Under the pieces are notes generated by a model. It had not been told where the DNA came from and searched no databases. It saw nothing but the letters and a program-made list of their open reading frames with translations. A DNA stretch of 64,000 nucleotides from Neisseria sp. 83E34 (GTDB lineage: Bacteria > Pseudomonadota > Gammaproteobacteria > Burkholderiales > Neisseriaceae): NCBI RefSeq assembly GCF_001308015.1, contig NZ_LGYH01000002.1:124001-188000 (forward strand), in the 5' to 3' direction. Shown one piece after another: positions 1 to 64,000 of this stretch. The translations under genes were made by a program, and so were the position numbers. Position 1 is the stretch's first letter. Every line of letters begins with the position of its first letter.

Positions 1-1770
1 AATGAAGCGCTGATTGTGCCTCATAGCCGCCTGATCGAACATCAGGATGCCATCAGTGATTTAACCGCGCTGGCGCGGCACGGCCTGCATGCACTTTGGC
101 GGCAGCTTCGCGATATGGATTATGTGGTGTTGCTGGCCGACAGCGCGGGCGTAGTGGTTGAGCGTTACGGTAGCGATGCCGAGCTGGACACGTTTAAACG
201 CAGCGGCCTGCATTTGGGCGCACTGTGGAACGAGCCTGAAAACGGTACCAGCGCGGTAGGCATGGTGCTTGCCACCGGCAAATCCGCCACTGTTCACCGA
301 GGCGACCATTTCGATGCCACCCACATTGGGCTGACTTGCTCCGCCGCACCGGTTTACGATTCACAAAACCGTTTGTGCGCCGTACTTGATGTTTCTTCCA
401 TCCGCCCGAAACATGCACGCCAGAGCCAATATTGGGCGGCGCGGCTGGTGCGTCAGTTTGCCGTGTTGGTGGAGCATGCAGCCTTGATTCGGGCGCATCA
501 AAACGACTGGCTGGTACGCATCGGTTATTCACCAGTGTTTCTCGACGTTTCTCCCGAATACCTGCTGGCAGTTGATCAGGCCGGTAATATTTCCGGCGCA
601 TCCCATGCCTTTCACACATGGGCCGCCAAGCATTTGCAGCAGCCCAAGTTGATCGGCTGCGCTTTTGAAACCCTGTTCGGGGCAAACTTAATCAGTGTTT
701 ACAGCCGGCAAGACAGCGCGCCGCTGGTTGATATTGACGACATACAGCTTTTCGCACATGTGAATCCGCCTGCTGCTAAAAGCGGCTCGACCGCAACACG
801 AACCGATACAGCCGATACTGAGCTGGCGCCCGAGTTGGCCAAGCTGTGCGGCCCCGGCAGCAGCCAGCGGCAGATGTTGCAGCGTTTGTCTGTGTTGGCT
901 GATACGCAGGTGCCGATTTTAATCAACGGTGAAACCGGCACCGGCAAAGAATGGCTGGCGCGGGCCGTGCATCTTTCCGGCAGCCGTTCAGACAGGCCTT
1001 TTATTGCAGTTAACTGCGCCGCTATTCCCGAAAACCTGATTGAAAGCGAGCTTTACGGCTATGAGCCGCACAGTTTCACCGGCGCATGCAGCAAAGGTAA
1101 GCCCGGGTTGATACGCGCTGCCGACGGCGGCACGCTCTTTCTTGATGAAATCGGCGATATGCCCCTGTTTCTGCAATCGCGCTTGCTGCGCGTGTTGTCC
1201 GAGCGCGAAGTTACGCCTGTCGGCTCGGTACGCGCCCGCAAAGTGGATGTGCGTATTATCTGCGCCACCCACCACGATTTGCAGGAGCGCATTGCTGCCG
1301 GCAAATTCCGCGAAGATCTTTATTACCGCCTCAACGGCATTCAAACCACATTGCCGCCATTACGCGAGCGCGACGATATCGATTATGTCGTGCAATCGGT
1401 TTTGGACTACACAGCCGAAAAAGCCGGCTTGCCGCTTAAGCCGCTTTCAGCCGATGCCTTGCACACATTGCGTAATTTTCCGTGGCCGGGCAATTTGCGC
1501 CAACTGGCCGCCGCGTTGGAAGTGGCCTTGTGTTCCGCGCAGGGCGGAAGCATTGAGGCTGCAGACCTGCCCGAATATTTGCGGCCGGCCTGTGAAGCCG
1601 ACGCTGAACGTCCGCTTGCAGCATGGGGCAAACATACGTTGGCCGACGAAGCCGACCTGCGCCGCGCGCTGGCTGATTTTGAAGGCAATGTTACCCGTTT
1701 CGCCCGCGCCATCGGCGTGAGCCGGATGACGGTGTACCGCTATTTGAAAAAATACGGTATCGAGTATTGA
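1..1770 (+). CDS. acoR: AcoR-type sigma-54-dependent activator (5' end outside window)
   Basis: Enhancer-binding activator of the AcoR family, which switches on sigma-54 promoters of acetoin catabolism operons. The frame is open to base 1, so the N-terminus lies outside; a GTG at 16 is possible but probably internal. Counted from that GTG, a GAF-like sensor region covers about 30-170 and the AAA+ domain about 275-500, with Walker A GETGTGKE at 305-312 and Walker B around GGTLFLDEIGD at 371-381. A Fis-type helix-turn-helix ends the protein (about 555-580). The loop that contacts sigma-54, normally GAFTGA, reads HSFTGA (352-357), keeping the FTGA core. Its likely target is the aco operon at 48.3-52.3 kb, whose promoter looks sigma-54 type. 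Family is secure; the specific target is inferred. Confidence 0.88.
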   Translation, partial: NEALIVPHSRLIEHQDAISDLTALARHGLHALWRQLRDMDYVVLLADSAGVVVERYGSDAELDTFKRSGLHLGALWNEPENGTSAVGMVLATGKSATVHRGDHFDATHIGLTCSAAPVYDSQNRLCAVLDVSSIRPKHARQSQYWAARLVRQFAVLVEHAALIRAHQNDWLVRIGYSPVFLDVSPEYLLAVDQAGNISGASHAFHTWAAKHLQQPKLIGCAFETLFGANLISVYSRQDSAPLVDIDDIQLFAHVNPPAAKSGSTATRTDTADTELAPELAKLCGPGSSQRQMLQRLSVLADTQVPILINGETGTGKEWLARAVHLSGSRSDRPFIAVNCAAIPENLIESELYGYEPHSFTGACSKGKPGLIRAADGGTLFLDEIGDMPLFLQSRLLRVLSEREVTPVGSVRARKVDVRIICATHHDLQERIAAGKFREDLYYRLNGIQTTLPPLRERDDIDYVVQSVLDYTAEKAGLPLKPLSADALHTLRNFPWPGNLRQLAAALEVALCSAQGGSIEAADLPEYLRPACEADAERPLAAWGKHTLADEADLRRALADFEGNVTRFARAIGVSRMTVYRYLKKYGIEY

Positions 1771-1788
1771 GCTGGCTTGAAACAAGCA

Positions 1789-1823
1789 ATGCCTGTCTGA
1801 AAAGTTGGTTTTCAGACAGGCAT
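1789..1823 (+). terminator. Inverted TG-wadDUS pair, terminator
   Basis: ATGCCTGTCTGAA and its inverse complement are separated by a short loop, with A and T runs on the sides, directly after the AcoR stop. It can form a strong hairpin and also supplies two uptake sequences. Confidence 0.8.
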
Positions 1824-1918
1824 TGTTTCTTTGCGGACATCCGACAGAGAAGCAAGCAATTTCACGCCAAATTGTTTATCATCTGCCGGTTATTCACTTT
1901 TTTGTCTATTGCCCAATC

Positions 1919-2359
1919 ATGCGTCTTTCTTTCACTACCCGTCTGGCGCTTGCCGTGATCAAGTTTTACCAGCATCGGTTTTCCCCGCATAAATCATATG
2001 GCTGCGCTTACCGTTGTGTGTACGGCGGTAGCGGCTGCTCGGGTGTCGGCTACCGTTTGATCCGACGCTATGGATGGCTTAAGGGGTGGGCGGTTTTGCA
2101 GAAGCGCTTTTCCTATTGCAGTTATGCTGCCGGGCAGCTTCAGGAAAGAAAGGCACATCTTCACGCAGAGCAAGGATTTTGCGATATGCTTGATGCGTGT
2201 GATGTGGATTGTGCCGACGTTAAGCGTTGCGCCTCCGGCGGACAAAAATATTGCGGCATTGTGGAATTGCTTGATTGCGCCGACTGCGATTGGCGGAGTG
2301 ATGAAAAGAAGAAAAAAGCCAAGCCGAAAAAACGGCAGCGTAGCAAAACGGCGGCTTAA
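1919..2359 (+). CDS. yidD: YidD-family membrane protein insertion efficiency factor
   Basis: 146-residue protein with the YidD core: a hydrophobic start, then IKFYQHRFSP, and a run of cysteines (YGCAYRCVYGGSGCSGVGY) matching the family pattern of clustered Cys near Ser/Tyr. YidD proteins sit at the inner membrane and help YidC/Sec insertion. This is the longer variety, with an added Cys-rich middle (about 85-125) and a very basic Lys/Arg tail (about 130-146). The ATG at 1919 is preferred over upstream in-frame starts because MRLSFTTRLAL begins the conserved part; the ribosome site is weak. It is not beside rpmH/rnpA/yidC here, where short YidD genes usually lie, so it is a stand-alone copy. 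Confidence 0.75.
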   Translation: MRLSFTTRLALAVIKFYQHRFSPHKSYGCAYRCVYGGSGCSGVGYRLIRRYGWLKGWAVLQKRFSYCSYAAGQLQERKAHLHAEQGFCDMLDACDVDCADVKRCASGGQKYCGIVELLDCADCDWRSDEKKKKAKPKKRQRSKTAA

Positions 2360-2363
2360 ACTT

Positions 2364-2403
2364 ATGCCTGTCTGAAAGTCGGTTTAGGGTTTCAGACAGG
2401 CAT
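2364..2403. terminator. Inverted TG-wadDUS pair between convergent genes
   Basis: Hairpin of two opposed ATGCCTGTCTGAA copies lying between yidD and the convergent CobW gene, so it can serve both strands. Confidence 0.8.
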
Positions 2404-2419
2404 TTTGATATTCGGGCGC

Positions 2420-3382
2420 CTATACTTCCAAAACATACCGCCGGAAAGATGCTTCTACCCGGCCGGCTTCCAGCCCCGTCATAATGATGACCAGCTGCGA
2501 ATCGTGCGGTTCGTGCGGCCATTCGCTTAAATGCTGCGGCGGGTAAATCATGTGCTGTACGCCGTTAATCAACACAGGATACTCCTCACCAATATTTAAA
2601 ATCCCTTTAATCCGCAAAATCGAGCGGCCGTGCACATGCAGCAAGGCGGAAAGCCACACGCCGAATGCCGTCCAATCAACCGGTTGGCTGATGCTGAACG
2701 CCAAAGAATGCACGCCGCCGTGGCTGGTGATATTTTGCGGGCGGTAGCCGACATCTTTCGGATGGGTTGCCGCAGGCAGGGCGTTGAAATCAGGCAGGGG
2801 GTCATTAAGGCCGTGGCGCAGCACGGTTACACCCGGCAGCATAGCGGCAAAACGGGTTTCCAATTGCGCAGCCGCTTCGGGAGCGAGGTCGGTTTTGGCA
2901 ATCAGGATAATATCGGCGGCGGAAACTTGCTGCGTCCATACCTGATTACCGCTTTGAGCCATTTCATTTCCGTTTACCGCATCTACCACAGTGACCGTAC
3001 GCTCAACCCTAAGCTGGTGTGTGAGCAGCGGGTCGGCCTGTATGGTGGCGATGATCGGCGTCGGCTCGGCCAAACCCGTGGTTTCAATCACAATCCGCTT
3101 AAACGGCGGCACCTGCTTTTGCGCGCGCGCATCTAAAAGCCCGACCAGTGAATCTTTCAACTCGCCGCGAATTTGGCAGCACAGGCAGCCGGAATCAAGC
3201 AACACCACATTGGGAGAAATCGGCGCAACAAGCTGCTGGTCGATACCGACTTCGCCAAATTCATTAATCAACACCGCCGTGTCGCCGTAATGCTCCGCTG
3301 CCAACATTTTTTGCAGTATCGTGGTTTTGCCCGAACCAAGAAAGCCGGTGAGGATGATAACGGGATTTTGGGTTGGGTTCAT
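2420..3382 (-). CDS. CobW/G3E-family GTPase, probable metal chaperone
   Basis: 320-residue P-loop GTPase of the G3E (CobW/YjiA/ZNG1) family, cytoplasmic proteins that deliver zinc or cobalt to metalloenzymes. Walker A GFLGSGKTT is at residues 13-21. The family metal motif CxCC is present as GCLCC near residue 65. Switch and guanine-specificity regions (ETTGLAEP, IAKTDL) follow, and a CobW C-terminal domain occupies about 215-320 and includes several His residues. It begins with ATG at 3382. The neighbours include a metal-dependent deacetylase/imidase-like enzyme (5952-6836) that could be its client, which is inference only. Confidence 0.9.
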   Translation of the reverse strand: MNPTQNPVIILTGFLGSGKTTILQKMLAAEHYGDTAVLINEFGEVGIDQQLVAPISPNVVLLDSGCLCCQIRGELKDSLVGLLDARAQKQVPPFKRIVIETTGLAEPTPIIATIQADPLLTHQLRVERTVTVVDAVNGNEMAQSGNQVWTQQVSAADIILIAKTDLAPEAAAQLETRFAAMLPGVTVLRHGLNDPLPDFNALPAATHPKDVGYRPQNITSHGGVHSLAFSISQPVDWTAFGVWLSALLHVHGRSILRIKGILNIGEEYPVLINGVQHMIYPPQHLSEWPHEPHDSQLVIIMTGLEAGRVEASFRRYVLEV

Positions 3383-3651
3383 GGGTTCACCTGTGTTGGG
3401 AATAAGCTTAAATTCGGATGAAACACTTTGGCCGATTCAATGTCATTGAATTATTGATATTGTTTTAACATAGGTTTATCTGTTTGTGGTCAAATCTTTT
3501 TGAAACACTTATAAAGCCGGAAGAAGCTTGCTGTACTATATTTATTCCAAATTTATTCCAATATTTGTGGATAGTTTTAATAAACTGCTGCGGCGTTAGC
3601 CATCTTCATCTTTTCACTGCAACAATCTAACAATTTCAGAGAGGAGTTAAT

Positions 3652-4413
3652 ATGAGTTTGTTTTCCCTGCAAGGACAGGTAGCCTTGATTACCGGCGCGG
3701 CCAAAGGCATTGGCAAAGGCATTGCCGAAGTTTTGAAGCAGGCTGGAGCGGATATTGTGATTGCCGATATCGATCGCACACAAGGCGAACGGGCGGCGGC
3801 CGAATTGGGCGCGCATTACCAATATCTGGATGTGCGTTCGCAGCAAAGCTGCCGCGAGGCGGTGGAGGCGGTGGTGGAGAAATTCGGCAAATTGGATATT
3901 TTGTGCTCCAACACCGGTATTTTCCCGCAAAAAAACCTAGCCGACATGAACGAAACTGATTGGGATGAAACACACGGCATCAACCTGAAAGGCACGTTCT
4001 TTATCGTGCAGGCTGCTATTCGGGTGATGCAGCCGAAGCATTACGGGCGGATTGTGATTACCTCATCCATCACCGGCCCGGTTACCGGCTTTCCCGGTTG
4101 GAGCCATTATGGCGCGAGTAAAGCCGGGCAGCTTGGTTTTATGCGCAGCGCGGCGCTAGAATACGCACGCTTCGGCATTACCATCAATGCTGTGATGCCG
4201 GGCAATATTCTGACCGAGGGCTTGCAGGCTCAAGGCGAAACTTATCTGAACCAAATGCGTGCCGCCATTCCTACCCACACCCTCGGTACGCCGCAAGACA
4301 TCGGCTATGCCGCCTGCTTCTTGGCCAGCAAAGAAGCCGCTTATATCACAGGCCAAACGCTGATTGTTGACGGCGGCCAGATTCTGCCCGAATCGCCGGA
4401 AGCCTTGCTTTAA
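3652..4413 (+). CDS. Short-chain dehydrogenase/reductase (UcpA/FabG-like)
   Basis: 253-residue SDR oxidoreductase. The NAD(P) site TGAAKGIGKG is at about 15-24, the acidic residue after beta-2 (IADID) suggests NAD preference, the NTGIFP segment matches the NAG motif, and the catalytic Ser/Tyr/Lys are in SSITG and YGASK. The C-terminal ITGQTLIVDGGQ is typical of the family. The start at 3652 has a strong ribosome site (GAGAGGAG). About 270 bases of AT-rich sequence upstream probably hold its promoter. Substrate is unknown; it lies among a deacetylase/amidase/flavoenzyme group that looks catabolic. Confidence 0.88.
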   Translation: MSLFSLQGQVALITGAAKGIGKGIAEVLKQAGADIVIADIDRTQGERAAAELGAHYQYLDVRSQQSCREAVEAVVEKFGKLDILCSNTGIFPQKNLADMNETDWDETHGINLKGTFFIVQAAIRVMQPKHYGRIVITSSITGPVTGFPGWSHYGASKAGQLGFMRSAALEYARFGITINAVMPGNILTEGLQAQGETYLNQMRAAIPTHTLGTPQDIGYAACFLASKEAAYITGQTLIVDGGQILPESPEALL

Positions 4414-4437
4414 ACATTGCTATACCGGAAGCTTTTC

Positions 4438-4576
4438 TATAGTCAATCCACTTAAAAATAGTACGTTCGTTATACTCGGGCTTGACCCGAGTATCCCAAG
4501 TTCCGGTAACTTTAAGAGATACTCGGGTCAAGCCCGAGTATGACGGTGTTGTTATTATGTAAGTCGGTTGACTATA
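4438..4576 (+). repeat. 139-bp Correia-like MITE, copy 1
   Basis: Terminal inverted repeats TATAGTCAATCCACTTA and its near complement (AAGTCGGTTGACTATA) enclose two inverted hairpin units built on ATACTCGGGCTTGACCCGAGTAT. The ends start and finish with TATA, consistent with a TA target. Other 139-bp copies are at 8412, 26478, 44595, 47206 and 51040. Confidence 0.85.
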
Positions 4577-4591
4577 AAATCGGGTAACACA

Positions 4592-4623
4592 ATGCCTGTC
4601 TGAAAAACTTTTCAGACAGGCAT
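4592..4623. terminator. Inverted TG-wadDUS pair
   Basis: Opposed ATGCCTGTCTGAA copies with flanking A/T runs, between the SDR gene and the convergent small gene at 4630. Confidence 0.8.
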
Positions 4624-4629
4624 TTCTTT

Positions 4630-4929
4630 TTAAGTTGGTTCGCTATCAATTAAAGGATCAAACGGCCTGCCGCTGATGCTTTCCACCGCCAGCCAAATCT
4701 GGCTTAGGTTTTCGGCCAAGGCGGTTTTGCCCGTTGCGCCGCAAAGCTGGTATTGCGCGCCTTGCCAGTCGCTCACTTTAATATGGTGCGGTTCGAGCAG
4801 GCGGTTGATGATGGCAATGCGACGCGCCCGTAATTGGCGCCGGCGCACGCTGTCGCTGCTTTGTCCGTTGCTCTCAAGGAGGGTGACCCAGTGGGCTTCT
4901 TCGCCGAACATGCCGCATAGTCCGCACAT
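4630..4929 (-). CDS. Conserved hypothetical protein with MCGLCG N-terminus
   Basis: 99-residue protein starting MCGLCGMFGEEAHW, with a basic middle (RRRQLRARRIAIINRLL) and a segment SDWQGAQYQL. The start at 4929 is chosen because AAGGTG precedes it at the right distance and the conserved-looking sequence begins there; a longer frame reaches 5007. The Met-Cys-Gly opening resembles class II glutamine amidotransferases, but the protein is far too short for that fold, and the CxxC pair could instead bind metal. From memory, similar small proteins occur near CobW and amidase genes in other proteobacteria. Function unknown. Confidence 0.7.
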   Translation of the reverse strand: MCGLCGMFGEEAHWVTLLESNGQSSDSVRRRQLRARRIAIINRLLEPHHIKVSDWQGAQYQLCGATGKTALAENLSQIWLAVESISGRPFDPLIDSEPT

Positions 4930-5030
4930 AATGGAGCACCTTTCTAGCAATGGGTTGCTGATTATTTTGTTGGCATTCGGATTGGGTTTTGAAACGTCTT
5001 TATCCAAAGTTTTCGGAAACCGGCTTCACC

Positions 5031-5657
5031 TTACTCTGCCATAAACGCTTCAAACTTCGCATCGATATCTGCACAGGCCTGCTTCACGGCAGCTTCAAGG
5101 CCGATGTTTTCCATCGTACCTTCGGCGCGTACGGCTTCCACGCTTGAAAAGCCTAAGAATTCGCCCAGCAATGCTTTCAGATAGGGAATGGTAAATTCCA
5201 TATGCGCATTACTGCCGCTGCTGAACACGCCGCCGCTGGCTTGCAGTATCAAGGCTTTGTGCCCGCCCATCAGGCCTTGAAGAATGTTGTTTTCATATTT
5301 GAACGTTTGATTAGGGATAACGATGTTGTCTATCCAGTCTTTCAGGCGTGCGGGGACGCTGAAGTTATACAGCGGCAGGGCAATAACCAGACGCGGCGCT
5401 GATTTGAACTGCGCCGTTACTGCGTTTATGCGCGCCAGCAATTGGGTTTGCGCCGCATCAAGCTGCTCTTCGCCGAGTAGGGTTTGGGCAAACATATCCA
5501 GCACGGCTTTATCCACCGGCTGAATGTCGGTTTCGGCCAAATTAACCACTTCCACATCTTCAGCGGGCAGCTTGGCGAGCAGGTGGCGCACCATTTGGTT
5601 GGTGGCAGATAAGGTTGAGTGCGGGTCGGGATGGGCGTTGATAATCAGGGTTTTCAT
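5031..5657 (-). CDS. azoR: FMN-dependent NADH-azoreductase-like flavoprotein
   Basis: 208-residue flavodoxin-fold protein. The start MKTLIINAHPDPHSTLS holds the FMN phosphate-binding loop, and PLYNFSVPARLKDWID is the conserved AzoR segment. QASGGVFSSG contains the second flavin-contact region. Such enzymes reduce azo dyes and quinones with NADH; the true substrate is usually unknown. Translation is placed at 5657 because an AGGTATAT ribosome site precedes it and because the upstream in-frame extension (MLESPPLPKLNEVY) is not family-like. A TG-wadDUS lies in its upstream region. Confidence 0.88.
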   Translation of the reverse strand: MKTLIINAHPDPHSTLSATNQMVRHLLAKLPAEDVEVVNLAETDIQPVDKAVLDMFAQTLLGEEQLDAAQTQLLARINAVTAQFKSAPRLVIALPLYNFSVPARLKDWIDNIVIPNQTFKYENNILQGLMGGHKALILQASGGVFSSGSNAHMEFTIPYLKALLGEFLGFSSVEAVRAEGTMENIGLEAAVKQACADIDAKFEAFMAE

Positions 5658-5842
5658 ATATACCTCGTTCAATTTCGGAAGCGGCGGGCTTTCAAGCACT
5701 GTTCAGACAGGCATTATAAAAGCCGGTTTTGCCGGTTTTTGTCAGTAGCTTGCATGCCCGTTTGCATTCGACACAATCTCACGAAAACCTTAAAAGCTGT
5801 CTCTGAAAAGCATAGAGGGCAGGAAAACTGCGTGCATACGGT

Positions 5843-5930
5843 TCAAACTGCTTACATCATAACCGCACCGTCATACTCGGTTTTGCTCCGAGTATGACGG
5901 GCGCTCTATGTTTAAGTTGGTTCACGATAA
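5843..5930. repeat. Collapsed single-hairpin derivative of the 139-bp MITE
   Basis: The outer arms (CAAACTGCTTACATCATAAC and TTTAAGTTGGTTCACGATA) resemble the MITE ends, but only one palindrome, GTCATACTCGG-TTTTGCT-CCGAGTATGAC, remains. This suits deletion between the two internal hairpins. Confidence 0.65.
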
Positions 5931-5951
5931 ACTTTCAGACAGGCATTTGCT

Positions 5952-6836
5952 TCATTTCCACTCGCGCGGATTGCGGGCGATGAAATCATCGGCAATCTGG
6001 TCAAACGTGCACCATTCTACGCCTTCGTGGCTATTGATGTGCTCAATCAGGCGCTCGTGCATCAGCAGCACTTGCGGGCGGCCGGACACGTCGGGGTGGA
6101 TGGTCATGGTAAACACGGCGTAATCGTTTTCGCGGTACACCCAATCGAATTGGTCGCGCCATAATTGCTCGATGTCGCGCGGATTCATGAAGCCGTGGCT
6201 GTTGGGCGATTTTTTGATAAACATCATCGGCGGCAAGTCGTCGAGATACCAGTTGGCGGGGATTTCCACCAGCGGGGTTTCTTTGCCGCGTACGAGCGGT
6301 TTCATCCAGTGGCTGGGGTGTTTGGAATAATCGATTTTGGTCCAGCTGTCGCCCACGCGAACATAGTAAGGGTGAAAATCATTGTGCATAAGCGAGTGGT
6401 CGTATTTGATGCCGCGCTCCAGCAAAAGCTCGTTGGTCACGGGGCTGAACTCCCACCAAGGGGCAACGTAGCCGGTGGGGCGTTTGCCCGCCAGTTCGGT
6501 AATCAGCTCTAAAGAGCGGTCGAGCACGGCGGTTTCCTGCTCGCGGGTCATGGCAATCGGGTTTTCGTGGCTGTAACCGTGCATGCCGATTTCGTGGCCG
6601 CGCCGTGCCACTTCTTTCATTTGCTCGGGGAAGGTTTCAACCGAATGGCCGGGGATAAACCAGGTGGTTTTCAGCTTGTATTTGTCGAACAAATCCAGCA
6701 GGCGGATGGAGCCGACTTCGCCTGCAAACAGTCCGCGCGAAATATCGTCGGGGCTGTCTTCGCCGCCGTAAGAGCCGAGCCAGCCGGCCACTGCGTCCAC
6801 ATCAATTCCGTAGGCTACTAAGATTTTCTTTGCCAT
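5952..6836 (-). CDS. pgdA: Polysaccharide deacetylase-family protein, HpPgdA-like
   Basis: 294-residue NodB-type carbohydrate esterase 4/imidase-like protein. It opens [20 protein letters not shown] and carries [38 protein letters not shown] and [17 protein letters not shown], matching as recalled the H. pylori peptidoglycan deacetylase HP0310 (293 residues) almost throughout. The metal ligands expected in this subfamily (Asp near residue 13, HGYSH near 85-90) are present. Structural relatives include cyclic imidases and allantoinase-like PuuE, so the substrate may be a cyclic imide rather than peptidoglycan. There is no signal peptide, which favours a cytoplasmic role. AAGGAGAAAC lies just before the ATG. 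An amidase gene follows upstream on the same strand. Confidence 0.9.
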
Positions 6837-6982
6837 CGTTGTTTCTCCTTGTGTTGTGCAGACTTAGGCGAAATGCCTGTCTGAAAAAGAAGGGCGGTTG
6901 ATGTGTGCAAGTTTTTTTGTTGTATAGAATTAGACAATTTTTGCGGGCCAGCGTTCGCTTTCGTGGGCGGAATAACGAGGCA

Positions 6983-7013
6983 ATGCCTGTCTGAACGGCT
7001 TTCAGACAGGCAT
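6983..7013 (-). terminator. Inverted TG-wadDUS pair at amidase 3' end
   Basis: Opposed uptake sequences overlap the last base of the amidase frame and end transcription coming from that gene. Confidence 0.75.
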
Positions 7014-8381
7014 TATTCAAACCTTCGGCGGTTTAAAGCCGTATCGTCGGTCAGCAGGCCGGCAAAGATTTTGCCCGCGTGCAACACATATTCGTCGCGC
7101 CCGCTCGCTGCCGAAATCAGCAGCGCGGCAGGTAGGCCGTTGCGGTTGAGGCTGGTGGGAATGGTGAGGCCGGGCATATCCAGAAAGCTGCCCGCCATGG
7201 TGTTGCGCAGGATTTTGCGGTTGGCTTCGGCAAAAAATTCTCGGTCGTTTTCCAAGCGGGCGAGCGGCGGGGCGTCGATGGCGGTGGTGGGCAGCAAAAG
7301 CAGCGCGTCTTGCAATTCTTCCGCCAGCTGCCGTTGCAAGCGGGCGCGCCAAGTGAGCAATTCAAACAGATGGTGCAGCGGGTAAATCCGGTTGCTCTGC
7401 AAACGCTGCGCCACCCGTTCATCTATGATGCCTGTCTGAAGGGGGGGCGTTTTGATGCAGCTGCCATGCTTCGATGCCGACCAGCGTGCCGTATTCGTCA
7501 AACAAGCTTTCCAGCCGTTGCAGCGCATGCAGCGGCTTGCGGGTGATGCTGACGCCCGCCCGGGTCAGCCGGGCAAGGTTCTGCTCGAAAGCCGCCAGAA
7601 TCTGCGGTTCGGCATCTTCGCTAAACAAACCTTCGGGCACCACGGCTTTGAAATGCCTGTCTGAACAGCTTGCCGAATCAATATGAAACGCCCGCATCAC
7701 GGTGCAGATATCGGCGGCGGTGTGCGCCAGCGGGCCGATGCTGTCGAGTGTGGGCGAAAGCGTCCACACGCCGATGCGCGGCAGGCGGGCGGATGTAGGT
7801 TTAAACCCGGCCAGGCCGTTGAGTGCGGCGGGAATGCGCACGGAGCCGGACGTGTCGGTGCCTATGGCATAAGGCACGATGCCCGCCGCCACCGAAACCG
7901 CCGCCCCGCAAGACGAGCCGCCCGGCGCCAGCGGTTCGGCCGCAGGCCACACATTCGCGGGCGTGCCGAAATGCGGGTTCAGGCCGAGGCCGGAAAGGGC
8001 AAATTCAGTGAGGTTGGTGCGCCCTATGGAAACCGCGCCCAAGCTTTCCAGCAGCGACACAACGGCGGCATCTTGCGCTGCGGGCGGATTCTGCACTGTG
8101 GTTAAGCTGCCGGAGCGGGTGATTTCTCCGGCTTGGTCGAACAAGTCTTTCCACGATACGGTGATGCCGTCGAGCGCCCCCAATCGCTTTCCCGATTGCA
8201 GCCGCGCTGTTGCCGCCTCGGCCGCCAGCCGGGCGCGGGTTTCGGTGATGTGGATAAACACGGCGCGGCCGCCTGCTTCTTGGGCGCGGATCAGGCCGGA
8301 TTCAAGCAGGGAAATAGGATCGGCTGCGCCGGATTCGAATGCGGCGTTCCAATCGGCAAGGGTAAGCAGGGGCAGATTCAT
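7013..8381 (-). pseudogene. Amidase-signature enzyme broken by a poly-C frameshift
   Basis: Two frames together make a complete amidase of about 455 residues. The first (8381 to about 7445) holds SWKDLFDQAG with the catalytic Lys, GGSSCGAAVSVAAG and IGTDTSGSVRIPAA with the catalytic Ser pair; the second (about 7440-7013) holds the C-terminal part (PGLTIPTSLNRNG, HAGKIFAG). They meet at a run of seven C on the coding strand (7441-7447), directly beside a TG-wadDUS. Six C would join the frames; with seven, translation ends at HQNAPPSDRHHR. This could be a phase-variable tract, a fixed pseudogene or a sequencing error. A second DUS sits inside the gene near 7653. It may act on the product of the neighbouring PgdA-like enzyme. 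Confidence 0.8.
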
Positions 8382-8411
8382 GATTTGTCCTTGTGTTGCT
8401 TGGTTTCTTTA

Positions 8412-8550
8412 TATAGTCAATCCACTTATATAATAACAACACCGTCATACTCGGGTTTGACCCGAGTGTCTCCTAAAGTTACTGAAACTCAAGATACTCG
8501 GGTTAAGCCCGAGTATGATGAGTGTACGATTTTTAAGTTGATTAACTATA
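8412..8550 (-). repeat. 139-bp Correia-like MITE, copy 2 (inverted)
   Basis: Same ends and length as the copy at 4438 but in the opposite orientation; it lies in the divergent gap between the amidase and the nitronate monooxygenase gene. Confidence 0.85.
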
Positions 8551-8593
8551 TAGTTAAGAGTGTTGCTTGGAGCGGAAAAGTTCATCACTAGCC

Positions 8594-8626
8594 ATGCCTG
8601 TCTGAAAAAACATTTCAGACAGGCAT
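8594..8626. repeat. Inverted TG-wadDUS pair upstream of 8663 gene
   Basis: Opposed uptake sequences only about 35 bases before the next start codon, so it acts either as an attenuator-like hairpin or only as uptake sites. Confidence 0.7.
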
Positions 8627-8662
8627 GGCTATAATCCCCATACGCAAACAAAGGAGAACATC

Positions 8663-9718
8663 ATGCAGAACAATCCATACTTACACGCTTTGGGCGCCGA
8701 GATACCGATTATTCAGGCGCCGATGGCGGGCGTGCAGGGCAGCGCGCTGGCGGTGGCTGTGTGCCGGGCGGGTGGTGTCGGGTCGCTGCCCGCCGCCATG
8801 CTCACGCCTGAAAAACTACGCGAAGAATTGGCGGCTATCCGCGATGCGGTGGGCGGCAAACCTTATAACGTCAACTTTTTTGCTCACCGCAACCCCGAAG
8901 TTTCCGAAGCGCAAAAAGCCGCGTGGTTTGATGTGCTCAAGCCTTATTTTGAAGAGTTCGGCTTAACCCAAGCCGATATTCCGGCAGGCGGCGGGCGCAA
9001 TCCGTTTGACGAAACCGCGCTGGAAATGGTGCAGGCATTCAAGCCGCCGGTGGTGAGCTTCCATTTCGGCCTGCCTGAAAAGCCGCTGCTGGAGGCGGTG
9101 AAAGCCACGGGTGCGCAGGTTTGGTCGAGCGCCTCCACGGTGGAAGAGGCGCGCTGGCTGGAAGCAAACGGCGCCGATGCCGTGATTGCGCAAGGCTGGG
9201 AAGCGGGCGGCCACCGCGGCATGTTTTTAAGCCGCGACTTGGGTGCGCAATCGGGCACTTTCGCCCTGCTGCCCAATATCGTGGCGGCGGTTAAGTTGCC
9301 GGTGATTGCCGCAGGCGGCATCAGCAACGCGCAAACCGTACGCGCCGCGTTTGATTTGGGTGCCGCCGCCGTGCAGCCCGGCACCGCGTTTCTGCTGGCC
9401 GACGAAGCTACCACCTCCGCCGCTTACCGCGCCGCGCTGCAAAGCCCGCGGGCAGGGCATACGGTGATTACCAACTTGTTCAGCGGCGGCTTCGCCCGCG
9501 GCATAGCAAACCGGTTTATCCGCGAAGCCGGGCCGATTAATGCCTCGGCCTTGCCGTTTCCCTTTTCCGGCGCAGCAGCCGGCGTGTTGAAAGCCGCAGC
9601 GGAGCGGGCGGGTTCGGATGAATTTTCTTCATTCTGGGCTGGGCAGAACGCGCGGTTTGCCCAAGCAGGCAGCGCGGAGGAAATTTTGCACAGCTTGGCC
9701 GAAGGGTTGGCCGGGTGA
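8663..9718 (+). CDS. Nitronate monooxygenase-like flavoenzyme
   Basis: 351-residue TIM-barrel FMN protein of the 2-nitropropane dioxygenase/nitronate monooxygenase class. It begins with IPIIQAPMAGVQG, and the phosphate-binding AQGWEAGGHRG (about 175-185), VIAAGGIS (about 215) and LGAAAVQPGTAF are all present. The His in AGGHRG is where class I enzymes keep their catalytic base. These enzymes oxidise propionate-3-nitronate and related alkyl nitronates. An AAAGGAG site precedes the ATG. It may be transcribed alone from the gap that holds the MITE and the inverted DUS pair. Confidence 0.9.
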   Translation: MQNNPYLHALGAEIPIIQAPMAGVQGSALAVAVCRAGGVGSLPAAMLTPEKLREELAAIRDAVGGKPYNVNFFAHRNPEVSEAQKAAWFDVLKPYFEEFGLTQADIPAGGGRNPFDETALEMVQAFKPPVVSFHFGLPEKPLLEAVKATGAQVWSSASTVEEARWLEANGADAVIAQGWEAGGHRGMFLSRDLGAQSGTFALLPNIVAAVKLPVIAAGGISNAQTVRAAFDLGAAAVQPGTAFLLADEATTSAAYRAALQSPRAGHTVITNLFSGGFARGIANRFIREAGPINASALPFPFSGAAAGVLKAAAERAGSDEFSSFWAGQNARFAQAGSAEEILHSLAEGLAG

Positions 9719-9909
9719 ATTGTGGCTTAACTATAAAAACTTTCTTTTCAGACAGGCATATTTTATTTGCAGAATTCCAAATGTTTACATTAATTTAATT
9801 TAACTAGAGAATTATTAGCATAGCTGTACTGTCACAAATAAAAATGACATATAAATTATGTTATTTTTATTTAAATGGATTTTGTCTGAAGTGGTTGGAG
9901 AAGTTTATT

Positions 9910-10080
9910 ATGAAACAATTAAATACATCTGAACTGCAACAGGTTTCTGGAGGATGGATTGACCGCATGATTCGTATACTAGACCCGGTGGACAAAGCTG
10001 CTGAGGACTTTTATTATGAATTAATAACAGGTCGGACGGGAGGATCTGTAAATAACAATCGGCTGCCTAAATTCCGTTAG
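9910..10080 (+). CDS. Double-glycine-leader peptide, bacteriocin-like
   Basis: 56-residue peptide. The first 15 residues, MKQLNTSELQQVSGG, fit the GG-leader pattern (Leu4, Glu8-Leu9, Val12, Gly14-Gly15) recognised by C39-peptidase exporters. Cleavage would release a 41-residue cysteine-free core starting WIDRMIRILDPVDK with an amphipathic first half and a basic tail (NNNRLPKFR). The ATG at 9910 has GGAGAAG at good spacing; an in-frame ATG at 9844 gives an unlikely extension. The stretch from about 9720 to 10200 is much richer in A/T than its neighbours, suggesting transfer. No immunity gene or C39 exporter is visible nearby; an HlyD adaptor gene lies about 1 kb downstream. It could be a bacteriocin, signal peptide or orphan. 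Confidence 0.65.
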   Translation: MKQLNTSELQQVSGGWIDRMIRILDPVDKAAEDFYYELITGRTGGSVNNNRLPKFR

Positions 10081-10141
10081 TATTAAAGAAAGTAAAAGAT
10101 TTAACTTAATCTTATAAATCATTAGGTATTCTTAATTTCCA

Positions 10142-10175
10142 ATGCTGTCTGAAAATATTCTTTTTCAGGCAGCAT
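10142..10175. terminator. DUS-like hairpin after the GG-peptide gene
   Basis: ATGCTGTCTGAAAA and TTTTCAGGCAGCAT form a stem with one G-T pair. The sequence differs from both DUS dialects common in the window. Confidence 0.7.
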
Positions 10176-10309
10176 TATGTTATCTAAAGTTATTGAAAGC
10201 TCCCCTAGGCTGCTTAACTTGAACGCCTGTTGAGCATTGACGATATCGTGTTACGCTACAAAATCACCGGATATTGCCGGCTGCCAAAATAATATTTGAC
10301 CGAACGCAA

Positions 10310-10349
10310 ATGCCTGTCTGAAAAGCACTAATGGGCTTCAGACAGGCAT
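10310..10349. repeat. Inverted TG-wadDUS pair before tetR
   Basis: Opposed uptake sequences separated by 14 bases in the 330-base gap between the GG-peptide and tetR; the rest of the gap shows no gene. Confidence 0.75.
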
Positions 10350-10371
10350 TTGCATTTGACATTTTTCTAAA

Positions 10372-10397
10372 CTATACTGGACATCCGTCCAATATAG
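10372..10397 (+). promoter_or_regulatory. TetR operator overlapping -10 box
   Basis: Near-palindrome CTATACTGGAC-ATC-CGTCCAATATAG in which 10 of 13 half-site positions match. A -10 box TATACT (10373-10378) is inside it, and it ends 15 bases before the tetR ATG. This fits autorepression of the tetR-hlyD pair. Confidence 0.65.
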
Positions 10398-10411
10398 AAA
10401 TCAAACACTTT

Positions 10412-11041
10412 ATGACCCGATCCGCCCGCGCCCAATTTATTGAAGCCGGTGTGCGCCTTTATCCGCAGCTGGGCTACCGCAAGCTTTCTGTGCGGCTTTT
10501 GGCAGCCGAGGCGGGGTTGAGCCCGGGAATGTTTCACCATTTGTTTGCCAGCAAAGATGAATTTGTGGCCGAGCTTTTGCGATCGCAGTATGAAAACACT
10601 TTCGGTTTGGTGGATTTTTTCTCCGAAAAAGATGCGGATGCGGTGCGGAGGCTGCGCCATGTGATCCGCTTGCTCGCATTCTGCCTGCGGGATAATTTGG
10701 CTTGGGTTAACCGTATTTTTGCCGACAGTGCCGACGGCGTGAAAACTGCGGAAACGTTTTTGCGCCGCCAGTTTGACAGCTATTCAGGCTGGCTTTACAC
10801 CCTTTTGAGCGACTGTTTCCCCGATACGCCGTTTCCCGAATTGGTGAAACGCATGTCGTATATCAGCGCGTCGGTGGCGGCGCCGATGTTTCTGGGTATT
10901 CGTTTCAACCATATGGGCATGCTGCCTGAAGAAGTGCGCAGCCATATTTTTGCCGTGCTGGATGATGCTGCAATTGAAGAGCGCATCCAATGGACGTTTT
11001 CCGCGTTGTTTCCCAATCATTGTTTGCAGGGAAAATCATGA
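10412..11041 (+). CDS. TetR/AcrR-family repressor
   Basis: 209-residue regulator. The N-terminal helix-turn-helix (about 10-55) reads RAQFIEAGVRLYPQLGYRKLSV then AAEAGLSPGMFHHLFASKDEF, the classic TetR arrangement; the remaining two thirds form a helical ligand-binding domain with no obvious ligand motif. The ATG at 10412 is chosen because it follows the operator and starts the conserved domain; the longer frame from 10331 would run through the promoter. Its stop overlaps the start of the HlyD gene (ATGA), so the two are co-transcribed and the repressor probably controls that transporter part. Confidence 0.85.
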   Translation: MTRSARAQFIEAGVRLYPQLGYRKLSVRLLAAEAGLSPGMFHHLFASKDEFVAELLRSQYENTFGLVDFFSEKDADAVRRLRHVIRLLAFCLRDNLAWVNRIFADSADGVKTAETFLRRQFDSYSGWLYTLLSDCFPDTPFPELVKRMSYISASVAAPMFLGIRFNHMGMLPEEVRSHIFAVLDDAAIEERIQWTFSALFPNHCLQGKS

Positions 11042-12009
11042 AAAAAATGATCATTGCCGTTGTAATAGCCGCGCTTGCCGCCGGCGGTTGGTATCTATAC
11101 AGCCGACAAAGCCAAAGCGGCCTGCCTGAAGGGTTTGCACAATCCAACGGCCGTTTGGAACTGAACCGCTTCGACATCGCCAGCCTGTATCCGGGGCGGG
11201 TGCAGGCGGTGTTGGTGGACGAGGGCAGCGAAGTGAAGGAAGGGGATGCGTTGGTCGAGCTTTCTTCCGTGACCAGCACCAGCCAGCTTGAGGCCGCCAA
11301 AGCCCAGAAACAGCGGGCGCAGGAAGCGGTGGCGCGGGCGGATGCCGAAATCAAGGCTTACGAGCAGCAGCAGAAAGTGGCGCAGATGGAATTGGGCAAT
11401 GCGCAAAACTTGAAGCGCGATGAGTTAGTGTCGCCGGCGGAAGTAACCAAAAGGCTGGCCGCGCGCGACGGTGCGGCGGCTTCCGTGCGCGCCGCCCGTG
11501 CCGCCCGCGCCGAAGCGATGGCGGCGGTAGCGGCGGCTCAGGCGCAGATTAATCAGGCGGCTTCGGCCAATGACGACATGACCATCCGCAGCCCGAAAGC
11601 GGGGCGGGTGGAATACAAAATCGCCGAAGTGGGCAGCGTGATTGCGGCGGGCAGCAAAGTGGTGAGCCTGCTTGATCCGATGGATGTGTCGATGAATATT
11701 TTTCTGCCCAACGCTCAGGCAGGCCGTCTGAAAGTGGGCGACGAGGCGCGGATTGTGCTGGATAGTGTGGACGCAGTGTTCCCCGCCAAAATCAGCTTTA
11801 TCGCCACCGAAGCCCAGTTCACGCCCAAATCGGTGGAAACCGAAAACGAGCGTGAAAAGCTGATGTTTAAAGTTAAACTGAAAATCACGCCCGAAACCGC
11901 TTCCCGCTACAACCGCCTGCTCAAAGGCGGCATGACGGGCAACGGCTATGTGCGCACCGATGCCGCGCAGACATGGCCGTCTGAACTGGCGGTGAAGCTG
12001 CCGCATTAA
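11038..12009 (+). CDS. HlyD-family periplasmic adaptor (YhiI-like)
   Basis: 323-residue membrane fusion protein. One N-terminal membrane anchor (residues 3-20), a first lipoyl half (LYPGRVQAVLVDEGSEVKEG), an Ala/Gln-rich coiled hairpin (about 85-190), the second lipoyl half (IRSPKAGRVEYKIAEVGSVI) and a beta-barrel domain follow in order. Such adaptors bridge an inner-membrane ABC pump to an outer-membrane channel. The start overlaps the tetR stop. The ABC partners expected next to it are absent; candidates are the RbbA-like protein at 27587 and the permease at 32230. It contains an internal AG-type DUS (near 11723) read through as protein. Confidence 0.87.
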   Translation: MKKMIIAVVIAALAAGGWYLYSRQSQSGLPEGFAQSNGRLELNRFDIASLYPGRVQAVLVDEGSEVKEGDALVELSSVTSTSQLEAAKAQKQRAQEAVARADAEIKAYEQQQKVAQMELGNAQNLKRDELVSPAEVTKRLAARDGAAASVRAARAARAEAMAAVAAAQAQINQAASANDDMTIRSPKAGRVEYKIAEVGSVIAAGSKVVSLLDPMDVSMNIFLPNAQAGRLKVGDEARIVLDSVDAVFPAKISFIATEAQFTPKSVETENEREKLMFKVKLKITPETASRYNRLLKGGMTGNGYVRTDAAQTWPSELAVKLPH

Positions 12010-12050
12010 CAGGCCGTTTGAAAGCCAAAATCATAAAACGGAATAGCCGC

Positions 12051-12830
12051 ATGAAAGCCCTTGCCGTTTGGCTGCTGCTGTGCCGCACTGCATTTGCCGC
12101 GCCTGATTTTGCCGACCGCAGCCAAGAGCGGTTTGGCACGCGGCACAACGGCAGCAGCATTTACCGCCTCTATGCCGCGCATTTATCCGAACAAGCCGCT
12201 CCGTTCGGCCTGCTGGTTTATCTGCACGGCGATGGCGCAGACGAGTTTGCAGCAGGCAGCAATCAGCTTGATGGCTATGCCGCGGTAGCCCGCAAACACC
12301 GCCTGCTGATGATTGCCCCGCTCACGCCCGACCACCGCAGCCGCACATGGTGGCGCAGCAACACCGCGCCGCGTTATGCCGCCGAACTGATTGCCCACAT
12401 TTCCCGCCGCTATGCCGTCGATACCGGCAATATCTGGCTGGCAGGCTATTCAGGTGGCGCGGAAGTCATCACTTACCATCTGTTGGCTGACCACAGCCAT
12501 CTGTTTCACGGCGGCGGCGCATTGATGGTGGGCGGCGGCGGGTTCGGCGAGAAGGACGCATTCGCACAGAGGCCGTCTGAAACATTCAAAAGCCGTTTCG
12601 CCCTGAAATGGCTGGCCGGAGAATACGACACGCCCGCCAAAGGCGGCAGCGACAAAGGCTTCGACGCGCTGAACGAAGCCCGCCAAGCTTACCGTCGCTA
12701 CCGCGCCGCCGGTTTTACCGATGCCGAATTTGAAGTCGTCCCCGCTACCGGCCACTACCGCCTTGCCACGCACGGCCCCGCCGCCCTCGACAAATTGATC
12801 CAACGCCAACACCGAAAGGAAACACCATGA
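12051..12830 (+). CDS. Secreted alpha/beta-hydrolase, PHB depolymerase/esterase-like
   Basis: 259-residue hydrolase with a short signal peptide (MKALAVWLLLCRTAFAAP). The oxyanion-side motif LVYLHGDGADEF, the nucleophile elbow GYSGGAE (Ser) and a late His in PATGHYRL make up a plausible catalytic triad. This arrangement is like poly-hydroxybutyrate depolymerase/feruloyl esterase relatives, but the substrate is unknown. A start at 12018 is possible; 12051 is preferred because it begins the signal peptide. It follows hlyD by about 40 bases and overlaps the next gene (ATGA), so it seems part of the same transcript. An AG-DUS is embedded near 12570, translated as RPSET. Confidence 0.8.
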   Translation: MKALAVWLLLCRTAFAAPDFADRSQERFGTRHNGSSIYRLYAAHLSEQAAPFGLLVYLHGDGADEFAAGSNQLDGYAAVARKHRLLMIAPLTPDHRSRTWWRSNTAPRYAAELIAHISRRYAVDTGNIWLAGYSGGAEVITYHLLADHSHLFHGGGALMVGGGGFGEKDAFAQRPSETFKSRFALKWLAGEYDTPAKGGSDKGFDALNEARQAYRRYRAAGFTDAEFEVVPATGHYRLATHGPAALDKLIQRQHRKETP

Positions 12831-13183
12831 ACGACCTCCCTCTGCAAGCCGAAGCACAGGCGCGTATCGACCATATTCAGAAACTCTACCGAGAATGGAC
12901 CCAGCTGCTCCCCAAACTCGAAGCCGCCCACCAAGACTGGCTGCGCGGCGACGCCATTATGCGCGAGCTGGAGCATTTTTATTTTGGAGGCGAATACAGC
13001 CGTTACCACCAAGCCCTTGAAGAGGGGCTGGATGTAAACCTGCACACCGAGGGCGAATACAGCATTATGAGTGAAGATGCCTTATGGAACGCATCCATAG
13101 AACAACGATCCCTCGCATGGCAGCGGCTGCGTTCGGCAGTGGCAGTATTGGACAGGGAGGAGGGCGGGGAAGAGGCCGTCTGA
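12827..13183 (+). CDS. DUF4298-like small cytoplasmic protein
   Basis: 118-residue acidic helical protein with the pattern ARIDHIQKLYREWTQLLPKLE then FYFGGEYSRYHQALEEGL and the end SIMSEDALWNASIEQRSLAWQRL, which I recognise as DUF4298. Its function is not known. The ATG overlaps the stop of the esterase gene by four bases, indicating translational coupling. Its stop codon lies within an AG-DUS (13173-13184). Confidence 0.75.
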   Translation: MNDLPLQAEAQARIDHIQKLYREWTQLLPKLEAAHQDWLRGDAIMRELEHFYFGGEYSRYHQALEEGLDVNLHTEGEYSIMSEDALWNASIEQRSLAWQRLRSAVAVLDREEGGEEAV

Positions 13184-13202
13184 AAAACCATGCCTGTCTG
13201 AA
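13173..13202 (+). repeat. Composite AG-DUS plus TG-wadDUS
   Basis: AGGCCGTCTGAA is followed five bases later by ATGCCTGTCTGAA in the same orientation, at the end of the DUF4298 gene. Confidence 0.85.
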
Positions 13203-13311
13203 AAATCACCCCTTGGTATTTGCTGCCCGCCAGGTCTGTAAACCCCTTTGCTTCTCACATGATGTACCGCGGGGTAACTTTATTCGGCCGTATGGAAGCT
13301 GCCGATAGGTA

Positions 13312-13343
13312 AAGCCTGTCTGAAATGATTGTTCAGACAGGCA
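13312..13343. terminator. Inverted TG-wadDUS pair
   Basis: Opposed copies (the first with AG in place of AT at its start) followed by TTTTATTG, in the 390-base gap before the TonB receptor gene. The rest of that gap holds a decayed Correia-like stretch (about 13400-13470) and the receptor promoter. Confidence 0.75.
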
Positions 13344-13491
13344 TTTTATTGTGATGTCGGACATATAACGACGCAACTTCATTTTGTAACGGTGCGGCCG
13401 CATTTAGCTGTGCTGAATATTGTCTGCAACCGGCTTGCTGCTTTGTACTGATGTAATTTCATTGGCGCAGTTTGGTATATTATGAAATAAA

Positions 13492-13522
13492 TGATAATGA
13501 TTTTTAAATGCAGTGATATAAT
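13492..13522 (+). promoter_or_regulatory. Fur box and extended -10 promoter of TonB receptor gene
   Basis: TGATAATGATTTTTA (13492-13506) matches 12 of 14 fixed positions of the 7-1-7 Fur motif TGATAATNATTATCA. It is followed by an extended -10 TGATATAAT (13514-13522). Fur bound here would block the promoter when iron is plentiful. Confidence 0.7.
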
Positions 13523-13573
13523 AGAAATTTATTTTTATCTTTATAATTTTTATCAATAACAGGGTATTTTGAT

Positions 13574-15781
13574 ATGAATGTGTATTCTACGTATTTGGCT
13601 GTAATGGTATCGGCAATGGGGGCGGGCGGTGCGGTATGGGCTGATACACCGTACCGACCCGCAGGGCAATCTCCGTCTGAAACGGTGGATTTGGGTACCG
13701 TAACAGTGCGGGGGAAACATATGGTGATGGAAAAGGGTTACAAAGCGGAGCGCAGCGATATTACCGGTGTTGACACGTCCATTCTCGATACACCCTACAG
13801 CATTGACGTGGTAACCCAAGAGCGGCTGGAGGATAAACAGCCCCAAACGTTGGAAGAGTCTGTAAAAGGCATCAGCGGTTTGACCCAAGGCAATAATTTG
13901 GCAGGCACGCTGGATACGGTTATGCGCAGGGGTTACGGCAGCAACCGCGACGGTTCGATTATGCGCAACGGTTTGGGCAGCCCGATGGCACGCAACTTTA
14001 CAGCCAATGTCGAACGGGTGGAAGTGTTGAAAGGCCCCGCTTCGGTGCTTTACGGAATGCAAAACCCCGGCGGGGTGATCAATGTTGTAACCAAAAAGCC
14101 GGATCACACTAAACACACGACTACGCTCAATATCGGTTACGGTAATTATGCGGCGAAGAAAGCCGGTATCGATACGACGGGCCCCATCGGTAACAGCGGT
14201 GCCGCTTACCGCTTTGTTGCCGATTACAAAACCCAAAATTACTGGCGCAGCTTCGGCAGCAACACCGAATACATCGTTGCGCCTTCTTTATCTTGGCAAA
14301 ACGATAAAACCAAGGTTTCGGCCGGCTATGAATACCAAAATTACAAAGGCGTATTCGATCGGGGCACTTTTCTGGATGTGAGCGGAACGGCGGCTAATAA
14401 TCCCAATTACGGTAAAGTTTTGGATATTCCCCTCAAACGCCGCTTGGACGATCCGATTAACGTAACGAAAGGCCACTCCCACACATTCCAATTAAACGGC
14501 GAACACAAGTTGAATCAAAACTGGAAGCTGAGGGCGGCATACGGCTTCAGCAAAAACCATTATAACGACTGGCAGGCTCGCGTAATGAACTACAATGCGG
14601 CCACGAGGGAAGTACGCCGCCGTATCGACGGTACCAGGCCGTCAGATGCCAGTACACACAGTTTGAATATTTCTGCCAACGGCCTCGTTGATCAAGGAGA
14701 AAATATCACGCACAAATTGCGCGCTTCCGTGCAATTGCAGGACTACAAGCTGAAATTGGGCGATTTGCGCCGCAGTGCCGCCCAGCACAATATGAGTGTG
14801 GACAACCCCGTTTACGGGCAAAATTGGATCGAATCTGCCAATCCGACGGCAGACGCCCGTACCAGCGACACGCTCGAACACTATAAAACTGCCGCCTTGT
14901 TGCTGCAGGATTCAGCCTATATCGGTAATCATTGGATTGTTTCAGGCGGCGTGCGCGGACAGTGGCACAAAATCGAATCCGGCCAGGGCCGCCCGATACG
15001 CTTCCGCAACCGCAGCAGCGGCTTCAACCTGTTTCCCCAAATCGGTGCGGTATACTTGATAAACCCGAGGTGGTCTGTTTACGGTAATTTCGGTACGTCG
15101 GCCAAACCCAACGCTTCGCGCAATATCGATTATGCCGGTAAAAAAATTCCTTTGGAAAAAAGCCGCCAATTCGAATTGGGCAGCAAATACCACAGTGAAA
15201 ACCTTAGCGCAAATTTTGCCTTGTTCCATATCAAAAAAGACAATGTCGCGCGCCCCGTAATTTTGGCCAACGGCGATGTGGAAACACGCATCATCGAAAA
15301 AAACCGTTCGCAGGGGGTGGAAGTGGATGTTAACGGGAAAATTACCGACAAATTAGGTATTTCCGCCAATTACACCCTCACGGACACGAAAGTGCTTGAA
15401 GATAAAAACGAGCCGCTCAACGAAGGCAACCGATTCGGCAGCATACCCAAACATACCGCCGGTTTGACACTGTTTTACGACTTCGGCCGTGCTTTGGGCG
15501 GCAATTGGCGCACGGGAGCGGGTTTGGATTACCGCGGCAGATGGGGCTTCAATTATGTGCGGAACAATCAGGCGCAATGGTTCGAAATGCCTTCGGCAAC
15601 CACATATCATGCGTTTGTTTCTTACGACACCAAAGTTGGCGGCAAACCGTTGAATCTACGCCTGACGGGCAAAAATCTGGGCAACAAGCAATACTTCGTA
15701 TCGCATACCTCCGCTACCATGCAGCATCTGTCTATCGGTGAGCCGCGCACGGTAACCTTGGGTGCGAAATTGAGTTTCTGA
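13574..15781 (+). CDS. TonB-dependent siderophore receptor
   Basis: 735-residue outer-membrane receptor. A signal peptide (to about VWADT, residue 25) is followed by a TonB box-like stretch (ETVDLGTVTVRG), the plug domain with LDTPYSIDVVTQERL, FTANVERVEVLKGPASVLYGMQNPGGVINVVTKKP, and a 22-strand-type barrel ending in the terminal aromatic residue of RTVTLGAKLSF. It resembles ferric hydroxamate receptors (FhuE/FpvA class). The Fur box upstream shows iron control. An AG-type uptake sequence in the mature N-terminus encodes SPSETV. An ABC transporter gene follows after an inverted DUS pair. Confidence 0.92.
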   Translation: MNVYSTYLAVMVSAMGAGGAVWADTPYRPAGQSPSETVDLGTVTVRGKHMVMEKGYKAERSDITGVDTSILDTPYSIDVVTQERLEDKQPQTLEESVKGISGLTQGNNLAGTLDTVMRRGYGSNRDGSIMRNGLGSPMARNFTANVERVEVLKGPASVLYGMQNPGGVINVVTKKPDHTKHTTTLNIGYGNYAAKKAGIDTTGPIGNSGAAYRFVADYKTQNYWRSFGSNTEYIVAPSLSWQNDKTKVSAGYEYQNYKGVFDRGTFLDVSGTAANNPNYGKVLDIPLKRRLDDPINVTKGHSHTFQLNGEHKLNQNWKLRAAYGFSKNHYNDWQARVMNYNAATREVRRRIDGTRPSDASTHSLNISANGLVDQGENITHKLRASVQLQDYKLKLGDLRRSAAQHNMSVDNPVYGQNWIESANPTADARTSDTLEHYKTAALLLQDSAYIGNHWIVSGGVRGQWHKIESGQGRPIRFRNRSSGFNLFPQIGAVYLINPRWSVYGNFGTSAKPNASRNIDYAGKKIPLEKSRQFELGSKYHSENLSANFALFHIKKDNVARPVILANGDVETRIIEKNRSQGVEVDVNGKITDKLGISANYTLTDTKVLEDKNEPLNEGNRFGSIPKHTAGLTLFYDFGRALGGNWRTGAGLDYRGRWGFNYVRNNQAQWFEMPSATTYHAFVSYDTKVGGKPLNLRLTGKNLGNKQYFVSHTSATMQHLSIGEPRTVTLGAKLSF

Positions 15782-15925
15782 TGCTTGCTGCTTCGCATCA
15801 ATGTGATTCGATTGGCTATGGCAAACCGTTTGCATCATAACGGTATCTTTAATTATCCGTGTGGCAGGCGTACTGATTTCGGCTCGGCTCGCCATACTTC
15901 TCCCGACAACCAAAGCTGACAAACC

Positions 15926-15955
15926 GTGCCTGTCTGAATTTTTTCAGACAGGCAT
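15926..15955. terminator. Inverted TG-wadDUS pair before ABC gene
   Basis: GTGCCTGTCTGAA and its complement with a very short loop, 11 bases before the next ATG, so it could weaken read-through from the receptor gene. Confidence 0.7.
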
Positions 15956-15965
15956 CCTATTCAAT

Positions 15966-17723
15966 ATGGAAAAATGGCAAATCGAATTAAATGCCACGCC
16001 GGTATGGTTTCTGCAAACCTCGGCAGGTGTTTTTATTTCCCTTATTCTGATTATTTCCCTCATCAGTAAAACCCGCTTCGGCAAGCAGTTTCGGCAAATC
16101 CTTTCCCCTTGCCTGGATAAAAAAAGCAAGGCCAAAGTTTTGCTGGTGCTGGTTTTCATGATTATGCTGCTGTTGACGGAAATCCGGCTCAATGTTTTAA
16201 ATACTTTCTTTTACAATGGGTTGTATAGTGCATTGCAAGACAAAAAAGCCGAGTCTTTCTGGTTTTTCGCCCTAATTAACGCAGGTGTCGTGATCATGCG
16301 CACACTTAACGGCATCATCAACGATTTTTTAGACCAGTCGCTTGCCATCAAATGGTCTGAAAAACTCAATAGCGTATTGGTTGCGGGCTGGCTCGCCGAT
16401 AAAAACTATTACGCCCTGCACATGCGGCGGCACGGGCCGGACAATATAGACCAACGCATCCAGCAGGATGCCCAGGATTTCATTGCCAATACCATTGAAT
16501 TTGTGCGCGGTATGCTGAATTCCGTTTTGTCGTCCATTGAGTTCACCATCGTATTATGGGGTTTGTCCGGCGTTTTGCATTTATTCGGCTTGAGTATTCC
16601 GCACGGTATCGTTTTTTTCGTGTTCGTTTTCGTGCTGCTTTCCACTGCGGCAACCATGTGGATAGGCAAACCCCTCATCCGCTACCATTACGACAATGAA
16701 AAACTCAACGGCGACTACCGTTACTCCCTGATACGTATCAGAGACCACGCGGAAAGCATAGCTTTTTACGACGGAGAATGGAAAGAGCAACAGCAGTTGG
16801 GCAGCCGTTTCAGAGCCATCATCCGCAACCGCTGGAAAATTACCCGCCAAAACGTGGCATTGGGCGGGTTTAACAATCTGCTGACCCAAAGCGTGCAACT
16901 GCTTCCCTTGATGCTGCAAGCACCGCGCTTTTTTGCCGGACAGATAAAAATCGGCGATATGCACCAAACCGTGCAGGCATTCAACCGTTTGCAGCGCGCT
17001 TTGTCTTTCTTCCGTAATTTTTATGAAGAATTTACCGCCTACCGCGCCCGCCTCGAACGCTTAAGCGGCTTTATTTCCAGCCTGGAAACCCGGTCGGAGC
17101 ATCCCTCCAGCATGATTGACGGCCGTTCAGACAGGCTTGAGTTGGACAATGTTGCCGTTTACCGTGCCGACGGCTCGGCATTGCTTGAAAATATCAGCTT
17201 GCAGGCCGGCAGCGGCGATGCTTTGCTGATTCAGGGGCCGAGCGGTTGCGGCAAAACATCATTGATACGCGTGATGGCCGGGCTGTGGCCGTTTGGCAGC
17301 AGCGGCACAATACGGCGTTTGCCGCGCCAATCGACCCTGTTTGTGCCGCAACGCCCTTATGTGCCGCAAGGTACGCTTTTTGAAGCCATATGTTATCCGA
17401 ACCTCCGGCCTTCGCCTGAGGAATTGAGGCGGAAACTGAAAGACTGCCGTTTGGATTGCCTTGCAGGATTTTTAGACGAAACCGACGATTGGCAGCACCG
17501 TCTTTCCCCGGGAGAGTTGCAGCGTATCGCTTTTGTCCGCATTTTGCTGACCCGCCCCAAATTGGTTTTGTTGGACGAAGCCACTTCGGCGTTGGACGAG
17601 ACTACCGAAGCCCTGCTTTATACGTTAATCCGCAACAACCTTCCCCAAAGCATCATTGTCAGCATCGGCCACCGTAATACGCTCAGCACACTGCATAATA
17701 AAACCATGCGGATAAATGGCTGA
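15966..17723 (+). CDS. YddA/SbmA-like ABC transporter (membrane plus ATPase)
   Basis: 585-residue half-transporter of the ABC-D-like (ABC_membrane_2) group. Six membrane segments cover about 15-330, including the family stretch LNTFFYNGLYSALQDKK, and a nucleotide-binding domain follows: Walker A GPSGCGKTS, signature LSPGELQRIAF, Walker B LVLLDEATSALDE. Related proteins (YddA, SbmA/BacA kin) import or export peptides or siderophores. It follows the TonB receptor, so it may move the siderophore or its iron complex across the inner membrane. The ATG at 15966 begins MEKWQIELN; an upstream in-frame start would read through the DUS hairpin. Confidence 0.87.
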   Translation: MEKWQIELNATPVWFLQTSAGVFISLILIISLISKTRFGKQFRQILSPCLDKKSKAKVLLVLVFMIMLLLTEIRLNVLNTFFYNGLYSALQDKKAESFWFFALINAGVVIMRTLNGIINDFLDQSLAIKWSEKLNSVLVAGWLADKNYYALHMRRHGPDNIDQRIQQDAQDFIANTIEFVRGMLNSVLSSIEFTIVLWGLSGVLHLFGLSIPHGIVFFVFVFVLLSTAATMWIGKPLIRYHYDNEKLNGDYRYSLIRIRDHAESIAFYDGEWKEQQQLGSRFRAIIRNRWKITRQNVALGGFNNLLTQSVQLLPLMLQAPRFFAGQIKIGDMHQTVQAFNRLQRALSFFRNFYEEFTAYRARLERLSGFISSLETRSEHPSSMIDGRSDRLELDNVAVYRADGSALLENISLQAGSGDALLIQGPSGCGKTSLIRVMAGLWPFGSSGTIRRLPRQSTLFVPQRPYVPQGTLFEAICYPNLRPSPEELRRKLKDCRLDCLAGFLDETDDWQHRLSPGELQRIAFVRILLTRPKLVLLDEATSALDETTEALLYTLIRNNLPQSIIVSIGHRNTLSTLHNKTMRING

Positions 17724-18049
17724 TCCGACATATCATGTATAGTCAATCGACACATTTTTAATTTAAGGTGCGGCAACGCCGCAGCAAAAGTGGAATTGAT
17801 TTGCTGGAAAACCTTAAAATTATCAAAAATATCGGTTCGGGAAACCGAACCGCCGAAAGGCCGTCTGAAAACCATGCCCGTCTGAACTGCCGATTCCATT
17901 TTGTAAGCTGTTGAAGCCGCAGAACCGGTTCCGTATTGCCCGTGCCGTCTCCGGTTTGCTGTCCGATATCGATGGTTGCGTTGGAATGGGCTTTGAAAGA
18001 CCGGCTTTCCGTTTAACTATGAAAGCCATGTTGAGAAAGGAATCAACAA
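17724..18049. other. Gene-free gap with repeat remnants
   Basis: Contains a solo MITE end TATAGTCAATCGACA (about 17739), a GAAA-looped hairpin CGGTTCGG/CCGAACCG (17833-17852) and a composite DUS (17858-17886; AGGCCGTCTGAA then ATGCCCGTCTGAA). An open frame at 17911-18171 has no coding character. Confidence 0.6.
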
Positions 18050-18478
18050 ATGTTGAAACATCTGATTGCGGCGGTATCGCTGTTGTGTGCCGTTATGCCT
18101 GCATCCGCCCGAAATACCGTCAGCCAAAAGGCAGACCGGCAGGCACAGCCGAAAGATACGGTGGTGCGTAACTTTACGGCTTTCCGTGGCGACGCTGAAA
18201 ACGGCTGGCGTGCGGTTGTGCGCGGCGGGCGTATGGAGCTGGAAACCGTCCGCCCCCGCGAATACCACCGCAGCATTCCCGTCCGGCGTTCTGCTTATGC
18301 TAAAGGCGTTGAATTGACAGGCAAAACCCGTTTCGGTGAAGTGGTGCTGAACATCAACGGCAAACGTTGCCGTGATGCGGGAGGCCGTCTGAACGAATTT
18401 ACCGCCACGCTGCATTACAGGGGCAAAACCACGAAAGGCTGCGCGGTACGCGGCGCATACGGAACCGCGCCTACCTGA
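18050..18478 (+). CDS. Secreted protein with COG3650-like C-terminus
   Basis: 142-residue protein with a signal peptide (MLKHLIAAVSLLCAVMPASA). The C-terminal half (FGEVVLNINGKRCRD, then TATLHYRGKTTKGCAVRG) resembles the small domain found in COG3650 proteins, with two conserved Cys that may pair in the periplasm. Its role is unknown; position inside the iron-uptake group suggests a periplasmic helper. AAGGAATC precedes the ATG at 18050. An AG-like uptake sequence is embedded near 18380. Confidence 0.65.
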   Translation: MLKHLIAAVSLLCAVMPASARNTVSQKADRQAQPKDTVVRNFTAFRGDAENGWRAVVRGGRMELETVRPREYHRSIPVRRSAYAKGVELTGKTRFGEVVLNINGKRCRDAGGRLNEFTATLHYRGKTTKGCAVRGAYGTAPT

Positions 18479-18541
18479 CTGAGTATCCCGCAAGGCTGCC
18501 TGTCCGTACTTCCGTACGAAAGAAGCAAAGGATGAAAAAGC

Positions 18542-19408
18542 ATGTGGAAAACTTTAAAAAACATCGGTATTGCACACCGTAAAAAGCTGCTGGTTACCTT
18601 CGGCATCGTTGCTTTGGAAAACCTGCTGTTTCTGAGTTACCCCGTGTTCGGCGGGTTTGCCGTCAACGCGGTGATGCAGGGCAAGGTGTGGCACGCGCTG
18701 GCTTACGCGCTGGTGGTTTTGCTGATATGGCTGGTGGGGGCGGCACGGCGCAGTGCGGATACGCGCGTGTTTGCCCGCATTTACAGCGAAATCGTTGTGC
18801 CGGTGATTGTGAAGCAGCGCATACAAGGTCAAACGCCGTCTCAAATCACGGCGCGGGTGGCGTTGTCGCGGGAGTTTGTCGACTTTTTTGAAATGCACCT
18901 GCCTATGGCGGTTACTTCGCTGGTGTCGGTGTTTGGCGCGGTGATCATGCTTGTACTGTTGGAATTTTGGGTGGGCGTGTTGAGCATGATGGTGTTGGCG
19001 GTGTTTTTGCTGCTGCTGCCCGGATTTTCCCGCATGAGCGAAAAGCTGTATTTCAAACTCAACAACCGTTTGGAGCGCGATGTGGACATGATTCAGGCCG
19101 CACCCGAAGCCATGCTGCACAAACATTTCGGCTTGGTTGCCCGCTTGCGTATCCTGATTTCCAACCGCGAAGCATTGGGCTATTTGTGTATCGGCGCGGC
19201 GATGGCGGTATTGTTCGGCTTTACTTTCGTGTGGATAACCTTAAACGGTTACGGCAGCGCGGGGCATATTTATTCGCTGACCACTTATTTGTGGATGTTT
19301 GCCATGAGCTTGGACGACATGCCGCAGCTGGTGGAAAGTTATTCCAATTTGAGAGATATTGCCCGCCGCGTGGAAGTGGAAAGCACCGGCCCCAAACAGG
19401 CCGTCTGA
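18542..19408 (+). CDS. ABC transporter six-TM domain protein without ATPase
   Basis: 288-residue membrane protein of the ABC_membrane_3 (PF13748) kind, which has the exporter-type transmembrane fold but no nucleotide-binding domain. Hydrophobic segments appear around 20-40, 50-70, 125-165 and 215-260, with LENLLFLSYPVFGGFAVNAV and FVWITLNGYGSAGHIYSL in the expected places. Relatives occur beside TonB receptors, so a role with the receptor and the ATPase-bearing transporter at 15966 is plausible. The C-terminus TGPKQAV is encoded by an AG-DUS that contains the stop codon. Confidence 0.8.
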   Translation: MWKTLKNIGIAHRKKLLVTFGIVALENLLFLSYPVFGGFAVNAVMQGKVWHALAYALVVLLIWLVGAARRSADTRVFARIYSEIVVPVIVKQRIQGQTPSQITARVALSREFVDFFEMHLPMAVTSLVSVFGAVIMLVLLEFWVGVLSMMVLAVFLLLLPGFSRMSEKLYFKLNNRLERDVDMIQAAPEAMLHKHFGLVARLRILISNREALGYLCIGAAMAVLFGFTFVWITLNGYGSAGHIYSLTTYLWMFAMSLDDMPQLVESYSNLRDIARRVEVESTGPKQAV

Positions 19409-19427
19409 AAAACCATGCCTGTCTGAA
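19398..19427 (+). repeat. Composite AG-DUS plus TG-wadDUS
   Basis: AGGCCGTCTGAA (overlapping the stop of the preceding gene) then, five bases on, ATGCCTGTCTGAA. Confidence 0.85.
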
Positions 19428-19622
19428 AATTTACATGCATAGGGCAGATGTTAAGGCTGTTCCTGTAATGGCTAAACGGCTGGAATCACAAATAGTGGTT
19501 TTGCGGTGTAGTACACAGCCTGCATTCAGCTTGCTGCTAATGTAAATCCGAAGCGGTCGGCGGTTGAGTCAACCGTTCTGTACCGTATGTTTATCATGAT
19601 TATTAATTAAAGGAGTTGTCCC

Positions 19623-20588
19623 ATGTCACGTTTATCACCCGAACGCCTTGCACTCGCCCGCGAGCAGGAAAAAACCATTTCTCCGGAAGACTACGAAAAA
19701 GTCAAAGGTTTGGCGAATATTGTCCGTCCCTTGCGCAGCTTTATCTTTAAAACACCTGACGAATACGGCATGAATTACCAAGATGTCGTGATTCCGTCCG
19801 ACGACGGCATACCGCTGGAAGCGTGGTATATCCCGGCCAAAAAAACAAGCAGCAAACTGATTATCTTCAACCACGCACTACCGATGTGCCGTGCAGGTTT
19901 CCCCGGCCATTTCGGCCTGCCGTGGGCGGGCTTTGATGCCGTGGAAATCGACTTCGTTATTCAATACAAGCATTTAACAGATGCCGGTTATAACGTGCTA
20001 ACCTACGACTTCCGCAACCACGGCAACAGTGCCGCGGCCAACGGCGGTTTGTCGGGCATCGGCAATTGGGAATGGCGTGATTGCGTGGGCGTGAAAAAAT
20101 GGGTTGATGCCCACCCCGAATTTTCTAAAATGACCGTGGGTCTGTACAGCCAATGCTTGGGTGGTGTTTCACAGTTCCGAGCCATTAAAGAACGCCCCGA
20201 ACTGTTTGAAAACGTGCGCTGTATGGTCAGCCCGCTTGTGCCGTCGATGAGCGCGATTTTCGACGCTTTCTCCGAATTGCAGGGCGTGCGGCAATACCAG
20301 CCGCTGATTGATTTGGAACTGATGAAAATGGGTGCGTTTACTGCCGAAGAAATGGCGGGCGCGCTTTGGGCGCATGCCGTGAAAATGCCGACCTTCATGT
20401 TCCAAGTGCGTGACGACGAATGGACGCGTAACCCTGAAGACGGCCAAAAAACCTTTGATTTGTTGGGTGCGAAAGAAAAAGAACTCTACTGGATAGAAGG
20501 AACCACCAAACGCTTCCGTGACGGCTACAATTGGTTTGGCCGTGAACCGAAAATCGTTCTGGATTTCTTTGCCAAGTATATGAGGTAA
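19623..20588 (+). CDS. Alpha/beta-hydrolase with probable Cys nucleophile
   Basis: 321-residue cytoplasmic hydrolase. The sequence LIIFNHALPMCRAG forms the oxyanion-side strand, YDFRNHGNS is the usual loop after strand 5, and the nucleophile elbow reads YSQCLGG. In dienelactone hydrolase the matching motif is GYCLGG with Cys as nucleophile, so Cys rather than Ser may attack here. No clear substrate can be assigned. AAAGGAG precedes the ATG. The gene seems to be single, with an AT-rich promoter region before it and a composite DUS and MITE core after it. Confidence 0.78.
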   Translation: MSRLSPERLALAREQEKTISPEDYEKVKGLANIVRPLRSFIFKTPDEYGMNYQDVVIPSDDGIPLEAWYIPAKKTSSKLIIFNHALPMCRAGFPGHFGLPWAGFDAVEIDFVIQYKHLTDAGYNVLTYDFRNHGNSAAANGGLSGIGNWEWRDCVGVKKWVDAHPEFSKMTVGLYSQCLGGVSQFRAIKERPELFENVRCMVSPLVPSMSAIFDAFSELQGVRQYQPLIDLELMKMGAFTAEEMAGALWAHAVKMPTFMFQVRDDEWTRNPEDGQKTFDLLGAKEKELYWIEGTTKRFRDGYNWFGREPKIVLDFFAKYMR

Positions 20589-20638
20589 GTGTAGGTTGAA
20601 TCCGATAAAGCCGTAAAAATGTTGGATTTGATAAAAAC

Positions 20639-20668
20639 AGGCCGTCTGAAAAACCATGCCTGTCTGAA
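20639..20668 (+). repeat. Composite AG-DUS plus TG-wadDUS
   Basis: AGGCCGTCTGAA and ATGCCTGTCTGAA in tandem, spaced by five bases, as at 13173 and 19398. Confidence 0.85.
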
Positions 20669-20695
20669 AAAAGCATTTTAAGAAACAGCACGCCC

Positions 20696-20773
20696 GTCAT
20701 ACTCGGGCTTGACCCGAGTATCTTGAGTTCCAATAATTTCGGGAGATACTCGGGTCAAGCCCGAGTATGACGG
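20696..20773 (+). repeat. MITE core, copy 3 with decayed ends
   Basis: Both internal palindromes (GTCATACTCGGGCTTGACC and its inverse) are intact, but the TATAGT-type ends are lost or strongly altered. Confidence 0.75.
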
Positions 20774-20822
20774 CTCGAATTATATGTAAATGATTGATTT
20801 GAAACAATGAAAGAAGGAGAGC

Positions 20823-21143
20823 ATGGCATCAAGCAAAGCATATTTGGATTTTATTTTGGAGCAATTATCCGACTTGGACGACATCACTTATCGAGCCATG
20901 ATGGGCGAGTATATTCTCTACTATAAGCAGAAAATCGTCGGCGGCATCTATGATGACCGCTTGCTGGTTAAGCCCGTTCAGTCGGCAATCGACTATATGC
21001 CGAATGCAGCTTATGAGTTGCCTTACGAAGGCGCAAAAGCAATGCTGCTTGTGAACGAGGTGGATGACAAGGCGTTTTTAGCAGGGCTGTTTGAAGCCAT
21101 GTATGATGAATTACCCGATCCAAAGCCTAAGAAAAAGAAGTAG
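20823..21143 (+). CDS. TfoX N-terminal domain protein
   Basis: 106-residue protein matching the TfoX/Sxy N-terminal domain: ITYRAMMGEYILYY, then VGGIYDDRLLVKPV and PYEGAKAMLLVNEVDD, with a basic tail (PKPKKKK). In Haemophilus and E. coli the full Sxy protein promotes competence gene expression with CRP; a lone N-terminal domain is of unknown effect, and Neisseria is not known to use this route. AGAAGGAGAG gives a strong ribosome site before the ATG. Confidence 0.82.
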   Translation: MASSKAYLDFILEQLSDLDDITYRAMMGEYILYYKQKIVGGIYDDRLLVKPVQSAIDYMPNAAYELPYEGAKAMLLVNEVDDKAFLAGLFEAMYDELPDPKPKKKK

Positions 21144-21176
21144 GCCGCAAAATCAGCAATGAAAAGGAAGTTCACT

Positions 21177-21842
21177 ATGATTACCTTATATGCACTCAAA
21201 CAATCCCGCGCCTACCGTATCGCATGGCTGCTCGAGTTGCTCGGCTTGGCATACCGCGCGGAAGTGATCGCGCGCGATGCCGAAACCTCGCTTGCGCCCG
21301 ACAGCTTGCGCCGTATTCACCCGCTGGGTAAGTCGCCCCTGATAGACGACAACGGCTTGGTGCTGGCCGAAAGCGGCGCGATTGTCGAATACCTGATCAC
21401 ACGCTACGGTCAGGAAACGGCCTTGAGGCCGTCTGAAAACAGCGCGGCTTATCCCGAATATCTGTTTTGGCTGCATTATGCGGAAGGTTCGCTGATGCCG
21501 CTGCTGGTAATGTCGCTGGTGTTCCGCAAAATTGAAGCACGCAAAATGCCGTTTTTCGCCAAACCCGTTGCCCGCAAAATTACCGACGGCGTGCGCGCAT
21601 CGTTTTTGAATCCGCAGCTCAAACTGCATCTGGAATTTGTCGAAAGCAAACTGGCCGGCCGCACTTGGCTGCTGGGCGAAGAAATCAGCGGTGCCGACAT
21701 TATGATGGGTTTTCCTTTGCAGGCCGCCGTGTCGCGCACCCCGCTGAACCTGCCGAATATCTCCGCCTATGTGCGCCGCATTGAAAACGACCCCGCCTAC
21801 CAACGGGCGCAAGAGCGCATCGGGAAACTGGAATTGCTGTGA
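21177..21842 (+). CDS. Glutathione S-transferase family protein
   Basis: 221-residue GST. The N-terminal thioredoxin-like half has LYALKQSRAYRIAWLLE, with a Ser/Arg near the glutathione site, then HPLGKSPLIDDNGLVLAESGAIVEYL, the canonical cis-Pro and Glu-Ser contacts. The helical half ends ISAYVRRIENDPAYQRA. An ATG at 21159 is in frame, but MITLYALKQS at 21177 is the natural start with AAGGAAG before it. An AG-DUS inside the gene near 21427 encodes RPSEN. Confidence 0.88.
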   Translation: MITLYALKQSRAYRIAWLLELLGLAYRAEVIARDAETSLAPDSLRRIHPLGKSPLIDDNGLVLAESGAIVEYLITRYGQETALRPSENSAAYPEYLFWLHYAEGSLMPLLVMSLVFRKIEARKMPFFAKPVARKITDGVRASFLNPQLKLHLEFVESKLAGRTWLLGEEISGADIMMGFPLQAAVSRTPLNLPNISAYVRRIENDPAYQRAQERIGKLELL

Positions 21843-21982
21843 TGCCGTGCCTGTTTGAAAATTTTTGTGCGTAGGGCGGGCATCCCAACGAACTGTCGCC
21901 GAAAATCGGATACGAGAAGCCTATTTTCTAAGGCTACTTATAAATAAAACGCACATTGCTCTGTTTTAAATCAGGAGAAGCT

Positions 21983-23419
21983 ATGCCTACCAACCGTCAG
22001 TTATTGACTGATTTAGCCGCAGGCCGAATCAGCATCGAAGCCCATATCCGCGAGCGTTTGCAGCGGATTGAACGGCTCAATTCTAAAATCAATTCCGTTG
22101 TAACCCTCAGTCCACACGCCTTGGAGCAAGCACAGGCGGCTGACCGTTTGCGCGAAAGCGGCGCGGCATTACCTGCCTTGTTCGGTTTACCACTGACAGT
22201 TAAGGACTTATACGCCACTGCCGGATTAAAAACAACGGCAGGCTTCAAAGCTTTGGCCAATTATGTTCCATCGGAAGATGCGGTTTTGGTGGCTCGGGCG
22301 CAGGCGGCTGGAGCAATCTTGCTGGGTAAAACCAACACCGCGGAATTGGGGGCCGATATGCAATGCTGCAACCCGCTGTTCGGTGCAACCCACAACCCGT
22401 GGAACTTAGGTTTGACCAGTGGAGGCAGCTCCGGCGGCAGTGCTGCTGCCGTTGCCGCAGGCTTTTCGGCGTTAGATATTGGTAGTGATTTGGCAGGATC
22501 CATCCGTTTACCTGCCGCTTTTTGTGGTGTTGCTGGGATAAAAACCACCGAAAACCGCCTGCCGCGAACCGGCCACATCCCGCATCTTCCGAACAGGCAG
22601 CGCTCGGTTTGGCATTTGTTGTCTTTCGGATTACTGGCACGTTATGTGGATGATTTGCGGCTAGGTCTGGCTGCATTGCTGATACCTGAGCAAGGCGCTG
22701 CGATTACCGACAGCACCGTTCCTCCGTTGCCAGTACAAGCAGCGCAAACCAAAACACAACTGCGTATCGCCTATTGGGATGATTTCAACGGTTTGCCGCT
22801 GTGCCCGCGTACTCAAACAGCCCTACAACAAACGGTTGAAAAACTAAAATCCGCGGGCATGACGGTCAAGCGTATCAAGCCCACAGACTTCGATTTTCAG
22901 GCAGCATGGGAAGCATATGGTGAAATAATGGGTGCAGAAGTGGGCATGGGGATGCCGGTGTGGCAGCGCATAGCTTTCGGTACGGCAGGCTACCTAATGC
23001 CAAAATCACGTTTTATTATGACGTCGGTCGGCAGCGGGATGAGGCTGAATATGCGGCGCTACAATCAAGCACTGAACACGCGCGAACGGCTGATTACTTC
23101 ATTGGAGCATTTTTTACAGCAATGGGACATATGGCTTTGTCCTGTGGCACCAACTACTGCCTTTCCCCATTGCAAGCCGCAAAGCTCAATCTCAATCGGT
23201 AGCCAAAGCATGCCTTACTTAGAAGCTACCACATCGCTGGTTACACCGTTTTCCTTAACGGGTCATCCTGTTATCAGCCTTCCTGCAGGTCTGTTTGACG
23301 GCCTACCTGTCGGCATGCAACTGGTAGGCAGACGCTGGCAGGATGAAGCCCTGCTGGATTGTGCTGAAGCGGTGGAGCGTGTTCTGCAAGGGTTTCAACA
23401 ACCGGAGACAATACTATGA
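21983..23419 (+). CDS. Amidase-signature enzyme (intact)
   Basis: 478-residue amidase. The Ser-cisSer-Lys triad is visible: Lys in LPLTVKDLYATAG (about 72), the Ser in TSGGSSGGSAAAVAAG (about 150) and in DIGSDLAGSIRLPA (about 172). The family is broad (aryl-acylamidases, GatA kin, 6-aminohexanoate hydrolases) and the substrate is not clear. AGGAGAAGC precedes the ATG at 21983. The stop overlaps the start of a small membrane protein gene (ATGA), so the pair is co-expressed. It is not a close copy of the broken amidase at 7013-8381. Confidence 0.88.
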   Translation: MPTNRQLLTDLAAGRISIEAHIRERLQRIERLNSKINSVVTLSPHALEQAQAADRLRESGAALPALFGLPLTVKDLYATAGLKTTAGFKALANYVPSEDAVLVARAQAAGAILLGKTNTAELGADMQCCNPLFGATHNPWNLGLTSGGSSGGSAAAVAAGFSALDIGSDLAGSIRLPAAFCGVAGIKTTENRLPRTGHIPHLPNRQRSVWHLLSFGLLARYVDDLRLGLAALLIPEQGAAITDSTVPPLPVQAAQTKTQLRIAYWDDFNGLPLCPRTQTALQQTVEKLKSAGMTVKRIKPTDFDFQAAWEAYGEIMGAEVGMGMPVWQRIAFGTAGYLMPKSRFIMTSVGSGMRLNMRRYNQALNTRERLITSLEHFLQQWDIWLCPVAPTTAFPHCKPQSSISIGSQSMPYLEATTSLVTPFSLTGHPVISLPAGLFDGLPVGMQLVGRRWQDEALLDCAEAVERVLQGFQQPETIL

Positions 23420-23859
23420 AAAGCCTTGCCAAACCGATACTCTATTTCGCGTCGGCGCTCAATTTTCTGGCTGCCATGCTACATTATCTGTGTATCGTAT
23501 GGGGAGCTGACGGATTTCGCTTTATGGGAGCAGGCAGGGCAATAGTCAAGATGGCTGAAAGCGGGCATTGGTATCCTTATTTTATTGCCGCTTTTGTCGG
23601 CAGCGCGTTGCTGATCACTTCTTTCTATGCACTTACTGCCGCCAAAGGCAAGCTTCATTTGCCTCTGCATCGCTGGATTCTGGCTGCCACAGCCGCGGCT
23701 TTTATCACTCGCGGGCTGGCTTTTCCGTTGCTCAAACCCTTGTTTCCCGAGAATAGCCATACATTTTGGTTCATCACCTCAGCCCTTTGCTTGCTAATAG
23801 GTGGCCTGTATGCCATCGGCGCGCGGCTTAAATGGTCAGCTTTATCGAGCGGCTTTTGA
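23416..23859 (+). CDS. Small integral membrane protein
   Basis: 147-residue protein with four hydrophobic segments (about 8-30, 50-75, 85-108 and 115-135) and the sequence GAGRAIVKMAESGHWYPY between the first two. I do not recognise the family beyond a possible DUF. It is coupled to the amidase upstream by a four-base overlap, which hints at shared use, for example uptake or release of the amidase substrate or product. Confidence 0.7.
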   Translation: MKSLAKPILYFASALNFLAAMLHYLCIVWGADGFRFMGAGRAIVKMAESGHWYPYFIAAFVGSALLITSFYALTAAKGKLHLPLHRWILAATAAAFITRGLAFPLLKPLFPENSHTFWFITSALCLLIGGLYAIGARLKWSALSSGF

Positions 23860-23971
23860 CAGGCACGGTACGTAGGGCGGGCCCTCAACGGCCGGTACGA
23901 GATGACGCATATTGATGCCGACGGAAATGGCTGCATGAATTTTCAATGATTTGAATCAAAAGTTTATCAAC

Positions 23972-24000
23972 AGGCCGTCTGAAAACCGTGCCTGTCTGAA
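23972..24000 (+). repeat. Composite AG-DUS plus TG-wadDUS
   Basis: AGGCCGTCTGAA then GTGCCTGTCTGAA with a four-base gap, followed at 24012 by the GTAGGGCGGGCATCCTTGCC repeat. Confidence 0.8.
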
Positions 24001-24037
24001 CATTTTTGTGGGTAGGGCGGGCATCCTTGCCCGCTGT

Positions 24038-24108
24038 GGAGCCGGCACAAATTTGACGTGCGTCGAGCAGATATGCCAACACATCGGCGGCAAATTGCCC
24101 TTAACGGC
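24038..24108 (+). pseudogene. Fragment of old-yellow-enzyme gene
   Basis: About 70 bases resemble 25588-25658 in the flavin oxidoreductase gene downstream and encode GAGTNLTCVEQICQHIGGKL against GADTNLTRIEQIHQRIGGKL. It lies directly after a GTAGGGCGGGCATCCTTGCC repeat and immediately before a hydrolase gene. It is a relic of a duplicated or displaced paralogue. Confidence 0.8.
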
Positions 24109-24129
24109 CACCGCAAGGAAGATTCAATT

Positions 24130-24747
24130 GTGAATAGCCGAAACAAATCCATTTTGTTTTTACCCGGAGCGTCGGGGGATCCGGCATTTTGGCAGCCGGT
24201 GGCGGATTTGATGCCGCCGGATTGCCGCTGCACCGTACAGACTTATCCTGAATTTGCCGGACAGCCTCCTCACCCCGCCGTTCAGGATTTTGCCGGCTTG
24301 TGTGACTGGGTATTGGCAAAAATCCAAGAACCTACCGTGCTGGTCGCACAGTCGATGGGTGGCATCATTGCTATGCAGGCGGCTTTGCGGAAGCCTGAGC
24401 AAGTGTGTGGTTTGGTATTGGTTGCTACATCCGGCGGCATGGATGTATCGGCTTTCGGTGCGGAAGACTGGCGCAGCGCTTATCTGTTGGAACAGCCGCA
24501 GCTGCCGACATGGTTTATAGAAGCAGATTGCGACTTGTCGCCGGATTTTGCCGAACTTCAGGTGCCCGTGCTGCTGATTTGGGGAGGCGCTGACTCCATC
24601 AGTCCGCCCGCCGTCGGCCGTTTTTTGCAGCAGACACTGCCGAATGCCGAACTGGCGGTGATACCGAATGGCAGACACGATGTGGCACACACTCATGCGG
24701 TGGAAGTAGCGGCGCGGATTCGCGATTATTTGAATGATGCCGTCTGA
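24130..24747 (+). CDS. Alpha/beta-hydrolase (lipase/esterase type)
   Basis: 205-residue hydrolase. SILFLPGASGDPAFWQPV is the oxyanion-side strand and loop, the nucleophile elbow is AQSMGG (Ser), the acid is probably Asp in IWGGADSISPP, and the His is in NGRHDVAH. A GTG start at 24130 is preferred because AAGGAAG stands before it and because an ATG at 24058 would read through the old-yellow-enzyme fragment. The stop codon sits inside an uptake sequence (ATGCCGTCTGAA, the standard meningococcal form). Confidence 0.8.
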   Translation: MNSRNKSILFLPGASGDPAFWQPVADLMPPDCRCTVQTYPEFAGQPPHPAVQDFAGLCDWVLAKIQEPTVLVAQSMGGIIAMQAALRKPEQVCGLVLVATSGGMDVSAFGAEDWRSAYLLEQPQLPTWFIEADCDLSPDFAELQVPVLLIWGGADSISPPAVGRFLQQTLPNAELAVIPNGRHDVAHTHAVEVAARIRDYLNDAV

Positions 24748-24766
24748 AACCCCATGCCTGTCTGAA
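24737..24766 (+). repeat. Composite DUS (ATGCCGTCTGAA plus TG-wadDUS)
   Basis: Here the first member is ATGCCGTCTGAA, the meningococcal 12-mer, followed five bases later by ATGCCTGTCTGAA. Confidence 0.8.
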
Positions 24767-24786
24767 TTACGAGAAAGTCACGCAAA

Positions 24787-25929
24787 ATGAACCCGAAATA
24801 CACTCCGCTTTTCCAATCCTACACACTCAACAACGGCGTGGTTGTGAAAAACCGTTTGGTGGTCGCGCCCATGACGCATTGGGCTTCCAACGCAGACGGC
24901 AGCATTAGCGAGAGCGAGCGCCGTTTTTTGCAAAACCGCTTTGAAGGATTCGGCATGTTTATCGCCGCTGCTACGCTGGTGTCGCCCGAAGGAAAGGCAT
25001 TCGGCGGGCAGCCGGAAGCCATCGGCATGGAAGACTTGCCGAACTTGAAAGAAGTGGCGCAGATTGCTCACGAACAAGGCGCAAAAGCCGTTTTGCAGCT
25101 TCACCACGGCGGCACCAAAGCCATGGCTGATTTGCTGGAAGGGGCCGACAAAGTGGCTCCGTCGGATGACGAAGCCGGCGGTTCGCGCGCGCTGACCGAC
25201 CAAGAAATCCGCGCGCTGATTGAAGCCTTTGCCCGCGCCGCCGAGTTGGCACTCGAAGCAGGTTTCGACGGCGTGGAAATACACGGTGCCAACGGTTATC
25301 TGATTCAGCAGTTTGTTTCCGCCCAAAGCAACCGCCGTTCAGATGAATGGGGCGGCAGCTTGGCAAACCGCCTGCGCTTTCCACTGGCCGTCGTCGATGC
25401 CGTCGATGCCGTGCGCCGCAAACACAACCGCCCCGATTTCATCCTCGGCTACCGTTTCTCGCCCGAAGAAGGCGGCGACAACGGCCTAACCATGCAGGAT
25501 ACGTTCGCACTGATTGATGCCATGGTGCAAAAACCGCTGCAATATCTGCACGTTTCGCTTTGGGATTTCTACAAAAAAGCCCGCCGCGGAGCCGACACAA
25601 ATTTGACGCGCATCGAACAGATACACCAACGCATCGGCGGCAAACTGCCCCTGATCGGCGTAGGCAACCTCTTCAGCGCAGAACAGATTTTGGCGGCCTA
25701 CCAAACCGGCTGGGCGGAATTTATCGCATTGGGTAAAACCGTTTTGCTCAACCCCGATTTGGCCGAACTGATTGAAAGCGGCCGCGAAGCCGAAATCGTG
25801 TGCGAACTTGACCCCGACAAAGCCGACCGTTACCGCATTCCCGAAAGATTGTGGCAGCAATGCCAAATGGAGCTGGCCTACCTGCCGCCGGTAAAAGGCA
25901 GCAAAAACTGGCAGCCGGTGGATATTTGA
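24787..25929 (+). CDS. NADH:flavin oxidoreductase, old-yellow-enzyme family
   Basis: 380-residue FMN TIM-barrel enzyme. The start VKNRLVVAPMTHWASN, the His-Asn pair of EIHGANGYLIQQFVS (about 168), SNRRSDEWGGS and the phosphate-binding VGNLFSAEQI followed by IALGKTVLLNPDL are all typical. These enzymes reduce activated alkenes or nitro compounds with NAD(P)H. It is a single gene with a TG-wadDUS directly before its ribosome site. A fragment matching its middle lies 1.5 kb upstream. Confidence 0.9.
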   Translation: MNPKYTPLFQSYTLNNGVVVKNRLVVAPMTHWASNADGSISESERRFLQNRFEGFGMFIAAATLVSPEGKAFGGQPEAIGMEDLPNLKEVAQIAHEQGAKAVLQLHHGGTKAMADLLEGADKVAPSDDEAGGSRALTDQEIRALIEAFARAAELALEAGFDGVEIHGANGYLIQQFVSAQSNRRSDEWGGSLANRLRFPLAVVDAVDAVRRKHNRPDFILGYRFSPEEGGDNGLTMQDTFALIDAMVQKPLQYLHVSLWDFYKKARRGADTNLTRIEQIHQRIGGKLPLIGVGNLFSAEQILAAYQTGWAEFIALGKTVLLNPDLAELIESGREAEIVCELDPDKADRYRIPERLWQQCQMELAYLPPVKGSKNWQPVDI

Positions 25930-25947
25930 TTGGATAGGGTTTCGTGC

Positions 25948-26012
25948 GTAGGGCGGGCATCCTTGCCCGCTATTCGGATTGGTTTGTTTGGTTGCACGGC
26001 GGGCAAGGATGC
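25948..26012. repeat. GGGCGGGCATCC inverted repeat
   Basis: GTAGGGCGGGCATCCTTGCC is followed 30 bases on by the complement GCGGGCAAGGATGC, forming a long-loop hairpin. The motif recurs near 21879, 23872, 24012, 27085 and 48704. Confidence 0.7.
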
Positions 26013-26026
26013 TCAATTGTTTGAAG

Positions 26027-26053
26027 AGGCCGTCTGAAAAATGCCTGTCTGAA
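26027..26053 (+). repeat. Composite AG-DUS plus TG-wadDUS
   Basis: AGGCCGTCTGAA and ATGCCTGTCTGAA with a two-base gap, next to the stop of the minus-strand gene at 26058. Confidence 0.85.
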
Positions 26054-26057
26054 AACC

Positions 26058-26309
26058 TCAATCGCCGGTTTCATCTTCCTCAAACGGCGTTTTGCCCATC
26101 TCCTTGCGTGTCAGGTAAGTCGCCGCCAGCGGAAAGAATGCCGCCAGCACGCACGAACCGCCGATAACCAGCAAAGCTATCGCACCGATGGGTTGGTCGA
26201 GCAAATCGTGCACCCAACCGCCCAAACCGAACAGCACCATCAGCCCGGGAATAACGGCACACAGGCCGCAGATTAAAATAATGATAGAACCGATATGCAA
26301 ACGGCGCAT
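26058..26309 (-). CDS. Small two-helix membrane protein
   Basis: 83-residue protein with two hydrophobic segments (about 6-28 and 40-65) and a polar acidic tail (KTPFEEDETGD). The ATG at 26309 has AAAGGAGC before it on the minus strand. No family is recognised. It is transcribed alone, against its neighbours. Confidence 0.65.
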   Translation of the reverse strand: MRRLHIGSIIILICGLCAVIPGLMVLFGLGGWVHDLLDQPIGAIALLVIGGSCVLAAFFPLAATYLTRKEMGKTPFEEDETGD

Positions 26310-26477
26310 GGCATGCTCCTTTCCGATTGTAGAGGGGAAAAAGGAACAGAAACAGTTGCATATAATCTAACACATTGTTTTCATCATACCTATCGGCATT
26401 TTTTCTGGAGGCAATCAGAAAATCAAATCTGTGGACATTTGTGAATGCGGATATCGGTAGAGCGGCATATTTACCTG

Positions 26478-26616
26478 TATAGTGAATCAACCTAAAAATA
26501 GTACACTCGTCATACTCGGGCTTGACCCGAGTATCTCCTAAATTTACCGGAACTCAAGATACTCGGGTCAAGCCCGAGTATGACTGAACTGTTATTGTGT
26601 AAGTGGTTTAACTATA
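26478..26616 (+). repeat. 139-bp Correia-like MITE, copy 4
   Basis: Ends TATAGTGAATCAACCTA and TAAGTGGTTTAACTATA with both internal palindromes intact. It lies 18 bases before the VOC gene and so may carry that gene's promoter or leader. The rest of the 26310-26634 gap shows no gene. Confidence 0.85.
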
Positions 26617-26634
26617 ACTATATTGGGAGTGTAT

Positions 26635-27051
26635 ATGTTCAGCCATATTACTGTCGGTACCAATGATCTCTCACGTTCGGCGGCGTTTTATGATGCTCTA
26701 TTGCTGCCGCTAGGCATGCAACGCAGGCATGAACAACCGGACGGCGGCCCTGATGCTGCATGTTACGGATTGCCGGGTCAAATGCTGCCGATTTTTTATG
26801 TACACGAAACCTTTAACCGTCTGCCTGCTACAGCAGGAAATGGAAGTATGGTGGCTTTTCTTGCATCTAGTGCAGCATTAGTGGATGTCGCATACACCGC
26901 AGGCTTAGATGCAGGCGGAACCGATGAAGGTGCGCCGGGTGAGCGGCCTCATTACGGTAAAGGCTACTACGGTGCTTATTTGCGCGATCCGGACGGTAAT
27001 AAAGTGCATATCGTGTTTCGTGGAGATTTGTTTGATTTAGAGGCGTGCTAA
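26635..27051 (+). CDS. VOC-family (glyoxalase-like) protein
   Basis: 138-residue protein with the paired beta-alpha-beta units of the vicinal-oxygen-chelate fold: FSHITVGTNDLSRSAAFYDALLLPLGM at the start and YYGAYLRDPDGNKVHIVFRG at the end. Metal ligands are His3 and the Tyr/His/Glu-type positions of the C-terminal unit. Related proteins include glyoxalase I, dioxygenases and fosfomycin resistance enzymes; no substrate is assigned. ATG 26635 is preferred to the GTG/ATG a few codons upstream because it gives the usual N-terminus. Confidence 0.85.
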   Translation: MFSHITVGTNDLSRSAAFYDALLLPLGMQRRHEQPDGGPDAACYGLPGQMLPIFYVHETFNRLPATAGNGSMVAFLASSAALVDVAYTAGLDAGGTDEGAPGERPHYGKGYYGAYLRDPDGNKVHIVFRGDLFDLEAC

Positions 27052-27084
27052 CGCTTGTTTGAAAATCGCCGTGTATGCGTGTAT

Positions 27085-27160
27085 GTAGGGCGGGCATCCT
27101 TGACCGTCATTCGTACTTGCATGTTTAGATTGCATGGTGGGCAGGGATGTCCGCCCTATA
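27085..27160. repeat. GTAGGGCGGGCATCC inverted repeat
   Basis: GTAGGGCGGGCATCCTTG and GGATGTCCGCCCTAT face each other over about 45 bases, after the VOC gene. Confidence 0.7.
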
Positions 27161-27227
27161 GTTGCACCGTAAAGTGAGGCCGTCTGAAAACATTGCAGAC
27201 CGCCAAATCAATAAGGAATAAAATATC

Positions 27228-27530
27228 ATGGCCGAAAAACTGAACTTTGACACCGCCATCGCCTACCGTACGCTTGAATTGGCAGGCAATCCCAAAGAGA
27301 ACGTGAACATTTTTATTGGCAAACCCGAAAAACTGCACGAAGAAGAATGGATTTGCCCCTACCGCATCGTCGGCGCGGGTAAAGACATCAATTTTCAAAT
27401 CCACGCTCTAGACGGCATTCAAACCTTACAACTTATCTGGAAAGTGATAGACGGTACACTTGCGGGCGAAAACTTGGCATTGTGCTGGCCGGGCGGTGAT
27501 CCGTTTGCAGGCTTTGCCGAAGAGTATTGA
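27228..27530 (+). CDS. Hypothetical protein, DUF6968-like
   Basis: 100-residue soluble protein (KPEKLHEEEWICPYRIVGAG, HALDGIQTLQLIWKVIDGTL). It resembles small bacterial proteins of unknown function, probably DUF6968, though I am not certain. An AATAAGGAAT ribosome site precedes the ATG. It ends 57 bases before the large ABC gene, with a composite DUS between. Confidence 0.65.
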   Translation: MAEKLNFDTAIAYRTLELAGNPKENVNIFIGKPEKLHEEEWICPYRIVGAGKDINFQIHALDGIQTLQLIWKVIDGTLAGENLALCWPGGDPFAGFAEEY

Positions 27531-27539
27531 TGAAAGAGA

Positions 27540-27572
27540 AGGCCGTCTGAAACCTCCCAATGCCCGTCTGAA
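27540..27572 (+). repeat. Composite AG-DUS plus variant DUS
   Basis: AGGCCGTCTGAA followed eight bases later by ATGCCCGTCTGAA, a form intermediate between the two dialects. Confidence 0.75.
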
Positions 27573-27586
27573 AACAGAGTAAAACC

Positions 27587-30500
27587 ATGATGAATAACCC
27601 CGCCGTCTCCCTCCGCTCCGTTTCCCACCGCTACGGCAAGACCGTAACGGCGCTGGACGACGTATCGCTGGCCATCCCGCGCGGCGCCACCGTCGGTTTG
27701 ATCGGCCCCGACGGGGTGGGCAAATCGACGCTGCTGTCGCTGATTGCCGGCGTCAAAATCATTCAGACAGGCACGGTGGAAGTGTTCGGGCGGAACATGG
27801 CCGACAAAGCGGCGCGGCAGGCGTTGTCGCACCGCATCGCCTTTATGCCGCAGGGTTTGGGTCACAACCTCTATCCCACTTTAAGCGTCTATGAAAACGT
27901 CGAATTCCACGCGCGGCTGTTCGGGTTGAACGCCGCCGAACGCCAAGCCCGCATCGCCCGCCTGCTCGAAGCCACCGGTTTGGCGCCGTTCCCCGACCGC
28001 CCGGCGGGCAAGCTCTCGGGCGGGATGAAGCAGAAACTGAGCTTATGCTGCGCACTGGTGCATTCGCCCGATTTGCTGATTCTCGACGAACCGACCACCG
28101 GCGTCGACCCGCTGTCGCGCCGCCAGTTTTGGGCGTTGGTGGACGAATTGCAGGCCGAAAGCGCAGGCATGACGGTGATCGTTGCCACCGCCTATATCGA
28201 AGAAGCCGAACGCTTCGGCCATCTGCTGGCAATGGACGACGGCAAGCTGCTGGTCAACAAGCCCACCCGCGAGGTGATGCGCGACAGCGGTGCCGCCACG
28301 CTGGAAGCCGCCTATGTGCAGATGCTGCCGTCTGAAAAGCAGCAAGGTTCGGGCGGGTTGGCGATGACCCCGTTTGTCGCCGATCCCGATGCCCCGCCCG
28401 CCATCGAAGCACACGGGCTGACCAAGCGTTTCGGCAGCTTTACCGCGGTCGATCGGGTGAGTTTCAAAATCGCACAAGGCGAAATCTTCGGCTTTCTCGG
28501 CTCCAACGGCTGCGGCAAATCCACCACCATGAAAATGCTCACCGGTTTGCTGGAAGCCAGCGATGGTTCGGCCGAACTCTTGGGGCGGCCGATCGAAGCG
28601 GGCAATATCCAAACGCGGATGCGCGTCGGCTATATGTCGCAGGCGTTCTCGCTATATGAAGAATTGAGCGTGATCGACAACCTCAAACTGCACGCCCGCC
28701 TCTACCAAATGGGCGCGGCCGGCGAACAGGCGGTGGCCGATGCGTTGGTGCAGTTCGACCTCAGCGATGCCGCTGCTGCCAAACCCGCTTCGCTGCCTTT
28801 GGGCATCCGCCAACGGCTGCAACTGGCGGCGGCCTGCCTGCACAAACCCGAAGTGCTGATTCTCGACGAACCGACCTCCGGCGTCGATCCCGCCGCCCGC
28901 GACATGTTCTGGCGGCATCTGCTCAAACTCTCGCGCGAAGACAAAATCACCATATTTGTGTCGACCCACTTTATGAACGAGGCCGAACGCTGCGACCGCA
29001 TTTCCTTCATGCACAAAGGCCGCGTGCTGGCGGTGGGCACGCCGTCGGAGCTGACCGCACGGCAGGCCGCGCCGAATCTGGAGGAGGCGTTTGTGCAGTA
29101 TTTGTTGGACGACGAAGCGCGGGAAGGCCTGTCTGAAAGGCCGTCTGAAACGGCGGCTTCCGTGCAAGCAAACGCGCAAACAAATAATGCCGCCGTGCCG
29201 CCGCAACAAACTGCCAACGATTCGGAGAGGCCGTCTGAAACCGAAAGCGTGGCGCAACTGGCGGCGAGGGTGGTGCGGGCCGATCAGGATTTGGATGTAC
29301 AGGCAGGGATAAGGCCGTCTGAAAATGTTCGCTCCGACAGCGGCCTTGCTTCCTTGCAAGCGGAGGAGGAGCAAACGGTTGTTTCGCCGGAACCCCCGAT
29401 TTCTTCCACCTCAGCCGAACCGCGTTCAGAAACCGGCAAGATGACAGAAAGAAAACAAGCCGCCGATGTTTCAGACAGGCTACCTGAAACCGAAAGCGTG
29501 CCTCAAGTTGCAGCAAGGAGTGCGCAGGAAAATCAGGTTTCGGATGCGCAAACAGGCAACAGGCCGTCTGAAAACACACCGCCGACCGACACCCTCAAAT
29601 ACTGGCTGGCCAGTGTGCGCACGTTTGCTTTGCGTGAAACCAAAGAATTGCTGCGCGACAAGGTGCGGCTGTTTTTTGCGGTGATGGGGCCGGTGATTCT
29701 GATGATTTCCCTATCGTGGAGCGTGTCGTTCGACGTGAAAGACCTCACGTTTACCGTGCTCGACCGCGACCAAACCACCGAAAGCCGCCGCCTCACCGAA
29801 TATTTTTCCGGTTCGCGCTATTTTCATGAACAGCCGCCGCTCTCGTCGCCAAGCGATATCGACACCGCCTTGCAGTCGGCGCAAACGCGCTTGGTGGTTG
29901 AGATTCCCGAAGGCTTCGGGCGCGATATGCTGGCGGGCAGGCGGCCGGAGGCGGCGTTTTATGTCGACGGCGCGATGCCGTTCAACGCCAGCAATATTCA
30001 AGGCTATATCGGCGGCATTTTTGCGCTGTACGGGCAGGATTTGGCGCGCGAAACAGGGATGACGCTGCCGCCGCCCGCAGCCAAAATCGAGCAGCGGTTT
30101 ATGTATAATCAGGATTTTGAAAGCATTTTCGCCATTGCGCCGGGCGTGTTGATGTTGGTGCTGATGCTGATTCCGGCGATGATGTCGGTGGTCGGGGTGG
30201 TGCGCGAACGCGAAATCGGTTCGATTTCCAATTTCTACACCTCGCCCGCCACCGTGCCGCAGTTTCTGCTCGGCAAGCAGCTGCCGTATATTGCGGTGGG
30301 CATGGTGAATTATGTGGTGCTCACGGCGATGATGGTGTTCGGCTTCGGCGTGCCGGTGAAAGGTTCGCTGCTGGTGCTGACGGCAGGCACGCTGATTCTG
30401 CTGTTCGTGTCCACCGCGCTGGGTTTGCTGGCTTCCACTGTCGTGCGCTCGCAAATGGCGGCCATCAGCCTCACCGCGATTGTGATTATGATCCCGACCT

Positions 30501-30721
30501 TCAACTATTCCGGCTTTCTGCATCCGCTCTCGTCGATGGAAGGCGGGGCATACTGGATGGGCAAGCTGATGCCCGCGTCGTGGTATCTCAACATCAGCAT
30601 CGGCAGCTTCACCAAAGGCTTGGGCGGGCACGACCTGAGCCGCGAAATGCTGGTGCTGCTGGCGTTTTATGTGGTGTATTTCACTTCGGCCTGCTGGATT
30701 TTGAAGAAGCAGGAAAAATAA
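27587..30721 (+). CDS. RbbA/YhiH-like fused ABC ATPase-ATPase-permease
   Basis: 1044-residue protein. NBD1 (about 5-230) has GPDGVGKST, LSGGMKQKLSL and LLILDEPTTGVDP. NBD2 (about 260-500) has GSNGCGKSTT and VLILDEPTSGVDP, but its signature reads LPLGIRQRL in place of LSGGQ. After NBD2 comes a polar linker (about 510-665), then an ABC-2 permease domain with a large outside loop and membrane helices from about 850. E. coli YhiH/RbbA, about 910 residues, has the same order but a shorter link. The linker contains repeated RPSE, the translation of AGGCCGTCTGAA, and an internal repeat. Partner proteins would be the HlyD at 11038, the permease at 32230 and a TolC-type channel. Confidence 0.9.
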   Translation: MMNNPAVSLRSVSHRYGKTVTALDDVSLAIPRGATVGLIGPDGVGKSTLLSLIAGVKIIQTGTVEVFGRNMADKAARQALSHRIAFMPQGLGHNLYPTLSVYENVEFHARLFGLNAAERQARIARLLEATGLAPFPDRPAGKLSGGMKQKLSLCCALVHSPDLLILDEPTTGVDPLSRRQFWALVDELQAESAGMTVIVATAYIEEAERFGHLLAMDDGKLLVNKPTREVMRDSGAATLEAAYVQMLPSEKQQGSGGLAMTPFVADPDAPPAIEAHGLTKRFGSFTAVDRVSFKIAQGEIFGFLGSNGCGKSTTMKMLTGLLEASDGSAELLGRPIEAGNIQTRMRVGYMSQAFSLYEELSVIDNLKLHARLYQMGAAGEQAVADALVQFDLSDAAAAKPASLPLGIRQRLQLAAACLHKPEVLILDEPTSGVDPAARDMFWRHLLKLSREDKITIFVSTHFMNEAERCDRISFMHKGRVLAVGTPSELTARQAAPNLEEAFVQYLLDDEAREGLSERPSETAASVQANAQTNNAAVPPQQTANDSERPSETESVAQLAARVVRADQDLDVQAGIRPSENVRSDSGLASLQAEEEQTVVSPEPPISSTSAEPRSETGKMTERKQAADVSDRLPETESVPQVAARSAQENQVSDAQTGNRPSENTPPTDTLKYWLASVRTFALRETKELLRDKVRLFFAVMGPVILMISLSWSVSFDVKDLTFTVLDRDQTTESRRLTEYFSGSRYFHEQPPLSSPSDIDTALQSAQTRLVVEIPEGFGRDMLAGRRPEAAFYVDGAMPFNASNIQGYIGGIFALYGQDLARETGMTLPPPAAKIEQRFMYNQDFESIFAIAPGVLMLVLMLIPAMMSVVGVVREREIGSISNFYTSPATVPQFLLGKQLPYIAVGMVNYVVLTAMMVFGFGVPVKGSLLVLTAGTLILLFVSTALGLLASTVVRSQMAAISLTAIVIMIPTFNYSGFLHPLSSMEGGAYWMGKLMPASWYLNISIGSFTKGLGGHDLSREMLVLLAFYVVYFTSACWILKKQEK
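29115..29585 (+). repeat. DUS-rich, internally repeated coding segment
   Basis: Inside the ABC gene; six uptake sequences or variants lie near 29130, 29140, 29227, 29312, 29468 (inverse) and 29561, most read in frame as RPSE(T/N). RPSETESVAQLAARVVR and RLPETESVPQVAARSAQ begin two similar copies of about 33 residues. Confidence 0.8.
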
Positions 30722-30756
30722 TGCCTGTCTGAACGTATCGGGCAAAAGGAGGCGAT

Positions 30757-31209
30757 ATGGAAAACCTGAAAATCCCGCCGGTGCTGCAATTGATCGCCTG
30801 CGCTTTATTGATGCGGCTGTTGGCGGGCGTGCCGGTGGCGGCTTTGCAATGGCCGTCTGCCGGAGTTTGGGCCTTGCTGCCCGCGGCGGCAGGTTTGGCC
30901 GTCGGCGCGGCGGGCGTGGCGGCGTTAAGGCAGGCGCAAACCACGATAAACCCCGTTTATCTCGACAAAGCCTCCCGTTTGGTGAGCAGCGGCGTTTACC
31001 GTTTTACCCGCAATCCGATGTATTTGGGCTTATTGCTGATGCTGGCGGCTTGGGCGTTGTGGCTGGGGCACGTCCTGTCTTGGCTCGGGCTGCCGCTGTT
31101 TGTCGCCGGTATGAACCGCTTTCAAATCCGCCACGAAGAGCGCGTGCTGGCGCACAAGTTTGGCGAGGATTATTTGAGCTATTGCCGTAAGGTACGGCGT
31201 TGGGTTTGA
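30757..31209 (+). CDS. ICMT/PEMT-type membrane methyltransferase family protein
   Basis: 150-residue membrane protein with about four hydrophobic segments and the isoprenylcysteine carboxyl methyltransferase-like signature SGVYRFTRNPMYLGLLL, then GMNRFQIRHEERVLAHKFGEDYLSYCRKVRRW. The RNPMYLG and E-E/R-Y-CRKV residues are the SAM-binding features of this group. Bacterial members act on unknown lipids or proteins. It follows the ABC gene by 35 bases, and a TG-wadDUS lies in the gap, so they could be one transcript. Confidence 0.85.
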   Translation: MENLKIPPVLQLIACALLMRLLAGVPVAALQWPSAGVWALLPAAAGLAVGAAGVAALRQAQTTINPVYLDKASRLVSSGVYRFTRNPMYLGLLLMLAAWALWLGHVLSWLGLPLFVAGMNRFQIRHEERVLAHKFGEDYLSYCRKVRRWV

Positions 31210-31331
31210 GGGAATGCCTGTCTGAAAAGGCTATACAACCATTCTATAAGCCGGCCCGAATATTGAGATACTGAATCCATACGGGTTGGCTGAAAATATA
31301 AACGCGCTTCATATTTTGGAAAAGATGCATT

Positions 31332-32198
31332 ATGAACACTATCGAAACACATACTTTAACCCTGTCTGACGACCTTTCGGTCGCCTGCCACACCGCAGGC
31401 CGGCCCGAAGAAGAAGCCTGGGTATTTCTGCACGGCGGCGGTTTGGATTCGGCGATGCTGTCGTGGCGCGAAATCATAACGCAGTGGCCGGGCAACGAAT
31501 ACCTGGTTGCCCCCGACCTGCCCGGCTACGGCCAAAGCAGCAAACCCGATATCGACTACACGCTGGATTTTTACACCGAGCTTCTCTACACGCTTTGGAA
31601 AACGCTGGGCCTGCAGCGTATCAACTTATGCGGCCTGTCGCTCGGCGGCAGCGTGGCTTTGCAGTTTGCTTTGCGCTACCCCCACCTGCTCAAGCGGCTG
31701 GTGTTGGTGGCGCCGTGGGGCATCAGCACCGAGCTGCCGTGGCCGCGGTTGGGCGGCTGGTATGCCCGCTCGCGCTGGAACCTGCCGGCCTACCGCCTGT
31801 GCACCAGCCGCCTGCTGACCCGCCGCCTGATTGCCGCCACACTATTCGGCGATGCCGGCAAAATCAGCACCGAACTGGTGGACGAAGTGCGCGCGGCCGC
31901 CTTGGCAGAAGATGCCGGCAAAGCGTTCCAATCTTTCCAGCTCAGCGAAACCTACGGCGGCAAACCCACAGGCCGCCTGCTGCCGGAGCTGCCGAAAATC
32001 GACTGCCCCGTGCTGCTGGTTCACGGCAGCAAAGACCCGGCCGTGCCGCTGGCCGATGCCGAAGCGGCCGCCACCATCATGCCGCAGGCGCGGCTGGAAG
32101 TGTTTGAAGAGCACAAGCACTGGCCGCAAAAAGAAAGCCCCGAACGATTTTTGCAGACACTGGCCGAATTTACCGATGCAACCGCCGAATCGGTGTGA
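31332..32198 (+). CDS. Alpha/beta-hydrolase fold protein
   Basis: 288-residue hydrolase. HGGGLDSAMLSWREII is the oxyanion region, DLPGYGQSSKP the family loop, GLSLGGSVALQ the nucleophile elbow (Ser near 100), Asp is in HGSKDPAVP and the catalytic His in EHKHWPQKESPE. It is similar to 2-hydroxymuconate semialdehyde hydrolase/haloperoxidase types; the substrate is open. It ends 31 bases before the permease gene and is probably co-transcribed with it. Confidence 0.85.
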   Translation: MNTIETHTLTLSDDLSVACHTAGRPEEEAWVFLHGGGLDSAMLSWREIITQWPGNEYLVAPDLPGYGQSSKPDIDYTLDFYTELLYTLWKTLGLQRINLCGLSLGGSVALQFALRYPHLLKRLVLVAPWGISTELPWPRLGGWYARSRWNLPAYRLCTSRLLTRRLIAATLFGDAGKISTELVDEVRAAALAEDAGKAFQSFQLSETYGGKPTGRLLPELPKIDCPVLLVHGSKDPAVPLADAEAAATIMPQARLEVFEEHKHWPQKESPERFLQTLAEFTDATAESV

Positions 32199-32229
32199 AA
32201 TGCCTGTCTGAAACCCCCAAGGCAAGCCC

Positions 32230-33351
32230 ATGCGCAGCATTAAAAACATCTTCTACTTAGCACAAAAAGAACTCCGCAGCCTGTTTTCCGACTTGGTGCT
32301 GATGGTGTTGATTGTGTTTATGTTTACGATAACGGTTTTGTCCGCAGCTGGAATCGACTCCGGAGTGAGAAACGCTGCCGTGGCGGTGGTGGACGGCGAC
32401 CGTTCGGCGCTTTCCTACCGCCTGCGCGATGCCGTGCGCGAGCCGTTTTTCCAGCCGCCGCAGGAAGTGGCGGCAGAAGCGGTGAATGAGGCGATGGATA
32501 AGGGCGAGTACATTTTTACCTTGGAAATTCCGCCGAACTTCGAGCGCGACGTGCTGATGGGGCGCAGCCCCGAATTGCTGCTGCAAGTGGACGCCACCGC
32601 CATGTCGCAGGCAGGTTTGGGCGCGGCTTATCTGACCCGCATTCTGGAGCGTGAAACGGCGGAGTTTGCGCGGCAGCAGTCGGCGGAGAAATGGCTGCCT
32701 GTGAAGCCGGTGATCCATTCGCATTTCAACGCCAATGCCGAAGGCAGCTATTACGGGCCGCCGATGGAGTTGGGCAATATGGTGATGGTGTTGGCGCTGA
32801 TTTTGGTGGGCGCGGCGGTGATCCGCGAACGCGAACACGGCACCATCGAGCATCTGCTGGTGATGCCGGTAAACGCCGCCGAAATCATGCTGGCGAAAGT
32901 GCTGGCCAACAGTGCGGTGATTTTGCTGGTGAGTATGCTGTCGATGTGGTTGGTGGTAAAGGGGATACTCGGTGTGCCGATTTACGGCTCCCTTCTGCTC
33001 TACGGCTTCGGCGTGGCCGTGTATCTGTTTTCCATTGCCGCGCTGGCGGTGATGCTTGCCACGATTGCGCCGAGCATGGCGCAGTTCGGCCTCTTGATGA
33101 TTCCGCTGTATATGGTGCTGCTGCTGTTTTCCGGCGTGGGTTCGCCGCGCAACAATATGCCCGCAGCGGCGCAATGGATCAGCGAATATTGGCCGAGCAC
33201 GCAGTTTATCCAGTTTGCCCAAAGCGTGCTGTTCCGCAATGCCGGCTTGAGCATCGTGTGGCCGCAGCTTTTGGCAATGGCTTTGACGGGGCTGCTGTTT
33301 TTGGCATTTGCCTTGATGCGGTTTAGAAAAATGCTGGAGCAGCATGGCTGA
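32230..33351 (+). CDS. ABC-2 type permease (YhhJ-like)
   Basis: 373-residue inner-membrane protein. One N-terminal membrane segment (about 25-42) precedes a large periplasmic domain (about 45-175), then five segments from about 180 to 365. VIREREHGTIEHLLVMPV is the conserved ABC-2 loop and LFSGVGSPRNNMPAAAQWISEYWPSTQF the late family stretch. In E. coli yhhJ lies with yhiH(rbbA) and yhiI; here two genes separate it from the RbbA-like gene, and the HlyD is 20 kb away. A putative substrate is not indicated. Confidence 0.88.
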   Translation: MRSIKNIFYLAQKELRSLFSDLVLMVLIVFMFTITVLSAAGIDSGVRNAAVAVVDGDRSALSYRLRDAVREPFFQPPQEVAAEAVNEAMDKGEYIFTLEIPPNFERDVLMGRSPELLLQVDATAMSQAGLGAAYLTRILERETAEFARQQSAEKWLPVKPVIHSHFNANAEGSYYGPPMELGNMVMVLALILVGAAVIREREHGTIEHLLVMPVNAAEIMLAKVLANSAVILLVSMLSMWLVVKGILGVPIYGSLLLYGFGVAVYLFSIAALAVMLATIAPSMAQFGLLMIPLYMVLLLFSGVGSPRNNMPAAAQWISEYWPSTQFIQFAQSVLFRNAGLSIVWPQLLAMALTGLLFLAFALMRFRKMLEQHG

Positions 33352-33416
33352 GTGTTGAGGATGCGGACAAAGGCCGCTGAGGCCGTCTGAAAACCATCAT
33401 ACAAAGGAGTGAGACA

Positions 33417-34460
33417 ATGAGTGAAACCGAACAAAAACGCCTGCTTGAGCGTGTGCATGCCGAACCGTTTGCGCTGTGTTTTTCCGGTCAAGGGTTTGAT
33501 TGGATCAGCATGTTGCGCGAGGCTTTGGCCGAAGGCGCGCGGGAGGAAACCGGCAAGATTGCCGATGCCGCCGCCCAAATGGTGGCGCCCGTGGCGGAGC
33601 AGCTCGCCGCCGCCCGCCCGCAGGGTTTTGCGCCGATTGCGTGGGCAGACAGCGACAGTAGCGAAATTGATTTAGTACGCGCTGCCGTGAGCGTGCCCGG
33701 CATTTTCCTTTCGCAAATCGCCAATCTGCACACCTTGAAAGCACGCGGGTTGGACATCGGCAAAGCAGCAGGCGTGATCGGGCATTCGCAAGGCATACTC
33801 GGGCGTTATCTGGTTAGCGAACCGCAACGCTCCGCCGAAATTCTGGCATTGGCCGAACTGATCGGCGCGGCCGCTACTTTGCAAGGCAGAAAAACCGGCA
33901 TGTATATGCACGACGGCGGCCATGCGATGGTGATGGTGCAGGGCGTGAGCCGATCGCAGCTTGCCGATATGGTGGATAGCCTGTTCCCCGCCGCCTCAAC
34001 CGACCCAGCCGCTCGCCCGTGCATCGGCCTGCGCAACAGCCAAGAAGCCTTTGTGGTCAGCGGGCGGCCGGAATCGGTGCAGCGCGTGTGTGATGAGCTC
34101 TCAGCCACAATAAAAGATTCAGACGGCCTTACCCCCGAATCGCTGCTTGTGCCGCTTGAAGTGGAAGTCGGCTTCCACCATCCCGCGCTGGTACCCGCCG
34201 TAGCGCAAGTAGCCGAATGGGCGGCGGCCTGCGGTTTGGACGCAGAACAGGCGCGCGGCATTGCGCAAAATGTATTGGTCGATCCGGTCGGTTGGGTAGA
34301 AGAATGCCGCCGCATGGCAGATTTGGGCGTCCGCCGCATTTTGGAAATCGGCCCCTCCGGCGGCGTGGCCATGCTCACAGAGGCGGTGTTGGACGGGGAG
34401 AATATAGATGTGTTGGATGTGTCCGACGCGAAAGGCAAGGCCGTGTTGTTCGGTGCGTGA
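33417..34460 (+). CDS. Free-standing acyltransferase domain, FAS-I-like
   Basis: 347-residue protein with an acyl/malonyl transferase fold. FALCFSGQGFDWISML matches the glycine-rich opening, IGHSQGILGRYLV is the active-site elbow with Ser (about 128), and a ferredoxin-like insertion follows; the His in GFHHPALVPA and the IGPSGG segment complete the site. GHSQG and the opening resemble the acetyl/malonyl transferase domain of type I fatty acid synthases more than FabD (GHSLG). Neisseria makes fatty acids with a type II system, so an isolated FAS-I-like AT is unexpected. A strong ribosome site, AAAGGAGTGA, precedes the ATG. An AG-DUS lies just upstream. The acyl carrier partner is unknown. Confidence 0.75.
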   Translation: MSETEQKRLLERVHAEPFALCFSGQGFDWISMLREALAEGAREETGKIADAAAQMVAPVAEQLAAARPQGFAPIAWADSDSSEIDLVRAAVSVPGIFLSQIANLHTLKARGLDIGKAAGVIGHSQGILGRYLVSEPQRSAEILALAELIGAAATLQGRKTGMYMHDGGHAMVMVQGVSRSQLADMVDSLFPAASTDPAARPCIGLRNSQEAFVVSGRPESVQRVCDELSATIKDSDGLTPESLLVPLEVEVGFHHPALVPAVAQVAEWAAACGLDAEQARGIAQNVLVDPVGWVEECRRMADLGVRRILEIGPSGGVAMLTEAVLDGENIDVLDVSDAKGKAVLFGA

Positions 34461-34494
34461 TAAACGTTGGTTTTTACGTTGAAAAGAAAGCATT

Positions 34495-34538
34495 GTTTTC
34501 AGACAGGCATTGCGCAAAGTTATGCCTGTCTGAAAACT
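34495..34538. terminator. Inverted DUS pair (outward order)
   Basis: GTTTTCAGACAGGCAT and ATGCCTGTCTGAAAAC face each other over 11 bases. It lies after the acyltransferase gene and just before the stop of a decayed minus-strand gene. Confidence 0.75.
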
Positions 34539-34629
34539 TTATACAAAAAGGCTGATCAATCCTTCCGCCCCTATATAAACCAGCAGCAAGCCAAAGACCA
34601 AAGCAATCAGGCGGCGGGCAAGGTAATTT
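34539..34629 (-). pseudogene. Remnant of a membrane protein 3' end
   Basis: Minus-strand frame ending YLARRLIALVFGLLLVYIGA plus EGLISLFV and a TAA stop. It is a single hydrophobic helix cut off upstream by a TGA about 30 codons from the end. The DUS hairpin after its stop is what an intact gene would have. Confidence 0.55.
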
Positions 34630-34715
34630 CACGCTAATACTTTAAGGCATCAAGCGCGTAGCAGATTGTGCATTTTTATCCATCATGCCTGCCGTGTAAA
34701 GAGCGTGTGTATCCG

Positions 34716-35705
34716 CTAATCTACCGTTTTTTTGATACTTCTTTGGCAGTTGTAACAATACACCCTGCCTTGAAAGCGGGCTTTGTTGCTCCAGCAAAAA
34801 TTTGCCACTTTAGGGCTGACCGTTTTTTTGCAGCCGGCGCAGAACAAGCGGGCCGGCGCAGCATTCGGAGCATTATCTTGCACATCGGCTTGGTGCTGAA
34901 TCTCATCTTGAGATTGAACAGAATCGACATGTTCCGCTTTAACCGGATCGGATTCAGCCGGCTCATTGATACCGAACCTTGCCCGCCAATTCATTTCCAA
35001 TGGCCTGTGCAGAGCGGCTAAAGATTCGGCGAACGACTGCAAAGTTTCCGGAGAGATGATTTTAGATACCGACCTAACCATGCTAAAGATATTTTCATCA
35101 TCAATATCTCTGTTGATTTTTTTAACGATTTGCTCGTTTTTAATGATTCTGTCTAAGCTCTCAACACTTTTTTCATTTTTAGGGCGTGAAATACGCGCTG
35201 AGTTGGCGATTAAAATCAGGCTGATGAGCTTGGGCTTCATTTTAACGCCCAGCCTGATTGGCAGCTCGATGCAGTCGCTGTCGAAAAGTCTTTGAAGCAG
35301 TTTGATATGATGGTTGTTTTGCTCTATCGGGGAAGGTATGCCGTAAGATTTTCCCTTATAAAATGCTGAAAATTCGCCATGTTCATTAATGGCAATGCCT
35401 TCGCCGAAGCGTTTGCTTTCGCAGACATAAATTTCCATAAAGCGGTTAAGCAGCAAATGGTCTATTTGAGCTACATGACCTTTATATTCCAGCCTTAAAT
35501 CATGGATAACCATCCAATTTTTGGATTCACTCCACTGAAAATTCATGTGGTAGGCCGCTTCTTTTTCGCCTTTGATGCCGGACTGGATATTTCTGATTTC
35601 ACGGCTGATTTTGTCTTTGGTATCGGAATCGATATAAGGCAAAGCCAATAATGTGTTTAGATCCTCAATATCATGTTCCCGATTATGTCCTTGTTTGATA
35701 ATCAT
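34716..35705 (-). CDS. NERD-domain protein with C-terminal zinc finger
   Basis: 329-residue protein. A NERD (nuclease-related) domain covers about 43-150: GIKGEKEAAYHM, then WMVIHDLRLEYKGHVAQIDH and YVCESKRFGEGIA supply the Glu, Asp and Glu-x-Lys residues typical of restriction-like nucleases. A helical middle follows, and the C-terminus (about 285-325) has CAGCKKTVS, FCWSNKARF and YCYNCQ, a plausible zinc finger. The ATG at 35705 is chosen because MIIKQGHNREHD begins the conserved part. The base composition is A/T-rich against its neighbours. It lies about 1 kb from the CRISPR array, and NERD proteins occur in defence islands, so a defence role is possible but not shown. Confidence 0.8.
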   Translation of the reverse strand: MIIKQGHNREHDIEDLNTLLALPYIDSDTKDKISREIRNIQSGIKGEKEAAYHMNFQWSESKNWMVIHDLRLEYKGHVAQIDHLLLNRFMEIYVCESKRFGEGIAINEHGEFSAFYKGKSYGIPSPIEQNNHHIKLLQRLFDSDCIELPIRLGVKMKPKLISLILIANSARISRPKNEKSVESLDRIIKNEQIVKKINRDIDDENIFSMVRSVSKIISPETLQSFAESLAALHRPLEMNWRARFGINEPAESDPVKAEHVDSVQSQDEIQHQADVQDNAPNAAPARLFCAGCKKTVSPKVANFCWSNKARFQGRVYCYNCQRSIKKTVD

Positions 35706-35949
35706 GACGGTGTTTTGCTTGATTAGCTTATTTAATATTTCAAAAGAATATAATTCTAACAAAGATAGATTGAAAACAATAGGCTGACACGGGCTTGCGA
35801 AGCCTGTGCAGGCCGTCTGAAAATTGATGAGATAAATATAATATTGAACTTGGGTAATACATTAATATCAAAAATTCGTTCTTTTGATTGTTTATCAGAC
35901 TTTTAGTTTTGAAATGCTGATACCTATCTGAACACTGCAAGGAAACTCC

Positions 35950-36702
35950 ATGAATATCCGCCGGCTGCCCGATCCGCAAACCTTGCTTTCATCACAGTGG
36001 CAACCTTATGCCGCATGGCTGGCAGCACAGGAAAATCCGCCTAAATCTTATCACGCACACCCGCTTGAATCGGCAGACGAACTGGTTATGTTGAAAAAAG
36101 ATTTCGAGCGGCACGTCGGCATGTCGCTCGGGCAGTATATCCGTCTAAAACGCATCACGCACCTGATGGCACAACGCAATAGCAAATACGACAACAGGCT
36201 GACAGTCTCTGTGCGCGCCACCCCATTGGGGCAGATGCTGGCCGTATTCAGCACACAAGGTTTGTGCCTGCTGGAGTTTCCCGAGCGCAGAATGCTGGAG
36301 AGCGAACTCTTGGCCGTGCAAAAAGCATTTCAGGCGGATTTTGTGTGGCGCGACACGGTGCGCAGCCAAACTTTGCAGCAAGAGTTGGATCTGTATTTTG
36401 AAGGCCGTCTGAAAAATTTCACCACGCCGCTCGATCCGGTCGGCACACCGTTTCAGCAGCAAGTTTGGCGCGAGCTGCAAAGTATTCCTTACGGTGAAAC
36501 ACGCAGCTACAAGCAGCAGGCGGAACGCATCGGCAAACCGCAGGCCGTGCGTGCCGTAGCCTCTGCCAACGGTCAGAACAAAATTTCCATCCTGATACCG
36601 TGCCACCGCGTGATCGGCAGCAATGGCGATTTAACCGGTTACGGCGGCGGCCTTGTGCGAAAAAGGGCGTTGTTGGAATTGGAAGGCGCAATGCTTGACT
36701 GA
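35950..36702 (+). CDS. ogt: Ogt/Ada-type methylated-DNA-protein cysteine methyltransferase
   Basis: 250-residue protein that would remove methyl groups from O6-methylguanine by self-methylation. The active site PCHRVIGSNG lies near residue 217, with GTPFQQQVWRELQSIPYGET and RAVASANGQN before it, the canonical MGMT segments. The N-terminal 75 residues contain a single AraC-like recognition helix region (FERHVGMSLGQYIRLKRITH) as in the middle of Ada, but the zinc/methyl-sensing Ada N-domain is missing. GGAAACTCC precedes the ATG. The gene runs up to 47 bases before the CRISPR array; its 3' end has a decayed copy at 44860-44916. Confidence 0.88.
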   Translation: MNIRRLPDPQTLLSSQWQPYAAWLAAQENPPKSYHAHPLESADELVMLKKDFERHVGMSLGQYIRLKRITHLMAQRNSKYDNRLTVSVRATPLGQMLAVFSTQGLCLLEFPERRMLESELLAVQKAFQADFVWRDTVRSQTLQQELDLYFEGRLKNFTTPLDPVGTPFQQQVWRELQSIPYGETRSYKQQAERIGKPQAVRAVASANGQNKISILIPCHRVIGSNGDLTGYGGGLVRKRALLELEGAMLD

Positions 36703-36749
36703 AAAAGGATAAGATGGAAGTTGATATAGTCATAATGGTGTGGAAAGTG

Positions 36750-39700
36750 GTTGTAGCTTCCTCTCTCATCTCGTAGTGCTACAATAAGGGAAACCCGCAC
36801 CCCGCGTCCTGATTTGTTGTAGCTTCCTCTCTCATCTCGTAGTGCTACAATCTGGCCGATATGCGCCAACACATCCATCTCGTTGTAGCTTCCTCTCTCA
36901 TCTCGTAGTGCTACAATGCGTGCCTCCTCCGGAAAACGCCCGTTATAGTTGTAGCTTCCTCTCTCATCTCGTAGTGCTACAATGCGTGCCTCCTCCGGAA
37001 AACGCCCGTTATAGTTGTAGCTTCCTCTCTCATCTCGTAGTGCTACAATGCGTGCCTCCTCCGGAAAACGCCCGTTATAGTTGTAGCTTCCTCTCTCATC
37101 TCGTAGTGCTACAATTTGAAGCCCGATAAAGCGATTGAGTGGCTTGTTGTAGCTTCCTCTCTCATCTCGTAGTGCTACAATCCCAATTAGTCATTTCCTG
37201 CCCCTTTAAAAGTTGTAGCTTCCTCTCTCATCTCGTAGTGCTACAATAGGAAATGGCAACCATGCAGGCATTTTTGGGTTGTAGCTTCCTCTCTCATCTC
37301 GTAGTGCTACAATCGGTTTTGATACCATCCCGGGCAGCGTTCGGTTGTAGCTTCCTCTCTCATCTCGTAGTGCTACAATAAAAACGGTGATAACCGCATT
37401 ACTCGCTTCGTTGTAGCTTCCTCTCTCATCTCGTAGTGCTACAATAATAATGCGGAGGAGTGGGCTGTGTCTTCTGTTGTAGCTTCCTCTCTCATCTCGT
37501 AGTGCTACAATTGCGGGAGATATTTAATCCACTTTATCGGCAGTTGTAGCTTCCTCTCTCATCTCGTAGTGCTACAATTCCTGTCATGGTGTATGGCAAG
37601 TTTCCAAGGTTGTAGCTTCCTCTCTCATCTCGTAGTGCTACAATAGCAGCCTCACCAACAACAATACCAGCTATGTTGTAGCTTCCTCTCTCATCTCGTA
37701 GTGCTACAATAGCAGCCTCACCAACAACAATACCAGCTATGTTGTAGCTTCCTCTCTCATCTCGTAGTGCTACAATCGTAAAGATGCGTGCCGCTCCAAA
37801 TACTCGGTTGTAGCTTCCTCTCTCATCTCGTAGTGCTACAATTGGATTCCCAATCGGAACCGACTTTTTCGCGTTGTAGCTTCCTCTCTCATCTCGTAGT
37901 GCTACAATTCCCAACCCGTTTTTGCCGCGTTGCAACCGGTTGTAGCTTCCTCTCTCATCTCGTAGTGCTACAATATTGGGCATGGTGTTATGGCCACGCC
38001 ACGCGTTGTAGCTTCCTCTCTCATCTCGTAGTGCTACAATGCATCTATCAAATCAGGCAACAGGCTGCCGGTTGTAGCTTCCTCTCTCATCTCGTAGTGC
38101 TACAATAGAGCCTTTGCTTGAGATTTTGAACCTGATGTTGTAGCTTCCTCTCTCATCTCGTAGTGCTACAATGGGTAGCCGAAGTAAAGCTAAGCAACCT
38201 GAGTTGTAGCTTCCTCTCTCATCTCGTAGTGCTACAATTGCTTTTTCAGCATAGACCTTAGCAACATAGTTGTAGCTTCCTCTCTCATCTCGTAGTGCTA
38301 CAATCTCACCTTATCGTCTAAGCCTAACGTACTTGTTGTAGCTTCCTCTCTCATCTCGTAGTGCTACAATACGCATCAATGCGCTGGGACATACTTTCAG
38401 GTTGTAGCTTCCTCTCTCATCTCGTAGTGCTACAATATTAATGGCGGTATTCCCACAAATAAGTGAGTTGTAGCTTCCTCTCTCATCTCGTAGTGCTACA
38501 ATACGCTTTAGACGGCCAAATGATAAGATTTTGTTGTAGCTTCCTCTCTCATCTCGTAGTGCTACAATACGCTGCATTTTTTTATCAGTCTTACGCCGGT
38601 TGTAGCTTCCTCTCTCATCTCGTAGTGCTACAATAAAACCAAGTTATCACCCAATTCTTTCCCTGTTGTAGCTTCCTCTCTCATCTCGTAGTGCTACAAT
38701 CCTTTCGGCGATGCTGCCTGTTGAATTTGGGTTGTAGCTTCCTCTCTCATCTCGTAGTGCTACAATCACTAATTTCATTGCTACGACAACTATCATGTTG
38801 TAGCTTCCTCTCTCATCTCGTAGTGCTACAATCAATATTCAGCTATTAGTTTTGCATCTTGCGTTGTAGCTTCCTCTCTCATCTCGTAGTGCTACAATAC
38901 TAGCAGTTCCCCCCTCCCTCAAGATCAAGTTGTAGCTTCCTCTCTCATCTCGTAGTGCTACAATCGGAAACATGGAGATAACGGCATTAATCATGTTGTA
39001 GCTTCCTCTCTCATCTCGTAGTGCTACAATGATAGTGGCCATGCTGAAAGCCGATGCGGGGTTGTAGCTTCCTCTCTCATCTCGTAGTGCTACAATCGTG
39101 TTATTTTCCGTGTTGTTGATCGTGGTGTTGTAGCTTCCTCTCTCATCTCGTAGTGCTACAATGAACATCACGGCAAACAGCATAAAAAACGAGTTGTAGC
39201 TTCCTCTCTCATCTCGTAGTGCTACAATGCTTAAGGTTGTGTATGCAATATGACTATCGTTGTAGCTTCCTCTCTCATCTCGTAGTGCTACAATTACGAA
39301 ATGTTCGTATGCTTCGCTTTTTGCGTTGTAGCTTCCTCTCTCATCTCGTAGTGCTACAATTTAACCTTAGAGCCACCACCCGAACCGCCGGTTGTAGCTT
39401 CCTCTCTCATCTCGTAGTGCTACAATATTGAATTTAAACAGGCGGTCTTACGTTAAGTTGTAGCTTCCTCTCTCATCTCGTAGTGCTACAATTTTACCGG
39501 GCAGCGGAAGACGGCGTCAGTCGTTGTAGCTTCCTCTCTCATCTCGTAGTGCTACAATACTCGGATGCTGGGTTATAAGAATAATATCGTTGTAGCTTCC
39601 TCTCTCATCTCGTAGTGCTACAATCATAATACTGATTGTTTGAGGCGAGGGGCAGTTGTAGCTTCCTCTCTCATCTCGTAGTGCTACAATTAGGTGGATT

Positions 39701-39756
39701 AGTGTAGAAACAGCACTTCCGTTGTAGCTTCCTCTCTCATCTCGTAGTGCTACAAT
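36750..39756 (+). CRISPR. Type II-C CRISPR array, 46 repeats
   Basis: Forty-six 36-base repeats (GTTGTAGCTTCC...GTGCTACAAT) with 45 spacers, giving a 66-base period with one 31-base spacer (12th, 37512-37542) and all others 30. Repeats seem identical from first to last. Each ends TGCTACAAT, an extended -10 box, so every spacer could be transcribed from its own repeat as known for N. meningitidis. The tracrRNA anti-repeat pairs with the repeat read on the plus strand, so crRNAs run toward the cas genes. Spacers 3, 4 and 5 (first bases GCGTGCCTCC) are identical, as are the two at 37645 and 37711 (AGCAGCCTCA). Confidence 0.98.
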
Positions 39757-39761
39757 ACCTC

Positions 39762-39796
39762 AACAGGGAAGCCTTATAAAATAAGGTTTCCCTGTT
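39762..39796. terminator. Terminator between array and cas2
   Basis: AACAGGGAAGCCTTA and TAAGGTTTCCCTGTT pair over 15 positions (one G-T) round a five-base loop, followed by TTTATTTT on the plus strand. It can end the crRNA transcript and probably the converging cas transcript. Confidence 0.85.
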
Positions 39797-39819
39797 TTAT
39801 TTTGGTTAAAAAAACGACT

Positions 39820-40152
39820 TTAAAAAAGCAAAAGTTGGTCGGCATTCACCTTTTTTTCGCGAGGTTTTGGCTCACCAATAAGCATAACCATGCTTGCATA
39901 TTGTTTTTCTGTTACCTCTAAATAGCGGACTTGGCCTTCTTCGGGTAAATGTAGTAACAGTCTTTTGTGGTGTTTCTGCAACGCATCTCTTCCTTTTACA
40001 ATGCGCGAATAAACTGACAATTGCAGCATGTGATAGCCGTCTTTCTGTAAAAATTTACGAAATTGATTGGCGGCTTTTCTCTTGGCTGTAGTGGTTACAG
40101 GTAAGTCAAAGAAAACGATTAAGCGCATAAATTGGGCCTCACTCATAATCAT
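39820..40152 (-). CDS. cas2: CRISPR-associated Cas2
   Basis: 110-residue Cas2 of the subtype II-C kind. It has the ferredoxin-like start [20 protein letters not shown] with the Asp expected at the end of the first strand and [14 protein letters not shown] in the middle. Cas2 forms the structural core of the Cas1-Cas2 spacer integrase. It overlaps the end of cas1 by 14 bases and is the last gene of the cas9-cas1-cas2 unit. Either of the first two Met codons could start translation. Confidence 0.95.
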
Positions 40153-41050
40153 GTACCTTTAAGCTCAGCATTTGTGGCAACTTTAACAGCTTGGGCTTGT
40201 TTTGGCTGATGGCCGTCTGAAAAGATTGTATGGTGCGGTCTATGGCAGCCAATACACTATATTTGTTTCCGTCCAAAGCTGTTTGGCAGCATAACAAAGA
40301 GATTAGTTGTTGTTTGTTTGCGGGTGTAAGCTCCTCTGGCAGACTGTTTGAAAGCATCTTGTCGTAAACCAATAAATCAGTAATGGGGCGGTATGGTTCG
40401 ATAAAGTCGTCGGCCAAATTGAAAGGATTGAGTTCGCTGCGGTGGTGCAGTCCGAGCGCAGGTAGAAAGCCGTATTGCACAAGCGCGCGGGCAACGGCCG
40501 AGCGCAGAATGCTGTAACCGTAATTCAAATGGGCATTGACGCTGTTTTCATGACTGCGGGTAAATTGTTCTCCGAACAGTACGCGGAAATACACAGCGGC
40601 AGCTTGGCTTTCGGCAAAGTCTTTATCGCCGGATTTTACGCTGTCGGCCAAGGCGTTCAGACGGCCTGCGGCAATATCGTGGCCGCTGTAATCGAGCAGC
40701 CAAGCCTGATTGCGGATTTTCTGTTTCACAATCTGTTGCCACAGCTGCTTTTTTTGCGGTTCTGTCATATTGATTTGTTGTTTGAGCACTTTCAGGATGC
40801 GATGATATTGTGCAAACGGCAGCCATTGGCCGCAGGGCAAGAACTGTTCGTCGCAGGTAAGCAGGGTGATGCCGTGTTGTGCCAGGGCTGACAGTAACGG
40901 TGCGGTTAGTACCACTTCCCGTGCTTCGACCACAATCACGGCGATGTCTTCCAGCGGTATAGGTATGGCTTCGTCCTGTTGAATCAGCAGATGGCTTTGT
41001 TGCAGCGACAGGCGTGCAGGGCGGCTGATTAGAATACTGCGCCAAGTCAT
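40139..41050 (-). CDS. cas1: CRISPR-associated Cas1 integrase
   Basis: 303-residue Cas1 of type II. The opening [20 protein letters not shown] is followed by the strand-rich N-domain, and the metal-binding catalytic residues lie in [19 protein letters not shown] (Glu nearby) and [24 protein letters not shown] (His and Asp/Glu). Cas1 with Cas2 inserts new spacers. It begins 83 bases after the cas9 stop; a hairpin lies between (41100-41125). It contains one AG-DUS-like inverse (near 40206). Confidence 0.96.
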
Positions 41051-41099
41051 TTGGTTTTCTCCGTAAGTATTCTGTTTTTAAATGGGTTATACAGCAAAA

Positions 41100-41125
41100 C
41101 GGCTACACCATTGAAGGTGCAGCCG
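41100..41125 (-). terminator. Hairpin between cas9 and cas1
   Basis: CGGCTGCACC and GGTGTAGCCG pair around a six-base loop and are followed by TTTT on the minus strand. It may reduce cas1-cas2 expression relative to cas9 without blocking it. Confidence 0.5.
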
Positions 41126-41133
41126 CTGAGGAT

Positions 41134-44100
41134 TTATTTTTTCTTTTTGCCATTCAATTCAGTGCGTTTTTCTGCTTTGCACAAGCGGATTTCTTTGCCC
41201 AATGGGTCGACTTGGTATTTTTTTATGATCGGCTGATTTTGCGTACTGATCCGGAACTGCTGTTCTTTAGCGCTTTTATCATGATGTGCCAGCCAAAATC
41301 TACCATCCGAGCTGTCACAATTGATATAGTAAACTCGGAGTTCTTTGCTCATGTTATCAGGGTTTTGAATTTCAATAATGTCATATTTATATAAACTAAA
41401 ACAAAATTCATAAGTGTCATCAATTTCATATCCTTTACAATCAACTGTCGGCAGCTCATTTTTTTCAACTTGCCAAGCATAGACGGGAACAATGAAATAT
41501 TGCCTTTTCCCTTTTTTATCGGCTTTTTGATAGACATCCGCCCGAACCATATCACCGTTAGTATCGGTAATGCCGTTACGTACTTTTAAGCCATGTTTGG
41601 TATTTTCAATAATCCGCACTGCTTTGACCAATGACCCTTGTCCGCCATCTTTCGCAGGCTTGTAAAACGGCTCGGCAAACGCTTTGGCAGGATCATCTTT
41701 ATATGCCTGCAATCGCTCCTGCAAAGCTCGATATAAAGCAGGCTCGCGGTCGGGATAGCCGACAATGTTTTCAATATCCTTCAGTTTTAACGCTGTCAGC
41801 GGTTTTTTCACCACGCTGATGTTTTCAGACAGGCGTTTGGCGGATTTGACGGTTTCAAGATGCCCTTGCCCTGTCATCTTGCGGTTGGGGGCGCGTGAGA
41901 CAAATAAAGGCGATACAAAATCATGCAGCGCTTCAGGCCGGCTGTTTAATTTCTCTGCCAACTCTTCGCGCGGGGCGTCGCTGAACACCCGTATCATCAC
42001 TTCTTGGCGGAAGAAATCCCACGGCTGCGGAATGCGGGTTTTGACTTCGCCGGTTTCGGTATTTATTGTTTCCAAGGTTTCACGCCGCTGCATGGCTTTG
42101 GTAATTTTCTGCTGCATGGAAACGGTGGAGCAGGCGACTACGATAGCATCGAGTGCGTGGTGGCGGTCGTTGTCTTCCCTAACTTTTTTCAAGCCCCACA
42201 GACCGCGCAACAAGGCAGTGATTTGGCCGTTTGAGGCGAATACGCGTCGTTTGCCCGCGCCTTGCAGATGCAGGCTTTTTTCAATAAAGCCGCATAAAAA
42301 GCGGGCAATATAACGGGTATCGTTCAGATTGCGTTCCAAAAAGCCTTGTTCGGTTTTGCTGTCCAATTTGGCCGTCTGAATACGCTGTTTTTTAGCATAA
42401 GGAAAACGACAGCCTTGTACTCTCGCCTGAAATTCGCGCCAGCGTTGGCTGTCGCGAGCACCATCAAGATATTCATAAGGCGTTTGGTTGCGCTTTTTCT
42501 GGTTTTCGCTGCCCAACACCAGCACTTTGTTGTTAAAGCTGTCGTCCCACGTGCGGGAAAACGGCAGGGCGTGGTCGATTTCCACATAGCCTTTTTCATT
42601 CAGACGGCCTAAATCTATCGGTATGCCCGAATACAGGCATTTGCCCTGTTGCTGTTGGTACAGGCGCAGTTTCAGAATATCGCCGCTTTTAGGTTCTCCG
42701 GTAAAACGCGGGAACAATTCTTTAAAATGTTCCGCCGCACGTTCGCGTTCTTTGCGGTTTTCTTCCTGACGTTTTTCGATTTCCTTTCGGTCTTTAAACG
42801 ATTTGCCCAACTCGCGCGCCGTTTCGATATGCACCCGTTGTGGCGAACCGTAGCGGCGGATAATCGCGTTAATCACTTTGCGTGCTTGTGTGAGTGTGCG
42901 CAGTACCACGGGATTGCGGATTTCGTTGGCAGGAATTTGTGGCAGCAGCATTTGGTTTTTTGATTCTGCCAAGGCACGGTGATCGCCGTAAACTTCTTTG
43001 CAGGCTTCGTCATAGCGTATGCCGCGTTCCATTAAAGGCAGAATATTGCTTAAGGCTTTCAGTGAAAGTTGGATGAACTTATCGAAGTTCAAACCGGCCA
43101 GCAGCGCATCCAACACGTTTTCAGGCAGCCTTAAAGCGGCCAACTCTGCTTTAATGTCTTCATCGGTTTTATATACTGAAAATGCCGTACCAATCTGATC
43201 CAGTATTTCGGGGTTGCGGATGCGGTTTTCCCATTCGCCTTTCAAACCTGCTTTTTCCAGTACTGTGCGGATTTTGTGGTAGGCCTTCATTTCCATCAAT
43301 GCGCCGTTTTCCGCCTTGAGGCCGTCTGAATCTTTTCCGTAACGCAGCCCTTTGAATACTGCGCTTTCAGGCAGATTCAATATTGAACGCACCTGTTTAT
43401 ACGTTAGTTTGGCTTTTTTATACGGCTCGTCCAACAGTTGTTTGCGCTCTCCTTCATCCAAAGCCCGATCTTCGCCGTTGTACAGAATCCGCAGGTTGTT
43501 TAGTTTGGTCAGCCAAATAAACCGCTCGGCAGAATAAGTATTTTTAGCCGCTTTGTATTCGGAAGGCTCAAATGTGCATTTACCGAGCATTTTCAACACT
43601 GCTTCACCCTGTAAGGCACTGCGTTGCGTCATCAGTAATTCGTCAACTTTGCTTTGCAACTCTGCCGAAGCAAACGGGTTTCCGAGCGCACATTGCCGCT
43701 CGAACAGCAAATGCAGCTCTTTCTGTAAATCCAAGCGGTTGAAAGTGTGGGTGTAATCACCGCCTTTATTGCGCAAACGCCCCGATTGTTCCGCAAATAA
43801 TTTAACCGCCAATTCGGCAGGCGTGCGGTATTGTTCGGAGCTTTCTGACAGCAGTTTGCTGTTTTCGGCCACGCCGGCAAGGAGACGTCCTAATTCTTTG
43901 TTTTCCGTTTGGGTTTCGCTTTTTCGTTGCGACAGATAACCGCGGTGTTTGACCAAATGCAGCAATACCGCCGCCCACTCTTGATTTGTCAGTTTTCGCT
44001 CCAAGCCCGCCACACGCAACTGCCAAGCATCAATCGGCAGATTAGGCAGTCCGTCTGAATTAAAGTCGGCAGCACTCAAAATACCTTCGCGCTTGAGCAG

Positions 44101-44343
44101 GCGGCGCAACCGCAGTAAACGGTGGGCGCGGCGGCGGATTAAGCGGCGCACACTGCGCGCCTGCCTGCGGGCCAAGGCTAAAGAATCGCCTGTTTTCGGC
44201 ACTTCCGCCCGTTCAAACGTGCGTACCCCGCAATCCAGCAGGCCGACGGGATTTTCCGCTCCATCCACTAAGATCAAGGCCCAGCCTACTGAAGCAATAC
44301 CCAAATCCAAACCCAAAATATAGCGTTGCGGCTGTTTTTTCAT
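41134..44343 (-). CDS. cas9: Type II-C Cas9 nuclease
   Basis: 1069 residues, close to N. meningitidis Cas9 (1082). Ruv[16 protein letters not shown] has Asp13; the Arg-rich bridge helix is at about 59-86 ([20 protein letters not shown]). RuvC-II is at [10 protein letters not shown] (Glu507), HNH at [20 protein letters not shown] (Asp590, His591), and RuvC-III at [12 protein letters not shown] (His729, Asp732), so both nuclease centres are complete. The REC lobe spans about 90-460, and the last 250 residues hold the PAM-interacting domain, whose specificity cannot be read by eye. AAGGGGAAG precedes the ATG at 44343. A promoter at 44389-44417 fits its start. Confidence 0.98.
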
Positions 44344-44388
44344 TTCTTCCCCTTTTCATCTTGATTTACAAAAAAATACATACGCTTA

Positions 44389-44417
44389 TTTATAGTAAAG
44401 AAATAAATATTTGACAA
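44389..44417 (-). promoter_or_regulatory. cas9 promoter
   Basis: On the minus strand, -35 TTGTCA (44417-44412), 17 bases, -10 TATAAA (44394-44389). A start near 44382 would give a leader of about 40 bases to the cas9 ATG. Its -35 box overlaps that of the tracrRNA promoter. Confidence 0.8.
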
Positions 44418-44439
44418 GTGTTTTCATCATCATTAGAAT
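44411..44439 (+). promoter_or_regulatory. tracrRNA promoter
   Basis: Consensus -35 TTGACA (44411-44416), 17 bases, -10 TAGAAT (44434-44439); transcription should begin about 44446, just before the anti-repeat. Confidence 0.85.
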
Positions 44440-44445
44440 CAAATT

Positions 44446-44573
44446 TATTGTTGCACTACGAGATGAGAGCCGTTGCTACAATAAGGCCGTCTGAAAAGAC
44501 GTGCCGCGACGTAAAGATTCAGAAATGAGTTGAGCCCCTGTTTAAGTCCGCTTAAACAGGGGCATCGTCTTTA
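44446..44573 (+). ncRNA. tracrRNA
   Basis: The anti-repeat TTGCACTACGAGATGAGAGC (44451-44470 on) is complementary to the CRISPR repeat with a central bulge and continues to GCTACAAT. The next hairpin, GGCCGTCTGAAAAGACGTGCC, has stem CGTCT/AGACG and loop GAAA and includes an AG-DUS. The end is a 13-base-pair terminator stem (44534-44546 with 44551-44563, GCCCCTGTTTAAG). The layout matches N. meningitidis tracrRNA, but about 20 extra bases lie before the terminal stem. It is transcribed away from cas9. Confidence 0.93.
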
Positions 44574-44594
44574 TTAATATCTGAAAAAGCCTGT

Positions 44595-44733
44595 TATGGT
44601 GAATCAACTTAGAAATAGTACGCTCGTCATACTCGGGCTTGACCCGAGTATCTCGAGCTCCGATAAACTCAGAAGATACTCGGATCAAGCCCGAGTATGA
44701 CGCTATCGTTGTTATCTAAGTGGATTGACTATA
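44595..44733 (+). repeat. 139-bp Correia-like MITE, copy 5
   Basis: Ends TATGGTGAATCAACTTA and TAAGTGGATTGACTATA. It lies immediately beyond the tracrRNA terminator, and a DUS follows at about 44742. Confidence 0.85.
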
Positions 44734-44859
44734 CAAGGAGCAGGCCGTCTGAAAACAATCAACTGTTCCAAAGTTAGGAACCTTAAAATTGATATCAAAG
44801 GTGCGGTATTCTTAATAAATATAAAATATCCAATATACCCAAGCCGTGAATCTTGATAT

Positions 44860-44916
44860 GGCAGTTTGGTTGGACAAAAAATATTGTTGGAACAGGAAGG
44901 CGCAATGCCTGTCTGA
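44860..44916 (+). pseudogene. Decayed copy of the ogt 3' end
   Basis: Encodes GSLVGQKILLEQEGAMPV and a stop, aligning without gaps to the last 18 residues of Ogt (GGLVRKRALLELEGAMLD); 41 of 57 bases agree by my count. The upstream part of the gene is missing. Confidence 0.8.
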
Positions 44917-44929
44917 AAAGGTGCATACA

Positions 44930-45583
44930 ATGAATTACGAAGAACTGCTTGCTATCCTTACCCGCGAAGCCGACCCTGAGCGCGCCATGCCGATGAAAGC
45001 CTATATGAGACACCGTTTCGACTATCTCGGTATTTCTAAGCCGCGCTTGGTAAAAATCTGCAAACCGTTTTTTAAAAGCGGAGCAGCGGAAGAGGTTGAT
45101 TGGCGGTTTGTCGAACAATGCTGGGCCAATCCGCACCGCGAGCTGCAATACTGTGCGCTTGAGTATCTGAAAACCATGCAGAAAAAGCTCACGCCGCAGG
45201 ATATTCCGCGCCTGCAAAAGCTGATTACCGAAAAATCATGGTGGGATACGTCAGACGTGCTCGACCGCATTGTCGGCGGCATCGCTTTGGTTTACCCCGA
45301 AACCAATGCCGTGCTGCTGGATTGGAGCAACAGCGATAATATCTGGCTGCGGCGCGTGGCCATCGATCACCAGCTTTTGCGCAAAGACAAAACCGACACT
45401 GCTTTGCTGGAGCAAATCCTCTGCAACAATTTGGATCAAAAAGAATTTTTCATTAATAAAGCCATCGGCTGGGCCTTGCGCGATTACAGCAAAACCAACC
45501 CCGAATGGGTGCGGGCATTTATCGAGCGATACCGCAGCCGCATGGCGAAACTCAGTATCCGTGAGGCGGAGAAATATGTGTAG
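44930..45583 (+). CDS. alkD: AlkD-like DNA alkylation repair protein
   Basis: 217-residue all-helical HEAT-repeat protein of the AlkC/AlkD DNA glycosylase superfamily, which removes N3- and N7-alkylpurines. Typical stretches are MKAYMRHRFDYLGISKPRLV, the ITEKSWWDTSDVLD segment that carries catalytic Trp and Asp, IWLRRVAIDHQLLRKDKTD, and the late FFINKAIGWALRDYSKTNPE. The ATG at 44930 is preferred over 44846, whose extension would read through the ogt fragment and a DUS in another frame. It lies beside the ogt remnant, so ogt and alkD were probably once neighbours. Confidence 0.9.
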   Translation: MNYEELLAILTREADPERAMPMKAYMRHRFDYLGISKPRLVKICKPFFKSGAAEEVDWRFVEQCWANPHRELQYCALEYLKTMQKKLTPQDIPRLQKLITEKSWWDTSDVLDRIVGGIALVYPETNAVLLDWSNSDNIWLRRVAIDHQLLRKDKTDTALLEQILCNNLDQKEFFINKAIGWALRDYSKTNPEWVRAFIERYRSRMAKLSIREAEKYV

Positions 45584-45682
45584 CCCGCCGTAAGTCGGAT
45601 TCTCGAATTTACTTAAACGATATACACAAGGAGTCTTCAGACGGCCTCTATGCTTGTCTGAAAAAAGAATAAAGGAAAAGCT

Positions 45683-47140
45683 ATGAAACCCCATTTGAAC
45701 CATCTTACAAGCAGCTTGATGCTGGCGTTGGCACTTGCCGCCTGTAAAAGCACTACCGTGCCGCTCGAAAGCAAAATCGACGTTCCGCAAGCCTTCAGTC
45801 AGGCGGAAGCAGCGGGCGGCAGCGTGGAAATCGGCCGCTGGTGGCAGCATTGGAATGATCCCGTACTCAGCCGTTTAATCGAACAAGGCTTGCAGCAAAA
45901 CCACGATATCCAAATCGTCCGCAGCCGTTTAAACGAAGCGCGCGCCATTATGCGGTTAGCGAATGCCGATAAAGGTCCGACAGTCGGTGCGGGCGCTGAA
46001 GCCTCGCGCATCAATGCCCGCATCAGCAACCCGCTGAGCGACGAAACCCGCGTCATGCTCGGCAGGATTCCGCAGGCTGCCGATTTGGCAGGCGAGCATT
46101 TTACCTTGAAAGGCAACAGCCTCACGGGCGGCTTTTCCGCGTCGTGGGAGCCGGATATCTTCGGGCAGAAACGCAGCGATGCCGATGCCGCCGCTTATGC
46201 CGCGCTCGGCCGGCAGGAAGAGGTGTACGGCACGCAAGTGCTGATTGGCGGGGAAATCGCCGAGCATTATCTGCAAGCCCGCGCCGCCCAAGCGCGTTTG
46301 AAATCGGTAAACCGCAATATCGCCACCGTTGAGCGGCTGGCGAAATATGTGCAGGGCCGTTTCAAAGCAGGCCACGTTACCGCTTATGAAGTAGACGAAG
46401 TCGCCAGCAAGCTCACCGCTTTGCGTGCCAAACAAAGCACCATCGAATCGGAATACGCCGCCCATGTGCGCAGCATCGCCGTGCTTACCGGCCAAACCCC
46501 GCAAACATTCACTTTACCCGAAAGCAAGGCCGACGTTTTAACCGCGCAACCCGCCGCGCCCAGCGGCCAAACCCCGCAAGGCTTGCTTGAACGCCGCCCC
46601 GACATCCGCGCCCATGCCGCGCAAGTGAATGCCTATGCCGCCAAGCTCGCCAGCGCCAAAGCCGATTTGCTGCCGCGGTTTACCATCGAATTTTTGGGCA
46701 GGGGCACCATCAGCATCGACAGCGACAGTGATTTAAAAGGCTGGGGCAGCTTAATCAAAGCAGGCATCCAAGTGCCGATTTTCACCAACGGGCGCATCAA
46801 AGCCAATATCGCCGCCGCCGATGCACGGCTTCAGACGACCTTATTGCAATACGACCAAAACATCCTTAAAGCCCTCGGCGAAGTGGACAGCGCATATCAG
46901 GCACACAGCGCGCTTACCCGCCAAAACACCTTGCTCGTTACTGCGCATAAACAGGCGGCCAAACAGGCGGGCGATGCCGAAAAACTGTTTAAATACGGCA
47001 ATAAAACGCTGGATAACGCTCTTACCGCACGCTTGAATGAAGAAGAGATGCAGGAAAACCTGATTCAATCGCAACTGGCGCGCGCGCGGATGCTGATTGG
47101 TTTGTATAAGGCATTGGGCGGCGGCTGGGCTGCCAATTAG
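45683..47140 (+). CDS. NodT-family outer-membrane efflux lipoprotein
   Basis: 485-residue TolC-like channel protein. A lipoprotein signal with lipobox LALAAC (Cys about 21) is followed by the OMF pattern: DPVLSRLIEQGLQQNHDIQI, SWEPDIFGQKRSDADAA and the mirrored second repeat (ERRPDIRAHAAQVNAYAAKL, VPIFTNGRIKANIAAADARL). It would trimerise as the outer-membrane exit duct of an RND or ABC pump. No pump gene is adjacent; the HlyD/ABC parts earlier in the window are possible partners. AAAGGAAAAGC precedes the ATG at 45683. Confidence 0.9.
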   Translation: MKPHLNHLTSSLMLALALAACKSTTVPLESKIDVPQAFSQAEAAGGSVEIGRWWQHWNDPVLSRLIEQGLQQNHDIQIVRSRLNEARAIMRLANADKGPTVGAGAEASRINARISNPLSDETRVMLGRIPQAADLAGEHFTLKGNSLTGGFSASWEPDIFGQKRSDADAAAYAALGRQEEVYGTQVLIGGEIAEHYLQARAAQARLKSVNRNIATVERLAKYVQGRFKAGHVTAYEVDEVASKLTALRAKQSTIESEYAAHVRSIAVLTGQTPQTFTLPESKADVLTAQPAAPSGQTPQGLLERRPDIRAHAAQVNAYAAKLASAKADLLPRFTIEFLGRGTISIDSDSDLKGWGSLIKAGIQVPIFTNGRIKANIAAADARLQTTLLQYDQNILKALGEVDSAYQAHSALTRQNTLLVTAHKQAAKQAGDAEKLFKYGNKTLDNALTARLNEEEMQENLIQSQLARARMLIGLYKALGGGWAAN

Positions 47141-47165
47141 AAGAAAACTTAAAAGAAAACAGAGC

Positions 47166-47206
47166 ATGCCTGTCTGAAAAAGAAAAATGCGTTTTCAGAC
47201 AGGCAT
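47166..47206 (+). terminator. Inverted TG-wadDUS pair
   Basis: Opposed uptake sequences 25 bases after the efflux gene; the MITE that follows starts at its last bases. Confidence 0.8.
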
Positions 47207-47344
47207 ATAGTTAAACCACTTACATAATAATAGTACCCTCATACTCGGGCTTGACCCGAATACCCCCAAATTTACTGAAACTCAAGATACTCGGGGCAAG
47301 CCCGAGTATGACGTGTGTACTTTTTCTTAAGTTGATTGACTATA
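47206..47344 (-). repeat. 139-bp Correia-like MITE, copy 6 (inverted)
   Basis: Ends TATAGTTAAACCACTTA and TTAAGTTGATTGACTATA; same length and inner hairpins as the other copies, opposite orientation. Confidence 0.85.
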
Positions 47345-47350
47345 TGATGT

Positions 47351-47381
47351 AAAAAAGCGTACCGCCGAAGCAGTACGCTTT
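47351..47381 (-). terminator. Terminator of the Opa-like gene
   Basis: AAAGCGTAC/GTACGCTTT stem with a ten-base loop, followed by TTTTTT on the minus strand, about 30 bases beyond the stop. Confidence 0.85.
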
Positions 47382-47409
47382 ATTTATGTCAGCCACAAAG
47401 GGTTTTGAA

Positions 47410-48036
47410 TCAGTTGAATGTGTAGCGCAAACCGGTAGATACTTCGTGCGCTTTCAGGTCTGAATCCAAACGGTTGTAGCGGTAGCCCACATCGGCGGCC
47501 AGATTGTTGCTGAATTTGTAGCCCACACCGGCCATCGCACCGTAGCCTACTTTGGTTTTGCTTTCGGAAGAGTGAGAGCGTATGCCGGCTGAAACGCCAT
47601 GCGATTCATACTTCAACCGGTTGGCAGATAAGCGCGCGCCAACGTAGGGTTGGAAGTTGGATTGCAGCGGAATATCGTAAATCACAGATGCGCCCATGCC
47701 TTGGGCTTTCACTTTAACGTCCAGCTGCTCATCGCCTTTTTTGGCGCTGTCATTCATGTTTTTGTAGTGGGTGTAATCACCGGCCACGCGCACGTCGCCG
47801 AAATCATAACCGGCGCTCACACGGGGCATAAAGCCCGAATCTTTGTACGAGTTTTTCAGGCTTTTGAATGTGTCACGCACTTTGAATTTCTCGTCATCAT
47901 CTACTTTTACATTGGCCAAGCCGATATCGCCTTGAATGTAGGGGCCGGTTACTTCATCGGCCATTGCAGCGGTAGAAAACGATGCTCCCAAAGCTGCCAC
48001 CATAAAGGCAGCCAAACGTGCAGATTGATGTTTCAT
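47410..48036 (-). CDS. Opa-family outer-membrane beta-barrel protein
   Basis: 208-residue porin of the opacity family. A signal peptide (to AAMADEVTG, about residue 27) is followed by eight beta-strands with three longer outside loops, e.g. PYIQGDIGLANVKVDDDEKF and the charged loop around KKGDEQLDVKVKAQ, and the last strand STGLRYTFN has the near-terminal Phe. Meningococcal Opa proteins bind host CEACAM; binding is not predictable here. The CTCTT repeats that phase-vary Opa genes are not present in the signal-peptide region, so expression should be constant. Confidence 0.85.
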   Translation of the reverse strand: MKHQSARLAAFMVAALGASFSTAAMADEVTGPYIQGDIGLANVKVDDDEKFKVRDTFKSLKNSYKDSGFMPRVSAGYDFGDVRVAGDYTHYKNMNDSAKKGDEQLDVKVKAQGMGASVIYDIPLQSNFQPYVGARLSANRLKYESHGVSAGIRSHSSESKTKVGYGAMAGVGYKFSNNLAADVGYRYNRLDSDLKAHEVSTGLRYTFN

Positions 48037-48119
48037 GCGGAAACCTTTCTTGAGTTGATTTGATTATGAGCGGATATGCTCATTTGCCTGTTTCGTCAAT
48101 ATTGACACAGGTGCTTAAA

Positions 48120-48147
48120 ATTGTAGCAAGCCTGATGTTAAAGCAAA
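48120..48147 (-). promoter_or_regulatory. Promoter of the Opa-like gene
   Basis: On the minus strand, extended -10 TGCTACAAT (48128-48120) with TTTGCT as a weak -35, 16 bases away. A start near 48113 would leave a leader of about 75 bases. Confidence 0.5.
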
Positions 48148-48222
48148 CAGGTTTTGTGTAAGGTTGTTTTTTATTTGTGCCGGAATTGTTGCGGATTGTA
48201 AAAACAGCTCAACGAGTTTCAG

Positions 48223-48262
48223 ATGCCTGTCTGAAACGTTAAATTGGGTTTCAGACAGGCAT
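48223..48262. terminator. Inverted TG-wadDUS pair after the aco operon
   Basis: Opposed ATGCCTGTCTGAA copies about 45 bases beyond the last aco gene. Confidence 0.78.
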
Positions 48263-48307
48263 GGTTACGAACCGTTCAAACCGGGTTTGTGCATTTTAAA
48301 ATGTGGC

Positions 48308-48625
48308 TTATTCGTCCACTTCGTCGGCAGAGGGCGGTATCCAGTTGGCGATAAAGGCGTCGATGTCGGCTTCGGGGGTGTCGGCGTCGGCGAGGATGCC
48401 GATCAGGGTTTTGACCGGCAGGGTTTCGCCTGCGCCGTGCAGGATGCGGCGCAATACGCCTGCGTCGGCGGCTTCGACGGCGTTGGTGAGCTTGTCGGTG
48501 TCGATGCTGAGGATTTCCATGCCGACGGTTACGGGGGTGCCGATATCAACCAGCCATTCGCTGATGGTGCCTTCTTCCATGGTCAGACCCCATTTGGGGA
48601 TGATAACGGGTTTGATGTTGCTCAT
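48308..48625 (-). CDS. Stand-alone lipoyl-domain protein of acetoin dehydrogenase
   Basis: 105-residue protein consisting of one biotin/lipoyl domain: VIIPKWGLTMEEGTISEWLV, then EILSIDTDKLTNAVEAADAG with the lipoyl Lys in DTDKLTN, and ETLPVKTLIGILAD. It ends with an acidic tail. In classical acetoin dehydrogenases this domain is fused to the E2 acyltransferase (AcoC, over 350 residues); here no catalytic domain follows. The protein may act as swinging arm for an E2 made elsewhere or directly for the E1 pair. It is last in the minus-strand operon; the 115-base gap before it holds uptake sequences and a GGGCGGGCAT repeat. Confidence 0.85.
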   Translation of the reverse strand: MSNIKPVIIPKWGLTMEEGTISEWLVDIGTPVTVGMEILSIDTDKLTNAVEAADAGVLRRILHGAGETLPVKTLIGILADADTPEADIDAFIANWIPPSADEVDE

Positions 48626-48740
48626 TGTTTTCTCCTTTGTTTATTGTGAATGCCGTCTGAAAAAGTTTTCAGCGGGTGCAGGTAAGGTATGGCTTCGGCG
48701 GGGCGGGCATTTTTGCCCGCCGTTTGTTTGATCATGGTTT

Positions 48741-49760
48741 TCAGACGGCCTCAACCTTACCTAATGTTTTGTGCACGGCTTCGGCGATTTGTTTGCCGCT
48801 GGGCAGATATAGTTTTTCCAGCACGTTGGAGAACGGCACGGGCGTGTGCGGCGGCGACACCATTTGGATGCCTGCTTTGAGTGCGCCGAACATGTGCTGG
48901 CACACTTGGGCGGAAATGTCGGTGGCGATGTTGCAGCGCGGGCTGGCTTCGTCGACCACAACCAAGTGGCCGGTTTTTTCTACGGAATTCAATACGGTGT
49001 CGATGTCGAGCGGCGAGAGGGTGCGCAGGTCGATGATTTCGACTTCAATGCCTTCTTTTTCCAACAGTTTGGCGGCATCCATGCTGCGCTGAACCATCAT
49101 GCCGTAGGCGACGATGGTGGCGTCTTTGCCCTCGCGAACGACGTTGGCTTGGCCGAAGGGGATGGTGTAAAGCTCTTCCGGCACGTCGCCTTTTACGCCG
49201 TACAGGCTTTTGTGTTCGCAGAAAATCACGGGGTCGTTGTCGCGGATGGCCTGAACCAGCAAGCCTTTGGCGTCATAAGGGTTGGAAGGGCACACCACTT
49301 TCAAGCCCGGCACATGGGTAAACATGGGCGTGAGCATTTGGCTGTGCTGCGCCGCTGCGCTGAAACCGCCGCCGACCATCGCGCGGATAACGACGGGGGT
49401 TTCTGCCTTGCCGCCGAACATATAGCGGAACTTGGCGGCTTGGTTGAGAATTTGGTCGAAACACACGCCCATAAAGTCGATAAACATCAATTCGGCAATC
49501 GGGCGCATGCCGCAGGCGGCGGCGCCGATGGCCGCGCCTATGTAGGCGGCTTCGGAAAGCGGTGTGTCCATCAGGCGGTCGCCGTGTTTGGCATACAGGC
49601 CTTTCGAGAGGCCGAGCACGCCGCCCCAAGCATCGCGTTCGCCGCTGGCGCCTGCGCCGCCGATGATGTCTTCACCCATCATAATCACGGTGGGATCGCG
49701 GCTCATTTCCTGATCGATGGCTTCGTTAAGCGCTAATTTCATGGTTAATTGGCGGGACAT
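48741..49760 (-). CDS. acoB: Acetoin dehydrogenase E1 beta subunit
   Basis: 339-residue beta chain of a TPP-dependent 2-oxo acid/acetoin dehydrogenase. MGEDIIGGAGASGERDAWGG, MDTPLSEAAYIGAAIGAAACG, VVIRAMVGGGFSAAAQHSQM and VCPSNPYDAKGLL match E1-beta proteins, and the Gly-rich stretch corresponds to the acetoin form. With the alpha chain it forms the heterotetramer that cleaves acetoin to acetaldehyde and a lipoyl-bound acetyl group. AGGAGAAACAG precedes the ATG at 49760. A small Correia-like repeat separates it from acoA. Confidence 0.93.
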   Translation of the reverse strand: MSRQLTMKLALNEAIDQEMSRDPTVIMMGEDIIGGAGASGERDAWGGVLGLSKGLYAKHGDRLMDTPLSEAAYIGAAIGAAACGMRPIAELMFIDFMGVCFDQILNQAAKFRYMFGGKAETPVVIRAMVGGGFSAAAQHSQMLTPMFTHVPGLKVVCPSNPYDAKGLLVQAIRDNDPVIFCEHKSLYGVKGDVPEELYTIPFGQANVVREGKDATIVAYGMMVQRSMDAAKLLEKEGIEVEIIDLRTLSPLDIDTVLNSVEKTGHLVVVDEASPRCNIATDISAQVCQHMFGALKAGIQMVSPPHTPVPFSNVLEKLYLPSGKQIAEAVHKTLGKVEAV

Positions 49761-49839
49761 GATCTGTTTCTCCTGTTTTTAAATAGCTGTGGAATCAACT
49801 TTTCAAATGGTGCATGAAAGATTCGGTTTTGCAGCTATC

Positions 49840-49937
49840 GCAAATAAACTTAATTTGCTACGGCGTTGCTGCGCCTAGCCGTACTGCTTGTACTGTCTGC
49901 GGCTTGCTGCCTTGTATCAAAAATAACTTTATTTGCT
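49840..49937. repeat. Correia-type element, 98 bases
   Basis: Inverted ends GCAAATAAA and TTTATTTGC enclose GTACTGCTTGTACTGTCTGC plus GGCTTGCTGCCTTG, which resembles the inner sequence of meningococcal Correia elements. It lies between acoA and acoB and differs from the 139-bp MITE. Confidence 0.7.
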
Positions 49938-49948
49938 ACATATGATTT

Positions 49949-50929
49949 TTAATAAGATACATAAACATCGGTCAGCAAATCTTCCGGCGTCGGCACCGGC
50001 GCGGCTTTGGCTTCCTGCACCGAGCGTTCGATCAACTCGAGCACTTCTTTGTCGATGGCGTCCAATTCGGCATCGGTAATCACGCCGGCTTCGGTAACGC
50101 GTTGGCGGAAGATTTTCAGGCAGTCGTGATGGGCGCGCAGGTTGTCGACTTCGCCTTTCGGGCGGTAGGTTTGTGCGTCGCCTTCAAAGTGGCCGAAGAA
50201 ACGGTTGGTTTTGCATTCGAGCAATGCCGGGCCGCCGCCGTTGCGGGCGCGCCGGATCACTTCGCCGGCGGCTTCGTAAACGGCGAAAAAGTCGTTGCCG
50301 TCCACCACCACGCCGGGGATGCCGAAACCGATGCCGCGGTCGGCGAAGCTGTTGGCGGCGGTGCCGTAATCGCGAGCGGTGGATTCGGCGTAGCCGTTGT
50401 TTTCAATCACAAAAATCACCGGCAGATTCCAGATGGCCGCCAAGTTCAGGCTTTCCAACACGGTGCCTTGGTTGGCCGCGCCGTCGCCGCAGAAGGTGAT
50501 GGCCACGCCGCCTTTGCCCTGAAATTTGGCTGCCAACGCGGCGCCGCAGGCCAGCGGCGCGCCCGCACCGACAATGCCGTTCGCCCCCATCATGCCTTTC
50601 GACAAATCGGCGATGTGCATCGAACCGCCTTTGCCGCGGCACACGCCGTCGCGCTTGCCGTAGATTTCTTTCATCATGCCGATTACGTCCACGCCTTTGG
50701 CGATGCAGTGGCCGTGCCCGCGGTGGGTACTGGCGATGTGGTCGTTGTCGTTCAAATGGGCAATCACGCCCACGCCGGTGGCTTCTTCTCCGGCATACAG
50801 GTGCACGAAACCGGGAATCTCGCCCCGCGCGAAGTCGATATGCAGCCGCTCTTCAAATTCGCGTATCGTTTTCATGCGGCGGTAAACGTCGAGCAGCTGG
50901 TTTTTTTCTAAAGGCAGTTTGATGCTCAT
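49949..50929 (-). CDS. acoA: Acetoin dehydrogenase E1 alpha subunit
   Basis: 326-residue TPP-binding E1 alpha chain. The phosphate/Mg motif GDGAANQGTVLESLNLAAIWN is clear (GDG through NN), with IVGAGAPLACGAALAAKF before it and ENNGYAESTA after it; THRGHGHCIAKG and GKGGSMHIAD are also conserved. The acetoin form is supported by acoX upstream in the same operon. AAGGAGAAACCC precedes the ATG. The upstream gap to acoX (290 bases) is filled by a MITE and several uptake sequences, so a secondary promoter may be needed. Confidence 0.93.
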   Translation of the reverse strand: MSIKLPLEKNQLLDVYRRMKTIREFEERLHIDFARGEIPGFVHLYAGEEATGVGVIAHLNDNDHIASTHRGHGHCIAKGVDVIGMMKEIYGKRDGVCRGKGGSMHIADLSKGMMGANGIVGAGAPLACGAALAAKFQGKGGVAITFCGDGAANQGTVLESLNLAAIWNLPVIFVIENNGYAESTARDYGTAANSFADRGIGFGIPGVVVDGNDFFAVYEAAGEVIRRARNGGGPALLECKTNRFFGHFEGDAQTYRPKGEVDNLRAHHDCLKIFRQRVTEAGVITDAELDAIDKEVLELIERSVQEAKAAPVPTPEDLLTDVYVSY

Positions 50930-51039
50930 TGGGTTTCTCCTTATTCAACGGGTTTTCGTTTATGCCTGTCTGAAAAAGTGTTTTCAGACGGCCTTTTTGG
51001 TTTTGTTTTTGGGGTGTACGGTTTGACTGTTTCAAAATA

Positions 51040-51178
51040 TATAGTGAATCAACTTAAAAATAGTACGCTCGTCATACTCGGGCTTGACCCGAGTATCTCC
51101 TAAACTTACCGGAGCTTGAGATACTCGGGTCAAGCCCGAGTATGACGGTATCGTTATTATGTAAGTGGGTTGACTATA
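51040..51178 (-). repeat. 139-bp Correia-like MITE inside the aco operon, copy 7
   Basis: Ends TATAGTGAATCAACTTA and TAAGTGGGTTGACTATA; inner hairpins are complete. It splits acoX from acoA. An inverse AG-DUS and a TG-wadDUS follow at 51182-51211. Confidence 0.85.
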
Positions 51179-51221
51179 CTTTTTCAGACGGCCTGCCGTG
51201 CCTGTCTGAAAACATTTACTG

Positions 51222-52277
51222 TTACCGTTTGCCGCGTCTTTGCGTGTTGATAAATTGCAATACCGCGGGCACGTCCAGCGTGTAAAACGCGCCTTCCTGC
51301 AAAGTGATGGCAATGCTTTCTTCTTCGCGGAACACGATTTCCCGTTCGCCGTCCAATGCCACCAAGCCGGTTTGCCCGCTCAGGCGGTATTCGTCGCCCT
51401 CGAAAAAGCGGCGGTAAGAACCAATGTTGATGTATTCGATCATGCCCGGCGTGAGCACGGCCTGAACGGAAAACGCTTTATCCGCCGGCTCATACGAACC
51501 GTAAGACGGCACCAGATCCACCAGCAATCCGCCGGCTTCATAGCGGCCTACCGGTTCCAAAGCCGCCGCCACGGCCGACAGCCCCACCGCCTCAACTGAA
51601 GCTTGTGTAGTGATAAACGTGCGCAGCGTATCTGTTTCGCTGATGGCTTTTGAACCCAGAATGCCCTCGTTCAAAACAGCCGCGTCAATCAGCGCAATTT
51701 CATGCAGCACTTCCTTTCCTGCCGCGTCGTATTTGCGGATATGCAGGCATTTATTGGCGCGCAGCGAATGTTCGCGCGGCACGTTTTCAACGGCATACAG
51801 GCCCACCGCCCACGCCGTGATGGTTACTTCGCGCATCGGCGGAAACGCATTGTTGGTGCCGGTGGAAATGCCCGCGATGGGAATATCGCCGCAGCCTTTC
51901 GCTACCGCACGGTGCGTACCGTCGCCGCCCAACACCAAAATCGCCGACACACCTTCTTCACGCATCATCTCGGCCGCTACCACCGAATCGCCGGTGTCGT
52001 TGTTCACCGCCATATCCAGCCAGCGCAGCCGCGGCAGCGGATATTCCAGCGCGCTGACTACGGCCGGCAGCCGCCGTTCCAGCAGCATGCGCAAGCCTTC
52101 CATTTCCGGCATCAGCAGCACCTCGTCCACACCGCACGCCGCCAGCGCAGACAAAATGCGGATCAACATATTCACACGCTCGCCCAGCGGCAGCCCCGAC
52201 GCATGGGAAATAATGCGGCGTATATCGCGGGCGGAAACGGGGTTGGCAATAATGCCGACGCGAACGGTGGCAGACAT
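51222..52277 (-). CDS. acoX: AcoX, ATP-NAD kinase-like protein
   Basis: 351-residue protein of the ATP-NAD kinase (NadK-like) group that always accompanies acetoin dehydrogenase genes. It starts MSATVRVGIIANPVSARDIR, has VLGGDGTHRAVAKGC (the GGDGT motif) at about 115-130 and GISTGTNNAFP, and lacks other NadK parts. The product is unknown; a role in cofactor supply is guessed. The start at 52277 is chosen over 52316 because AAGGAGAAA lies directly before it. It is first in the operon, 28 bases after the predicted transcription start. Confidence 0.9.
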   Translation of the reverse strand: MSATVRVGIIANPVSARDIRRIISHASGLPLGERVNMLIRILSALAACGVDEVLLMPEMEGLRMLLERRLPAVVSALEYPLPRLRWLDMAVNNDTGDSVVAAEMMREEGVSAILVLGGDGTHRAVAKGCGDIPIAGISTGTNNAFPPMREVTITAWAVGLYAVENVPREHSLRANKCLHIRKYDAAGKEVLHEIALIDAAVLNEGILGSKAISETDTLRTFITTQASVEAVGLSAVAAALEPVGRYEAGGLLVDLVPSYGSYEPADKAFSVQAVLTPGMIEYINIGSYRRFFEGDEYRLSGQTGLVALDGEREIVFREEESIAITLQEGAFYTLDVPAVLQFINTQRRGKR

Positions 52278-52316
52278 GGTTTTTCTCCTTGCAGATCTTG
52301 TTTTTAAAATAAGCAA

Positions 52317-52332
52317 AGCAATCCATGTGCCT
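52317..52332 (-). promoter_or_regulatory. Sigma-54 (-24/-12) promoter of the aco operon
   Basis: The minus strand reads AGGCACATGGATTGCT, against the consensus TGGCACGNNNNTTGCW, with GG and GC at exact spacing. Transcription would begin near 52305, about 28 bases before acoX. The -24 half overlaps a TG-wadDUS. Confidence 0.78.
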
Positions 52333-52397
52333 GTCTGAAAATTTAAAGATAACTAAATGATTTTTAAGAAAAGATTTGTTTTTTAGATTTTTCAGAC

Positions 52398-52456
52398 GGC
52401 CTGATGTGACAGTAACATCAGGCCGGTGTGACAAAGCAGATGTGACAGATGTGACG
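52398..52456. promoter_or_regulatory. Probable activator-binding region for AcoR
   Basis: The palindrome GGCCTGATGT/ACATCAGGCC (52398-52424) and four TGTGACA-type copies (52405, 52427, 52441 and 52450) lie about 95-150 bases before the sigma-54 promoter, where enhancer-binding proteins usually bind. Confidence 0.55.
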
Positions 52457-52619
52457 CTTAAGCATGACGCTATTGTGAAACGGATTTGTCGCATCGCTTT
52501 GGCGAAACTCTCAAGCTCGTTTTAGCGAAGCTCACTAGGTTCGCTTTCAGGCGGCCTTAACCATTCCTCATCATGTACAATAACCGCTTTATGCACTCGC
52601 ACAATACAACGGAGCAAAT

Positions 52620-53891
52620 ATGAAACTCGAAACCCAAGCCATTCACGTCGGCTATAAGCCCGAACCCACCACCAAAGCCGCCGCCGTGCCGATTTACCAA
52701 ACTACCAGTTACGCATTCGACAACACCCGGCACGGCGCCGATTTGTTCAATCTCAACGTGGCCGGCAACATCTACACCCGCATCATGAACCCCACCACCG
52801 CCGTTTTGGAAGAGCGTTTGGCTGCCATCGAAGGCGGCATCGCCGCATTGTGTGTGGCCAGCGGCATGGCGGCGATTACCTACGCCATTCAAACCATCGC
52901 CGAGGCGGGCGACAACATCATCGCCACCAAAACCCTCTACGGCGGCACCTTCAACCTGTTTGCCCACACCCTGCCCAAGCAAGGCATCGAAGTGCGCTTT
53001 ATCGACTCGGCCAAACCCGAAGAAATCGCCGCCAAAACCGATGCGCGCACCAAGCTCGTTTACTGCGAAAGCATCGGCAACCCTGCCATCAACGTGGTTG
53101 ACCTGCGCGCCTTTGCCGAAGCCGCCCACGCAAAAGGCTTGCCGCTGGTGGTGGACAACACCGTCGCCTCGCCCGCCCTGTGCCGCCCGATTGAACTCGG
53201 CGCCGACATCGTGGTGGAATCCCTAACCAAGTACATCGGCGGCCACGGCACCAGCATCGGCGGCGCGATTATCGACGGCGGCAAATTCGATTGGACCAAA
53301 GGCGACCGCTTCAAAGTGCTGACCACGCCCGACGTGTCTTACCACGGCGTGAATTACAGCGAACACTTCGGCCCCGCCGCCTACATCGCCCGCGCCCGCG
53401 TCGTGCCGCTGCGCAATACCGGCGCCGCCATCAGCCCGATGAACGTATTCTTAATCCTGCAAGGCCTCGAAACCCTCGCCCTGCGCATGGAACGCCACAG
53501 CGACAACGCGCTCAAAGTGGCCGAGTTCCTGCAAAAGCACCCGCAAGTCAACTGGGTAAACTACCCCGGCCTGTCCGACAGCCCCTACAAAGCCCTGATT
53601 GACCGCGACTTCGCCGGCAAAGCCTCCGGCCTGCTCAGCTTCGGCATCAAAGGCGGCATCGAGGCAGGCGGCAAGTTTATCGACGCCCTGCAACTGTTCA
53701 CCCGCTTGGTCAACATCGGCGATGCCAAATCGCTCGCAACACACCCCGCCAGCACCACCCACCGCCAACTCAATGCCGAAGAGCTGGCACAGGCAGGCGT
53801 GAGCGAAGACATGGTTCGCCTCTCCATCGGTATCGAACATATTGATGACTTGCTGGCCGATTTGGAGCAGGCTTTGGCTGCTGCTGTTTGA
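52620..53891 (+). CDS. metY: O-acetylhomoserine sulfhydrylase-type Cys/Met enzyme
   Basis: 423-residue PLP enzyme of the Cys/Met metabolism family. IYQTTSYAFDNTRHGADLFN, YTRIMNPTTAVLEERLAAIE, the substrate Tyr pair, VDNTVASPALCRPIELGADI and the PLP lysine in ESLTKYIGGHG are present, and LSIGIEHIDDLLADLEQAL closes the protein as in MetY. It makes homocysteine from O-acetylhomoserine and sulfide; MetZ/MetB functions are close alternatives. GGAGC precedes the ATG. The 340-base gap upstream holds the aco control region and this gene's own promoter, with no other gene seen. Confidence 0.93.
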   Translation: MKLETQAIHVGYKPEPTTKAAAVPIYQTTSYAFDNTRHGADLFNLNVAGNIYTRIMNPTTAVLEERLAAIEGGIAALCVASGMAAITYAIQTIAEAGDNIIATKTLYGGTFNLFAHTLPKQGIEVRFIDSAKPEEIAAKTDARTKLVYCESIGNPAINVVDLRAFAEAAHAKGLPLVVDNTVASPALCRPIELGADIVVESLTKYIGGHGTSIGGAIIDGGKFDWTKGDRFKVLTTPDVSYHGVNYSEHFGPAAYIARARVVPLRNTGAAISPMNVFLILQGLETLALRMERHSDNALKVAEFLQKHPQVNWVNYPGLSDSPYKALIDRDFAGKASGLLSFGIKGGIEAGGKFIDALQLFTRLVNIGDAKSLATHPASTTHRQLNAEELAQAGVSEDMVRLSIGIEHIDDLLADLEQALAAAV

Positions 53892-53934
53892 TAATAGTCA
53901 AACTGCTTACATATAACAAAGCCTACCTACAATA

Positions 53935-53966
53935 ATGCCTGTCTGAAAATTTTTTCAGACAGGCAT
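53935..53966 (+). terminator. Inverted TG-wadDUS pair
   Basis: Opposed uptake sequences after metY with a very short loop. A lone MITE end, ATAGTCAAACTGCTTACAT, lies just before it (53894). Confidence 0.8.
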
Positions 53967-53995
53967 TGTGCGAAAGATAGCCCAATACAGTAAAC

Positions 53996-54022
53996 AAAAA
54001 AAGCCGCATATCAAATGCGGCT
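53996..54022 (-). terminator. glmS terminator
   Basis: AGCCGCAT/ATGCGGCT stem with TTTTTT on the minus-strand side, 15 bases beyond the glmS stop. Confidence 0.85.
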
Positions 54023-54036
54023 TTTGCTGTTCGTAT

Positions 54037-55875
54037 TTACTCCACAGTTACCGATTTTGCCAGGTTGCGGGGTTTGTCGACATCGGTGCCGCGTGCCAGA
54101 GCAGCGTGGTAAGACAAGAGCTGTACCGGTACAGTGTGCACGATGGGCGACAGGGCGCCGACGTGACGTGGTGTGCGGATGATGTGTACGCCTTCGCTTT
54201 CTTCGAAGTGGCTGTCCAGATCGGTGAATACAAACAATTCACCGCCGCGCGCGCCTACTTCCTGCATGTTGGCTTTCACTTTATCCAGCAGTTGGTCTTT
54301 CGGTGCAATCACTACCACCGGCATATTTTCATCTACCAAAGCCAGCGGGCCGTGTTTCAATTCGCCGGCAGGATAAGCTTCCGCATGGATATAGGTGATT
54401 TCTTTCAGTTTTAAAGCGCCTTCCAGGGCAATCGGATAGTGGATGCCGCGACCGAGGAAGAGGGCGCTGTTTTTCTGAGCAAATTTCTGCGCCCAAGCAG
54501 CGATTTGCGGCTCCAGATTCAGCACATGTTGGATGCTGCCGGGTAGCTGGCGCAGCTCTTCGATGTAGTCGTGAGCCTGCTCTTCGCTGACCAAGCCGCG
54601 CATTTTGCCCAAAGTAACGGCCAAGCCGAACAAAACAACCAGTTGGGTGGTAAATGCTTTAGTGGAAGCCACGCCGATTTCTGCGCCGGCGCGGGTATAA
54701 AGCACCAATTCGCTTTCACGCGGCAGGGCGGATTCCATCACGTTACAAATCGACAGGCTGTGTTTGTGGCCCAAAGATTGTGCATATTTCAATGCTTCCA
54801 TGGTGTCGAGCGTTTCGCCTGATTGGGAAATGGTCACAACCAGCTGTTTCGGGTTGGCGATCACGTCGCGGTAGCGGTATTCGCTGGCAATTTCCACATC
54901 GGTCGGCATTTTGGCGATGCTTTCCAGCCAGTATTTGGCAGTCAAAGCAGAGTAGTAGGACGTGCCGCAAGCAAGGATTTTAATGCTGTCGATTTCGTTG
55001 AACACTTCGCGCGCGTTGTTGCCGAAGTTTTCAGGCTCGAAGCCGCCGTCCAAAAACACTTCCGCGGTGTCGGAAACGGCTTTGGGCTGCTCGTGGATTT
55101 CTTTTTGCATAAAATGGCTGTACGGGCCAAGCTCCAGAGATGCCAACGACAGCTCGGATACTTTCACTTCGCGCTTGGCTTGCTGGCCGTTTTTGTCGAG
55201 CAGTTTGCTGATGCCTTGGGCGGTTAAGAGACCGATATCGCCGTCTTCCAGATAGGCGATGTTGCGGGTGAATGCAATCACGGCGGATACGTCGGAAGCA
55301 ATGAAGGTTTCGTTGTCGCCGAAAGCCACCAAAAGCGGGCAGCCCATGCGTGCAACCACCATTTTTTCAGGTTGGTCGTTGGCAATCACGCCGATGGCGT
55401 ATGCGCCGTGGAAACGGGCGCAGGCGGCTTGAACGGCGGCGAATAAATCGTGGCCGTTTTTGGTGTATTCATTGTGAACGCTGTGTGCAATCACTTCGGT
55501 GTCGGTTTGAGAGTCGAACGTGTAGCCCAAGTCTTGCAGGCGTTTGCGCTCTTCTTCGAAGTTTTCGATGATGCCGTTGTGAACCACGGCAATCAGGCTG
55601 CCTGAAATATGCGGGTGGGCATTAGGTTCGGTTACGCCGCCGTGTGTGGCCCAGCGAGTGTGGCCGATACCGATATGGCCGCTCACGCCTTCGGCTTTGG
55701 CAGCGTCTTCCATTAATTGAACGCGGCCTACGCGGCGCACACGGGTAATTTCGTTGCCGGTTTGAACGGCAATGCCGGAAGAGTCATAACCGCGGTATTC
55801 AAGACGCTTTAAGCCGTCGGTCAGAAAATCTACTACGTTTTGATTGGCGCGGATGGCGCCGACAATACCACACAT
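54037..55875 (-). CDS. glmS: Glucosamine-fructose-6-phosphate aminotransferase
   Basis: 612 residues, the normal length. The glutaminase half begins [18 protein letters not shown] with Cys2 as nucleophile, followed by [20 protein letters not shown]. Two SIS domains hold [32 protein letters not shown] and [10 protein letters not shown], and the C-terminal [13 protein letters not shown] carries the gate residues. It makes glucosamine-6-phosphate for the cell envelope. It is transcribed in the same direction as glmU upstream with a hairpin between; no glmS ribozyme-like leader was recognised. Confidence 0.97.
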
Positions 55876-55972
55876 ATTTTTGTATCCTTCTGTTTAAATT
55901 ATGCTTTGGTAAGCTTTCTGCTGTGGATGGTGTAAAGTTTCAATCATTGCCGATACACAGTTGGGTGTATGG

Positions 55973-56015
55973 TTTTCAGACAGGCATGGTTAACGGGGGT
56001 ATGCCTGTCTGAAAG
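55973..56015 (-). terminator. glmU terminator, outward DUS pair
   Basis: TTCAGACAGGCAT and ATGCCTGTCTGAA face each other over 13 bases just after the glmU stop. Confidence 0.75.
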
Positions 56016-56022
56016 CAGCGGC

Positions 56023-57396
56023 CTATTGCTCTTTCTTTTCTTTTACGGGGCGAACCCAGCCTTCAATTACGGTTTGACGCGCCCTCGCCAATACCAGGGT
56101 ATGCTCAGGGCAGTCTTTGGTAATCACGCTGCCGGCGCCGGTGGTTGCACCGGTTTCAATGCTCACCGGAGCCACAATCATTGAGCCTGAACCGATAAAC
56201 ACGTCATCACCGATGAAGGTTTTGTGTTTGTTGACGCCGTCGTAATTGCAGGTAATGGTACCCGCGCCGACATTGCTTTGGCTGCCGATTTCTGCATCGC
56301 CCAAGTAAGTCAGGTGGTTGGCTTTGCTGCCTTTGCCCATTACGGTGTTTTTCACTTCGACAAAATTGCCGATATGTACTTCGTCGCCCAGTTTTGCATT
56401 CGGACGCAGGCGGGAGAACGGGCCGATTTTGGCATGTTCGCCCACTTCGCAACCATCCAGATGAGAGAACGGGGAAATTTTGGAGCCTGCGGCAATTTTG
56501 GCATTGCGGATAACGCAGTTCGCGCCGATTTCAACATTGTCGCCCAGCTCTACATCGCCTTCGATGAGCACGTTAACGTCAATCACCACATCTTGCCCGT
56601 GTGTGAGTTTGCCGCGCAAATCGAAACGGGCCGGGTCGCGCAGGGTGATACCGGCGGTTAGCAGCGCCTGCGCCTGCTCGGTTTGGAAAATGCGCTCCAA
56701 TTCGGCCAGTTGCAATTTATTGTTGACGCCTGCGGCCAAATGGGAAGCGGATACTTGAACGGGGTGCACGGCTATGCCGTCGCGGTTTGCCAAGCCGATT
56801 AAGTCGGTAAGGTAATATTCGCCTTGGGCGTTGTTGCTTTGCAAGGCATTGAGCCAGCCTTCCAGCTTATGGTTGGGCAGCACCAAGATGCCTGTGTTGA
56901 TTTCCTGCACGGCTTTTTGCACATCATCGGCATCTTTTTCTTCCACAATGGCCACCACTTTGCCGCTTTCGCGGATGATGCGGCCGTAGCCTGTGGGGTT
57001 GTCGAGTACATCGGTTAGCAGGCCCACTTCGTCGCCGGCGGCATTGAGCAATGCTTCTAATGTGGTTTTATTAATCAGGGGCACATCGCCGTACAGCACC
57101 AGCGTTTTGCCGTCGGCAGGCAGGTGCGGCAAGGCGACTTTTACGGCATGTCCCGTGCCTAATTGCTCGGTTTGCTCCACCCAAACCACATCGCGCTTAA
57201 CGCGCGCCAAAACTTGGTCTTTGCCATGGCCGATAACCACGGCAATGCTTTGCGGATTGAGGCTGGCAGCCGTGTCGATCACACGCTCCACCATCGGCTG
57301 GCCGCCGATTTCATGCAGCACTTTGGGTTGCTTGGAATACATGCGCGTGCCTTTGCCGGCCGCGAGGATCACAATATGCAGATTATTTTTGTTCAT
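56023..57396 (-). CDS. glmU: Bifunctional UDP-GlcNAc pyrophosphorylase/GlcN-1-P acetyltransferase
   Basis: 457 residues. The N-terminal uridyltransferase part has [20 protein letters not shown] (nucleotide loop) and LYGDVPLI; the C-terminal left-handed beta-helix begins at about 250 and contains [39 protein letters not shown], and [20 protein letters not shown] with acetyl-CoA-binding residues. It produces UDP-GlcNAc for peptidoglycan and lipooligosaccharide. It is a few hundred bases upstream of glmS on the same strand, joining the two steps of one pathway. Confidence 0.97.
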
Positions 57397-57454
57397 GATG
57401 ATTTATTGAATCGGATAGGATGATTTCCAGCCTTTCGGCTTTCATTATTATTTG

Positions 57455-57706
57455 TTATCGAGCGGGTTTTTCCCAATGTGTACCCCGTGCTTCTTCATTG
57501 GAGCTGCTTTGGGGTTTAATAGCATGCTGTTCAGGGCGGAATTCGTTATTGCGCATATTGGGCGAATAAGTGCCGCTTTCGTAATATACGCGGGTTCCCT
57601 GAGGATATTTTTGACGCAGCGAGGTGCGGCCGTCTTCCGTTTGATAAGTTTCCCAAGTGCACCCTGTCAGAGCGAAAGCTAAAAGCAGGCAATGAATGTA
57701 ACGCAT
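57455..57706 (-). CDS. Small lipoprotein
   Basis: 83-residue protein with a lipoprotein signal (MRYIHCLLLAFALTGCTWET, Cys16). The mature part is polar (TSLRQKYPQGTRVYYESGTY) and seems unstructured at its end (QSSSNEEARGTHWEKPAR). Its role is unknown. GGAGCC precedes the ATG. It is likely to be transcribed with glmU, which begins 58 bases after its stop. Confidence 0.75.
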   Translation of the reverse strand: MRYIHCLLLAFALTGCTWETYQTEDGRTSLRQKYPQGTRVYYESGTYSPNMRNNEFRPEQHAIKPQSSSNEEARGTHWEKPAR

Positions 57707-57784
57707 GATGGCTCCTTAATTTCCCGAAATCGATTCATTCAAAGAAGGAATTCTAACGGATTTGATAGTGTAGCAACAGCATAA

Positions 57785-58459
57785 TTACGCAGCTTGGATA
57801 CTTAAACCTTGGGTTGATGCCCACCTATTTAATGTAACCATATCGGATATGGCCGCATCAACAAACGGTAAATCATGGCTTTTGCTGCCGAACCATATGG
57901 TGGTCATGCCCAGCTTTTTAGCTGCCAGCAGGTTTTCTGCGCTGTCGTCAATCATAATACAGTCGGCGGGGCGGGCTTTCAGCAAACGACAAACGGTTAA
58001 ATATGATTGGTCGGAGGGCTTGTAGAGCATGCCGAAATTATCGGTGCCGAACAGGGCTTCAAAATGGTTGGGCAGTTCCATTTTTTTAATGAGTGCGGCC
58101 ACATAAAATGAGGGGCCGTTTGAAAAAACGGCTTTCCGTCCTTTAAGGTTTGCAAGCGTAGCAGCGGTATTTTCCATCGGCACCAAAGCTTCCAGCAGCT
58201 CCGGGAGCGGGTGGCTGCATTGGAGAAATTCGTATACGTCAATTTCAGGATGGTGTTTTTGCAAGCCTGCGAGCGTGGCGCCGTAGCGGTGCCAATAATC
58301 CTGCCGTACATGCGAGGCTTCTTCAGTGGAAAGCTTCAATTTCTGGGCTAGATAGTCGGTCATATAGCGGTTGATCAGCCCGAAGATGCCCGCATCGGCA
58401 TGGTGCAAAGTGTTATCAAGGTCGAAAAGCCAAACAGGTTGTGATGGTACGATATTCAT
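57785..58459 (-). CDS. HAD-type pyrimidine 5'-nucleotidase (SDT1-like)
   Basis: 224-residue HAD hydrolase. Motif I WLFDLDNTLHHADAGIF (Asp nucleophile and Asp+2), motif II in AVFSNGPSFY, motif III Lys near KPSDQSYL and motif IV CIMIDDSAENLLAAKKLGM are intact. The helical cap (about 20-90) with GLINRYMTDYLAQKL resembles SDT1/PPF1-like UMP/CMP nucleotidases. It is the first gene of a minus-strand series with the lipoprotein and glmU, or alone. A TG-wadDUS inverse is next to its start. Confidence 0.87.
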   Translation of the reverse strand: MNIVPSQPVWLFDLDNTLHHADAGIFGLINRYMTDYLAQKLKLSTEEASHVRQDYWHRYGATLAGLQKHHPEIDVYEFLQCSHPLPELLEALVPMENTAATLANLKGRKAVFSNGPSFYVAALIKKMELPNHFEALFGTDNFGMLYKPSDQSYLTVCRLLKARPADCIMIDDSAENLLAAKKLGMTTIWFGSKSHDLPFVDAAISDMVTLNRWASTQGLSIQAA

Positions 58460-58739
58460 AATAAGGTTTCAGACAGGCATTCTTAAAAGTTATCGCCGGC
58501 TGTGTTGATAGCCGGCGGCACTATTTACTGTTTTAATGAAGTCTAATCAATAAGTAGCTTTTACTAATTATTTAGAACTATTTTCCTTGCTTTTAACTGG
58601 TAAATCAAATGGAAGATAAGGTATATTGCCAGCTAGGTCGGCAGCCGGTGTGGTTTATGAAAATTAAATAATTCTATGGCCTTGTGTTGTCGGCAATCAT
58701 CAAAATTAATGTTCACAATAATCAAGAAAGGAATAGGAG

Positions 58740-59168
58740 ATGCAGATCAGTGCACGTAATCAATTGTCAGGTATCGTAAAAAGCATCAGCAACGGGGTGG
58801 TAAACAGCGAGGTGGTGGTTGCATTGCCAAACGGCAGTGAAATCGTGGCTTCAATCACTTGCGAGAGCGTTAAGAATTTGGAGCTGGTTGAGGGCAAACC
58901 TGTGGTGGCTTTGGTAAAGGCCGGCACGGTGTTGATTGCCGCCGATTTGAACAATATCAAACTTTCCGCGCGTAACCAGCTTACCGGCACAATCAGCCAT
59001 ATTGAGCGTGGCGCGGTTCATTCTTTGGTTGAATTGGACTTGGGTAATGGTTTGGGTCTGAGCGCCAGCATTACTGTGAAAAGCGCTGAAGAACTCAACT
59101 TGTGTGCGGGCCAGAAAGCTACGGCCGTGTTCAAGGCCGGTGCGGTTATTTTGGGCGTGGCGGCTTAA
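58740..59168 (+). CDS. Two-domain molbindin (TOBE/Mop) protein
   Basis: 142-residue protein made of two Mop/TOBE units of about 70 residues: ISARNQLSGIVKSISNGVVN to VKAGTVLIAAD, then LSARNQLTGTISHIERGAVH to FKAGAVILGVA. Such di-molbindins bind molybdate or tungstate in the cytoplasm, like the end part of ModE. GGAATAGGAG precedes the ATG. The 280-base gap upstream is AT-rich and carries no recognised signal besides likely promoter sequences; no modABC genes are in view. Confidence 0.92.
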   Translation: MQISARNQLSGIVKSISNGVVNSEVVVALPNGSEIVASITCESVKNLELVEGKPVVALVKAGTVLIAADLNNIKLSARNQLTGTISHIERGAVHSLVELDLGNGLGLSASITVKSAEELNLCAGQKATAVFKAGAVILGVAA

Positions 59169-59242
59169 TGGTTGTCATGCAGCGACAGGTTTGGTGGCCG
59201 TTATTTTGAGTAACACGGTAAAAACTTGCACAAAAACATTAA

Positions 59243-59271
59243 ATGCCTGTCTGAACATTTCAGACAGGCAT
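59243..59271. terminator. Inverted TG-wadDUS pair between molbindin gene and metG
   Basis: Opposed uptake sequences with a very short loop between convergent genes, with T runs on both sides. Confidence 0.82.
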
Positions 59272-59297
59272 TTTTATGGCGGTGTGGCTAATTCCTG

Positions 59298-61370
59298 TTA
59301 ACCCACTTTATCCCCTGGCTGCGCACCTTCATGCACATCCAGCAGGCGCAGTTTGCCGTCAGCCGTGGCGGCAGAAAGGATCATGCCTTCGGATACGCCG
59401 AATTTGGCCATTTTGCGCGGGGCGAAGTTGGCGATGGCAATCACCATGCGGCCGTTGAGTTCGGCGGGGTTGGGGTAGCTGGCGGCGATGCCTGAGAAGA
59501 TGATGCGTTTTTCAAAGCCGAAGTCGAGGTCGAATTTAAGCAGTTTGGTGCTGCCCTCCACCGCTTCGCAGTTGAGCACTTTGGCGACGCGCATGTCGAT
59601 TTTCATAAAGTCGTCGAAGCTGGCTTGATCGGCGATGGGTGTGTATTTGCTTGCTTCGGCAGGTGTGGCGGCCTCTGCAGCTGCGGCAATGCTTTGTTTG
59701 TTGGCTTCGATTAAATCGTCCACTTGCTTTTGCTCCACTCGTTGCATTAAATGTTCGTATTTGTTGATGGCGTGGCCTTCGGGCAGCACGGTTGCGGCAT
59801 CGGCCCAGCGCAGGCCGTCGAGATTCAGGAAGGCGGCGGCACGTTCGGCTACTTTCGGCAGCACGGGCGCGAGGTAGATGGTGAGGATTTTGAAGGCGTT
59901 GATCAGCTCGCTGCACACTTCGTGCAGGCGCGCGTCTTGGCCTTCTTGTTTAGCCAGCTCCCACGGTTTGTTGGCATCGACGTATTCGTTCACTGCGTCG
60001 GCCAGCGCCATGATTTCGCGCAGGGCTTTGGCGTATTCGCGGTTTTCAAAATCGGCGGCGATGTTGTCGCGCTCGACGGCGAGTTTTTGCAGCAGCGGGC
60101 TACCTGAAACGTCTTTCAGACGGCCTTCGAAACGTTTGGCGATAAAGCCGGAGGCGCGGGCGGCGATATTGACGTATTTGCCGACCAGATCGCTGTTGAC
60201 GCGGGCGATGAAGTCGTTCAGGTTTAAGTCGATGTCTTCGATTTTGCTGTTGAGTTTGGCGGCGATGTAATAGCGCATCCATTCGGGGTTGAGGCCGCCG
60301 TCGAGGTAGGATTTGGCGGTGATAAAGGTGCCGCGCGATTTGGACATTTTTTGGCCGTCGACGGTTAAAAAGCCGTGGGCGAACACGCCGGTGGGGGTGC
60401 GGTAACCGCTGAATTTGAGCATGGCGGGCCAGAACAGGGCGTGGAAGTAGAGGATGTCTTTGCCGATGAAGTGATACATTTCGGCATCGCTGTCGGCACG
60501 GAAATAGTCTTCAAAACTCAAGCCGATGCGGTCGCACAGATTTTTAAACGAGGCCATATAGCCGACGGGCGCGTCGAGCCATACGTAGAAATATTTACCG
60601 GGCGCGCCGGGGATTTCGAAGCCGAAATAAGGTGCGTCGCGGCTGATGTCCCAATCGGAAAGGGTAGTTTCGCCTTCGCCCAGCCATTCCTTCATTTTGT
60701 TGAGGGCTTCGGCTTGCAGATGCGGCTGAATGCGGCCGTCTGAAAGTTCGGTACTGCCTGAAGTCCATTCTTTCAGGTAGTCGGCACACTCGCCCAGCTT
60801 GAAGAAGAAATGCTCGGATTCTTTCAGCACGGGCGTGGCGCCGGATACGGCGGAATAGGGGTTGATCAGCTCGGTGGGCGAGTAGGTGGTGCCGCAGGCT
60901 TCGCAGTTGTCGCCGTATTGGTCTTTGGCGTGGCATTTCGGGCATTCGCCTTTGACAAAGCGGTCGGGCAGGAACATGTTTTTTTCGGGGTCGAAAAGCT
61001 GCTCGATCACGCGGCTTTCGATTTTGCCGTTGGCTTTCAGTGCGAGGTAAATCTGCTCGGAAAATTCTTTGTTTTCAGGCGAGTGGGTGCTGTAATAGTT
61101 GTCGTAGCCGATGTGGAAGCCGGTGAAGTCGGCCAAATGCTCTTCGCGCACTTTGGCAATCATGTCTTCGGGCTTCATGCCTTGTTTTTGGGCGGCCAGC
61201 ATCACGGGCGTGCCGTGGGTGTCGTCGGCGCAGCAGTAATAGCATTCGTGGCCGCGCATTTTTTGGAAGCGCACCCATATGTCGGTTTGGATGTGCTCGA
61301 CCATATGGCCTAAGTGGATGCTGCCGTTGGCATACGGCAAGGCGGAGGTGACGAGGATTTTGCGTGTCAT
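59298..61370 (-). CDS. metG: Methionyl-tRNA synthetase
   Basis: 690-residue class I synthetase. The HIGH motif appears as [14 protein letters not shown], the zinc knuckle as [18 protein letters not shown], the KMSKS loop as [10 protein letters not shown], and the C-terminal tRNA-binding (EMAP-like) domain from about 580 with [20 protein letters not shown] and [20 protein letters not shown]. It charges initiator and elongator tRNA-Met. Uptake sequences of AG type are read inside the gene (near 60115 and 60735). Confidence 0.97.
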
Positions 61371-61579
61371 GGTTTGTCTTTAAGGGTTAATCTGTAATTA
61401 TGGAATCGGCGGTTATTATAGCTGTGAAAACCAATCTTTCATACAAGGCGGCGGGTTGTTGGTAGTAATAAAGCAGCGTCGCAAGGTATGTGGCATGAAA
61501 GGTTAATCTTCATGGCGGTGAACAAAGGGATGCTCGGATTAAGCTTGAATATGACGGCAAAAGGCCGGAGTAATGGGGC

Positions 61580-61633
61580 ATGCCTGTCTGAAAATAATGT
61601 TTCAATGAAACAAACCATTTTTCAGACAGGCAT
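61580..61633 (-). terminator. Inverted TG-wadDUS pair after cbpM
   Basis: Opposed uptake sequences with a 28-base loop, about 30 bases beyond the cbpM stop; the rest of the 61371-61665 gap has no recognised feature beyond the metG promoter region. Confidence 0.68.
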
Positions 61634-61665
61634 TCATGTGTATAAGCATCTAATATTTTGCCGTA

Positions 61666-61941
61666 TCAGAAACCGGATGTTTGGCCTTTGCGCAGGCTTT
61701 CCAGCTCATCCAGCAATTCCAGAATCAGAGCAGTAGCGGGCGCGCTGGCTTCAAAATCCCGGCTGATGCGGTGGGCGCGGCGAATGCGGGCGAGCTGGAA
61801 GCCGCTGAAGCTGGCTTGCTGCGGATTGCCGCTTACAGAAATGATTTCTTCTTCAATAATGCGCACCACCCAGTCGGCATCATCGCCGCAGGCGTGAACG
61901 ATTTCGTTGAATGTCAGTTGTACATCTTGCTCGTAATCCAT
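61666..61941 (-). CDS. cbpM: CbpM-type chaperone modulator
   Basis: 91-residue helical protein matching CbpM (MerR-HTH-like), which binds the J domain of CbpA and limits it: IVHACGDDADWVVRIIEEEI, SFSGFQLARIRRAHRISRDF, ALILELLDELESL. It begins three bases after the cbpA stop, the usual order. The pairing confirms the function assignment. Confidence 0.88.
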   Translation of the reverse strand: MDYEQDVQLTFNEIVHACGDDADWVVRIIEEEIISVSGNPQQASFSGFQLARIRRAHRISRDFEASAPATALILELLDELESLRKGQTSGF

Positions 61942-61944
61942 GAT

Positions 61945-62934
61945 TTATCCTTTCGCGCCGTAGTGTTCCGCCAGGTTTTGCCATGCGGCTTTATCGGCTG
62001 CGCTCTCGGCGCGCGGCAGAACGATGTTGATGGTCAGATACAGATCGCCTGCTGATTTGGCCGGAATGCCTTTGCCTTTGAGGCGCAGGTTTTGGCCGTT
62101 TCGGCTGTTGGCCGGCACGTTGATGTTGAGGCGGCCTGCGGGGGTAACGACTTCCGTTTGACCGCCGATTGCCGCGGTCCACGGCATCACGTCGATGCGC
62201 TGATAAACATCTTTACGGTCTTTCACATACAGGTTTTCCGATTCGCGGAAGCGGATTTTCAAGTATAAATCGCCATTGCCGCCGCCGTTAAACCCGGGTA
62301 AACCCTGCCCGCGCAGTCGGATTTGCTGGCCTTCGCTAATGCCTTTGGGGATTTTAACGTGCAGGGTTTTGCGTTCGTAAGCCATTTCGCCTTCCGGCGT
62401 GAGCGTGGGCATGTCGATGCTCAGGCTGCGTTCGCTGCCTTCATAAGCGGCGGCGATGTCGATGCTCAGCTCGGCATGTTGGTCTTCGCCTTGAATCGGG
62501 CCGGTGGGGCGTGATGCACGGTGCCGGCGGGCTTGGCCGAAGGCGGAGAATATGTCGTCGAAGCGGAAATCGCCGCTGCCGAAAGGCTGACCGTCGCCAA
62601 AATGGCTGCTGTCGAAGTTGTAATATTGATAGCCGCCTTGGCCGGGGTTGAAGCCTTCAAACCCTTCAAAGCCGCCGTAGCCTTGCCTGCCGCCTGCCTG
62701 CTGGTACTGCTTGAACGGGTTGGCAAGCATTTCGTCATATTCGGCGCGCTTTTCAGGGTCTTTCAAGGTGTTGTAGGCCAGATTGATTTCGCTGGTTTTT
62801 TGGTCGGCATCCGGGTCTTTGCTGACGTCGGGATGGTATTGGCGCACCAGTTTGCGGTAGGCTTTTTTGATGTCGTCGGCGCTGGCATCTTTGGTGAGGC
62901 CGAGCACCTCGTAATGGTTTTTTTCAGTTGCCAT
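61945..62934 (-). CDS. cbpA: DnaJ-like co-chaperone CbpA
   Basis: 329-residue J-protein. The J domain (NHYEVLGLTKDASADDIKKA to about residue 70) contains the HPD triplet in RQYHPDVSKD; a Gly/Phe-rich stretch (about 80-115, GYGGFEGFEGFNPGQGGYQ) and two C-terminal substrate domains (RLRGQGLPGFNGGGNGDLYL, then LRLKGKGIPAKSAGDLYL) follow without the zinc fingers of DnaJ. It would stimulate DnaK. AAGCATGCGAG and TGGCAACTG lie around the start at 62934. It forms an operon with cbpM. Confidence 0.94.
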   Translation of the reverse strand: MATEKNHYEVLGLTKDASADDIKKAYRKLVRQYHPDVSKDPDADQKTSEINLAYNTLKDPEKRAEYDEMLANPFKQYQQAGGRQGYGGFEGFEGFNPGQGGYQYYNFDSSHFGDGQPFGSGDFRFDDIFSAFGQARRHRASRPTGPIQGEDQHAELSIDIAAAYEGSERSLSIDMPTLTPEGEMAYERKTLHVKIPKGISEGQQIRLRGQGLPGFNGGGNGDLYLKIRFRESENLYVKDRKDVYQRIDVMPWTAAIGGQTEVVTPAGRLNINVPANSRNGQNLRLKGKGIPAKSAGDLYLTINIVLPRAESAADKAAWQNLAEHYGAKG

Positions 62935-63022
62935 AGTTATCTCGCATGCTTGTATAAAATTTTATTCTTTCCAACATGATGACAATATACTAAAAAGCAA
63001 GCCCTTATTCTGATAAAAAACA

Positions 63023-63055
63023 ATGCCTGTCTGAAAGCTTTTTTCAGACAGGCAT
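63023..63055 (-). terminator. Inverted TG-wadDUS pair after mltA
   Basis: Opposed uptake sequences with flanking A/T runs, 18 bases beyond the mltA stop. Confidence 0.8.
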
Positions 63056-63072
63056 TGCTTATTGTCACATTG

Positions 63073-64000
63073 TTACGGTCGGTATTGCGGCTGCACGCCG
63101 TTGGGCAGCAGCTGCCACACATAGCCGGTGTGTTTCATCTTGCCTGCCACTTGGCCGGCTTTATCGCCGTAACCCCAGAAATAATCCACACGAACGGCGC
63201 CGCGGATGGCCGAGCCGGTGTCTTGTGCCATCATCAGGCGGTTAAGGCCGTGATTGGTTTCGGGGTGGGTGGTGGCAACGAAAATAGGTGCGCCTAAAGT
63301 AATGTAACGACGGTCAACCGCTCCGGCAAATTCGCCGTGCAGCGGTGTGCCGAGTGCGCCTACGGGACCTTCGTCTTCCTTGCCGTCAAGCTTGCGGAAA
63401 AACACATAGCTGGGGTTTTGCCCGAGCACTTCGGCCAGATGCGAGGGATTTTGCTGCATCCAGGCTTTGATTCCCTGCATGGTGGTTTTGCCTAAAGGTA
63501 GATAGCCTTTGTCGGCCATGTAGCGGCCGATCGATACATAAGGATACTCGTTTTTATCGGCATAACCGAGGCGGATATAGTCGCCTTTCGGAGTTTTCAG
63601 GCGGCCGGAGCCTTGGATTTGCAAGAAGAAAAGTTCTACCGGATCGTCGGCATAGCCGAGAATCGGGGCTTTTCCGTCGAGTGCGCCGCCGTTAATCTGG
63701 GCGCGGGTGTAATAAGGAATAAAGCGGTTGCCGCTTACAAAGCGGCCTTTGATGCTTTTGCTGCGCTCATTGATGGGGAAATCGTTGAGGTTGGCGGTAT
63801 ATTGCCCGTCGGCAGTGATGGTGCCGGTGTTGTTGCCGGTGGGTTTCACGCGGACGGTGCCTTTGGATGCGCGCAGATTGGCGGGCAGTTCAACCGATAC
63901 GAAATCGCTGGGGATGCCGTAAATCGGGAAACGTGTTTTGCGGGTGGGTTTGCTGTCGCCATGTAGCACGGGTTCGTAATAGCCGGTTATCGTGCCTGCC
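63073..64000 (-). CDS. mltA: Membrane-bound lytic transglycosylase A (5' end outside window)
   Basis: C-terminal 309 residues of MltA; the frame is open to the right edge, where GTITGYYEPVLHGDSK, the family's conserved opening, is read. The MltA domain follows (YTRAQINGGALDGKAPILGY, VELFFLQIQGSGRLKTPKGD), then the 3D domain with the catalytic Asp in LMMAQDTGSAIRGAVRVDYF. It cleaves peptidoglycan to anhydro-muropeptides at the outer membrane. The signal sequence is out of view. Confidence 0.94.
   Translation of the reverse strand, partial: AGTITGYYEPVLHGDSKPTRKTRFPIYGIPSDFVSVELPANLRASKGTVRVKPTGNNTGTITADGQYTANLNDFPINERSKSIKGRFVSGNRFIPYYTRAQINGGALDGKAPILGYADDPVELFFLQIQGSGRLKTPKGDYIRLGYADKNEYPYVSIGRYMADKGYLPLGKTTMQGIKAWMQQNPSHLAEVLGQNPSYVFFRKLDGKEDEGPVGALGTPLHGEFAGAVDRRYITLGAPIFVATTHPETNHGLNRLMMAQDTGSAIRGAVRVDYFWGYGDKAGQVAGKMKHTGYVWQLLPNGVQPQYRP

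Follow-up and report, generated by a model that had tools for sequence, protein, structure and literature searches.

Predicted cas9 and tracrRNA promoters with overlapping -35 elements at a Neisseria type II-C CRISPR-Cas locus

The PR and PRM promoters of phage lambda are divergent sigma-70 promoters that lie some 80 bp apart and show polymerase interference. They stand back to back, as do the two promoters considered here, but they are governed by a repressor and have no -35 hexamer in common. In E. coli, according to excerpts of the work of Warman, Grainger and colleagues (PMC12825309, PMC10268837), the symmetry of a core element allows promoters of opposite direction to overlap, with mutual exclusion of polymerase; these bidirectional promoters share a -10 element and have start sites 7-25 bp apart. 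Among CRISPR-Cas systems, the extracts of PMC3936727 describe for meningitidis and P. multocida a cas9-cas1-cas2 gene order, with the tracrRNA beside cas9 and an array that is read against the cas operon.

The locus studied here lies in a 64,000-nucleotide stretch of DNA from Neisseria sp. 83E34 (the window), and it has the same gene order, tracrRNA position and array direction as those systems. Its cas genes are cas9, cas1 and cas2 only, accompanied by a tracrRNA and an array, which places it in type II-C (Table 1). It differs from the systems in those extracts in the gap between cas9 and the tracrRNA: the meningococcus-like gaps of the present comparison have separate -35 boxes. The closest named relatives of the locus are those of Neisseria wadsworthii (L031) and Neisseria sp. 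MVDL19-042950 (L032). Identical BLAST hits were obtained for spacers 3, 4 and 5 of the array, and likewise for spacers 14 and 15, and these are probably duplicated spacers. A dispersed palindromic element with arms CTCGGGCTTGACCCGAGTATC is found nearby at 44632-44695 and at six other places, and its arms are matched 14 times in the 64 kb, as 7 pairs.

Table 1. Features of the CRISPR-Cas locus and of the gap between cas9 and the tracrRNA, in window coordinates.
Feature	Position	Strand	Remarks
CRISPR array, 46 identical 36-nt repeats, each ending TGCTACAAT	36750..39756	+	
cas2	39820..40152	-	TIGR01573, 88.5 bits
cas1 (type II, NMENI)	40139..41050	-	TIGR03639, 322 bits
cas9, 1069 aa	41134..44343	-	TIGR01865, 783.7 bits
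Predicted cas9 promoter -10, TATAAA, 17-nt spacer	44389..44394	-	predicted start near 44382
AT-rich block behind tracrRNA -35, doubling as cas9 spacer	44395..44411	.	cas9-strand AAATATTTATT
tracrRNA promoter -35, TTGACA (consensus)	44411..44416	+	TTGAC core conserved in most of 59 homologous gaps
Predicted cas9 promoter -35, TTGTCA	44412..44417	-	5-bp overlap with tracrRNA -35
tracrRNA promoter -10, TAGAAT, 17-nt spacer	44434..44439	+	from sequence and relatives
Predicted tracrRNA	44447..44570	+	anti-repeat 44447-44482, DUS-like stem 44484-44495, terminator hairpin 44534-44563; 3' end inferred
Broken copy of repeat-embedded extended -10, TGCAACAAT (array: TGCTACAAT), toward cas9	44447..44455	-	
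Intact extended -10 copy (TGCTACAAT) inside anti-repeat, tracrRNA strand	44474..44482	+	

The first-pass annotation had placed a cas9 and a tracrRNA promoter on opposite strands of this gap, and on re-reading of the sequence its hexamers, 17-nt spacers and coordinates proved exact on both strands. The tracrRNA promoter agrees with the sigma-70 consensus at 11 of 12 positions with a 17-nt spacer, and the anti-repeat (44447) begins 7 nt past its -10, in agreement with the start predicted near 44446. When folded, the predicted tracrRNA is far more stable than its shuffles (z -5.5). The stem that follows the anti-repeat contains AGGCCGTCTGAA, which we take to be a variant of the DNA uptake sequence (DUS) and which is 1 of 31 such variants in the window. 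Behind the tracrRNA -35 is the AT-rich block, possibly an UP element of the tracrRNA promoter, whose TGTCAAATATTTATT is unchanged in L001, L003, L004, L005, L020 and L028.

The predicted cas9 promoter agrees with the consensus at 10 of 12 positions, also with a 17-nt spacer, and the cas9 ATG (44343) lies 45 nt beyond its -10. A promoter scan of the gap reported the plus-strand tracrRNA promoter only, because the scan rule requires a -10 whose sixth base is T. TTGACA is close to a palindrome, and the heptamer TTGACAA has TTGTCAA as its reverse complement; this gives the two -35 boxes their 5-bp overlap and supplies a -35 with 5 of 6 matches on the opposite strand at no cost. Judged from its sequence, the gap is best read as two back-to-back promoters with overlapping -35 boxes. 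It falls outside the definition of a bidirectional promoter given in the excerpts of PMC10268837, as its predicted starts are 64 bp apart, its -10 elements are separate, and it is the -35 that is shared.

The frequency of such an overlap was gauged with a null model in which the tracrRNA hexamers were fixed and the remainder of the gap was shuffled 300 times per locus, scored with promoter matrices of E. coli values. In the window, 32% of shuffles had the overlapping -35 in their top-scoring cas9-strand promoter, and in 6% that promoter also equalled or exceeded the observed score; a cas9-strand promoter at any place reached that score in 11%. The overlap is only weakly above chance in the window; it is real, but not rare given a TTGACAA heptamer in AT-rich DNA. 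Across the 43 gap clusters the overlapping box was the best-scoring cas9 -35 in 11, against 5.8 expected (sd 2.1), a modest excess that leaves room for some selection on sharing. A search of 45 genomes for a two-sided pattern around TTGACAA returned 12 matches in 11 genomes; a decoy heptamer gave 1 match and a backward control gave 3. Five of the 12 matches are one recurring sequence, the baseline is without one-sided promoters, and the pattern demands a final T that is absent from the window's own site. We draw no conclusion from this search, and the shared -35 as a widespread Neisseria architecture was set aside.

For comparison across relatives, Cas9 was sought in three sets of genomes, those of the genus (45 searched, 25 matched), of the family (82 searched, 33 matched) and of the Actinobacillus minor family (140 searched, 37 matched), and in a named genome collection, which gave 25 loci. 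The 101 loci in total reduced to 92 with a visible Cas9 start and to 66 distinct upstream sequences. A recognisable anti-repeat is present in 59 of these (43 clusters); the seven without one (L037, L053 and L058-L062) were dropped. The Cas9 tree has 56 rows, was built by a quick method and has many weak forks, and the shared -35 state was labelled on it by hand. The tracrRNA promoter is kept in most of the 59 gaps, with a TTGAC-like -35, a 16-17 nt spacer, a TAnnnT-like -10 and a near-fixed distance to the anti-repeat; weaker -35 boxes occur in L006, L046, L055 and L066.

The predicted cas9 promoter, by comparison, is mobile. A -35 shared by cas9 and the tracrRNA is seen in the window, in L031 and L032, which are identical here, and in L004 (TATAAA at an 18-nt spacer), and is also listed for L001; from their sequences, L007 and L008 may share it too, with poorer -10 elements. 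L004 retains TTGTCA and TATAAA despite an otherwise changed gap. Conservation of the shared hexamer in other loci, which the first-pass annotation had named as a check on its proposal, was not found: the shared state is credible in only 6 of the 56 tree rows, all within one well supported 11-row clade, that of the window, and with at least 4 changes. In L003, L005, L020 and L028 a C precedes TGTCAA and TATTAT lies further down, and in L005 another candidate, which overlaps the tracrRNA -35 by 1 bp, scores slightly higher. Gaps of the dentiae type carry CTGTCAA. Where the tracrRNA hexamer permits, a T before TGTCAA showed no association with a good -10 at 16-18 nt (16 vs 6 clusters, p = 0.43).

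Positions 44288-44587 are 99-100% identical among the window, L031 and L032, with adjoining stretches of cas9 at 92-94% in L032. Recombination or constraint could account for this, as both would fit; given such near-identity, L031 and L032 are not independent evidence for the overlap. Much of the adjoining cas9 is less alike than this block, its later parts falling to about 50% identity in places, and the sequence suggests that cas9 is a mosaic.

A TTGCAT/TTGTAT/TTGCTT-18-TATATT is conserved in every one of the 12 meningococcus-like gaps, among whose named members are N. bergeri, N. iguanae and N. weixii; its -35 begins 12-17 nt from the tracrRNA -35. By prediction, these 12 gaps supply the related loci with separate -35 boxes that the first-pass annotation had named as evidence against its own proposal. 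The matrix favours other candidates in three of them, an overlapping one in L017 and L018 and a different one in L022, and these higher-scoring candidates tell against the separate-promoter reading there. In Pasteurellaceae, 23 of 36 gaps fit the rule for an extended -10 of the TGnTAAAA type and 10 were left without assignment; most of the extended -10 elements are too distant from TTGTCA for a normal spacer. The overlap looks, from the gaps compared, like a local outcome of tight packing and not a conserved switch.

Start sites were predicted 7 nt past each -10, and a cas9 -10 was assigned by rule in 46 of the 59 gaps. The predicted start-to-start distance is 64-83 bp in 43 of the 46 and 23-32 bp in L080, L084 and L089. 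From anti-repeat to ATG the gap measures about 100 nt in most loci and is longer in L006, L046, L047 and L065. It is just 94-95 nt in L080, L084 and L089, where the predicted cas9 TATAAT lies within the tracrRNA promoter spacer. RNA polymerase has a footprint of roughly -55 to +20. Footprints of this size would overlap at all of the predicted distances, so that hindrance between polymerases may be general across the gaps although the shared hexamer is not. The first-pass annotation had held that only one polymerase could bind at a time: at the predicted 64 bp of the window two could hardly fit, but a shared hexamer is not the general basis for this. Its further claim, that the overlap ties production of the nuclease to that of its RNA, is unsupported. 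Exclusion means competition, and in the excerpts of PMC12825309 five bidirectional promoters of E. coli had too little basal activity to compete, and competition set in only once one direction had been strongly raised. If the same holds here, the tracrRNA promoter, being near consensus, could occlude cas9 without the reverse, and the two outputs would not be tied. The predicted 23 bp of L084 is within the 7-25 bp range of the E. coli bidirectional promoters.

In type II-C arrays the repeats themselves contain a promoter, according to excerpts of PMC8616872 and PMC6282205, and in all 22 arrays detected the repeat end is an intact extended -10 (TGCTACAAT, TGCTATAAT or TGGTATAAT). As the anti-repeat is an inverted copy of the repeat, the same extended -10 would point at cas9. 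Examination of the 59 gaps revealed that this cas9-strand copy is broken in every one, whereas its tracrRNA-strand twin is intact in 57. The breaks vary: the first base of the -10 may be A or G, three nucleotides may be inserted, the last T is lost in L046, and there are others; on the Cas9 tree the copy changes state at least 11 times, and none of these changes makes it intact. The breaks would be explained if a promoter that fires into cas9 were selected against. Alternatively, what is kept may be an interruption in the repeat:anti-repeat duplex at the RNA level; the tracrRNA-strand twin, for its part, is under constraint from its pairing within the guide. Self-hairpin avoidance was rejected as the cause of the anti-repeat change, as the two ends of group D anti-repeats are still complementary to each other over 6-7 nt. 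We tentatively entertain, as a possibility, that the anti-repeat is a captured inverted repeat whose cas9-facing promoter has been disarmed in every lineage examined, leaving cas9 subordinate to occupancy of the tracrRNA promoter. Under such disarming, cas9 would have to rely on a different promoter, one lodged directly behind that of the tracrRNA.

We consider it probable that two ordinary promoters of the sigma-70 type stand back to back in the gap, that of the tracrRNA pinned and that of cas9 mobile, between which overlap arises easily and occlusion is mild. The tracrRNA promoter, which its 11 consensus matches and the AT-rich DNA behind it suggest to be strong, would be pinned to the anti-repeat because the RNA must start there. 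The cas9 promoter would be free to move and would have settled 16-35 bp behind the tracrRNA -35, varying by lineage; in the window's clade cas9 would use the tracrRNA -35 itself, read from the opposite strand, which the reverse complementarity of TTGACAA and TTGTCAA makes easy. If both promoters fire, polymerase could not hold both, and we infer that the stronger tracrRNA promoter would mildly occlude cas9 with the outputs left unlinked. The first-pass annotation had instead seen in the shared -35 a selected device, in which exclusion at one hexamer balances the nuclease against its RNA cofactor. The perfect 17/17 geometry of the window, the retention of both hexamers in L004 and the excess of clusters sharing by best score (11 of 43 vs 5.8) speak for this view, yet most relatives lack the state or have lost it (present in 6 of 56 rows, at least 4 changes), CTGTCAA stands in dentiae-type gaps, the T is not linked to a -10 at the right spacing and the window null gives 6-32%; we regard it as quite improbable. 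Selection for closeness, not for the hexamer, would hold the starts 64-83 bp apart, with mutual hindrance through whichever cas9 promoter is in place. It would cover 43 of 46 assigned gaps and take the three interlocked at 23-32 bp as the extreme of the same arrangement, but the gap is short anyway (about 100 nt), so that mere compactness may suffice, and 13 of 59 gaps have no assigned cas9 -10 while the four longer gaps also stand apart. This we think unlikely.

A further reading, in which cas9 is governed chiefly at its own promoter by Fur, MisR or similar regulators and the overlap with the tracrRNA promoter is irrelevant, seems to us rather doubtful. The extracts of PMC13431127 report that in N. 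meningitidis 8013 both H2O2 and iron limitation raise cas9, whose -10/-35 has predicted sites for Fur and MisR; these sites are, however, predictions, in another species and at a different cas9 promoter. Autoregulation by tracr-L in S. pyogenes also links the tracrRNA region to a cas promoter, but in the excerpts of PMC8616872 it requires a long tracrRNA with an upstream repeat-like part. The window gap has no repeat-like guide part upstream of the tracrRNA, and a natural tracr-L-like guide was rejected there; the 6-7-mers tried from the 5' end of the repeat had no match in 44343-44446, and no array spacer agrees with 44343-44600 at 11 or all 12 of its final 12 bases. A literature search that lacked key transcriptome studies returned no published tracrRNA or cas9 start for this gap, and, as far as this same limited search extends, the shared -35 is so far unreported.

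If selected, the shared -35 would be a protein-free setting of the Cas9:RNA ratio; the comparison argues against that ratio being set through a shared -35 across the family. A near-palindromic -35 makes promoter overlaps cheap. The broken anti-repeat promoter may matter more than the shared -35, as it offers a testable pattern: within the anti-repeat, the repeat-embedded promoter aimed at cas9 never survives intact.
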